Below are positions 1 through 34,348 of a stretch of 34,348 bases of DNA, one piece after another. The number at the start of each line of letters is the position of its first letter. Positions within the stretch are counted from its first letter, which is position 1. The DNA comes from an uncultured Bacteroidales bacterium (GTDB taxonomy: Bacteria > Bacteroidota > Bacteroidia > Bacteroidales > Paludibacteraceae): NCBI GenBank assembly GCA_902800525.1, contig CADCEV010000020.1, forward strand, positions 1-34,348. Direction: 5' to 3'. The notes beneath the pieces were generated by a model that was given only the letters and a program-made list of their open reading frames with translations, ran no database searches and was not told the origin of the DNA. The position numbers and the translations under genes are program-made.

Positions 1-498
1 GCCTATGGTCATTGCGGCTTCGGTCTGCGAGAGGGTGATGCCCGTGACGTTGACGGTGGTGGGATTCTCATAGCCATACACCTCAATCTTTTTTATACCT
101 TTAGACGTGTATTCCAGAATGGGTGTACCATTTACTTTCGGTGTCTTATCCTCTTCTGTGGTTTCTACTACAAAGGGAGCTTCGCTGTCTGTTGCTGTAC
201 GATCTTTATCGTCATAGAATACGCATTTGGTGATGGTGTATCCTTCGGCAGCATTGACGGTTGCCGACCAACCGTATCCCCACCAGCCCCAGGCAGGAGA
301 AGACTGGTACGCTACTTGTCCATAGAACGTAAGGGTAGCCACGCCTTCAGTGCTATAGCTTACATTCGCGGATGTCACTGGATTAGAATTAGATCCTGCT
401 CCCGTAATTGTGGTCAGCAGTGTTTCCGTCTGTGCCACTGCGCCCGTCGCTGCCATCAGCAGCAGGGCGAGAATGGAAAATAGTTTAATTTTCTTCAT
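1..498 (-). CDS. Secreted protein with Ig-like region, N-terminal part (runs off the window)
   Basis: The reading frame opens at the ATG complementary to 496-498 and stays open to the window edge, giving 166 codons without a stop. The first 23 residues form a classical Sec signal peptide (MKKIKLFSILALLLMAATGA, then VAQ), so the product is exported. The visible mature part is rich in Thr, Ser, Tyr and Gly with beta-type sequence (AWGWWGYGW, KKIEVYGYE). It ends in VTGITLSQTEAAMTIG, which looks like the start of a group-2 bacterial Ig-like repeat. A cell-surface or secreted multi-domain protein is therefore likely, but no enzymatic function can be assigned from this fragment. No TAnnTTTG promoter is evident directly upstream. 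Confidence 0.75.
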   Translation of the reverse strand, partial: MKKIKLFSILALLLMAATGAVAQTETLLTTITGAGSNSNPVTSANVSYSTEGVATLTFYGQVAYQSSPAWGWWGYGWSATVNAAEGYTITKCVFYDDKDRTATDSEAPFVVETTEEDKTPKVNGTPILEYTSKGIKKIEVYGYENPTTVNVTGITLSQTEAAMTIG

Positions 499-778
499 TG
501 TTTTGTTGTTTTGAAATTGTTAGTAATGTTAATTATTTGTTGTTTGCTTTTGGTGCCGATCTTAATAATCGGATATTTTTGAGGCTCTTTCTTGTGCCTC
601 TTGTCTCTCGGTCATCTCCCGCTCGTCTCTCGGTGGTGAGCCTTTGCTGTCCGCCGGCTTGCAATCTTAACGAGAGTATATTTTAAGTACCCAGAGACCA
701 AGTACCAAGGACTTTTCATCGAACGTATCAACAAACACATACAGACATAAGAAAAGCGTGCGCTTTCGCTGCTTCCAT
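499..778. other. Intergenic stretch without a recognised gene
   Basis: This stretch separates the start of the secreted-protein gene from the long palindrome at 779. It holds a small hairpin around 558-574 (CCGAT...ATCGG), T/C-rich text around 580-650 and the phrase AAGTACC...AAGTACCAAG near 686-710. That phrase recurs in similar form at about 1180-1205. No open frame here has coding character. Confidence 0.5.
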
Positions 779-924
779 TTGATTTGTTGAAGGTCCTAGA
801 CTTACCTTTTGATGTTCAAATTTATGCACAGAAAACTCACGCTGAAAACGTGAGCGTACATAAAACCATGCTTGAACATCAATTGATTTTGTTTAAAACT
901 TGTCTAGGGTTCCCAACAAATCAA
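779..924. repeat. 146-nt nested near-palindrome (MITE-like or structured RNA)
   Basis: Five complementary arm pairs are nested symmetrically. They are TTGATTTGTTG (779-789) with CAACAAATCAA (914-924), CCTAGAC (795-801) with GTCTAGG (902-908), TTGATGTTCAA (809-819) with TTGAACATCAA (872-882), TTTATG (821-826) with CATAAA (859-864), and CTCACG (836-841) with CGTGAG (849-854). The whole segment can fold into one long interrupted hairpin. It lies downstream of tRNA-Ala(GGC) and close to a RAYT transposase gene. It could be a small non-autonomous element, a structured transcript or a termination/processing structure. No target-site duplication is obvious. Confidence 0.6.
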
Positions 925-976
925 GACTTGGCTTTTTACGCTATTATTTATACGCAACGCTTTGCGCTATATTTTG

Positions 977-1050
977 TGGAGTATAGCGGACTCGAACCGC
1001 TCACCTCGACACTGCCAGTGTCGCGCTCTAGCCAGATGAGCTAATACCCC
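977..1050 (-). tRNA. tRNA-Ala (anticodon GGC)
   Basis: A complete 74-nt cloverleaf reads on the minus strand from GGGGTAT at 1050 to the discriminator A at 977. The acceptor stem GGGGTAT/ATACTCC contains the G3-U70 pair that identifies alanine tRNAs. The anticodon stem CGACA/TGTCG encloses loop CTGGCAG with anticodon GGC. CCA is not encoded. A TACCTTTG promoter lies 27-34 nt upstream. Confidence 0.96.
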
Positions 1051-1068
1051 GATATTAAATCTTTGCAA

Positions 1069-1142
1069 TTTGCGTGCAAAGGTACAATTTTTTTCTGATA
1101 TATGCAAATAAATCTTGATTTTTTACGGACAGGGACAAAAAA
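1069..1142 (-). repeat. Direct repeat copy 1: promoter segment of tRNA-Ala(GGC)
   Basis: This 74-bp segment is repeated at 2368-2441 with a single mismatch (A at 1118, C at 2417). It carries a full minus-strand promoter: TACCTTTG complementary to 1077-1084 and TTG complementary to 1105-1107. This copy drives tRNA-Ala. The two copies bracket the RAYT gene as direct repeats 1299 bp apart. Confidence 0.9.
1077..1107 (-). promoter_or_regulatory. Promoter of tRNA-Ala(GGC)
   Basis: Minus strand: TTGCATATAT at the -33 region, then TACCTTTG at -7, with 23 bp between the first bases of the two boxes. Transcription should begin near 1070, giving a precursor leader of about 20 nt before the tRNA. Confidence 0.85.
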
Positions 1143-1207
1143 ATCTGCACTTGGGATGCAAAAGGAGAGCCAATAGAAAGTACAAAGGACAAAGTACCAA
1201 GTACAAT

Positions 1208-2275
1208 TTATGGGCATAGTATCTTGACAATCTCATTGGCTGCCATCATGCGGTAGCGGTCAGAAGAGACAGGTATAGGTTGATAATTCCAATGTCTGGC
1301 TTCCGCTTTTTCGCGAAGTGTCTGCTCGGTGCGTGTCTGTATATCGGGCAAAGTCAGGGTATCGGCAGTGGGTTCTAACAACAAGAGTCGTCCGGCAGCA
1401 CATGCCTCGAAATAGAGCCCTCCGGGTTTGTAGTACTTCTCATGCGGATCGCCCGCCATTGGGAAACCGTCCTTAAGAAGGATAATAAGCGGAAAGCCGG
1501 CTTCCCGAACAACTTTGGCTATCTGTCTTTCCCCCGGACTGATAGCGGCAGTAACTGTAATAGAACCATTCTCTGCTTGACGGAGCACTTCCGATAGTTG
1601 CGCGGCTATCTGTTGCTCGCTTAGCGAGCGGGAACAGATGACAGACTGCTTGTCCGGATAATCCAAGAGAAAGAGATTACCCATCGAGGAGAAGCACAAA
1701 TCTCTCACACGCGTTTCTCTGCGCAAGATGAACAGGTCGGGATTCTGCTGCTTAAGCATAGCGCGACGCGGGTTGTCGTGGATATATTGAATCATCGCGT
1801 CTAACTGCCCTCTGTGCGCGAGTGTGCGGAAAAACGGCGGCTCGAAGAGAGGCGGCTGCGTACCTTCCTCCTCTTTTTGTGTCTCGTCTTCCGGCATCTG
1901 TTTATATTCTCCCGCAGATGGCATCTGCGGGGCTATACTGACAGATGCGGGTAAGAAATGTCGCCATCCTTGACGCATGCCTCGCGCTATCTCCTTGATG
2001 GTGACACCACAATCATCGGTAATATATAGCAGCACGTGGATATGGTCGGGCATCAATTGTTTGGCAAGAAGGCGGACGTATGGTCTGAGTTGCTGAATAT
2101 GTTCCAAATCATGCGATATAGCTCTTCCTAAATCAGTTGGCAAGCATCGAGGTTCTTCGTGATCAATAGTTAAGTTTCCCAACAACGGTTGCCTGCCGCT
2201 AATCACGAAAGTGACATGGTATATCCCTATACCCTTGAAAATATCTTTATGTCGCTTCCAAACGAATCGTCCCAT
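1208..2275 (-). CDS. REP-associated tyrosine transposase (RAYT, Y1_Tnp family) with extra C-terminal domain
   Basis: The N-terminal half (about residues 1-185) has the features of Y1 single-strand transposases of the IS200/RAYT type. The HUH metal-binding motif is MPDHIHVLLY (H78, H80), and the presumed catalytic tyrosine is Y164 in IQYIHDNPRRA. RAYTs nick and move REP hairpins as single-stranded DNA. Residues 190-355 form a second region (AGFPLIILLKDGFP, then YFEACAAGRLLLLEP) that standard IS200 transposases of about 150 residues do not have. I do not recognise its function; the alpha/beta look suggests a Rossmann-like fold. Residues 118-130 (MPSAGEYKQMPED) are encoded by a palindromic repeat that also occurs upstream of the gene. 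It has its own promoter, a copy of the tRNA-Ala promoter. Confidence 0.85.
   Translation of the reverse strand: MGRFVWKRHKDIFKGIGIYHVTFVISGRQPLLGNLTIDHEEPRCLPTDLGRAISHDLEHIQQLRPYVRLLAKQLMPDHIHVLLYITDDCGVTIKEIARGMRQGWRHFLPASVSIAPQMPSAGEYKQMPEDETQKEEEGTQPPLFEPPFFRTLAHRGQLDAMIQYIHDNPRRAMLKQQNPDLFILRRETRVRDLCFSSMGNLFLLDYPDKQSVICSRSLSEQQIAAQLSEVLRQAENGSITVTAAISPGERQIAKVVREAGFPLIILLKDGFPMAGDPHEKYYKPGGLYFEACAAGRLLLLEPTADTLTLPDIQTRTEQTLREKAEARHWNYQPIPVSSDRYRMMAANEIVKILCP
1893..1930. repeat. REP-like palindromic element inside the RAYT gene
   Basis: The core is a 9-1-9 palindrome, CCGCAGATG-G-CATCTGCGG, at 1912-1930, preceded by GGCATCTGTTTATATTC. A diverged copy sits at 2327-2362 upstream of the RAYT start. 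In the RAYT reading frame it encodes MPSAGEYKQMPE, so it is carried in frame. This placement fits a RAYT-associated REP, but that link is inferred. Confidence 0.65.
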
Positions 2276-2326
2276 TGTGAATAGGTCTTTTTACGTGTTG
2301 ATGATTTGTCATCTTTGCTTACTCCT

Positions 2327-2362
2327 GCATCTGTGTATATTCCCTTGCGGATACCATCTGCG
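2327..2362. repeat. REP-like palindromic element upstream of the RAYT gene
   Basis: The sequence matches the copy at 1893-1930 in order and spacing (GCATCTGTGTATATTCCC, then GCGGAT-ACC-ATCTGC). Its stem is less perfect and contains one G-U pair. It lies in the untranslated leader of the RAYT transcript, between the promoter at 2376-2406 and the start codon at 2275. Confidence 0.6.
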
Positions 2363-2367
2363 CTAAG

Positions 2368-2441
2368 TTTGCGTGCAAAGGTACAATTTTTTTCTGATAT
2401 ATGCAAATAAATCTTGCTTTTTTACGGACAGGGACAAAAAA
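2368..2441 (-). repeat. Direct repeat copy 2: promoter segment of the RAYT gene
   Basis: This is identical to 1069-1142 except for one base. It places a copy of the tRNA-Ala promoter about 100 bp upstream of the RAYT start codon. It begins about 20 bp beyond the rpsU terminator hairpin. Confidence 0.9.
2376..2406 (-). promoter_or_regulatory. Promoter of the RAYT gene
   Basis: Minus strand: TTGCATATAT, then TACCTTTG complementary to 2376-2383, with 23-bp box-to-box spacing. The expected leader of about 95 nt contains the REP-like element at 2327-2362. Confidence 0.8.
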
Positions 2442-2456
2442 TAAGGAGTATATACG

Positions 2457-2481
2457 AAAAAAGAGCCGGCAAGCGGCTCTT
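2457..2481 (-). terminator. Intrinsic terminator after the rpsU fragment
   Basis: An 8-bp perfect stem AAGAGCCG/CGGCTCTT with a 5-nt loop (2461-2481) is followed on the minus strand by a run of T. It lies 22 nt past the rpsU stop codon. Confidence 0.85.
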
Positions 2482-2502
2482 GAAATCGGAGTGACGATAG
2501 AA

Positions 2503-2647
2503 TTACATATCGTCGTGAGCGTGCAACGACTGCACATACTTCGCATGTGCCATCTTGATTCGCTTCAGCTCACTCGGTTTGTCGAATTGCTGACGACGAC
2601 GGAGCTCTTTTACGACACCCGTCTTATCGAATTTGCGTTTGAATTTC
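2503..2647 (-). pseudogene. rpsU: Ribosomal protein S21, 5'-truncated, fused to tRNA-Leu
   Basis: The frame from about 2646 to the stop at 2503 encodes KFKRKFDKTGVVKELRRRQQ and continues FDKPSELKRIKMAHAKYVQ, a typical Bacteroidota S21 from about residue 18 to the C-terminus. The first 17 or so residues (the usual MIVVPLKEGENIE-type start) are absent. Upstream of residue KFKRKF the DNA is the T-arm of tRNA-Leu. The only in-frame ATG (2692-2694) lies within the tRNA and would give an unnatural N-terminus. The gene body looks intact and has a good terminator. This therefore looks like a single deletion or join that removed the tRNA 3' end and the rpsU start together. S21 takes part in translation initiation on the 30S subunit. 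Confidence 0.75.
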
Positions 2648-2721
2648 GGGCCGGGATCGAACCGGCACGGTTTCCCATTGGTGTTTGAGACCAACGCGTC
2701 TACCTATTCCGCCACCTGGGC
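2648..2721 (-). tRNA. tRNA-Leu (anticodon CAA), 3' acceptor strand missing
   Basis: The 5' acceptor strand GCCCAGG begins at 2721. It is followed by a good D-arm, an anticodon stem TTGGT/ACCAA with loop CTCAAAC (anticodon CAA), a long variable arm and a T-arm GCCGG-TTCGATC-CCGGC. The next bases should be about CCTGGGC, but the sequence continues CCGAAATTC into the rpsU reading frame. The acceptor stem therefore cannot form and the copy is probably not functional as assembled. Confidence 0.8.
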
Positions 2722-2861
2722 TCGCGTTCGGCAAGAAGGTTGCAATGGTTTATACCGCTCCGCTAAATAAACGGGCAACTTCTGCCTCCGCTCTCCCCAA
2801 AAATTAAAATTTTCGGGGTCCCCATTAAGGGATTTTTCACTCGTTCAAGCGAAAAAGCGTG

Positions 2862-2892
2862 CAAAAGTACTGCTTTTTTTTGAATTGACCAA
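2862..2892 (-). promoter_or_regulatory. Promoter of the tRNA-Leu/rpsU unit
   Basis: Minus strand: TTGGTCAATTC, then TACTTTTG complementary to 2862-2869, with 23-bp spacing. The segment is nearly identical to the promoter of the tRNA-Thr cluster at 28561-28591, including an A-rich spacer ending GCAG. It is back to back with the tcdA promoter. Confidence 0.85.
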
Positions 2893-2909
2893 ATTTTTTT
2901 GCATTTTTT

Positions 2910-2940
2910 TTGCATAAATGCGTATTTTTTTGTAATTTTG
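2910..2940 (+). promoter_or_regulatory. Promoter of tcdA
   Basis: TTGCATAAATG starts at 2910 and TAATTTTG at 2933-2940, with 23-bp spacing. The start codon is at 2959, so the leader is only about a dozen nucleotides. Confidence 0.85.
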
Positions 2941-2958
2941 CAGCGAAATTCGCATTTT

Positions 2959-3690
2959 ATGGAAGATTTTTTTAGTAGAAGTGAGTTTTTATTGGGTTCA
3001 GAGGTAATGGAAAAACTACGTACCCGCCGCGTCCTTCTCTTCGGAGTTGGCGGTGTGGGATCGTGGTGTGCGGAGGCACTCATCCGAACGGGTTTGATCC
3101 ATATGACGATAGTAGATGGCGACACGGTGCAACCTTCAAACATCAACCGGCAGTTACCTGCTACCCGCGAGACATTAAATCAGCCTAAAGTGGAGGCGCT
3201 CAAAGCGCGACTGCAGACCATCAACCCCGAGGCGGAAATAGAAGCCGTTCATGCCATGTACAAGCCCACCCTGCCCTTGAAAGGAGAGGTAGAAACGAGC
3301 GAATCTTCCGATTTTCGGTTTGAGGAGTATGATTTTGTAATCGATGCGATAGATGATGTGCCGGCGAAGGCAGACCTTATAATAAACGCGACGCGCGCGC
3401 GAGGGGTTAAGGTGTTCAGTTCCATGGGAGCTGCATTGCGTTTCGACCCCACAGCGGTTACAACCGGCGAACTGATGTCCATTAAGGGTGACGCGCTCGC
3501 CAAAGCCGTACGCGCGCGGATGAAAAAAATAGGGCTCCATCCCTATCGGAAAGTGAAATGCGTCTATTCCACCGAACAGGCGACACCCCCCATCCCCCTC
3601 TCAAAGGGGGAGAAGATTAAAGGCTCGCTTATGCAAGTGACGGCAGTATTCGGTTGCACGCTTGCCTCCTTGGTCATTCGGGAGTTGTGA
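2959..3690 (+). CDS. tcdA: tRNA threonylcarbamoyladenosine dehydratase (TcdA/CsdL)
   Basis: The 243-residue product belongs to the ThiF/E1-like ATP-dependent family. It catalyses cyclisation of t6A to ct6A at position 37 of ANN-decoding tRNAs. The nucleotide-binding motif GVGGVGSWCAEAL lies at about residues 29-41, followed by IVDGDTVQPSNINRQ, the E1-type Asp and Asn/Arg motif. The C-terminal SLMQVTAVFGCTLASLVIREL is typical of TcdA. I start at ATG 2959 (MEDFFSRSEF) because the promoter lies directly before it; an ATG at 2899 would lie upstream of the promoter boxes. Two C-rich palindromic elements sit in frame (about 3263-3292 and 3586-3613) and encode TLPLKGE and PPIPLSKGEK, which look like linker insertions. 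Confidence 0.9.
   Translation: MEDFFSRSEFLLGSEVMEKLRTRRVLLFGVGGVGSWCAEALIRTGLIHMTIVDGDTVQPSNINRQLPATRETLNQPKVEALKARLQTINPEAEIEAVHAMYKPTLPLKGEVETSESSDFRFEEYDFVIDAIDDVPAKADLIINATRARGVKVFSSMGAALRFDPTAVTTGELMSIKGDALAKAVRARMKKIGLHPYRKVKCVYSTEQATPPIPLSKGEKIKGSLMQVTAVFGCTLASLVIREL
3263..3292. repeat. C-rich palindromic element inside tcdA, copy A
   Basis: CCCACCCTG is followed by the hairpin-like CCCTTGAAAGG and AGAGG. In frame it encodes PTLPLKGEV. It is the most diverged member of a family also seen at 3586, 3693, 11947 and 12741. Confidence 0.45.
3586..3613. repeat. C-rich palindromic element inside tcdA, copy B
   Basis: CCCCCCAT is followed by the hairpin CCCCCTCTCAAAGGGGGAG. In frame it encodes PPIPLSKGE within a part of TcdA that is normally a variable linker. 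Confidence 0.6.
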
Positions 3691-3692
3691 GG

Positions 3693-3721
3693 ACCCCTCC
3701 AACTCCCCTAAATGGGAGAGA
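3693..3721. repeat. C-rich palindromic element after tcdA, copy C
   Basis: ACCCCTCCAA is followed by the hairpin CTCCCCTAAATGGGAGAG. It begins directly after the tcdA stop and could act as a weak 3' structure. It is the only copy seen here outside a coding region. Confidence 0.55.
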
Positions 3722-3746
3722 CAGATAATTAATAATTGAAAAAGAT

Positions 3747-4724
3747 ATGAAAAAGTTTACTCTTTTGTGTATGGCAATTATGGCCATGACATGTGTTTTG
3801 GCAGAGAATGTCAAGTTAAACGGTCTCTATTACTCCTTGGGTTCGACGACAGCGCAAGTGATTAGCGACCAGAGTTCGGACAAGTCCGTCTATAAGGAAT
3901 ACACTTCCGTGACGATTCCTGCGAGCGTGACGTTCAATAACTACACGTACCCCGTGACCAGTATTGGCGCGAGTGCTTTTGAGAGCTGCTCAAATCTGCA
4001 GAGTGTGAGCCTGCCTTCTTCGATCACCTCGATCAACACCGATGCTTTCTACGGGTGTGTTAAATTAGGAAGCGTGAACCTGCCGGAAGGTTTGACGACC
4101 ATCGGTTCGCGTGCGTTCTATAACTGCAACCTGACGGAAATCACGATTCCGAGCACGGTGACGTCGATCGGAAACAACGCTTTCAAGAGCAATCCGACGA
4201 AGACCATCGTTTGGAAACCGGCGACCTGCTCTATCGGTTCGGATGATAGCGCCCCGTTCTATAGCACGGATTCAAAAGTGACCTCGTTCACTTTTGCAGA
4301 GGGTGTTGAGACCGTTCCTGCATATATCTGCAAGAACATGAATCTGTTGGACACCATCGTGTTGCCGTCTTCTGTCAAGTCGCTGGGGCAATGTGCATTT
4401 ATGTATTGCTCGAATCTCAAGTCTATCAACCTGCCTGTGACGCAGAAGACGCTTCCTGTCAGTTTCTTCGAAGGCTGTACATCGCTGGAGTCGATTGAAC
4501 TGCCGGCTACCTTGACCACCATCAGCACGGACGCTTTCTATGGTTGTACTAAATTAGCGAACGTGAACCTCCACGAAGGCATAACGACCATCGGTCTGCG
4601 TGCGTTCTACAACTGCAAACTGACGAAGGTTACTATCCCCTCTACGGTGACATCCATTGGAGGCGGAGCGTTCAAGGGCAATCCGACGACCAGTATTGTT
4701 TGGAAGCCTTGCAGAGGGTGTTGA
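3747..4724 (+). CDS. BspA-like leucine-rich-repeat secreted protein, fragment 1 (frameshifted gene)
   Basis: Starts MKKFTLLCMAIMAMTCVLAE, a Sec signal peptide. It is followed by BspA/LRR_5-type repeats such as VTSIGNNAFKSN and LPSSITSINTDAFYGCVKL. Such proteins are exported adhesin-like or binding proteins of Bacteroidales. The frame ends early (WKPCRGC, stop) at a junction where 74 bp present in the first repeat block (between 4212 and 4296) are missing between 4701 and 4711. This shifts the frame by one. The gene evidently continued through 5896: fragments 2 and 3 follow in frames +1 and +2. The gene is either a real pseudogene or a mis-assembled repeat. Confidence 0.8.
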   Translation: MKKFTLLCMAIMAMTCVLAENVKLNGLYYSLGSTTAQVISDQSSDKSVYKEYTSVTIPASVTFNNYTYPVTSIGASAFESCSNLQSVSLPSSITSINTDAFYGCVKLGSVNLPEGLTTIGSRAFYNCNLTEITIPSTVTSIGNNAFKSNPTKTIVWKPATCSIGSDDSAPFYSTDSKVTSFTFAEGVETVPAYICKNMNLLDTIVLPSSVKSLGQCAFMYCSNLKSINLPVTQKTLPVSFFEGCTSLESIELPATLTTISTDAFYGCTKLANVNLHEGITTIGLRAFYNCKLTKVTIPSTVTSIGGGAFKGNPTTSIVWKPCRGC

Positions 4725-5127
4725 GACCGTTCCGGCTTACATCTGCAAGAACATGAACTTACTGGACACTATTGTGCTTCCGTCATCGGTTCGTTCGCTG
4801 GGGGAATGTGCATTTATGTATTGCTCGAAACTCAAGTCTATCAACCTGCCTGTGACGCAGAAGACGCTTCCTGTCAGCTTCTTCGAAGGCTGTACTTCGT
4901 TGGAGTCGATTGAGTTACCGGCTACCTTGACTACCATCAGCACGGACGCTTTCTACGGTTGTACTAAATTAGCGAACGTGAACCTCCACGAAGGCATAAC
5001 GACAATCGGTCTGCGTGCGTTCTGCAACTGCAAACTGACGAAGGTTACTATCCCCTCTACGGTGACATCCATTGGAGGCGGAGCGTTCAAGGGCAATCCG
5101 ACGACCAGTATTGTTTGGAAGCCCTAA
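4657..5127 (+). CDS. BspA-like leucine-rich-repeat protein, fragment 2
   Basis: The meaningful sequence begins at about 4709 (AEGVETVPAYICKNMNLLDT) and is a near copy of 4296-4700 (about 400 bp, over 90 per cent identical by eye). The ATG at 4657 gives an out-of-frame N-terminal stretch overlapping fragment 1. It is unlikely to be a real start. The frame ends at WKP, stop (5127), at a second junction at exactly the same point of the repeat. Here 53 bp are missing. There is no promoter or signal peptide of its own, so this is an internal part of a larger gene. Confidence 0.65.
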   Translation: MEAERSRAIRRPVLFGSLAEGVETVPAYICKNMNLLDTIVLPSSVRSLGECAFMYCSKLKSINLPVTQKTLPVSFFEGCTSLESIELPATLTTISTDAFYGCTKLANVNLHEGITTIGLRAFCNCKLTKVTIPSTVTSIGGGAFKGNPTTSIVWKP

Positions 5128-5896
5128 AGTGACCTCGTTCACCTTCGGTGAGGGCGTAGAAGTAATACCGGCATACCTCTGCAAATGGATGAACCAATTA
5201 GAGACCATCGTCCTTCCCGAAACGGTTACTTCTATCGGGCAAGCCGCGTTCATGTACTGCAAAAAGCTCAAATTCTTTACTTTCCCGAAAGGGATCAAGA
5301 CGGTAGCCACAAGTGTGTTGGAGGGCTGTTCAGCATTGGAGGAAGTGTTCATTCCTTCGACCGTGACCACTATCAATCAGGATGCATTCTATGGCTGCTC
5401 GTCGTTGAACACGATTCAAAACCTCGCCTTCACGCCGCAGACCATCACCGAGCGCGCAGTCAATAATGTCAACAAGAAGACCTGCATCCTCTATGTGCCG
5501 ATAGACTATATTGACCTCTATCGCGCAAAGGCTGTCTGGTGTGATTTCATCAACATCATCGGCGTAGCAACCGACCTGCAATTTGATGAAGAGTTGGTTC
5601 AAGTCAATTATCTGACCGCTGACAGTTCGCTCTATTACATGGAGGCGCAGAAATGGGAAGTACCTCATGCGCCGCGGATTGAAGGTTTCACGTTCCTCAG
5701 ATGGGATATACTGCCCGGCACGCTGAAAGAGGGTATCAAACTGCAAGCCGTCTATGAGGCGACCACACCGACATCCGCTCCGGCTGACATCGTGGTGAAC
5801 CCCTCCAACCCTGCGCAGAAACTGATTCGTAACGGAAACGTATATATCCTCCGCGATGACCGGATGTACAACATGAACGGCGCTACCATTCGATAA
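5072..5896 (+). CDS. BspA-like leucine-rich-repeat protein, fragment 3 with C-terminal tail
   Basis: Coherent sequence starts at about 5126 (KVTSFTFGEGVEVIPAYLCK), after the second frame break. It has further LRR_5 repeats (VTSIGQAAFMYCKKL, VTTINQDAFYGCSSL), then a non-LRR region (TPQTITERAVNNVNKKTCIL, LYVPIDYIDLYRAKAVW) often found at the end of such proteins. A short C-terminal motif KLIRNGNVYILRDDRMYNMN-GATIR resembles the tails of many secreted Bacteroidales proteins. If the two frame breaks were repaired, the whole gene 3747-5896 plus the missing 127 bp would encode roughly 757 residues. Confidence 0.75.
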   Translation: MEAERSRAIRRPVLFGSPKVTSFTFGEGVEVIPAYLCKWMNQLETIVLPETVTSIGQAAFMYCKKLKFFTFPKGIKTVATSVLEGCSALEEVFIPSTVTTINQDAFYGCSSLNTIQNLAFTPQTITERAVNNVNKKTCILYVPIDYIDLYRAKAVWCDFINIIGVATDLQFDEELVQVNYLTADSSLYYMEAQKWEVPHAPRIEGFTFLRWDILPGTLKEGIKLQAVYEATTPTSAPADIVVNPSNPAQKLIRNGNVYILRDDRMYNMNGATIR

Positions 5897-5898
5897 CC

Positions 5899-6462
5899 AT
5901 GCGTATGAAAGAAATTCAAAACAGTACTAAAGTAACGATCTACAACGTTATTGCCATCGTTGCCTCCATAGTATTGCTTTTCGTGCCGGTATTCTCGTTT
6001 ATCGGGGATCAGGGTATCATCTACTTACGCGAATTTGTAATGGATACCAGGACGTTCTCCATCGTCCAGACAGAGTTAGCGACGGGCAAAGTGAGTGTTT
6101 TGATTTCCATGTCCGTGCGCGGTATGTACTACTGCGCATGGGCAATGACGGTTGTTTCAATCATTTGTCTGCTGTGTTACATGAGGCGCTGGAAACGCAA
6201 ACTCAGCCGGGTCGTCATTATTTTGGCGGGGCTGTACTATTTGCTGATGATTTACTATGCCGTCAAAATGACAGGCACTTATTACGCCACACTCTACCCT
6301 AATTGGGCGGCGGTGCTTCCGGCTGTTATCATCCTGTCCATGCGCGTCATACGCCAGGAAACCAAACGTTCCATTATTGACAGCATCGGCATAGAGGAAG
6401 AAGAACGTTCTTACCACAGGGTGCATCATCATCACCACCATCATTCAGAACCGAAAGAATAA
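5899..6462 (+). CDS. Small four-helix membrane protein with histidine-rich tail (possibly DUF4293-like)
   Basis: 187 residues with four predicted membrane segments, at about 17-37, 75-95, 101-122 and 132-148 (IAIVASIVLLFVPVFSFI, MTVVSIICLLCY, VVIILAGLYYLLMIYYAV, WAAVLPAVIILSM). The pattern of four helices with a longer first extracytoplasmic loop and a charged C-terminus resembles the Bacteroidota family DUF4293, but I cannot confirm membership. The C-terminus ends HRVHHHHHHHSEPKE, with seven consecutive His in a cytoplasmic tail that could bind metal. An alternative start at 5905 (MKEIQNS) is equally plausible. It begins 2 bp after the LRR gene stop, so the two are probably cotranscribed. 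Confidence 0.7.
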   Translation: MRMKEIQNSTKVTIYNVIAIVASIVLLFVPVFSFIGDQGIIYLREFVMDTRTFSIVQTELATGKVSVLISMSVRGMYYCAWAMTVVSIICLLCYMRRWKRKLSRVVIILAGLYYLLMIYYAVKMTGTYYATLYPNWAAVLPAVIILSMRVIRQETKRSIIDSIGIEEEERSYHRVHHHHHHHSEPKE

Positions 6463-6494
6463 AGAACGCGCGTATATGTGTACGCGCGTTCTTT
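6461..6494. terminator. Bidirectional terminator between convergent units
   Basis: A perfect 14-bp stem AAAGAACGCGCGTA/TACGCGCGTTCTTT with a 6-nt loop. It begins at the stop codon of the membrane-protein gene and lies 38 bp past the stop of the mutase gene on the other strand. T runs on both strands let it serve both. Confidence 0.9.
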
Positions 6495-6531
6495 ATTTCT
6501 ATCCACCAAACTTGGCGGATTTTTGGGGCTA

Positions 6532-8319
6532 TTAGAGACCGAGGCTCTTCTTGATAGCCGGCACACGTGCTTCCGCCTCAGCGGTGCAACGCTCGTAGTC
6601 TGCGCCGGTGAACGGTTTGCCGAGTTCGGTCTTAACCGGGATCTCGAAGTAGAACTTGATCTTCGGCTCTGTTCCGGAAGGACGAACAGAAACCTTGAGA
6701 CCACCTTCTGTGAAGTACTGGAGTACGTTCGAGGTAGCGTTCAGCGGCATTTCGATGTCACTCTCTACCCATTGACCATTCTCGAGCTTGCATTGTTTGA
6801 GGGTCTTGTAATCCTTGATGAGGCATACTTTCTCGCCGGCAATCTCCTTCGGAGCGTTAGCGCGGTAGTCCTTCATCATCTGCTGGATCTCCTCTGCGCC
6901 GGATTTGCCCGGACGAACAACGTTGATCGTGGTCTCGCGCTGGAAGCCGTAGTCTGCGTAGATCTTGAGCAGGTAGTCATACAGCGTCATGCCGTTGTCC
7001 TTAGCGTACGCAGCGATCTCGCAGATGAGGCAGATAGCCGAAGGCGAACATTTATCGCGCACTGCGTCGTACGGCAGGAAACCGAAGCTCTCCTCACCGC
7101 CACCGATGTATTTGCGTTTGCCTTCCCACATACGGATACGGTTCGCAATCCACTTGAAGCCGGTGTACTCATCGGTCAGCGTAACACCCTGTGCATCAGC
7201 GATCTTACGGATGAGTTCGGAGGTCACGATGGTCTTCACAATGAACATGTCGTCACGGAATTTGCCCAGACGCTTCATGTTATTGATGATGTAGTAGTGG
7301 TACATGATGTTGGTCTGGTTACCGTTGATGATCACCCATTCGCCCTTGTCGTTGCGGCAAACGATGGCGATACGGTCAGCATCCGGGTCACTTGCGATCA
7401 CGAGGTCAGCGCCGAGCTTGGTACCGAGTTTCATACCGAGGGTCATAGCCTCAGCGTTCTCCGGGTTCGGGGAAACAACGGTCGGGAAATTACCGTCGAT
7501 CACCATCTGCTCGGGCACTACATGGATGTTCTGGAATCCCCATGAACGCAGACACATCGGTACGATCTGACGGCCGGCTCCGTGCATCGGGGTATAAACG
7601 ATGTTGAGGTCTTTCTGACGGTTGATGGACTCCTGGTCGATGAGTACGTCATGAACAGCCATCATGTAATCGTAGTCCATTTCGCCGCCGATGATCTCGA
7701 TGAGGTCTTTGTTTGCCTCCCATTTGACATCCTCCATGCGCACTTTGTTCACCTCGTCGATGATACCTTGGTCATGCGGCTGGAGCACCTGCGAACCATC
7801 CTCCCAGTATGCCTTGTAACCGTTGTACTCTTTCGGGTTGTGCGAAGCCGTTACGTTCACACCGCCCTGACATTTGAGATGACGGATAGCGAAGGAAACC
7901 TCCGGCGTCGGACGAAGCGACTCGAAGAGATACACCTTAATGCCGTTAGCCGAGAACACGTTTGCTACGGTCTCTGCGAACAGACGTCCGTTGTTACGGC
8001 AGTCGTGGCCGACTACAACAGCCACCTGACCGTTCTGTACGTTCTCAAAACCACCCTCTTTCTGCACTTTGAGCAGGTAGTTGGCATAACCCTGAGTAGC
8101 CTGAGCAACAATGTATTTGTTCATTCGGTTCGTACCCACGCCCATGATACCGCGCAGACCGCCGGTACCAAACTCGAGAGTGCGATAGAAAGCGTCGATG
8201 AGTTCGGTCTTGTCCTCTGCGTCCATCAGGGCTTTCACTTGTGCGCGGGTTTCCGCGTCAAACGGTTCTTTGGTCCAAACCTCAGCAACCTCCATTACTT
8301 TTTTCAATTCTTCGTTCAT
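6532..8319 (-). CDS. Phospho-sugar mutase (phosphoglucomutase/phosphomannomutase family)
   Basis: The 595-residue product has all four signatures of the alpha-D-phosphohexomutase superfamily. These are the phosphoserine loop TASHNP (157-162, S159), the metal loop DPDADR (311-316), the sugar-binding loop GGGEESFGF (406-414) and the phosphate-binding VRPSGTEPKIKF near the C-terminus. It interconverts hexose 1- and 6-phosphates. The length of nearly 600 residues and the N-terminal FGTGGLRGIMG favour the PGM2-like/phosphoglucomutase branch over the shorter GlmM or ManB. It is the last gene of the hflX-hpt-mutase operon. A 41-bp AT-only spacer (repeats of TTATAAATTA type) separates it from hpt. 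Confidence 0.93.
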   Translation of the reverse strand: MNEELKKVMEVAEVWTKEPFDAETRAQVKALMDAEDKTELIDAFYRTLEFGTGGLRGIMGVGTNRMNKYIVAQATQGYANYLLKVQKEGGFENVQNGQVAVVVGHDCRNNGRLFAETVANVFSANGIKVYLFESLRPTPEVSFAIRHLKCQGGVNVTASHNPKEYNGYKAYWEDGSQVLQPHDQGIIDEVNKVRMEDVKWEANKDLIEIIGGEMDYDYMMAVHDVLIDQESINRQKDLNIVYTPMHGAGRQIVPMCLRSWGFQNIHVVPEQMVIDGNFPTVVSPNPENAEAMTLGMKLGTKLGADLVIASDPDADRIAIVCRNDKGEWVIINGNQTNIMYHYYIINNMKRLGKFRDDMFIVKTIVTSELIRKIADAQGVTLTDEYTGFKWIANRIRMWEGKRKYIGGGEESFGFLPYDAVRDKCSPSAICLICEIAAYAKDNGMTLYDYLLKIYADYGFQRETTINVVRPGKSGAEEIQQMMKDYRANAPKEIAGEKVCLIKDYKTLKQCKLENGQWVESDIEMPLNATSNVLQYFTEGGLKVSVRPSGTEPKIKFYFEIPVKTELGKPFTGADYERCTAEAEARVPAIKKSLGL

Positions 8320-8360
8320 GGCATTTAATGAATTAAAAATTATAAATTATAAATTAAAAA

Positions 8361-8903
8361 TTATTCTTTCACTTTGTAGATAGCGTCGAGATTGCGAACG
8401 AAACCGTCGAAGTCGAGGCCATAGCCGATGACGAACTCATCGGTGATCTCATGCCCGATATAGTCCGGTTTGGCGTCGTCGTACTCTAACTTATTGGGTT
8501 TGAAGAGCATCGTAGCCACCTTCACGGACGCCGCTCCCTGAGCGCGCATATGTGCTTTGAGCTGGTGAATGGTCAGACCGGAATCCACCACATCCTCTAC
8601 AATAACCACATCGCGGTTCTCCACCACTTGCTGTAAAGGTACGATGAACTCCAACTGCCCCGTGGTAGCCATACCGAAATAGGAGCTGACACGAATGAAC
8701 GTGACCTCACAGCGCACTCCTTTGAGCGCACGGATCAAGTCCGCCGCAAAGACAAAAGCGCCGTTGAGCACTACCACAAAAAGCGGCTCTTTATCTGCGT
8801 AGTCCGCGCTGACACGATCCGCCACTTGCGCCACATCCTGCGCTATTTGTTGAGGGGTCAACCACTCCTCAAAATGATAACCCTGTTCGTCAATTGTCCT
8901 CAT
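8361..8903 (-). CDS. hpt: Hypoxanthine phosphoribosyltransferase
   Basis: A purine-salvage enzyme that makes IMP/GMP from hypoxanthine/guanine and PRPP. The PRPP-binding motif VVIVEDVVDSGLT is clear, the N-terminal FVVVLNGAFVFAADLIR forms the pyrophosphate loop, and GYGLDFDGFVRNLDAIYKV is the typical C-terminus. I choose MRTIDEQGYHF (8903) as start. A further ATG at 8924 adds seven residues and deepens the overlap with hflX. The gene overlaps the 3' end of hflX by 14 nt, which implies translational coupling within the operon. Confidence 0.92.
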   Translation of the reverse strand: MRTIDEQGYHFEEWLTPQQIAQDVAQVADRVSADYADKEPLFVVVLNGAFVFAADLIRALKGVRCEVTFIRVSSYFGMATTGQLEFIVPLQQVVENRDVVIVEDVVDSGLTIHQLKAHMRAQGAASVKVATMLFKPNKLEYDDAKPDYIGHEITDEFVIGYGLDFDGFVRNLDAIYKVKE

Positions 8904-10182
8904 AATGTTGAAATAAGAAATCATTGTACGGGTAACGCTTTACGTGAATTGCCTTTATACGATCGTACATCAGCGCGCGCAATGCGTCTATATTCTCTTT
9001 GTTTTTTGCCGAGATGAAGATGCAGTCCTCGCCCAGCCGCGCCATCCACGTCTTTTGCAGATCTTCCAAGGAGTAGTTCTCCCGCTGCATCGGCGTAAGG
9101 TCATCTTCTTCTTTCGGAGTGTAAGTAAAATTATCTATTTTGTTAAAAATAACAATACGGGGGATGATTTTCTCATTTTCGGATTTCTTCGTTTCCCCAT
9201 TTATCACATCATTCAAGGTTTGTTCCACCACTTCGTACTGCTCCTCGAAATTGGGGTGACTGATATCCACCACATGGATCAACAAATCCGCTTCGCGCAC
9301 TTCATCGAGGGTCGATTTGAACGACTCCACGAGGTGATGCGGCAGTTTGCGGATGAAACCGACGGTATCGGAAAGCAGGAACGGCAGGTTCTCAATCGTC
9401 ACTTTGCGCACCGTCGTGTCCAGCGTTGCGAAGAGTTTGTTCTCCGCAAACACATCGCTCTTGCTCAGCAGGTTCATCAGCGTGCTCTTGCCCACGTTCG
9501 TATAACCGACAAGCGCCACACGAACCATCTTCCCGCGGTGTTGACGTTGCGTTGCCATCTGTTTGTCGATGGTCTTTAACTGCTCGCGCAGCAACGCGAT
9601 ACGCTGACCGATGACACGCTTGTCCGCCTCAATCTGCGTCTCACCCATACCGCGGTTCGTGCCACCACCGCCTCGTTGGCGATCCAAGTGACTCCACATC
9701 CTCGTCAGACGCGGCAACATATATTGCAGATGCGCCATCTCCACCTGCGTCTTCGCGTAACTCGTCTGCGCGCGTTGCAGGAAAATCTCCAAAATGAGGA
9801 TTGTGCGATCAATGACGCGGATGTTTGCCGGATGTTTCTCCCGATGGTTGATTGCCTTCTCCAAATTTCGTATCTGGCGCGGCGAGAGTTCGTCATCAAA
9901 GATGACTACGTCGATGAGTTCATTTTCACATTTTCCCGATTTCTCATCTTCCTCACGAGATACTATATACTGCCGTATTTCCTCCAGTTTGCCTTCTCCG
10001 ACGTACGTTGCCGTATTCGGTTGATCGAGCCGTTGCGTGAACCGCTTCACCGGCACAATGCCGTGTGTGTCGGCTAAAAATGCCAACTCATCGAGGTATT
10101 CTTTGGTCCGGTCTTCGGGCTGTGAGGGAGTAATCAACCCCACCAAAACGGCATGTTCTATGTATGGTTTTATTTCTATCAT
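8890..10182 (-). CDS. hflX: GTPase HflX
   Basis: A ribosome-associated GTPase that splits or rescues stalled 70S ribosomes. The product has 430 residues: an N-terminal HflX domain, the glycine-rich loop RGGGGTNRGMGETQIE (about 170-185), then a GTPase domain with G1 GYTNVGKST (226-234), G3 DTVGF and G4 NKID. Two short Glu/Lys/Ser/Asn-rich stretches (SREEDEKSGKCENEL near 75-89, and GETKKSENEKIIPR before NKID) sit where the family is usually shorter. They are encoded by similar purine-rich DNA (see repeats at 9169 and 9920). First gene of an operon with hpt and the mutase; its promoter lies directly upstream. Confidence 0.95.
   Translation of the reverse strand: MIEIKPYIEHAVLVGLITPSQPEDRTKEYLDELAFLADTHGIVPVKRFTQRLDQPNTATYVGEGKLEEIRQYIVSREEDEKSGKCENELIDVVIFDDELSPRQIRNLEKAINHREKHPANIRVIDRTILILEIFLQRAQTSYAKTQVEMAHLQYMLPRLTRMWSHLDRQRGGGGTNRGMGETQIEADKRVIGQRIALLREQLKTIDKQMATQRQHRGKMVRVALVGYTNVGKSTLMNLLSKSDVFAENKLFATLDTTVRKVTIENLPFLLSDTVGFIRKLPHHLVESFKSTLDEVREADLLIHVVDISHPNFEEQYEVVEQTLNDVINGETKKSENEKIIPRIVIFNKIDNFTYTPKEEDDLTPMQRENYSLEDLQKTWMARLGEDCIFISAKNKENIDALRALMYDRIKAIHVKRYPYNDFLFQHYEDN
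9169..9202. repeat. Purine-rich in-frame element in hflX, copy 2
   Basis: On the coding strand this reads as GGGGAAACGAAGAAATCC followed by GAAAATGAGAAA. It resembles the element at 9920-9954. It encodes GETKKSENEK in a region before the G4 motif. Confidence 0.4.
9920..9954. repeat. Purine-rich in-frame element in hflX, copy 1
   Basis: On the coding strand: GATGAGAAATCGGGAAAATG, then TGAAAATGAAC. It encodes DEKSGKCENEL, a hydrophilic insertion between the N-terminal strand elements of HflX. Confidence 0.4.
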
Positions 10183-10195
10183 AATTATTCGGGTA

Positions 10196-10226
10196 CAAAG
10201 TTACAACAAATTTTGCACATACGCAA
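10196..10226 (-). promoter_or_regulatory. Promoter of the hflX-hpt-mutase operon
   Basis: Minus strand: TTGCGTATGTGCAA, then TAACTTTG complementary to 10196-10203, with 23-bp spacing. The start codon is 13 bp downstream of the -7 box, so the leader is very short. Confidence 0.87.
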
Positions 10227-10289
10227 ACATTCGGGCATTTTTTTTGAAAAAAAAGCTATTTATCGCGATTTTGCGCGTGCTGAGTGGTT

Positions 10290-10452
10290 AAGAACCCGCA
10301 TACAATGCGGGGGAATGAACATACGAAACGCCGGATGCTATCCGGTAAAATGGACGAAGCGGAGATGTCCGAATACAATTCGGGACTAACTAACGAAGAA
10401 AACGGCGAATTAAATTCGCCGGAAAGAGAAGCAAAAAGGTTGAATACCTTTT
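10290..10452. repeat. Array of five different short hairpins (palindrome array 1)
   Basis: Five consecutive stem-loops have unrelated stem sequences. Four have 3-nt loops: CCCGCAT-ACA-ATGCGGG (10295-10311), CCGGAT-GCT-ATCCGG (10331-10345), CCGAAT-ACA-ATTCGG (10369-10383) and CGGCGAAT-TAA-ATTCGCCG (10403-10421). The fifth is AAAAGGT-TGAAT-ACCTTTT (about 10434-10452). Linkers are A/G-rich and similar to one another (AATGGACGAAGCGG, CTAACTAACGAAG). No reading frame or known RNA family explains it. A second array of the same style lies at 30148-30423. Confidence 0.7.
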
Positions 10453-10474
10453 GCGGTGCAAAGTCACACAAAAA

Positions 10475-10506
10475 AATGACATACGCAAGTGTATGCCATT
10501 TTTTCT
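10475..10506 (-). terminator. Intrinsic terminator of rpsO
   Basis: On the minus strand, AATGGCATAC/GTATGTCATT forms a 10-bp stem with one mismatch, followed by TTTTTTT. It lies 17-48 nt past the rpsO stop. Confidence 0.8.
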
Positions 10507-10522
10507 TGTTTTTTTCGCAAAA

Positions 10523-10792
10523 TTACTTACGAATACCAAGCTCTTTGATGATAGCACGGTAACGCTCGATGTCTTTCGCCTTCAGGTAATCCAACATACG
10601 ACGACGTTTTCCTACCAGTGCGGTCAGTGCACGCTCTGTACCGAAGTCCTTGCGGTTTTCCTTGAGGTGCTCGGTGAGGTGGTTGATACGGAAGGTGAAC
10701 AAAGCGATTTGGCTCTCAGCAGAACCGGTGTTTTTTGCGTCGTTGCCGTATTTTGCGAACAACTCAGCTTTCTTCTCAGAAGTTAAATACAT
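10523..10792 (-). CDS. rpsO: 30S ribosomal protein S15
   Basis: 89 residues, the normal length for S15, which binds 16S rRNA in the central domain. The conserved stretches GSAESQIALFTFRINHLTEH and LVGKRRRMLDYLK are present. It stands alone between its own promoter and terminator. The roughly 140-nt leader is long enough to hold an autoregulatory structure of the kind known for rpsO, but I cannot identify the fold. Confidence 0.97.
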   Translation of the reverse strand: MYLTSEKKAELFAKYGNDAKNTGSAESQIALFTFRINHLTEHLKENRKDFGTERALTALVGKRRRMLDYLKAKDIERYRAIIKELGIRK

Positions 10793-10934
10793 GATTTAAT
10801 TTACGATTTGACGATTTTCGAGGTACGATTGATGTACGAAGTCGATAGATCGTCGGTTTAACAATGTCGGCTAAAGGAGCATCTCAGGGATCGCAACTTC
10901 GCCGAATTAGCATGCTTTTTCACAAAAAAGCGTG
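10793..10934 (-). promoter_or_regulatory. Long untranslated leader of rpsO
   Basis: About 140 nt separate the rpsO promoter from its start codon. The leader contains TTTACGATTTGACGATTT in plus-strand reading near 10800, a word found in two other intergenic regions here. It also has several short complementary segments (for example GATCTATCGAC near the middle). A regulatory role is inferred from length alone. Confidence 0.35.
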
Positions 10935-10965
10935 CAAAGTTACAACAAAAATCGCAAATATACAA
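10935..10965 (-). promoter_or_regulatory. Promoter of rpsO
   Basis: Minus strand: TTGTATATTTGCG, then TAACTTTG complementary to 10935-10942, with 23-bp spacing. It diverges from the tmRNA promoter. Confidence 0.85.
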
Positions 10966-10993
10966 ATAATTTTGCATTTTTTTGCGATTTTTC

Positions 10994-11024
10994 TTGCATA
11001 TTTGCAAAAAAAGCAGTAATTTTG
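10994..11024 (+). promoter_or_regulatory. Promoter of ssrA
   Basis: TTGCATATTTGCAA starts at 10994 and TAATTTTG is at 11017-11024, with 23-bp spacing. About 80 nt of 5' precursor, including a GGGGTGTTTTTACCCC hairpin, precede mature tmRNA. Confidence 0.85.
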
Positions 11025-11109
11025 CATGCTTTTTTGAAAAGCCGGGGTGTTTTTACCCCTTCCGGCGGAGCAGTCATGGACTTTTCCCGCTTTAACGGGG
11101 ACACCTCCG

Positions 11110-11499
11110 GGGGCTATTTGGTTTTGACAGCAGGTAGAATGGTTGTGTAAGCACGCCGAGCATTGAGGATAGGCTCGTAAATATCATCTTCGAACTATAA
11201 CTGGCAACACTTCTTATGCTCTCGCTGCCTAATCGAAGCACAGTAGATTAGCTTATTTCGGGCGCAAGGCGCCTGAACGAGACGTCGCTCCAAGCCGAGT
11301 CTGTGGGCTGAAGGGTATAGCGGCGCAGGAATACACAGAATAGGAGACGCATGCTGCGATACGTGTCTGAAGTTTTAGCAGATAAGCCGGCGGTTGGTGG
11401 CTTGGGTCTTGCCTCCGGACGAAAATGAAGGCCAAGATAAGCGTGTAGAAAGCATAAGTATTCCTTGTTTGGACGCGGGTTCGACTCCCGCTAGCTCCA
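11110..11499 (+). ncRNA. ssrA: Transfer-messenger RNA (tmRNA)
   Basis: A 390-nt gene for the ribosome-rescue RNA. The tRNA-like ends pair (GGGGCTA at 11110 with TAGCTCC ending 11498, including G3-U70). The T-arm GCGGG-TTCGACT-CCCGC is near the 3' end. The tag reading frame ends GGC AAC ACT TCT TAT GCT CTC GCT GCC TAA, giving GNTSYALAA. A glycine resume codon is usual for Bacteroidota tags as I recall them, in contrast to alanine in E. coli. CCA is not encoded. tRNA-Ala(CGC) follows 70 nt downstream and may be cotranscribed. Confidence 0.95.
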
Positions 11500-11569
11500 C
11501 AAAAGAATTGATAATTGACAATTGATAATTGACAATTGATCAGACTACAAAAAACGTAAAAAACATTTT

Positions 11570-11642
11570 GGGGCACTAGCTCATCTGGTAGAGCGTAACG
11601 TTCGCAATGTTAAGGTAAGGGGTTCGAGTCCCCTGTGCTCCA
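11570..11642 (+). tRNA. tRNA-Ala (anticodon CGC)
   Basis: A complete cloverleaf of 73 nt. The acceptor GGGGCAC/GTGCTCC has the alanine-specific G3-U70 pair. D-stem GCTC/GAGC; anticodon stem TAACG/TGTTA with loop TTCGCAA (anticodon CGC, reads GCG); T-arm AGGGG-TTCGAGT-CCCCT. CCA is not encoded. The DNA between tmRNA and this gene is a TTGATAATTGACAA-type simple repeat. Confidence 0.94.
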
Positions 11643-11643
11643 C

Positions 11644-11668
11644 AAAAAGCTGCTTCGGCAGCTTTTTT
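11644..11668 (+). terminator. Terminator after tRNA-Ala(CGC)
   Basis: AAAAAGCTGC-TTCG-GCAGCTTTTTT: a strong stem closed by a UUCG tetraloop and followed by a T run, starting 2 nt past the tRNA. It probably ends the ssrA/tRNA-Ala transcript. Its symmetry could also serve the MBL hydrolase gene that converges on it. Confidence 0.93.
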
Positions 11669-11702
11669 GGTGCACGAAAGGGGACTCAAACACCGGAACA
11701 AA

Positions 11703-12326
11703 TTAGCGGGATTCGGCGGCGATGGTGGTGGAGTCGCCGTGACCGGGATAGACGAGTGTGGAAGGAGGGAGGGTGAAAAGACGGTTGAGAGAGTCGATGA
11801 GTTGGTGGATATTGCCACCGGGCAAGTCCGTTCGTCCATAGCCCATACGGAAAAGCGTATCGCCGGAGATGAGGATATTCGGTTTGAAAAGCAGGCACAC
11901 GCTGCCTTGGGTATGTCCGGGCGTATGGATGATTTGGAAATTGAGAAGAGACCCTTCCTGCTCCCCTGAAGGGGAGAGCGCGTGTAACGGCTCTATCGGG
12001 AACGGTTGCGCGACAGCCCGAATACCGAAGAGTTCATACTGCGCCTGCATTCCTTTTGCCATCGGTATATCCGCCGGGTGCATGAGTACCGGCAAATGCC
12101 ACTGTTCACATGCCCAGGGTGCGCCCCAGAGATGATCCAAGTGCCCGTGAGTTGCCACGATCGCTTTGACGGTCAGGTTCTCCGTTTGGATATAGCGGTA
12201 GAGCATCGCCTGCTCATACTGGCCGGAACACGCCGGGTCAATAAGGATCGTGTTCCCTTGCTCGTCGCTGACGAGGTATGTGTTCGTTCCGAAAGAACCG
12301 AAGACAAAAGACTTTACTTGTAACAT
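11703..12326 (-). CDS. MBL-fold metallo-hydrolase (glyoxalase II-like)
   Basis: 207 residues with the zinc-binding motif THGHLDH (59-65), further ligands in HTPGHTQGSV and GDTLFRMGYGRTD, and YPGHGDSTTI at the end. This is the layout of the small hydroxyacylglutathione-hydrolase-like branch of the metallo-beta-lactamase fold. The substrate cannot be fixed. The segment ALSPSGEQEG between two core strands is encoded by a C-rich palindromic element (11947-11978). The gene overlaps the radical SAM gene by 13 nt, so the two are translationally coupled. Last gene of the marC-rpiB-radical SAM-MBL unit. Confidence 0.9.
   Translation of the reverse strand: MLQVKSFVFGSFGTNTYLVSDEQGNTILIDPACSGQYEQAMLYRYIQTENLTVKAIVATHGHLDHLWGAPWACEQWHLPVLMHPADIPMAKGMQAQYELFGIRAVAQPFPIEPLHALSPSGEQEGSLLNFQIIHTPGHTQGSVCLLFKPNILISGDTLFRMGYGRTDLPGGNIHQLIDSLNRLFTLPPSTLVYPGHGDSTTIAAESR
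11947..11978. repeat. C-rich palindromic element inside the MBL hydrolase gene, copy D
   Basis: ACCCTTCCTG is followed by the perfect hairpin CTCCCCTGAAGGGGAG. It is in frame in the gene and encodes SPSGEQEGS. Confidence 0.6.
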
Positions 12327-13306
12327 TCTTTACAGATATCAGGTTGTTCAATCCATGCCGCTCTGCGGAAAGCCTGCGCTTTGGGTGAGGCAAAGAGCTC
12401 CGCGAGCGTGTGTTCCATTATATTCCCGTACGCGTACGCGTGTTCCTTATCATAACAACAAGGAAGCACATCGCCGGTGGTGGTGACGACTACTCCACTC
12501 CACACCCGGAAACAGCGTTTGGGCAGTTTGCGGCGGTGGTAGAATCCGTCCTTACCGAGGATATAACGGCTATAACGCGGGTCAGAAGGCATCAGCGGAT
12601 GCCCTGAGGCATAGTTGTATAACTGCGCCGTTTTGAAGACCAGACGATCTGCTCCGAGGGATTTGTAATAGCGGCGGAATGTATTCCACTCGTGTTCGTT
12701 TGTCCTGAGACGAAGCACTTGCAGTTCAATGATGAGGGAGCCTACCCCCTGCCCCTCCCTAAAGGGAAGGGAGTTTTTGGCATCCTTTAGCCAACGGAGG
12801 GCGTCTTTGCATCGCTGAAGGTTTCCTCCTATCCGATATGCGTTATAGGACTCGTCGGTCCATCCGTCCATGGAGATGATGATACGGTTCAGACCGGCTT
12901 TGACCAGCGCCTCGGCATATTCAGGTGTGAGCGCCTGTGCGTTGGTAGAGACGATGGTGTAGAGCCCTTGTTCATGCGCCTGCGCGATCATCATTGGCAA
13001 ACGCTTGTTAAGGAGCGGTTCGCCCTGGAAATAGAACTGGATAGTATGCGCGTACGGCGCTGCTTCATGCAAGACGCGTTGCCATATTTCTTCGGACATC
13101 AGAGGTTGCGTGGATCGTGGAGAGCGTTGCTTATTCGCCTGCCCCACCGGACATTCCGGGCAACTGAGCTGGCAGGTAGCCGCGGGTTCGACCGAGAGAA
13201 AGAGAGGTCTATGTGCGATACGCACTGAGCCGAAACGACTCAGTGCATAACTCGCATAACAACGCAAAGCGTTAATGCAGCGCGATTTTAGAAACGCGAC
13301 GTTCAT
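12314..13306 (-). CDS. Radical SAM/SPASM domain protein
   Basis: 330 residues. The [4Fe-4S]-SAM motif CQLSCPEC gives C45, C49 and C52 (CxxxCxxC). A GEPLLN motif and STNAQ follow in the partial TIM barrel, and a C-terminal SPASM-like region carries Cys at CFRVWSG, LPCCYD and CKECYK for an auxiliary cluster. Such proteins modify peptides or other substrates; neither partner nor substrate is visible here. NSLPFREGQGVGS in the middle is encoded by a C-rich palindromic element. The start at 13306 overlaps rpiB by 35 nt; a later start is possible. Confidence 0.88.
   Translation of the reverse strand: MNVAFLKSRCINALRCYASYALSRFGSVRIAHRPLFLSVEPAATCQLSCPECPVGQANKQRSPRSTQPLMSEEIWQRVLHEAAPYAHTIQFYFQGEPLLNKRLPMMIAQAHEQGLYTIVSTNAQALTPEYAEALVKAGLNRIIISMDGWTDESYNAYRIGGNLQRCKDALRWLKDAKNSLPFREGQGVGSLIIELQVLRLRTNEHEWNTFRRYYKSLGADRLVFKTAQLYNYASGHPLMPSDPRYSRYILGKDGFYHRRKLPKRCFRVWSGVVVTTTGDVLPCCYDKEHAYAYGNIMEHTLAELFASPKAQAFRRAAWIEQPDICKECYK
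12741..12775. repeat. C-rich palindromic element inside the radical SAM gene, copy E
   Basis: CCTACCCCCTG is followed by CCCCTCCCTAAAGGGAAGGG. This is the clearest copy: the arms pair over about eight bases with loop TAAA. In frame it encodes SLPFREGQGVG, a Gly/Pro-rich stretch between barrel elements. Confidence 0.65.
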
Positions 13307-13721
13307 GCCGTCCGCCTTCGAAATCGGTTTGGAAGAAGGTGCGCACTATATCCAGCGCCATGACGGAAGAAATGAAGTTCGCCGGCAGGCCGAGCACGTT
13401 AGCGTTATTATGCTGACGCGCCAGTTCCGCCAACTTGGTGTCCCAACAAAGGGCTGCACGGACTCCCTGGTGTTTGTTAGCCGTCATGCAAATGCCGTTA
13501 CCGGTAGAGCAAATCACCACACCAAACTCAAACTCACCTTTCTCCACCGCTTCCGCGAGGGGATGCGCATAATCGGGGTAATCGCAACTCTCCGTGGAGT
13601 AACAGCCGAAATCCTTCACCTTAGCACCGTTATCCTCCAGGAACAACTGCACTTTCTGTTTGAGCGCAAAGCCGGCATGATCACTGGCGAGCGCGATACT
13701 CATTTCCGAGAAACTTTTCAT
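13272..13721 (-). CDS. rpiB: Ribose 5-phosphate isomerase B
   Basis: A pentose-phosphate enzyme interconverting ribose 5-phosphate and ribulose 5-phosphate. The product has 149 residues with ALASDHAGFALK near the start, YPDYAHPLA, and the catalytic-Cys segment CSTGNGICMTANK. GGRHERRVSKI is typical of the C-terminus. The start may be at 13721 (MKSFSEM) or 13703 (MSIALAS); the latter aligns better with family starts. It lies 12 bp after marC. Confidence 0.95.
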   Translation of the reverse strand: MKSFSEMSIALASDHAGFALKQKVQLFLEDNGAKVKDFGCYSTESCDYPDYAHPLAEAVEKGEFEFGVVICSTGNGICMTANKHQGVRAALCWDTKLAELARQHNNANVLGLPANFISSVMALDIVRTFFQTDFEGGRHERRVSKIALH

Positions 13722-13733
13722 ATCTATGATCGT

Positions 13734-14336
13734 TTAATTAAAGATTGCCGCCATGTTTCCGAACATCAACTTACAAGCAATAGCCAGCACGATGATGCCG
13801 AAGAACTTACGGATGATATACAAGGACGTTTGTCCCAAGTACTTTGTGAGCCAATTGGTACCGATAAGCACCAGATACAGCACGACAATACACAAGATGA
13901 GCGAGACACAGAGACTCGCGATGGAATACTCCGCGGTAATCGCCAAGAGGGCAGTGAATGCACCCGGTCCTGCATACATCGGGAACGCCAAAGGAACGAT
14001 AGATCCCGAGCCGTCCAAGTTCGCATTCTGGAAGATCGTGACATCCAAAATCATTTCCAACGCCATAAGGAAGATGACAAAACCACCGGCGATAGCGAAA
14101 TACTCGATTTGTACACCGAAGAGCTTGAGAATCCACTCCCCGAGAAAGAGGAATGCCATTAAGATAATCAAACTTGCCAAACAAACACGCATCGGCTTAA
14201 TCTTCACACCTTTTTGCTCCAGCGAGATAGTGATCGGAATATTACCGAACGGGTCAATGATAGCGATCAAAAAAATGAAGGAGGAAACCACCTGCCAAAA
14301 ATCGATCGATCCGAAGAAATTTTGTATAGATTCCAT
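13734..14336 (-). CDS. MarC family integral membrane protein
   Basis: 200 residues with about six membrane helices. The UPF0056/MarC signature FIFLIAIIDPFGNIPI is at the start and SIVPLAFPMYAGPGAFTALL in the middle. Despite the name, the family has no established role in antibiotic resistance and its function is unknown. It is the first gene of the marC-rpiB-radical SAM-MBL operon and has a promoter of its own, divergent from efp. Confidence 0.92.
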   Translation of the reverse strand: MESIQNFFGSIDFWQVVSSFIFLIAIIDPFGNIPITISLEQKGVKIKPMRVCLASLIILMAFLFLGEWILKLFGVQIEYFAIAGGFVIFLMALEMILDVTIFQNANLDGSGSIVPLAFPMYAGPGAFTALLAITAEYSIASLCVSLILCIVVLYLVLIGTNWLTKYLGQTSLYIIRKFFGIIVLAIACKLMFGNMAAIFN

Positions 14337-14357
14337 AGTATTTTAAAATTCTGAGTG

Positions 14358-14388
14358 CAAAATTAGTGAAAAATTTCTATTTATGCAA
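14358..14388 (-). promoter_or_regulatory. Promoter of the marC operon
   Basis: Minus strand: TTGCATAAATAG, then TAATTTTG complementary to 14358-14365, with 23-bp spacing, 22 bp upstream of the marC start. Confidence 0.85.
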
Positions 14389-14406
14389 ATAATTTTTAAT
14401 AAAATT

Positions 14407-14437
14407 TTGCATATGTGCAAGAAAAGTTGTAACTTTG
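14407..14437 (+). promoter_or_regulatory. Promoter of efp
   Basis: TTGCATATGTGCAA at 14407 and TAACTTTG at 14430-14437, with 23-bp spacing. It is divergent from and close to the marC promoter. The leader is about 40 nt. Confidence 0.87.
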
Positions 14438-14483
14438 CACGATTTTTCATACGAAGTAACAAAAATTATACATTTTATAGGTT

Positions 14484-15047
14484 ATGATAAACAGTCAAGA
14501 CATTAAGAACGGCGTATGCATCCGCATGGACGGCCGTCTGTATTTTGTGATCGAGTTCCTGCATGTAAAGCCGGGAAAAGGAAACACGATTATGCGTGTT
14601 AAGTTTAAAGATGTAGTAGATGGCCGCGTATTGGAGCGCCGCTTCAACATCGGTGAGAAACTGGAAGATGTACGCGTAGAGCGTCGCCCGTACCAATATC
14701 TGTACAAAGAGGGCGAGGATTACATCTTCATGAACAACGAGACGTTTGAGCAAGTGCCCATCGCTCACGACCTGATTACGGGTGTTGACTTCCTGAAAGA
14801 GGGAATGACGGTAGAGGTTGTATCAGACGCATCCTCCGACACCGTTCTGTTCGCTGAGTTGCCGACGAAAGTAGAGTTGGCTATTACGTACACCGAGCCG
14901 GGTCTGAAAGGCGATACGGCAACCAACACGCTCAAACCGGCTACTTTGGAGACCGGCGCAGAGATCCGTGTACCTTTGTTCATCAACGAGGGCGAGATCG
15001 TACGCGTAGATACCCGCGACGGCAGCTACTGCGAGCGCGTTCGTTAA
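14484..15047 (+). CDS. efp: Elongation factor P
   Basis: 187 residues, normal length for EF-P, which relieves stalling at proline runs. The N-terminal KOW-like domain carries the tip loop [11 protein letters not shown] with lysine at the position that is modified in many bacteria. The C-terminal OB domain ends [19 protein letters not shown], the family signature. It is monocistronic, with its own promoter and a terminator shared with rpoC. Confidence 0.97.
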
Positions 15048-15094
15048 TCCACGCAGCGAAGAGACAGCCGCATCGGTTGTTTCGCAACAATGCA

Positions 15095-15133
15095 AAAAAG
15101 AAGGGACTTCGATCGGAAGTCCCTTACTTTTTT
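15095..15133. terminator. Bidirectional terminator between efp and rpoC
   Basis: A perfect 10-bp stem AAGGGACTTC/GAAGTCCCTT (15101-15110 with 15116-15125) flanked by A-rich and T-rich runs. It ends the plus-strand efp transcript and the minus-strand rpoBC transcript, which converge here. Confidence 0.9.
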
Positions 15134-15146
15134 GCTATCTCTTCGT

Positions 15147-18100
15147 TTAGAAGGTGTCCTCACCATTGAGAGCAGCCTCAGCTGCCTCGCGTGCAGCTTG
15201 GATAGCGGCATACTCCTCCTTGTTATGAACCGCGATCCGGCTGAACTCACGCAGACCGGTACCGGCCGGGATGAGGTTACCGCAGATCACGTTCTCCTTC
15301 ATACCCTCGAGGAAGTCCACTTTACCGCGGATAGCCGCCTCGTTGAGCACTTTGGTCGTTTCCTGGAAGGAAGCAGCCGACATGAAGGATTTGGTACCGA
15401 GCGCCGCACGGGTAATACCTTGCAGGATCTGTTTAGCGGTAGCAGACTCGGCTTCACGCGCCTGAACAAGTTTCTTATCACGGCGGCGGAGCGACGAGTT
15501 CTCATCGTGGAGACGACGTGCGGTAACGATCTGTCCCTCGTGGAGCGACTCAGAGTCACCGGCGTTGGTAACCACCTTGCGACCCCAGATACGGTCGTTC
15601 TCCTCCAAGAAGTCGAGTTTATCCACTACATCGCCTTCCAAGAAACGTGTATCGCCCGGCTCGAGGATCTCTACCTTACGCATCATCTGACGAACGATGA
15701 TCTCGAAGTGCTTATCGTTAATTTCCACACCCTGCATACGATATACAGCCTGTGCTTCGTTCACGATATAGTTCTGCACCGCGGTCGGACCCTGGATAGC
15801 CAGAATATCTTCCGGCGTGATAGCACCGTCCGAGAGGGCTACACCGGCGCGAACGAAGTCGCCTTCCTGTACCAGAATCTGTTTGGTCAACGGAATGAGA
15901 TAAGCTTTCTGCTCACCGAGTTTGGAGGTGATGAAGAGCTCGCGGTTACCACGTTTGATTTTACCGAAGGAGATCTCACCGTCGATCTCAGCCACGACAG
16001 CCGGGTTAGACGGGTTACGAGCCTCGAAGAGCTCGGTGATACGCGGCAGACCGGAGGTAATATCACCACCACTGTTGGTAGCACGTGCCATGGAGAAGAG
16101 GGTATTTCCGACTTTCACCTCAGCGCCGTCCGTGAACATCAGGCTCGCCTTAACAGGGAGGTTGTACGAACGGAGGATATTACCGTCTTTGTCCACGATG
16201 TGTGCCTGCGGCATCTTGGTCTTATCCTTGGTCTCGGTGATCGAAACCTCGCGACGACCGGTTTGCTCATCGACTTCCGTCTTGCAGGTTACACCCTCAA
16301 TAACGTCTTCGTACTTGATGAAACCGTCTTGCTCGATGATCAACGGTGTCTTATACGGATCCCACTCGCAGATGAGTGTATCTTTCGGATACTTCTCACC
16401 GGAGGTGACGAACAGTTTAGATGCGTACGGGATATCGAAAGTAGCCAGAATAACGCCGGTCTTCTCATCCTTGAGGGTCATGGTGTTCTTACGGCTGACG
16501 ATGATATTCTCTCCGGCAGCGGTAGTGATTGTACGCAGATCCTCGATCTCCACAATACCGTCACGGTTGATGGTATATTTGTTCTGAGCGGCAGCACCAC
16601 CGGCCAAACCACCGGCGTGGAAGGTACGCAGAGTCAGCTGTGTACCCGGCTCACCGATCGCCTGTGCAGCGATGACGCCGACAGCCTCACCTTTCTGAAC
16701 CATCTTACGTGAAGCCAAGTTACGACCGTAGCACTTCGCGCAGACACCATGTTTGGATTCGCAAGTGAGAACCGAGCGGATTTCCACTTCTTCAATACCA
16801 GCCGCCTCGATAGCCTCGCATTGTGCCTCGCGGATCTCTTCACCGGAAGCCACGATGAGGTTACCTTCATTATCCAAGATATCATGTACAGACACACGTC
16901 CGAGAATACGGAGGGTCAAGGAAGCGATGACGTGACCGTTAGCATCCTTGATAGCGCGTGCAGTCAAACCACGGAGCGTACCGCAGTCCTCTTCGTTGAT
17001 GATGACATCGTGCGATACATCGACCAGACGACGAGTCAGATAACCGGCATCGGCCGTCTTCAAAGCGGTATCGGCAAGACCCTTACGGGCACCGTGGGTA
17101 GAAATGAAGTACTCCAACACGGACATACCCTCTTTGAAGTTAGCGAGGACAGGGTTCTCGATTTCAGGACGTGTATCGGTTGCACCGGCTTTCAACGGTT
17201 TAGCCATAATACCACGAATACCAGCCAACTGCTTGATCTGGTCGGCGTTACCACGGGCACCGGAATCCATCATCATGTAAACAGAGTTGAATCCTTCGTC
17301 CGCCTCCGCCATGTGCTTCATCAGGATAGCCTTGAGGTCTTCATCGGTCTTTTTCCAGACATCGACGGTCTGACGATAACGCTGATCATCAGAGAACTCA
17401 CCGATGCTATAAAGCATGTTGATGTTATCTACGTCTTGGTTACCCTTCTCAATCATCGCGGTTTTCTCTTCCGGAATCAAGATATCGTTGAGGTTGAAGC
17501 TCAGACCACCGCGGAATGCGCGATAGTAACCGAGGTCCTTGATATCATCCAGGAACTGAGCTGCACGAGCCACACCGCAGGTCTTGATGACCTTGGAGAT
17601 GATTCCTTTGACCGCACCTTTCTTCATCAGCACGTTCTGGAAACCGATCTCTTCCGGCACGTATTGGTTGACAATCACACGACCCGGAGTGGTTTCATAG
17701 ATCTGACCTTTGATACGCACTTTGACCTTAGCGTGGATATCCACACGGCCTTCGTTGAGGGCGATGATAGCCTCTTCTTCGGAATAGAAGGCAAGACCTT
17801 CGCCTTTCACGCCTGCGCGTTCCTTAGTAATATAGTACAGACCAAGAATCATATCCTGCGAAGGAACAGTGATCGGGTTACCGTTAGCCGGGTCAAGGAT
17901 GTTATGCGAGCCAAGCATGAGGAGCTGTGCCTCGAGGATTGCCTCGTTGGACAGCGGCAAGTGAACCGCCATCTGGTCACCATCGAAGTCGGCGTTGAAT
18001 CCGGCACAGGACAGCGGGTGCAACTGGATAGCTTTACCCTCGATCATCTTCGGTTGGAAAGCCAGGATACCATGACGGTGCAGTGTCGGTGCACGGTTGA

Positions 18101-19439
18101 GCAGAACAGGGTGTCCTTCCATCACGTGCTCCAGAATCTCATAGATCACCGGCTCACGGCGGTCGATAATCTTCTTAGCCGACTTAACGGTCTTGACGAT
18201 ACCACGCTCGATGAGTTTACGGATGATAAACGGTTTGTAGAGTTCGGCAGCCATCTCTTTGGGCAGACCGCACTCGTGCATCTTGAGCTCCGGACCTACG
18301 ACGATTACGGAACGTGCAGAGTAGTCCACACGTTTACCGAGCAGGTTCTGACGGAAACGTCCTTGCTTACCTTTGAGTGAATCAGAGAGGGATTTGAGCG
18401 GACGGTTTGCCTCCGATTTCATAGCCGTAGTCTTACGGCTGTTATCGAAGAGGGAGTCCACAGCCTCCTGCAACATACGTTTCTCGTTACGGAGAATGAC
18501 ATCCGGCGCTTTGATTTCCACCAGACGTTTGAGACGGTTGTTACGGATGATCACACGACGATAGAGGTCGTTGAGGTCAGAGGTAGCAAAACGTCCACCA
18601 TCCAGCGGAACGAGCGGACGGAGCTCCGGAGGAGTAACAGGGATAGCCTGCAGGATCATCCACTCAGGACGGCTCTTGCCGTTCGATGCACGGAAGGCCT
18701 CTACTACTTGCAGACGTTTCAGTGCATCCTGACGACGCTGTACCGAGGATGATTTATCCGCCGTAGCACGCAGGTCGTAAGAGAGTTGATCCAAGTCAAG
18801 ATTGCAAAGCAGGTCATAGATAGCCTCTGCGCCCATCTTTACAATCACCTTGTTCGGATCGGTGTCCTCCAGAAGGTCATTGCCTTCCGGAATGATATTC
18901 ATTACTTGTGCGTACTGATCCTCGTCGAGCAACATCTTATCCTCGATAGGGATACGTATCTTATCGGTCTCGTGCTTCTCGCCGATCTCCTGACCTTCGA
19001 GGGCACCGGCACGTACAACGAGGTATTTCTCGTAGTAAACGACGGAATCCAGTTTCTTGGTCGGGATACCTAAGAGCGCAGCCATCTTGGACGGCAGCGA
19101 ACGGAGATACCAGATATGCGCTACGGGCACAACAAGTTTGATGTGACCCATACGCTCACGACGTACTTTCTTCTCGGTTACCTCAACGCCGCAACGCTCG
19201 CAGACGATACCTTTATAACGGATACGTTTGTATTTACCGCAGTGGCACTCGAAATCCTTGGTAGGACCGAAGATGCGCTCGCAGAACAAACCATCGCGCT
19301 CCGGTTTGTAAGTACGATAGTTAATCGTTTCCGGTTTGAGCACCTCACCCGAAGAGATCTGCATGATCTCGTCCGGGGAAGCCAAGCCAATAGTAATCTT
19401 GGTAAAACCGGTTTTCTTATTTTCTTGTTTAAAAGCCAT
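15147..19439 (-). CDS. rpoC: DNA-directed RNA polymerase subunit beta'
   Basis: 1430 residues, as expected for Bacteroidota. The N-terminal zinc ribbon is [20 protein letters not shown]. The catalytic magnesium motif [16 protein letters not shown] is intact and the bridge-helix/trigger-loop region includes [18 protein letters not shown]. The C-terminal zinc site ([17 protein letters not shown]) is present. Last gene of the large cluster; it begins 15 bp after rpoB. Confidence 0.99.
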
Positions 19440-19454
19440 AATTGTCCTCCAATC

Positions 19455-22400
19455 TTATTCCATGTTGATACTAAGTGCGAGACCTTGCAACTCGTGCAGG
19501 AGCACGTTGAGTGATTCGGGCAGACCCGGAGTCGGGAACGGATCACCTTTGACAATAGCCTCATAGGTACGTGCACGACCGGTTACGTCATCGGACTTGA
19601 TAGTCAGGATCTCTTGCAGCACATGGGCAGCACCGTGTGCCTCCAGTGCCCAAACCTCCATCTCTCCGAAACGCTGACCACCGAACTGTGCCTTACCACC
19701 AAGCGGTTGCTGGGTAATCAAGCTGTACGGACCGATCGAACGTGCGTGCATCTTATCGTCCACCATGTGACCGAGTTTCATGAAGTATGTTACACCCACA
19801 GTAGCCATCTGGTCGAACGGTTCACCGGTCTCTCCGTCGTACAACTGGGTCTTACCGGCGCGCGGCAGACCGGCTTTGTCGGTCCACTCGTCCAGTTGCT
19901 CCATGGTACAACCGTCGAAGATCGGGGTAGAGAACTTAACGCCTAATTCAGCGCCAGCCCAGCCGAGAACGGCCTCGAAGATCTGACCGATGTTCATACG
20001 CGAAGGCACACCCATCGGGTTCAGTACGATATCCACCGGCGTACCATCTGCCAGGAACGGCATATCTTCTACGCGCACGATCTTGGATACAATACCTTTA
20101 TTACCGTGACGACCTGCCATCTTATCACCTACGCGGATCTTACGACGTTTGGCGATATAGACTTTCGCCATCTGGATAATACCGTTCGGCAGTTCATCTC
20201 CGATTGTGAGGTTGAATTTCTCACGCTTGAGCGCTGCGTCCATCTCCTTATATTTAGCGATATAGTTGATCACGCACTGCGCTACGAGTTCGTTCTTGTG
20301 CTCATCAGCGGTCCAACCCTCCAGGAGTACGGAGAAGTAATCGATCTCGCCCAGACGCTCTTTGGTGAAGTGCTGGCCTTTGCTGATCAGCTCTGTACCG
20401 AGGATATCCTTCACGCTGACAGCCTGACGGCCATTGAGCAGGGTGTAGAGTTTGTTGATCAACAGATCGCGGAGATCCTCAGCTTTCTCACGGAACTTGA
20501 GATCCATCTTCTGCAGGGTCTCTTTATCCTCCATCTTCTGCTTGCGGTCCTTGTTGGCACGGCAGTACATCTTCTTATCGATGATCACACCATCAAGCGA
20601 CGGAGAAGCCTTCAGAGAAGCATCCTTCACATCACCGGCCTTGTCACCGAAGATAGCCTTCAGCAGTTTCTCTTCCGGCGACGGATCGGTCTCACCCTTA
20701 GGAGTGATCTTACCGATCAGGATATCACCCGGCTGGATGTAAGCACCGATACGAATGATTCCGTTCTCGTCGAGGTCTTTGGTTGCATCCTCGGAGATAT
20801 TCGGGATATCGGCGGTGAACTCCTCCATACCACGCTTGGTATCACGCACCTCGAGCAACTGCTCTACTACGTGTACGGAGGTGTACATATCTTCGCGTAC
20901 GATGCGCTCGCTCAATACGATAGCATCCTCATAGTTATAACCTTTCCAAGGAATATAAGCCACTTTCAGGTTCTTTCCGAGCGCCAACTCACCGCCTTGG
21001 GTTGCGTAACCCTCAGTCAGAATCTGACCCTTCTCCACTTTATCTCCCTTGCGAACAAGCGGATGGAGGTCAATGGTTGTATTCTGGTTCGTTTTCTCGA
21101 ACTTAGGCATCTTGTATTCCTTCTCGGGCGAGTCGAAGCTGACAGCCTCTTCCTCCTCGGTGCGGTCATACTTGATACGGATAACGTCTGCATCCACATA
21201 GGTCACGGTACCCTTGCCTTCTGCAACGATCTGCGTACGGCTATCGGTTACCAATTGCTCCTCGATACCGGTTCCTACGATCGGAGCCTCGGAGGTGATC
21301 AGAGGTACTGCCTGGCGCATCATGTTCGATCCCATCAACGCACGGTGGGCATCATCGTGCTCCAGGAACGGAATGAGGGCAGCTGCCACGGAAGCGATCT
21401 GACACGGAGCTACGTCCATCAGGTTCACCTCACTCGGAGCCACTACCGGGAAATCCGCACCCAGACGGGTCTTAACCTTCGTGCGGATGAAGCTACCATC
21501 CTCGCGGAGCGGTGCGTTACCCTGTGCTACTACCTTGCTCTCCTCATCCTCGGCGGACATATATACCACGTGGTCGTTATCCAGATCCACGATGCTGTTC
21601 TCTACCTTGCGGTACGGTGTCTCGATGAAACCGAGGTTGTTGATCTTCGCATAGATACACATGGAAGAGATCAAACCGATGTTCGGTCCTTCCGGCGTCT
21701 CAATAGGACAGAGACGGCCATAGTGGGTATAGTGTACGTCTCGCACCTCGAATCCGGCACGGTCACGGGAAAGACCGCCGGGACCAAGGGCCGACATACG
21801 ACGCTTGTGGGTGATCTCTGCCAACGGGTTCTGCTGGTCCATGAACTGGCTCAGCGCGTTGGTTCCGAAATAGCTGTTGATGATCGAAGAGATCGACTTG
21901 GCGTTGATCAGGTCGGTCGGCGTGAAGACCTCGTTGTCGCGCACGTTCATACGCTCACGAACGGTACGAGCCATACGGGCCAAACCGATACCGAACTGGT
22001 TGAAGAGCTGCTCGCCGACAGTACGGACACGACGGTTGGAAAGGTGGTCGATATCATCTACCTCGGCATTGCTGTTGATAAGCGATACGAGGTACTTGAT
22101 AATCTCAATCATATCCTCTTTGGTCAACACACGGGTATCATCCGGAATAGACATATTGAGCTTGCGGTTGATACGGTAACGGCCTACTTCACCCAGATCA
22201 TAACGCTTCTGGCTGAAGAAGAGGTTCTGGATCATCTCGCGTGCCGTAGCATCATCCGCCGGCTCTGCGTTACGCAACTGACGATAGATATAGAGGACAG
22301 CCTCTTTCTCCGTCTTAGCCGGGTCTTTTTGCAGGGTGTTGAAGATGATCGCGAAATCGTTCTCGCGCTCCTCCTGTTTGTGCAACAGGATGGTCTTGGA

Positions 22401-23267
22401 ACCGGACTCGAGGATTGTTTCGATCGTGTCAGCGGTCAGTTCCTCCTCACGCTCTACCACAATGGTATTACGCTCGATGGATGAAACTTCACCGGTATCT
22501 TCATCAACGAAATCCTCCACCCACGCTCTCATCACATCACCGGCCAACTTGCGACCCATACATGCTTCCAGCGTCTCTTTGGTCACTTTTACCTCTTCCG
22601 CCAAATCGAAGCAGTTCAGAATATCCTTATCGGACTCAAAACCGATAGCACGGAGAAGAGTGGTTACCGGCAATTTCTTCTTACGGTCAATGTAAGCGTA
22701 CATTACCTTGTTGATATCGGTAGCGAACTCAATCCACGAACCGCGGAACGGGATGATACGCGCCGAATAGAGTTTCGTACCGTTAGAGTGCATCGAAGTA
22801 CCGAAGAACACACCCGGAGAACGGTGCAACTGACTAACTACCACACGCTCGGCACCGTTGATAACAAACGTGCCTTTCGGGGTCATGTACGGGATTGTAC
22901 CCAGATATACATCGGAAACGACGGTGTCGAAATCCTCATGATCCGGGTCCTCGCAAGAAAGACGTAACTTCGCCTTCAAGGGTACGGAATAGGTCAGACC
23001 GCGCTTGATACACTCCTCGATGGAGTAGCGGGGACGATCCACACTGTAATCCAGGAAAGCCAAGGTAAAACTGTTGCGGGTATCCTGAATCGGGAAGTTC
23101 TCCGAGAATACCTTAAAGAGTCCCTCTTTACGACGTTGCTCGGGAGTAGAATCCATCTGAACAAAATCCGCGAAGGACTTCAACTGAATCTCCAGAAAGT
23201 CAGGAAACGGCATATGCTTCTGCATACGACTGAAATTGACTCTCTGCTGTTTTTTACTTGTAGCCAT
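19455..23267 (-). CDS. rpoB: DNA-directed RNA polymerase subunit beta
   Basis: 1270 residues, full length. It contains the rifampicin-pocket segment [18 protein letters not shown] with [13 protein letters not shown], the catalytic-site [12 protein letters not shown], and the C-terminal [20 protein letters not shown]. The pocket residues look wild type by eye ([24 protein letters not shown]). A structured 230-bp spacer separates it from rplL, so its expression relative to the ribosomal genes may be tuned there. Confidence 0.99.
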
Positions 23268-23428
23268 TATTTTAGATGGTTAATAATTGTTTAACAGAAC
23301 TAAACTGTTGGTAATGAATAATTTAAATCTAAATCGGCGGTGATGATTTTTATAGTATTTTAATATTCACCTTATAATAATTACCAAATATTGCAGTTTT
23401 TTAACTATTCTGTCCTATTGAGCAGAAA

Positions 23429-23484
23429 AGGTTTAGACCCACATTTGCGTGTGGATCTAAACCTATTCCACTCAATCAGAGTGG
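23429..23484 (-). promoter_or_regulatory. Hairpin pair in the rplL-rpoB spacer (attenuator or processing site)
   Basis: A 15-bp stem with one mismatch (AGGTTTAGACCCACA with TGTGGATCTAAACCT, loop TTTGCG) is followed by a second stem CCACTC-AATCA-GAGTGG at 23468-23484. On the minus strand both lie between the rplL stop and rpoB. The other bacterial rplL-rpoB spacers I know of are sites of partial termination or RNA processing, and this pair fits that role. No TAnnTTTG promoter is seen between 23268 and 23428. Confidence 0.7.
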
Positions 23485-23498
23485 TTGGTTAGGGGGTA

Positions 23499-23876
23499 TT
23501 ACTTCAGTTCTACCTCAGCGCCTACCTCTTCGAGAGCTTTCTTCAAAGCCTCTGCAGTAGCTTTGTCAACGCCTTCCTTAACGTTCGAAGGAGCTGCATC
23601 TACGATGTCCTTAGCCTCTTTCAGACCAAGACCGGTTTGCTCTTTAACGGCTTTAACAACCTGGAGCTTGTTAGCACCTGCGCTCTTCAGAACTACGTCG
23701 AAAGAGGTCTTCTCCTCTACAGCCTCTGCAGCTGCAGCAGCAGGAGCAGCAGCAACAGCTACAGCAGCAGCTGCCGGCTCAATTCCGTACTCCTCTTTGA
23801 GGATAGTAGCGAGTTCATTTACTTCCTTAACGGTAAGGTTAACTAATGTTTCAGCAATAACTTTAAGATCTGCCAT
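23499..23876 (-). CDS. rplL: 50S ribosomal protein L7/L12
   Basis: 125 residues starting [20 protein letters not shown]. An Ala/Val-rich hinge ([20 protein letters not shown]) joins the dimerisation domain to the C-terminal factor-binding domain ([20 protein letters not shown]). I use the start at 23876, which matches the family; an upstream ATG at 23984 lies inside rplJ. It forms the ribosomal stalk with L10. Confidence 0.97.
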
Positions 23877-23889
23877 TGTCTTATAAATT

Positions 23890-24411
23890 TTAATCGCCGA
23901 GCGTTTGCAGTACACCATGAATGGTGTTTTGTCCACTTTGAAGAGCAGAAACGACGTTCTTCGCAGGCGATTGGAGCAGAGCAACCAATTCGGCGATGAG
24001 TTCGTTCTTGGACTTGATAGTGGCGAGGAACTCGAGATTCTGCTTGCCTACGTAAACAGTCTCTTCTACGTAAGCAGCTTTGAGTTGCGGCTTAGCCTCT
24101 CCGGTCTTGTCACCCTTGGTAAACTCTTTGATGAGCTTAGCAGGAGCGTTACCGGTGTTGCTGAGCATGAGAGCGGTGTTACCCTTGAGAGCGCTGAAGA
24201 TCTCTGCCTCGATGCCCTTTTTCTCAAGAGCTTTCTGGAGCAATGTGTTCTTAGCTACCAAGAGTTTGATGTCTTGTTTGAAGCACGCGCGACGCAGTGC
24301 GCTGGTGCCCTCTGCATTCAGACCCTCGATGTTTACGAGGTAGAAGTGCGAGTACTCAGCCAATTGTGCGCCAAGGGCTTCAATGACGAGATTTTTATCT
24401 TCCTTTTTCAT
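23890..24411 (-). CDS. rplJ: 50S ribosomal protein L10
   Basis: 173 residues, normal length. The N-terminal [20 protein letters not shown] and [14 protein letters not shown] are the rRNA-binding domain, and the C-terminal helix ([20 protein letters not shown]) carries the L7/L12 binding sites. Lies between rplA and rplL. Confidence 0.97.
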
Positions 24412-24434
24412 ACTTGTCTGTAAATTTTTAGAGA

Positions 24435-25040
24435 TTAAAGCGATTTGGTATCGATCTTAATACCCTGACTCATAGTGCTGGAAAGATAAACGCTCTTGAT
24501 GTACTCACCTTTGGATACAGCCGGTTTCAGGTGTTTGATAGTCTCGATGAATGCGAGTGCATTCTCTGCGATCTTGTCAGCGCTGAAACTTACTTTACCG
24601 ATAGAGGTGTGTACAATACCGAACTTGTCAACTTTGAAGTCGATCTTACCACCTTTTACCTCTTTAACAGCTTTCGCTACATCCATGGTAACGGTACCGC
24701 TCTTGGGGTTCGGCATCAATCCGCGAGGACCGAGCACGCGACCCAGGGCACCAATCTTACCCATGATCTGAGGTTGGGTGATGATGACGTCAATGTCCGT
24801 CCATCCACCTTTGATCTTTTCAATATACTCATCCAGACCTACATAGTCAGCACCTGCCTCTTTAGCAGCTGCCTCCTGATCGGGATTACAGAGTGCGAGA
24901 ACGCGAACAACTTTACCTGTTCCGTTAGGGAGTGCAACGACGCCACGAACCATTTGGTTAGCTTTACGCGGGTCAACGCCCAGACGTACGTCGATATCAA
25001 CACTTGCAGCAAGCTTCTGTTTTTTTGTCAGTTTTGCCAT
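24435..25040 (-). CDS. rplA: 50S ribosomal protein L1, with an internal N-terminal deletion
   Basis: 201 residues instead of the usual 230 or so. [11 protein letters not shown] runs straight into [20 protein letters not shown]. The roughly 28 residues normally in between (the EKIEAGKAYSLKEA...KFD segment of Bacteroidota L1, first helix of domain I) are absent while the frame is kept. The rest is ordinary, including the [20 protein letters not shown] signature. L1 binds 23S rRNA at the mobile L1 stalk and can repress its own operon. Whether the short form works is unclear; it may be a true in-frame deletion or an assembly error. Confidence 0.93.
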
Positions 25041-25064
25041 AATTGTTGATGTGATTGAAGTTTA

Positions 25065-25487
<423 letters not shown>

Positions 25488-25595
25488 AGTTTTACTTTGT
25501 TAATAGTTTTTGACTTGCAAACGGGCTTTTCGCCCTCAGTCGGTTAATAAATTTGAAACTACCGAGTAGTGACTAACGACCTGTAACGGGGTCTC

Positions 25596-26147
25596 CTACT
25601 CTTTTTCTACTTGGTTGTAGTTCAACTCCAAGGGAGTTTGACGGTCGAAAATCGTTACAACCACTTTAAGTTTGTGTTTATCCTCAAAGATCTCCTGTAC
25701 GGTACCCTTGAAGCCGTTGAACGGACCATCCGTTACCTTCACGCTTTCGCCCACAAGGAATTCGATTTCGCTTGCAGCGCGAACCTCGGACTCGGAAGCC
25801 AGACCAACCAACTTGTTGACCTCAGCCTGTGAAACCGGACGCGGTTTAACGGTAGTCTTTCCGCCGCTCAAGAATCCCAGCACATTCGGGATATTGCGCA
25901 AGAGCGGGAAGCTCTCGTCACAAAGATAGCACTCTACCAGCAAATAACCGGGAAGAAGATTGCGCTCCTTCTCCGTACGTTTGCCGTTTTTGAGAGTTAC
26001 CACCTTCTCACGCGGGATAAGCACCTGCGATACATACTCACGGAAAAGCGAACTCGATACAAGCGCATTATTGATATACTCTTCTACCTTGTTCTCCTTG
26101 CCGCTGATTGCACGCAGCACATACCATTGTTTCTTGTTTTCTGCCAT
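25596..26147 (-). CDS. nusG: Transcription termination/antitermination protein NusG
   Basis: 183 residues. The NGN domain begins KKQWYVLRAISGKENKVEEY, the KOW motif VTDGPFNGFKGTVQEIFEDK is near the C-terminus. NusG bridges RNA polymerase to Rho or to the ribosome. It sits 45 bp after secE in the usual bacterial order. Confidence 0.97.
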   Translation of the reverse strand: MAENKKQWYVLRAISGKENKVEEYINNALVSSSLFREYVSQVLIPREKVVTLKNGKRTEKERNLLPGYLLVECYLCDESFPLLRNIPNVLGFLSGGKTTVKPRPVSQAEVNKLVGLASESEVRAASEIEFLVGESVKVTDGPFNGFKGTVQEIFEDKHKLKVVVTIFDRQTPLELNYNQVEKE

Positions 26148-26191
26148 AACCTAATTTACGATTTGACGATTTACGATTTACAAATTTTCAA

Positions 26192-26380
26192 TTAGAATAG
26201 TCCGTAAACAAAAGTCATGATAGACTCAAAGCACCAGTCCATAAGCCATACGATCAGCGCCAGTATTATGGAAGCGATCAATACTATCACTGAACTCTGC
26301 GCCAACTCCTTGCGGGTGGGCCAGCTCGTCTTGTGAACCAGTTCGTTGTACGATTCTTTACAATATTCTACAAAAGCCAT
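26192..26380 (-). CDS. secE: Preprotein translocase subunit SecE
   Basis: 62 residues, the short form. The amphipathic helix YCKESYNELVHKTSWPTRKE carries the conserved WPTR motif. One membrane segment follows (SSVIVLIASIILALIVWLMD). It is part of the SecYEG channel. Located between tRNA-Trp and nusG, as in other Bacteroidota. Confidence 0.96.
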   Translation of the reverse strand: MAFVEYCKESYNELVHKTSWPTRKELAQSSVIVLIASIILALIVWLMDWCFESIMTFVYGLF

Positions 26381-26472
26381 ATTAGTAGATTTTTTTAATA
26401 TTCCTTATTTGCGCAACGCAATTCGGCTCCAGCTTGGGCTAAAGTCGAATTGGAAGCTATGTCTTGTAACAG

Positions 26473-26543
26473 CACGGAAGGCAGGAATCGAACCCACATT
26501 GACGGTTTTGGAGACCGCTCTCCTACCATTGGAGGACTTCCGT
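26473..26543 (-). tRNA. tRNA-Trp (anticodon CCA)
   Basis: 71 nt. Acceptor ACGGAAG/CTTCCGT, D-stem CTCC/GGAG, anticodon stem GCGGT/ACCGT with loop CTCCAAA, and T-arm GTGGG-TTCGATT-CCTGC, which uses G-U pairs. CCA is not encoded. It lies between tuf and secE, the standard position, so it is presumably excised from the long transcript. Confidence 0.96.
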
Positions 26544-26610
26544 TCGTCGGAAGCGGCAATCAATGACGTCGTTACTACGTAACTCGTATAATTGTTGCGC
26601 TTCCTCCTCT

Positions 26611-26641
26611 CAAATCAACGAGCAGTGCGCTCGTTGATTTG
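26611..26641 (-). terminator. Strong stem-loop downstream of tuf
   Basis: A perfect 12-bp stem CAAATCAACGAG/CTCGTTGATTTG with a 7-nt loop, 54 nt past the tuf stop. There is no T run after it on the minus strand. It may be a processing or 3'-stabilising hairpin rather than a complete terminator, since tRNA-Trp and secE follow without a visible promoter. Confidence 0.65.
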
Positions 26642-26694
26642 GTTGAGGAATTTTGCCTGAGGCTCGACACCCCGAGCAATTTTTCGACTGAGTA

Positions 26695-27882
26695 TTAGTC
26701 GATGAGTTTGGTGATCTGACCCGAACCTACGGTACGACCACCCTCACGGATTGCGAAACGCAGACCCTCAGAGCAAGCTACCGGATAGATCAACTTAACT
26801 TGGATCTCGAGGTTATCACCCGGCATTACCATCTCAGTTCCTTCCGGCAGAGTGATCTCACCGGTAACGTCCATTGTACGGATGTAGAACTGCGGACGAT
26901 AGTGGTTGTGGAACGGAGTGTGACGACCACCCTCTTCTTTCTTCAGGATATAAACCGAAGCCTTGAACTCGCTGTACGGTTTTACCATACCCGGGTGAGT
27001 CAATACCATACCACGTTTAACCTCATCTTTGTCGATACCACGGAGGAGCAGACCTACGTTATCACCAGCCTCACCTTGATCCAGCAATTTGCGGAACATC
27101 TCAACGCCGGTTACAACGCTCTTCTTGCCCTCAGCACCCAGACCGATCAGCTGAACCTCGTCACCTACTTTGATGACACCGGTCTCAATACGACCTGTTG
27201 CAACAGTACCACGACCGGTGATCGAGAATACGTCCTCAACCGGCATCAGGAACGGTTTGTCAACGGCACGTACAGGCAGTTGGATCCAGTTGTCGCAAGC
27301 GTCCATCAACTCCATTATCTTCTCTTCCCACTCAGGAACACCATTCAGTGCACCCAGTGCAGAACCGCGGATAACCGGAGTGTTGTCGCCATCGAACTCG
27401 TAGAACGAAAGAAGCTCACGCATCTCCATCTCAACGAGGTCAAGCATCTCAGGATCGTCCACCATATCGCACTTGTTCATAAATACAACGAGGCGCGGTA
27501 CGTTTACTTGGCGAGCCAAAAGGATGTGCTCGCGAGTCTGAGGCATAGGACCATCAGTTGCAGCAACTACGATGATAGCGCCATCCATCTGAGCAGCACC
27601 AGTTACCATGTTCTTTACATAGTCAGCGTGGCCCGGGCAGTCTACGTGAGCGTAGTGGCGGTTAGCGGTTTGATACTCTACGTGAGCGGTGTTGATAGTA
27701 ATACCACGTTCTTTCTCTTCAGGAGCGTTATCGATAGAGTCGAAGGAACGCTGCTCTGAAAGACCTTTCTTAGCCAATACAGTAGTAATAGCTGCGGTCA
27801 GAGTCGTTTTTCCGTGGTCAACGTGACCGATAGTACCGATGTTTACGTGCGGTTTCGAACGGTCAAATTTTTCTTTTGCCAT
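26695..27882 (-). CDS. tuf: Elongation factor Tu
   Basis: 395 residues from [20 protein letters not shown]. The GTP-binding motifs [13 protein letters not shown] and NKCD are intact, as are domains 2 and 3. EF-Tu delivers aminoacyl-tRNA to the ribosome. A 54-bp tandem duplication at 27838-27945 repeats the first 16 codons and adds a second start at 27936. Initiation there would add 18 residues ([18 protein letters not shown]) in frame. I prefer 27882 because it gives the canonical protein. Both ATGs have the same preceding AATTACT. Transcribed with the upstream tRNA cluster. Confidence 0.97.
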
Positions 27883-27945
27883 AGTAATTCCGATGTTTAC
27901 GTGCGGTTTCGAACGGTCAAATTTTTCTTTTGCCATAGTAATTCT
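27838..27945 (-). repeat. 54-bp tandem duplication over the tuf start
   Basis: The unit from GATGTTTACGTGCGG to GCCATAGTAATTCC (plus-strand reading) occurs twice, at offset 54 (27838 and 27892), without visible differences. The length is a multiple of three, so both start codons are in the same frame. Confidence 0.92.
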
Positions 27946-28045
27946 TTAATTTTTATTAACGTTAATAAACAAAAATGTTTAATTGTTTCTGTTTGATTTT
28001 CGATATTCGATATTTCGATATTTCGAGAAATCGATTTTTAAGTTA

Positions 28046-28076
28046 AAAAAGGTCGGTCAAGTTTGACCGTTGACCA
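28046..28076. promoter_or_regulatory. Small hairpin in the tRNA-Thr(GGT)-tuf spacer
   Basis: CGGTCAA-GT-TTGACCG at the centre with outer GGTC/GACC pairs. It sits in the 5' untranslated part of tuf, after the tRNA cluster. Upstream of tuf there are also tandem ATTTCGAT words (about 28000-28035). The role is unknown; processing or translational control is possible. Confidence 0.4.
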
Positions 28077-28141
28077 ACCTTATGTTAATTTGCGCGAGCG
28101 CGATCTGAAAAAAATCAGCGTACGCGTCAGCACGCGATCTG

Positions 28142-28213
<72 letters not shown>

Positions 28214-28217
28214 AAAG

Positions 28218-28290
28218 AGCGAAAGACGGGACTCAAACCCGCGACCCCCAGCTTGGAAGGCTAGTGCTCTATCGACTGAGCTACTTTCGC
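28218..28290 (-). tRNA. tRNA-Gly (anticodon TCC)
   Basis: 73 nt. Acceptor GCGAAAG/CTTTCGC and loop CTTCCAA with anticodon TCC. Only 4 nt separate it from tRNA-Thr(GGT). CCA is not encoded. Confidence 0.96.
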
Positions 28291-28319
28291 GTCGCGAGCA
28301 GCACTGCCGCGTTGTTGTG

Positions 28320-28401
28320 TGGGTGCGGATGGATTCGAACCACCGAAGTCGAAGACAGCAGATTTACAGTCTGCCCCATTTGGCCACTCTGGAACACACC
28401 C
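28320..28401 (-). tRNA. tRNA-Tyr (anticodon GTA)
   Basis: 82 nt class II tRNA. Acceptor GGGTGTG/CGCACCC, anticodon stem GCAGA/TCTGC with loop CTGTAAA, and a long variable arm. CCA is not encoded. Confidence 0.96.
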
Positions 28402-28436
28402 ATTTTTCAAAGAACATTTGTCATTTGACATTTTTG

Positions 28437-28509
28437 AGCCTCTAGTCGGACTCGAACCAACGACCGCTGGATTACAAATCTAGTGCTCTACCAACTGAGC
28501 TATAGAGGC
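28437..28509 (-). tRNA. tRNA-Thr (anticodon TGT), with a mismatch in the anticodon stem
   Basis: 73 nt. Acceptor GCCTCTA/TAGAGGC and loop TTTGTAA with anticodon TGT. The anticodon stem CTAGA/TCCAG has an A-C mismatch at its third pair, where a G-C pair would be expected. First gene of the cluster Thr-Tyr-Gly-Thr-tuf. Confidence 0.94.
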
Positions 28510-28560
28510 AAAAGCATTTACGATTTGACGATTTGTAATTCGTTCGATCGAAAGCGAGTG

Positions 28561-28591
28561 CAAAGGTACTGCTTTTTTTTGACATGACCAA
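28561..28591 (-). promoter_or_regulatory. Promoter of the tRNA-Thr-Tyr-Gly-Thr-tuf cluster
   Basis: Minus strand: TTGGTCATGTC, then TACCTTTG complementary to 28561-28568, with 23-bp spacing. It is almost the same as the tRNA-Leu/rpsU promoter at 2862-2892 over about 45 bp. It probably drives the whole tuf-secE-nusG region, as no other TAnnTTTG promoter is evident until rpoC. Confidence 0.85.
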
Positions 28592-28616
28592 ATTTTTTTG
28601 CAAAAAAATGCATTTT

Positions 28617-29564
28617 TTAGTCATTTTTTTTGTTTTTTGCCCTTGGATGGGCCTCCATATACGCTTTTTTCACCTGTTCGAAGGTCGTATGGGTGTAAAC
28701 TTGGGTGGTACTGAGGGAGGCATGACCCAGTAGCGTTTGGATAGTTCGGATGTCTGCTCCGTTGTCCAACATCGTGGTGGCAAACGTATGACGAAGGACA
28801 TGGGGAGAATGTTTTTTGAGGGTCGATACTTCTCCCATACGCGTGCGCACGATATTATATAAGGTGTTTTTCGTCATCGGGACTATTTCGCCGGAACGGT
28901 TTTTCTTCACAAAGAAAGTTTGCTCGCTTTTTGTACCTGGTGTATGCCCTTGCACGTCCTCTCTTGCTATCCGGTACTCTTTTATCTGCGTAATCAGTTT
29001 GTCACCGATAGGCACTACGCGCTCTTTGCGGCGTTTACCGAAAATCCGAACCTGCCCTTGGTCCAGATCCAAATCCGCATCCGTCAGACCCAACAACTCC
29101 GCCTGACGCATTCCCGTTTGGTACAGCATCTCGATAATCAGCGCATCGCGGAGATTCTCAAAATAATCCTTCTCATCCGACTGTTGAATACTGACCGCCG
29201 AACGCGCCTCTTCCTCCTCCATCTCCGATTCGCGGAAGAAGACCGGCAACGGTTTGTCGGCTTTAGGCGGGGTCACGCGCGCGGTGATATCTTTCGACAC
29301 TTTTCCCAAACGCAGAAGGTACTTATAGAAACTGCGGAGCGCCGATAATTTCCGTTTGACCGAACGAGGAGACTGTTTCTCTTTCTCCAACATCTCCAGC
29401 ATCCATGTCTTCACGTCATCCTCACCGACATCCTTCGGGTCAAACTCTTCCGGCTCCCATCCCAAGAACCGGCAGAAGTCCCGCAAATCATCGCGGTAAG
29501 CCTCTACAGTACGCTGAGAATACTTCCTATCTATAGCTATATAATCCAAAAAATGCTGAATCAT
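28617..29564 (-). CDS. xerC: Tyrosine recombinase XerC/XerD
   Basis: 315 residues. The N-terminal SAM-like DNA-binding domain starts MIQHFLDYIAIDRKYSQRTV. The catalytic domain has R153 (GMRQAEL), K177, H255 and R258 (HVLRHT), H281 (LLGHASLS) and nucleophile Y290 (TTQVYTH). It resolves chromosome dimers at dif; which of XerC or XerD it corresponds to cannot be settled here. An acidic stretch (FFRESEMEEEEARSAVSIQQ, about 109-128) sits between the domains and makes the protein slightly long. Only 4 bp separate the -7 box from the start codon, so the mRNA may be leaderless. Confidence 0.94.
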   Translation of the reverse strand: MIQHFLDYIAIDRKYSQRTVEAYRDDLRDFCRFLGWEPEEFDPKDVGEDDVKTWMLEMLEKEKQSPRSVKRKLSALRSFYKYLLRLGKVSKDITARVTPPKADKPLPVFFRESEMEEEEARSAVSIQQSDEKDYFENLRDALIIEMLYQTGMRQAELLGLTDADLDLDQGQVRIFGKRRKERVVPIGDKLITQIKEYRIAREDVQGHTPGTKSEQTFFVKKNRSGEIVPMTKNTLYNIVRTRMGEVSTLKKHSPHVLRHTFATTMLDNGADIRTIQTLLGHASLSTTQVYTHTTFEQVKKAYMEAHPRAKNKKND

Positions 29565-29568
29565 GCTG

Positions 29569-29599
29569 CAAAATTACTACATTATTTTGACATACGCAA
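29569..29599 (-). promoter_or_regulatory. Promoter of xerC
   Basis: Minus strand: TTGCGTATGTC, then TAATTTTG complementary to 29569-29576, with 23-bp spacing. The ATG begins at 29564. Confidence 0.83.
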
Positions 29600-29687
29600 G
29601 AAAAAGTTCACAAATTCACCAAATTAAACAAAGATTTATTGTTTTACCCGTAAATTGAACGAATTATTCATGGCGGGCACAAAACGA

Positions 29688-29719
29688 AAAAGCGCCGGAC
29701 TTCAGAGTCTGACGCTTTT
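29688..29719 (-). terminator. Stem-loop with T run (orphan terminator)
   Basis: AAAAGCG...CGCTTTT with an inner GGACT/AGTCT stem. The minus strand continues TTTTTCGTTTTG, which fits termination of a minus-strand transcript from 29720-29935. No convincing gene is present there: the only frame is 58 codons without an ATG. It may end a small RNA or be a relic. Confidence 0.55.
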
Positions 29720-29935
29720 CTTGTATAAGTATAAAGGCTCGTTTATTTCACACGCGCACCTTGTATCTTCTAATTCGGTTACCACAAGATCATCAAAGTC
29801 ACTTGCCTGATAATTATCGGCACGAAAAAAAACGGTGAAAAAAATCGTTCGAGCGAAGCGAGATAAGAATTTAACAAATTAAACTAATTTTTTCTTTAAG
29901 TCTAAAATTATCAAAAATTAAGGAAAATTTATTTT

Positions 29936-30143
29936 TGAACACCCTGAACACCTGAACACCCTACTATATAAACTCACACACACGCGTGTGTGTCCTTTAG
30001 AAAAAGGGTGTTCACCCGTTCACCTGTTCACGGTAGACCGGGCGGACAGGGTGACAGGGTGACACCCTTTCCGTAAAATACATACACCCACGCGCGTGTG
30101 TGAGTTTATAAAAAAGGGTGTCACCCTGTCACCCCGTCACCCT
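29936..30143. repeat. Iteron-like and inverted-repeat region with two related modules
   Basis: Module 1 starts with TGAACACC repeats at 29936, 29945 and 29953, then TATAAACTCACACAC and an 18-bp palindrome ACACACACGCGTGTGTGT (29976-29993). It ends with GTTCACCC-type repeats every 8 bp at 30010, 30018 and 30026. Module 2 has ACAGGGTG twice (30046, 30054), a perfect 22-bp inverted repeat (30049-30070 with 30113-30134), the palindrome CACGCGCGTG (30089-30098), GTGTGTGAGTTTATA, and GTCACCC repeats every 8 bp at 30120, 30128 and 30136. The modules point in opposite directions. No ORF crosses the region. Confidence 0.8.
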
Positions 30144-30147
30144 GAAT

Positions 30148-30423
30148 GCCGATTGGCAATCGGCAGAACTGCCAAGAAGGGATAGCCGGATAAGATCCGG
30201 CACTAATGGACGAAGAGGAAAGGGAGAAAGAGACGAAAGAGACGTGACGTAGATGTCCGTAATGGTCGCGAGATGGTCGCGGGATTGACACGTAAATGGA
30301 GGGTAATTCTTAGCCCTCAAGGACACGATTATTTGGCAAAGCCAAATTTTGAGAATTGAGAGTTGAAAACCGGCATGTGAAGCCGGGCAATACGAAAAAG
30401 AAAATACCGGCATTAAATGCCGG
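30148..30423. repeat. Array of six or seven different short hairpins (palindrome array 2)
   Basis: The clearest stems are GCCGATT-GGC-AATCGGC (30148-30164), GCCGGAT-AAG-ATCCGGC (30185-30201), ATTTGGC-AAA-GCCAAAT (30331-30347), CCGGC/GCCGG (30370-30386) and CCGGCAT-TAA-ATGCCGG (30407-30423). A weaker GAGGG/CCCTC stem lies at about 30299-30318. After stems come linkers ACTAATGGACGAAGAGG and GTCAATGGACAAAG, close to the linker AATGGACGAAGCGG in the array at 10290-10452. Confidence 0.7.
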
Positions 30424-30451
30424 GTCAATGGACAAAGTTAAAATATAGGAA

Positions 30452-30506
30452 GTTTGAAAGTTGTTTGAAGGTGGTTTGAAAGTTGTTTGAAGGTGGTTTG
30501 AAGGTT
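30452..30506. repeat. 22-bp tandem repeat, 2.5 copies
   Basis: The unit GTTTGAAAGTTGTTTGAAGG + TG occurs at 30452-30473 and 30474-30495, then GTTTGAAGGTT. The unit itself is made of GTTTGAA half-units, which suggests slippage expansion. It lies just upstream of the LamG-gene promoter. Confidence 0.85.
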
Positions 30507-30535
30507 TATAATTAAACATTTTTTCTCAAAAAAAT

Positions 30536-30566
30536 TTGCGTATGTGCGAAATTTTTTGTAATTTTG
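30536..30566 (+). promoter_or_regulatory. Promoter of the short ORF and LamG-protein gene
   Basis: TTGCGTATGTGCG at 30536 and TAATTTTG at 30559-30566, with 23-bp spacing. It is followed by a leader of about 38 nt to the first ATG. Confidence 0.85.
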
Positions 30567-30609
30567 CACCCGAATTGGTATATAAAACAAATACTTACTT
30601 TATATCATC

Positions 30610-30714
30610 ATGAAAAAACTATTCATTATTCTGACAGCATTGCTATGTGTTACAGGCACGGCGTCCGCCGCATGGATGCCGAGTGAACATTACAAAAGTA
30701 AATCCCTAAAATAG
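30610..30714 (+). CDS. 34-residue signal-peptide ORF, likely remnant of a paralogous gene start
   Basis: Encodes MKKLFIILTALLCVTGTASA (a Sec signal peptide) then AWMPSEHYKSKSLK and a stop. The next gene, 8 bp downstream, begins with a signal peptide followed by NGWTPNDKYCKW. The shared W-x-P-x-x-x-Y-K pattern suggests a tandem copy of the gene start that has lost its remainder. It has the promoter-proximal position, so it is probably transcribed. A translated leader peptide is the alternative. Confidence 0.5.
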   Translation: MKKLFIILTALLCVTGTASAAWMPSEHYKSKSLK

Positions 30715-30721
30715 CTATACA

Positions 30722-33688
30722 ATGAAACGATTATCTACTCTTCTCCTTGCACTGATATGTGCAGCGGGAACCATGTATGCCGGCAACGGCTGGACACCCA
30801 ACGACAAGTATTGTAAGTGGGGCGACAACTTCCGGTTTGACCATGCCTTTGAGTTTTACAGCGCCGGCGCGTATGATAACACGTACGGAGATGGTATGGT
30901 TGGCTTTCAGCGAGCACAAGGTATCATTGCTTTCAGTTTCCGTGCGTGGAACGAGTTCAATCTGCCTACCGGTGACAACTACCTTGCCGGAGCGGTGACG
31001 GTCTATCTGACCGCCAACGGACAGAATGATATGCCCTTGGTAACCATTCACATGAAGGACGTAGACAATTACAAGAGATGGAAAAAGACCTTCGAGAAAG
31101 AGTGCCATTTCGACCGTGTGGAGGAGAAAAACGGCTGTACCGCCTATTTCTTGCAGAAACGGCAAGTGAATGATGGCGACGACCAGTACGCCTATTTCAA
31201 TATCGTGTATAGCCAGACGGTGTTTAACTATATCCACAACAACAAGGACAAAGGCCTCGGTCTGCGTTTGAATGTGTGGTGGGATGGTAATAACTATGAC
31301 AACTCCCGTCTCTTTGAACAGGGCGAGTTGAACGATATCTTACCGGCGGTGCTCGATCCGACTCTTGATAATTTCCGTTGGACGAGGAGCAATGACGGCA
31401 AGACCGCAATCTCATTTACTGTAGGTGATGTATATAATAGCCAGTATTATGAGCGCGCTACGGGGCGTGGTGTCAATGATAGTATATCTTCGTTTGTGCC
31501 ACGAAACGGTATTCTCAACCGTGAGCGCACCGATGTAGCCGATCTCACGCACGCCCAACTCAATCTCATGGGTCGGGAAAACCCTCCCTATGTACTCAAA
31601 GTATCACGCCGCGCTTATGCCGATCTCAATTCCTCGTACTATGATGGTACACACGGAGGTCCCCGTTCGCCCTTTGTAGGACCGCAATCGGACTGGAAAA
31701 CGATACGTATTCCGGCGCTTTATCTGCCCCAGGAGATCGATTTGTCTCATGAGGGTGGCGACACCATTTATACGACCTTCAAAATCCCCAAGAAGGCGTA
31801 CGGAGAAGAAGAGGATCAATCCGCCATCATCATTGAGTATTCGACCGATCCGAGCTTCGGCTCGTTTGAAACGGTGCGCGAGGATTTTAACACTACCAAC
31901 CGCAATCAGGAAACTGCCTATAAGGTCGGGCTCCCCATACCGCAGAAAATGTTTAATCAAGGACGCAAGACGTTCTACGTGCGTTTTAGCCGTGAGTTCG
32001 TGAATCACGCCACCACCTGCATAACGCAAGAGATTAGTATCAATACCGACCTCAGAAAGATAGGCGCAGTAGAGGTGCAGGATATCGGGGGAAAGATCCG
32101 TGTCCGCTGGTCGCATGCAGGCGATTTCAAAGGAATATGGACCTCGGACATGTTCTACCGCGTGCAGTATAATGTAAACGGCACGCCCTATCAAAAGGAA
32201 TACTCGGACCGCAACCTCACCTCGGTCGAACTGACCGAAGGCATACCTACCTGCCAACGTATTGAATACACCGTACAGGTGTGCACGGCAATGCGTACAA
32301 TCAGTACGATGACCAGTGCGCCTATCAGTATGGCTCCCACCCGTGAGGCGGTTATCACTTCGCTCACGGCTACCAAAGGCGACTCCAACAACCGCGTGCG
32401 GCTGCAATGGACGGTACCTAAGGACAAAAACGATTTCTCCTTTTTTACTATTAAGCGCGGCGTGCGCGGGGATAGCGTGGGTACCACACTCGTGCCGCAG
32501 ATGCCGATGAACAAGTCGCTCACAACGTTTAGTTACGAAGATAACTCGATGGAACTCGGTACGTATTACAACTATACCGTAACGGGCTATCGCGAGTGCG
32601 ACGGCGATGTGTCGCCTATGTCTTCGCTCACTGAGACAGGCTTCGCACTGCCGTACGGCGTTATAACCGGACAAATCACCTACGACGGTCGCCAAGGCGT
32701 ACCGGGCGTGCTCGTCACTGCCACCACCGAAGACGAAGTCCCCGTGCCGCAGAAGGTATTTGCCGATATAGTACAACAAGGACTAAGAGCACTCAATATC
32801 CGTTCACTAAAACCCACAGATAGAAACCATGTTGGTAGTTCTAAATATTACGGTACCCAAGGAACTGCCATGTTCTGGATCCGCGTCTCTGAATATATTA
32901 GAGATAGTTACCATACGAATGTATTCAATCTACCGAGATTTGCTATACGGTTAACCAATGATGGGCGAATATGGACTGAAGGACATAGTAGTGATCCTAA
33001 ATGTTTCTACTCATCCAAACTCGCTTTGAATGAATGGTACCATATAGCGGTCAGCTATACGAAAGATACTGCATACATATATCTGAACGGAAAATATGAG
33101 GGGAAGCATCCCTATACCCCTGATTACTATCCGGCTATCTTTGGTATAGGTGATTATAAATCAAAAGGATACGAGATGGCAGATATTCGCGTATACAACT
33201 ATCGCATGGACTCCACGGAGATACGCAACTCCGCTCTCACTATTCCGCTCAAAGGCGATGAGCCTGGTCTCGAACTCTACTATTCCGCGATGGAGAAAGG
33301 CAATGAAGTACACGACCTTTCCGGTCACGGCAGACACCTCAAAATAAGCGGCTTGAGTTTCAATGAACTCACAACAAAAGAGATGCCTCCACAAGTGCAA
33401 TTCCGGATGGTGGACGACTCAACGCGCGCTAACTACACGGCGTACACCAAAGCCGACGGTACATACGTCATCACCGGCATTCCTTACCGCGAGGCGGGTA
33501 CGTACTACAAGGTCATTCCTACGCTCGGCACGCATGAGTTCGCGCCGGCTAACCGTCCGCTCTATTTCAACAACAACACCAACACCCACAACAACGTCAA
33601 CTTCACTGACCGCACATACCGTGTCGGGTGCAATCTACTACGAGGGCACCGACTACCCTGTAGAGGGTGCATTGCTCAGTGTCGATGA
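30722..33688 (+). CDS. Large secreted protein with FN3 and LamG-like domains (frameshifted near its end)
   Basis: 988 residues. A signal peptide (MKRLSTLLLALICAAGTMYA) leads into a beta-rich N-terminal region (20-440). Two fibronectin-III-like domains follow (about 448-536 and 542-640), then the start of a carboxypeptidase-regulatory-like domain (ITGQITYDGRQGVPGVLVTA, about 645-677). Next comes a LamG/concanavalin-type jelly-roll (about 685-885: MFWIRVSEYIRDS, LNEWYHIAVSYTKDTAYIYL, MADIRVYNYRMDSTEIR). The regulatory-like domain then resumes (YTKADGTYVITGIPYREAGT, about 900-930). The LamG therefore looks inserted into another domain. The last 20 or so residues (RVGCNLLRGHRLPCRG...) are out of frame. 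A net +1 or -2 shift at about 33620 breaks the gene, and the original frame continues from 33621. Likely cell-surface binding or adhesion. Confidence 0.82.
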   Translation: MKRLSTLLLALICAAGTMYAGNGWTPNDKYCKWGDNFRFDHAFEFYSAGAYDNTYGDGMVGFQRAQGIIAFSFRAWNEFNLPTGDNYLAGAVTVYLTANGQNDMPLVTIHMKDVDNYKRWKKTFEKECHFDRVEEKNGCTAYFLQKRQVNDGDDQYAYFNIVYSQTVFNYIHNNKDKGLGLRLNVWWDGNNYDNSRLFEQGELNDILPAVLDPTLDNFRWTRSNDGKTAISFTVGDVYNSQYYERATGRGVNDSISSFVPRNGILNRERTDVADLTHAQLNLMGRENPPYVLKVSRRAYADLNSSYYDGTHGGPRSPFVGPQSDWKTIRIPALYLPQEIDLSHEGGDTIYTTFKIPKKAYGEEEDQSAIIIEYSTDPSFGSFETVREDFNTTNRNQETAYKVGLPIPQKMFNQGRKTFYVRFSREFVNHATTCITQEISINTDLRKIGAVEVQDIGGKIRVRWSHAGDFKGIWTSDMFYRVQYNVNGTPYQKEYSDRNLTSVELTEGIPTCQRIEYTVQVCTAMRTISTMTSAPISMAPTREAVITSLTATKGDSNNRVRLQWTVPKDKNDFSFFTIKRGVRGDSVGTTLVPQMPMNKSLTTFSYEDNSMELGTYYNYTVTGYRECDGDVSPMSSLTETGFALPYGVITGQITYDGRQGVPGVLVTATTEDEVPVPQKVFADIVQQGLRALNIRSLKPTDRNHVGSSKYYGTQGTAMFWIRVSEYIRDSYHTNVFNLPRFAIRLTNDGRIWTEGHSSDPKCFYSSKLALNEWYHIAVSYTKDTAYIYLNGKYEGKHPYTPDYYPAIFGIGDYKSKGYEMADIRVYNYRMDSTEIRNSALTIPLKGDEPGLELYYSAMEKGNEVHDLSGHGRHLKISGLSFNELTTKEMPPQVQFRMVDDSTRANYTAYTKADGTYVITGIPYREAGTYYKVIPTLGTHEFAPANRPLYFNNNTNTHNNVNFTDRTYRVGCNLLRGHRLPCRGCIAQCR

Positions 33689-34348
33689 CGCTCCGTGTCT
33701 CGTAGGCGGTGTGCCTGTAGTGACCAATGCAAACGGTCAGTTCTCCATCCTCGTGCCGATGGGCAACCACTATATCACTGCGACGAAGAAGGGGCATACT
33801 TTCCTGTATAACGGCCGTTACCCCGAGGATCCCGGCAACGCGGGCGTTACATATGAGTTTCTGCACGACATAAACGACCTCCGTTTCTACGACAACACCA
33901 AACTGCTGCTCGTAGGTCGTGTAGCAGGCGGTGACGAAGAGATGCACAAACCGCACGGTATGCGCCTTGGTAAAGCCACTATCGGCCGTGCGGTGATTAC
34001 CTTGGAGGCATCGAGCATCTATTCGCTCAATACCGACTCCGTGGAGCGCGTATGGGCACAACCCACGGATAGTATCGCTGCCGCAGGCAAGGCCGTTACA
34101 TCCGCTTTCGGTACCGACCTCAGCCACAATGTGGTTATCTACACCGACTCCGTAACAGGCGAATATACCGCCCTGCTGCCTCCGCTGACCTATAAGGTGA
34201 AGAGTATTGTTATTCCGTCGAACGACGAGTACCGCTTCAACCCGCTGTCGTACAACCCGATTGAGTTAGGCGCATGCGCAGGACAGTCAATGATGCAGGA
34301 CTCCCTGCGGCTCGATAGTACCACCTTCCGTCGTGTCAGATACCATAT
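33621..34348 (+). CDS. Continuation of the LamG/FN3 protein after the frameshift (partial)
   Basis: From GTG at 33621 the frame reads VSGAIYYEGTDYPVEGALLS, a second carboxypeptidase-regulatory-like domain directly continuing the preceding FTDRTYR. It stays open to the window edge (YNPIELGACAGQSMMQDSLR ... TFRRVRY). Further beta-sandwich repeats (LLVGRVAGGDEEMHKPHGMR, VVIYTDSVTGEYTALLPPLT) follow. It has no signal peptide or promoter of its own. It is the 3' part of the gene starting at 30722, and the full protein would exceed 1200 residues. Confidence 0.8.
   Translation, partial: MSGAIYYEGTDYPVEGALLSVDDAPCLVGGVPVVTNANGQFSILVPMGNHYITATKKGHTFLYNGRYPEDPGNAGVTYEFLHDINDLRFYDNTKLLLVGRVAGGDEEMHKPHGMRLGKATIGRAVITLEASSIYSLNTDSVERVWAQPTDSIAAAGKAVTSAFGTDLSHNVVIYTDSVTGEYTALLPPLTYKVKSIVIPSNDEYRFNPLSYNPIELGACAGQSMMQDSLRLDSTTFRRVRYH

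Follow-up and report, generated by a model that had tools for sequence, protein, structure and literature searches.

Tandem iteron modules in a Bacteroidales genome as putative orphan origins of VapE-type helicases

In iteron plasmids, repeats that bind the initiator stand in tandem next to an AT-rich region. The arrays described below likewise place tandem repeats by an AT-rich region, with a helicase of the VapE/PriRep type, not a RepA-type protein, as the candidate initiator. For phage-inducible islands, the origin layout given in a published account (PMC6092414) is the same as that of the arrays found here at the end of a helicase gene. According to another study (PMC7581432), SaPI Rep reads iterons with its C-terminal domain; for SCCmec Cch2, the same text describes direct repeats downstream of the helicase gene that are needed for binding, while inverted repeats are not, and an isolated C-terminal domain that binds. 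Our arrays resemble the Cch2 case in having direct repeats downstream of a helicase gene. However, Cch2 has three AAGTG iterons, whereas the 53 loci with a called iteron considered here yield 39 different 7-mers and carry two inverted arrays. Relatives of our locus combine the two parts of the SaPI/PICI rep-ori module, namely a VapE/PriRep-type helicase and two iteron sets around an AT-rich region 3' of the gene; in the stretch analysed here, iterons and spacer are present and the gene is missing. Unlike SaPI/PICI, the present family has a CA/CG core palindrome, exchanges iteron and wing as a cassette and includes many gene-less copies. By analogy, given the shared layout and the helicase homology, the arrays would work like a SaPI/PICI rep-ori module. 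We do not class them as PICI, because no tyrosine integrase was found near vapE: in 14 genomes no PF00589 match lay within 15 kb of vapE matches on the same contig, some of these contigs being short. Six of the 14 genomes (G000, G021, G034, G086, G118 and G073) have only two PF00589 matches in all, and the Xer protein of our stretch gave no tblastn match in 80 vapE loci.

The stretch in question, hereafter the window, comprises 34,348 nucleotides of contig CADCEV010000020.1 from an uncultured Bacteroidales bacterium (Paludibacteraceae; GCA_902800525.1). An exact repeat search found in it two adjacent modules, M1 (29936-30031) and M2 (30041-30142), built on one plan: iterons, a spacer with a CA/CG core, and inverted iterons (Table 1). 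Since its outermost left iteron is GGCGGAC, M2 mixes two iteron types. When all 34,348 bases were searched for exact iteron-palindrome arrays (two tandem 6-mers plus an inverted pair), matches were confined to 29936-30144, and none of 40 dinucleotide-preserving shuffles of the whole window contained a match. A first-pass annotation had described the site as an unexplained iteron and inverted-repeat region, and its anatomy was accurate: every 8-9-bp repeat block that it listed is present, and the perfect 22-bp inverted repeat (30049-30070 and 30113-30134, around a 42-nt core), the 18-bp palindrome and the related shorter one, and the 15-bp repeat that joins M1 to M2 (29967-29981 and 30096-30110) are all exact. 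M1 is flanked by the start of a tyrosine recombinase gene (28617-29564, minus strand) and M2 by the start of a large plus-strand ORF (30722); lying between the starts of two divergent genes, the modules are thus not the 3' end of any local gene. Similarity of the window to its nearest relative stops at 29664, ahead of the modules. PLSDB held no plasmid record matching the module region, and none of the nine Rfam matches that the window has at gathering scores falls at the module site.

Table 1. Positions of the repeat features in the window
Feature	Position	Strand	Content or remark
M1 left iteron array	29936..29960	+	3 x TGAACACC, exact copies at 29936, 29945, 29953
M1 spacer	29961..30006	none	46 nt; AT-rich flanks and 18-bp palindrome ACACACACGCGTGTGTGT (29976-29993)
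M1 right iteron array	30007..30031	-	GTTCACC at 30010 and 30018; GTTCAC at 30026
M2 left iteron array	30041..30063	+	GGCGGAC 30041-30047, GGGTGAC 30049-30055, GGGTGAC 30057-30063
M2 spacer	30064..30119	none	56 nt; core CACGCGCGTG (30089-30098)
M2 right iteron array	30120..30142	-	3 x GTCACCC, exact copies at 30120, 30128, 30136
Small-repeat mosaic flanking the modules	30145..30330	+	parts match 43/101 genomes of the genus
Constant direct repeat	30262..30283	+	ATGGTCGCGAG/ATGGTCGCGGG (11-nt, GGTCGCG...GGTCGCG); recurs downstream of vapE in 11 relatives

The mosaic of small repeats next to the modules is shared in part with the array copies on contigs C5, C6 and C14 of the same genome, having been partly copied together with the arrays. 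As for the constant repeat, all 12 pattern matches in 761 kb of vapE loci lie 99-514 nt past vapE, in 11 loci (L099, L107, L108, L112, L118, L121, L122, L124, L129, L133 and L137). Single GGTCGCG sites number 34 in 30 kb of downstream sequence versus 35 in 508 kb elsewhere and occur in 20 of 50 loci. The GGTCGCG direct repeat may be read as a putative second binding site.

In related Bacteroidales, arrays of this plan begin at the stop codon of vapE. The likeness to iterons of a replication initiator, which had been suggested from the window, is borne out in so far as the arrays of relatives adjoin a helicase-family gene; the accompanying proposal that copies be sought next to primase or helicase genes led to the same place, directly 3' of that gene. 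Under a strict array test, 46 of 64 distinct vapE ends pass; none of 1280 shuffles does so, and of 429 ends of other genes in these loci, 7 do. Among these seven, one repeats the iteron of a vapE array and two are A/T-rich repeats. Most of the 18 vapE ends that fail look like imperfect arrays by eye, and two of the misses, L123 and L136, are frames ending inside the gene. Iterons are spaced mostly 7-9 nt apart (163 of 169), and the first one starts before the vapE stop codon ends in 27 of the 53 loci. The spacer has a median length of 54 nt and is richer in AT than the arms (medians 0.61 and 0.40; higher in 46 of 53 loci). In more distant Bacteroidales, 9 of 27 readable vapE ends pass the strict test, several of them clearly (L203, L204, L209 and L212 among these) and others doubtfully, with some matches far from the stop codon or in A/T-rich repeats. 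In searches of an open-access library, no title or opening of an abstract described iterons next to the vapE genes of Bacteroidales.

Among reference genomes, 369 relatives were found, and the best 80 loci, which were retained, come mostly from MAGs of Paludibacteraceae and other Bacteroidales. At the level of the order, a relative at E 1e-20 is present in 25 of 198 genomes, and 2 of 28 candidate stretches of viral contigs encode one. The contig end cuts off 17 of 102 vapE frames, at or shortly past the frame end. Relatives with a long frame carry the Pfam VapE-like domain (VapE-like_dom). A BT4734-like, primase-like N-terminal domain occurs in all three long proteins scanned (L166, L172 and L176), and no primase domain was detected in the five shorter VapE frames scanned (408-505 aa). 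By sequence, the closest solved relative is 7pds (E 5.6e-17), "The structure of PriRep1 with dsDNA", and the same entry is the closest by fold (E 2.3e-14, TM 0.61-0.63). The fold search returned 46 matches at E 0.001 or better; besides PriRep1 these were the NrS-1 C-terminal region, African swine fever virus PrimPol and D5, the last of the 46 being the SaPI5 primase-helicase 7ola (9.3e-4). In a structure model built from 49 sequences (mean pLDDT 81), the C-terminus comprises a strand (340-342), two helices (344-355 and 363-372) and two further strands (376-380 and 385-392), so that the predicted order of elements, strand-helix-helix-hairpin, is that of a winged helix. Downstream of vapE, in L102 (7682-10178) and similar loci, lie small proteins that by eye share an N-terminal motif; six small downstream proteins scanned had no Pfam match, and PHROGs offered no convincing function for nine small neighbours of vapE. 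In L080 and L088, a DUF5675 protein is among the downstream genes.

The new observation of this work is that the iteron and the winged-helix tip of VapE change together. It is best seen in L102 and L106, two vapE copies of one MAG whose proteins are 95% identical and differ nearly exclusively within the last 50 residues, and whose iterons are GGCTGAC and TGAACA, respectively. The DNA of the two copies is 90-100% identical until about 200 nt ahead of the stop codon, 52-78% across the wing and the array, and again 90-100% past the array, to about +1135. Judged by eye, their similarity sets in at a promoter-like TTTG and runs up to a terminator-like hairpin, with no clear target duplication at its ends. 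L105 and L108 behave in the same way upstream of the stop codon, to which side this comparison is limited, the L105 sequence breaking off 111 bases past that codon.

The same relation holds across pairs of loci (Figures below refer to sequence identity). Where the ATPase domains are at least 0.9 identical, tip identity is 0.82-1.00 among the 13 same-iteron pairs and 0.41-0.74 among the 55 different-iteron pairs; 11 pairs of intermediate iteron similarity, placed in neither group, span 0.48-0.94. At ATPase identities of 0.8-0.9 the ranges overlap (0.56-1.00 in 8 pairs versus 0.38-0.81 in 74), at 0.7-0.8 they separate (0.75-0.84 in 4 versus 0.23-0.72 in 241), and below 0.7 there are two same-iteron pairs only, with tips of 0.27 and 0.44, values matched by many different-iteron pairs. 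When the group of at least 0.9 is compared along the protein, the gap between same- and different-iteron pairs is at most 0.02 over residues 1-324, except for 0.15-0.16 at 109-132; it widens at 361-384 (0.28 and 0.62, the latter at 373-384) and is 0.44 in the tail. Residues 372, 376, 379 and 382, which in the model map to the end of the recognition helix and to the wing, agree between the partners of every same-iteron pair and do so in fewer than 10% of different-iteron pairs. Across all 1378 pairs the co-change is weaker than in the group of at least 0.9: in a partial Mantel test, tip and iteron retain a correlation of 0.20 given the ATPase (1 of 2000 permutations) and an ATPase effect of 0.12 remains (66 of 2000), both values being inflated by the relatedness of the sequences, which are not independent. 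These counts cover loci with at least 130 bases after the stop codon, hence the absence of L105, and leave out 12 of 65 loci for a low caller score or by name (L111, L118, L122, L123, L136, L141, L157, L162, L163, L169, L178 and L179), while L119, L148, L159, L156 and L146 were retained by name regardless of score.

In the genome of the window, the modules have 15 similarity matches on seven contigs. A scan for the core gave 16 matches, against 2 for a reversed control pattern; 13 of the 16 fall within arrays, and the remaining 3, two at C4 and one at C13, showed no iterons on inspection and were rejected as arrays. Together, both searches bring the genome total to nine arrays and one half array, a count that may miss arrays with different cores. 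The iteron types are TGAACACC, GGGTGAC, GGCTGAC, GGCGGAC, GAGCAGAT and ATGACAG, and the arms within one array mostly agree, although the arrays differ from each other. The right half of the array on C6 (G000:C6:102447-102589) is partly duplicated in tandem, as from replication slippage at a palindrome.

None of these roughly ten arrays has an intact vapE beside it. Four of them, on C6, C12, C19 and C2, follow immediately on the 3' tail of a broken gene, a remnant of the VapE C-terminus, and no coding tail was found at the window, C5 or C14 copies. In the window, no vapE sequence was detected in 29000-30600, in agreement with the earlier remark that an initiator gene is absent. With the full vapE model, the genome yielded one 5' half, truncated by the edge of its contig, and two remnants of the C-terminus; a DUF3874 search of the genome gave nothing, that model matching the VapE tail only below its cut-off. 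Within the genus, 33 of 101 genomes have a match to the remnant tail on C6, in some cases again a remnant, and phage records, considered for the C-terminal remnant, were rejected. The iterons of the window have counterparts at intact genes: that of M1, TGAACACC, is found at the 3' end of the vapE genes L106 and L133, and GGGTGAC of M2 is the iteron of L098, L099 and L100. Arrays of a sister genome are mixed as M2 is, with GGGTGAC and GGCGGAC in L032 and GGCTGAC and GGCGGAC in L036, and L041 has two half arrays unrelated to each other. Such mixing suggests decay and recombination rather than use. Orphan VapE origins are therefore the most likely identity of the window copies, which would be two sites of different specificity in tandem, without vapE, and the modules most likely represent relics of two VapE elements or gene-less pieces copied there; they do look like the mobile-element relics proposed in the first-pass annotation.

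The symmetry of the arrays might also reflect an RNA or DNA hairpin, such as a terminator or a structured 3' UTR of vapE, kept by base pairing. The arms are complementary, the arrays of relatives start at the stop codon, and spacer stems are longer than in shuffles (mean 6.6 versus 5.0; 44 of 53 loci exceed the mean of their respective shuffles). Nevertheless, bases between iterons are complementary in 51 of 75 comparisons of mirrored positions, hardly a different picture from non-mirrored positions (47 of 68) or positions within one arm (44 of 60), and the number of iterons is unequal between the arms in 24 of 53 arrays, so that a hairpin constraint on the arrays was rejected. With the lack of an Rfam match at the site and a window copy placed between two gene starts, we regard this explanation as extremely improbable. 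Alternating runs in the core are likewise longer than in shuffles (mean 13.2 versus 7.0; 48 of 53 exceed the mean of their respective shuffles). However, nine relatives with long proteins (L165-L176; Prevotella, Muribaculaceae and others) keep the iterons and have AT-rich spacers that are longer (82-104 nt), with alternating runs of just 4-9 in seven of them (12 in L166 and 14 in L168). The missing excess of mirrored complementarity, the unequal arms and these short cores favour double-stranded sites read by a protein, and favour the alternating core as a feature of a lineage; on the mirrored-position comparison and the short cores, cruciform extrusion or Z-DNA, which the first-pass annotation had brought forward, is not supported as the essence of the site.

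If a protein reads the arrays, it need not do so for replication. They could be autoregulatory operators with no origin role, through which VapE or a small upstream HTH protein controls downstream genes. In several loci the array does lie between vapE and co-directional small genes, the upstream side of L083 and L080 has a small HTH_3-like gene, which passes the Pfam threshold in L083 and falls short of it in L080, and the coupling of a cassette would equally suit a repressor and its operator. We nonetheless hold this to be rather unlikely, since the covarying protein is a PriRep1-type helicase, the layout matches the PICI origins described in PMC6092414, and the iterons on which SaPI Rep acts through its C-terminal domain lie immediately 3' of rep (PMC7581432). 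The palindromes might instead belong to the repetitive extragenic elements that REP-associated tyrosine transposases (RAYT) disperse, their proximity to vapE being secondary. RAYT-like proteins are encoded in the window (1211-2275, minus strand), in L014 (9411-10514) and in L097 (5527-6573), with scores of 27.7, 33.8 and 22.0 bits, all below the NCBIfam cut-off of 80; such genes occur in the window, beside the C19 copy and near the vapE of L097, and the small flanking repeats are widespread in the genus. On the other hand, the arrays measure about 100 bp and have 7-9-nt iterons that track the VapE tip, REPs being palindromes of 20-40 bp (PMC3733652); the first iteron often overlaps the end of vapE, as noted above; and the RAYT-like protein of the window, whose gene is about 28 kb from the modules, matched no Pfam family and no relevant PDB chain. 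RAYT/REP was accordingly rejected as the identity of the arrays, an account that we find very unlikely, while a RAYT may move arrays, which could explain the spread of the orphans.

Overall, we favour, with a probability of roughly three in four, the reading of each module as a putative replication-origin-type binding site of a VapE helicase, and of the window pair as orphan origins. In an intact element, VapE, as a ring-forming AAA+ protein, would attach via its C-terminal winged helix to the direct iterons flanking the spacer, then open the AT-rich spacer, load itself and initiate copying of the element. Reading of the iteron would fall to the winged-helix tip, formed by the end of the recognition helix and the beta-hairpin wing, and tip and downstream array would be inherited or swapped jointly as one specificity cassette of about 290 bp. 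We prefer the VapE-origin reading because of the arrays at vapE ends, the homology to PriRep1, the cassette swap between L102 and L106 and the coupling of tip and iteron, and also because the arms are unequal, mirrored positions show no excess complementarity and VapE remnants abut four arrays. Against it stand the lack of vapE near the modules, the 18 of 64 failures of the strict test and the 9 of 27 passes in distant genomes, the overlap of tip identities at ATPase 0.8-0.9, the modest correlation of 0.20 and the remaining ATPase effect; the CA/CG cores are left unaccounted for.

Keeping in mind the number of gene-less arrays, it is tempting to suppose that they form a silent bank of specificity cassettes recombining with intact vapE, or that they titrate incoming VapE, although we deem this unlikely. 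If the former were true, a joint swap of wing and origin would change which elements cross-replicate; if the latter, orphan arrays would be a repeat-based incompatibility defence. Under the VapE-origin reading, an unexplained repeat family of Bacteroidales and the obscure vapE genes adjoining it gain an interpretation linked to function. Moreover, natural pairs of the L102/L106 type, near-identical except for wing and iterons, make the code of helicase-DNA recognition testable, down to single residues such as 372, 376, 379 and 382.
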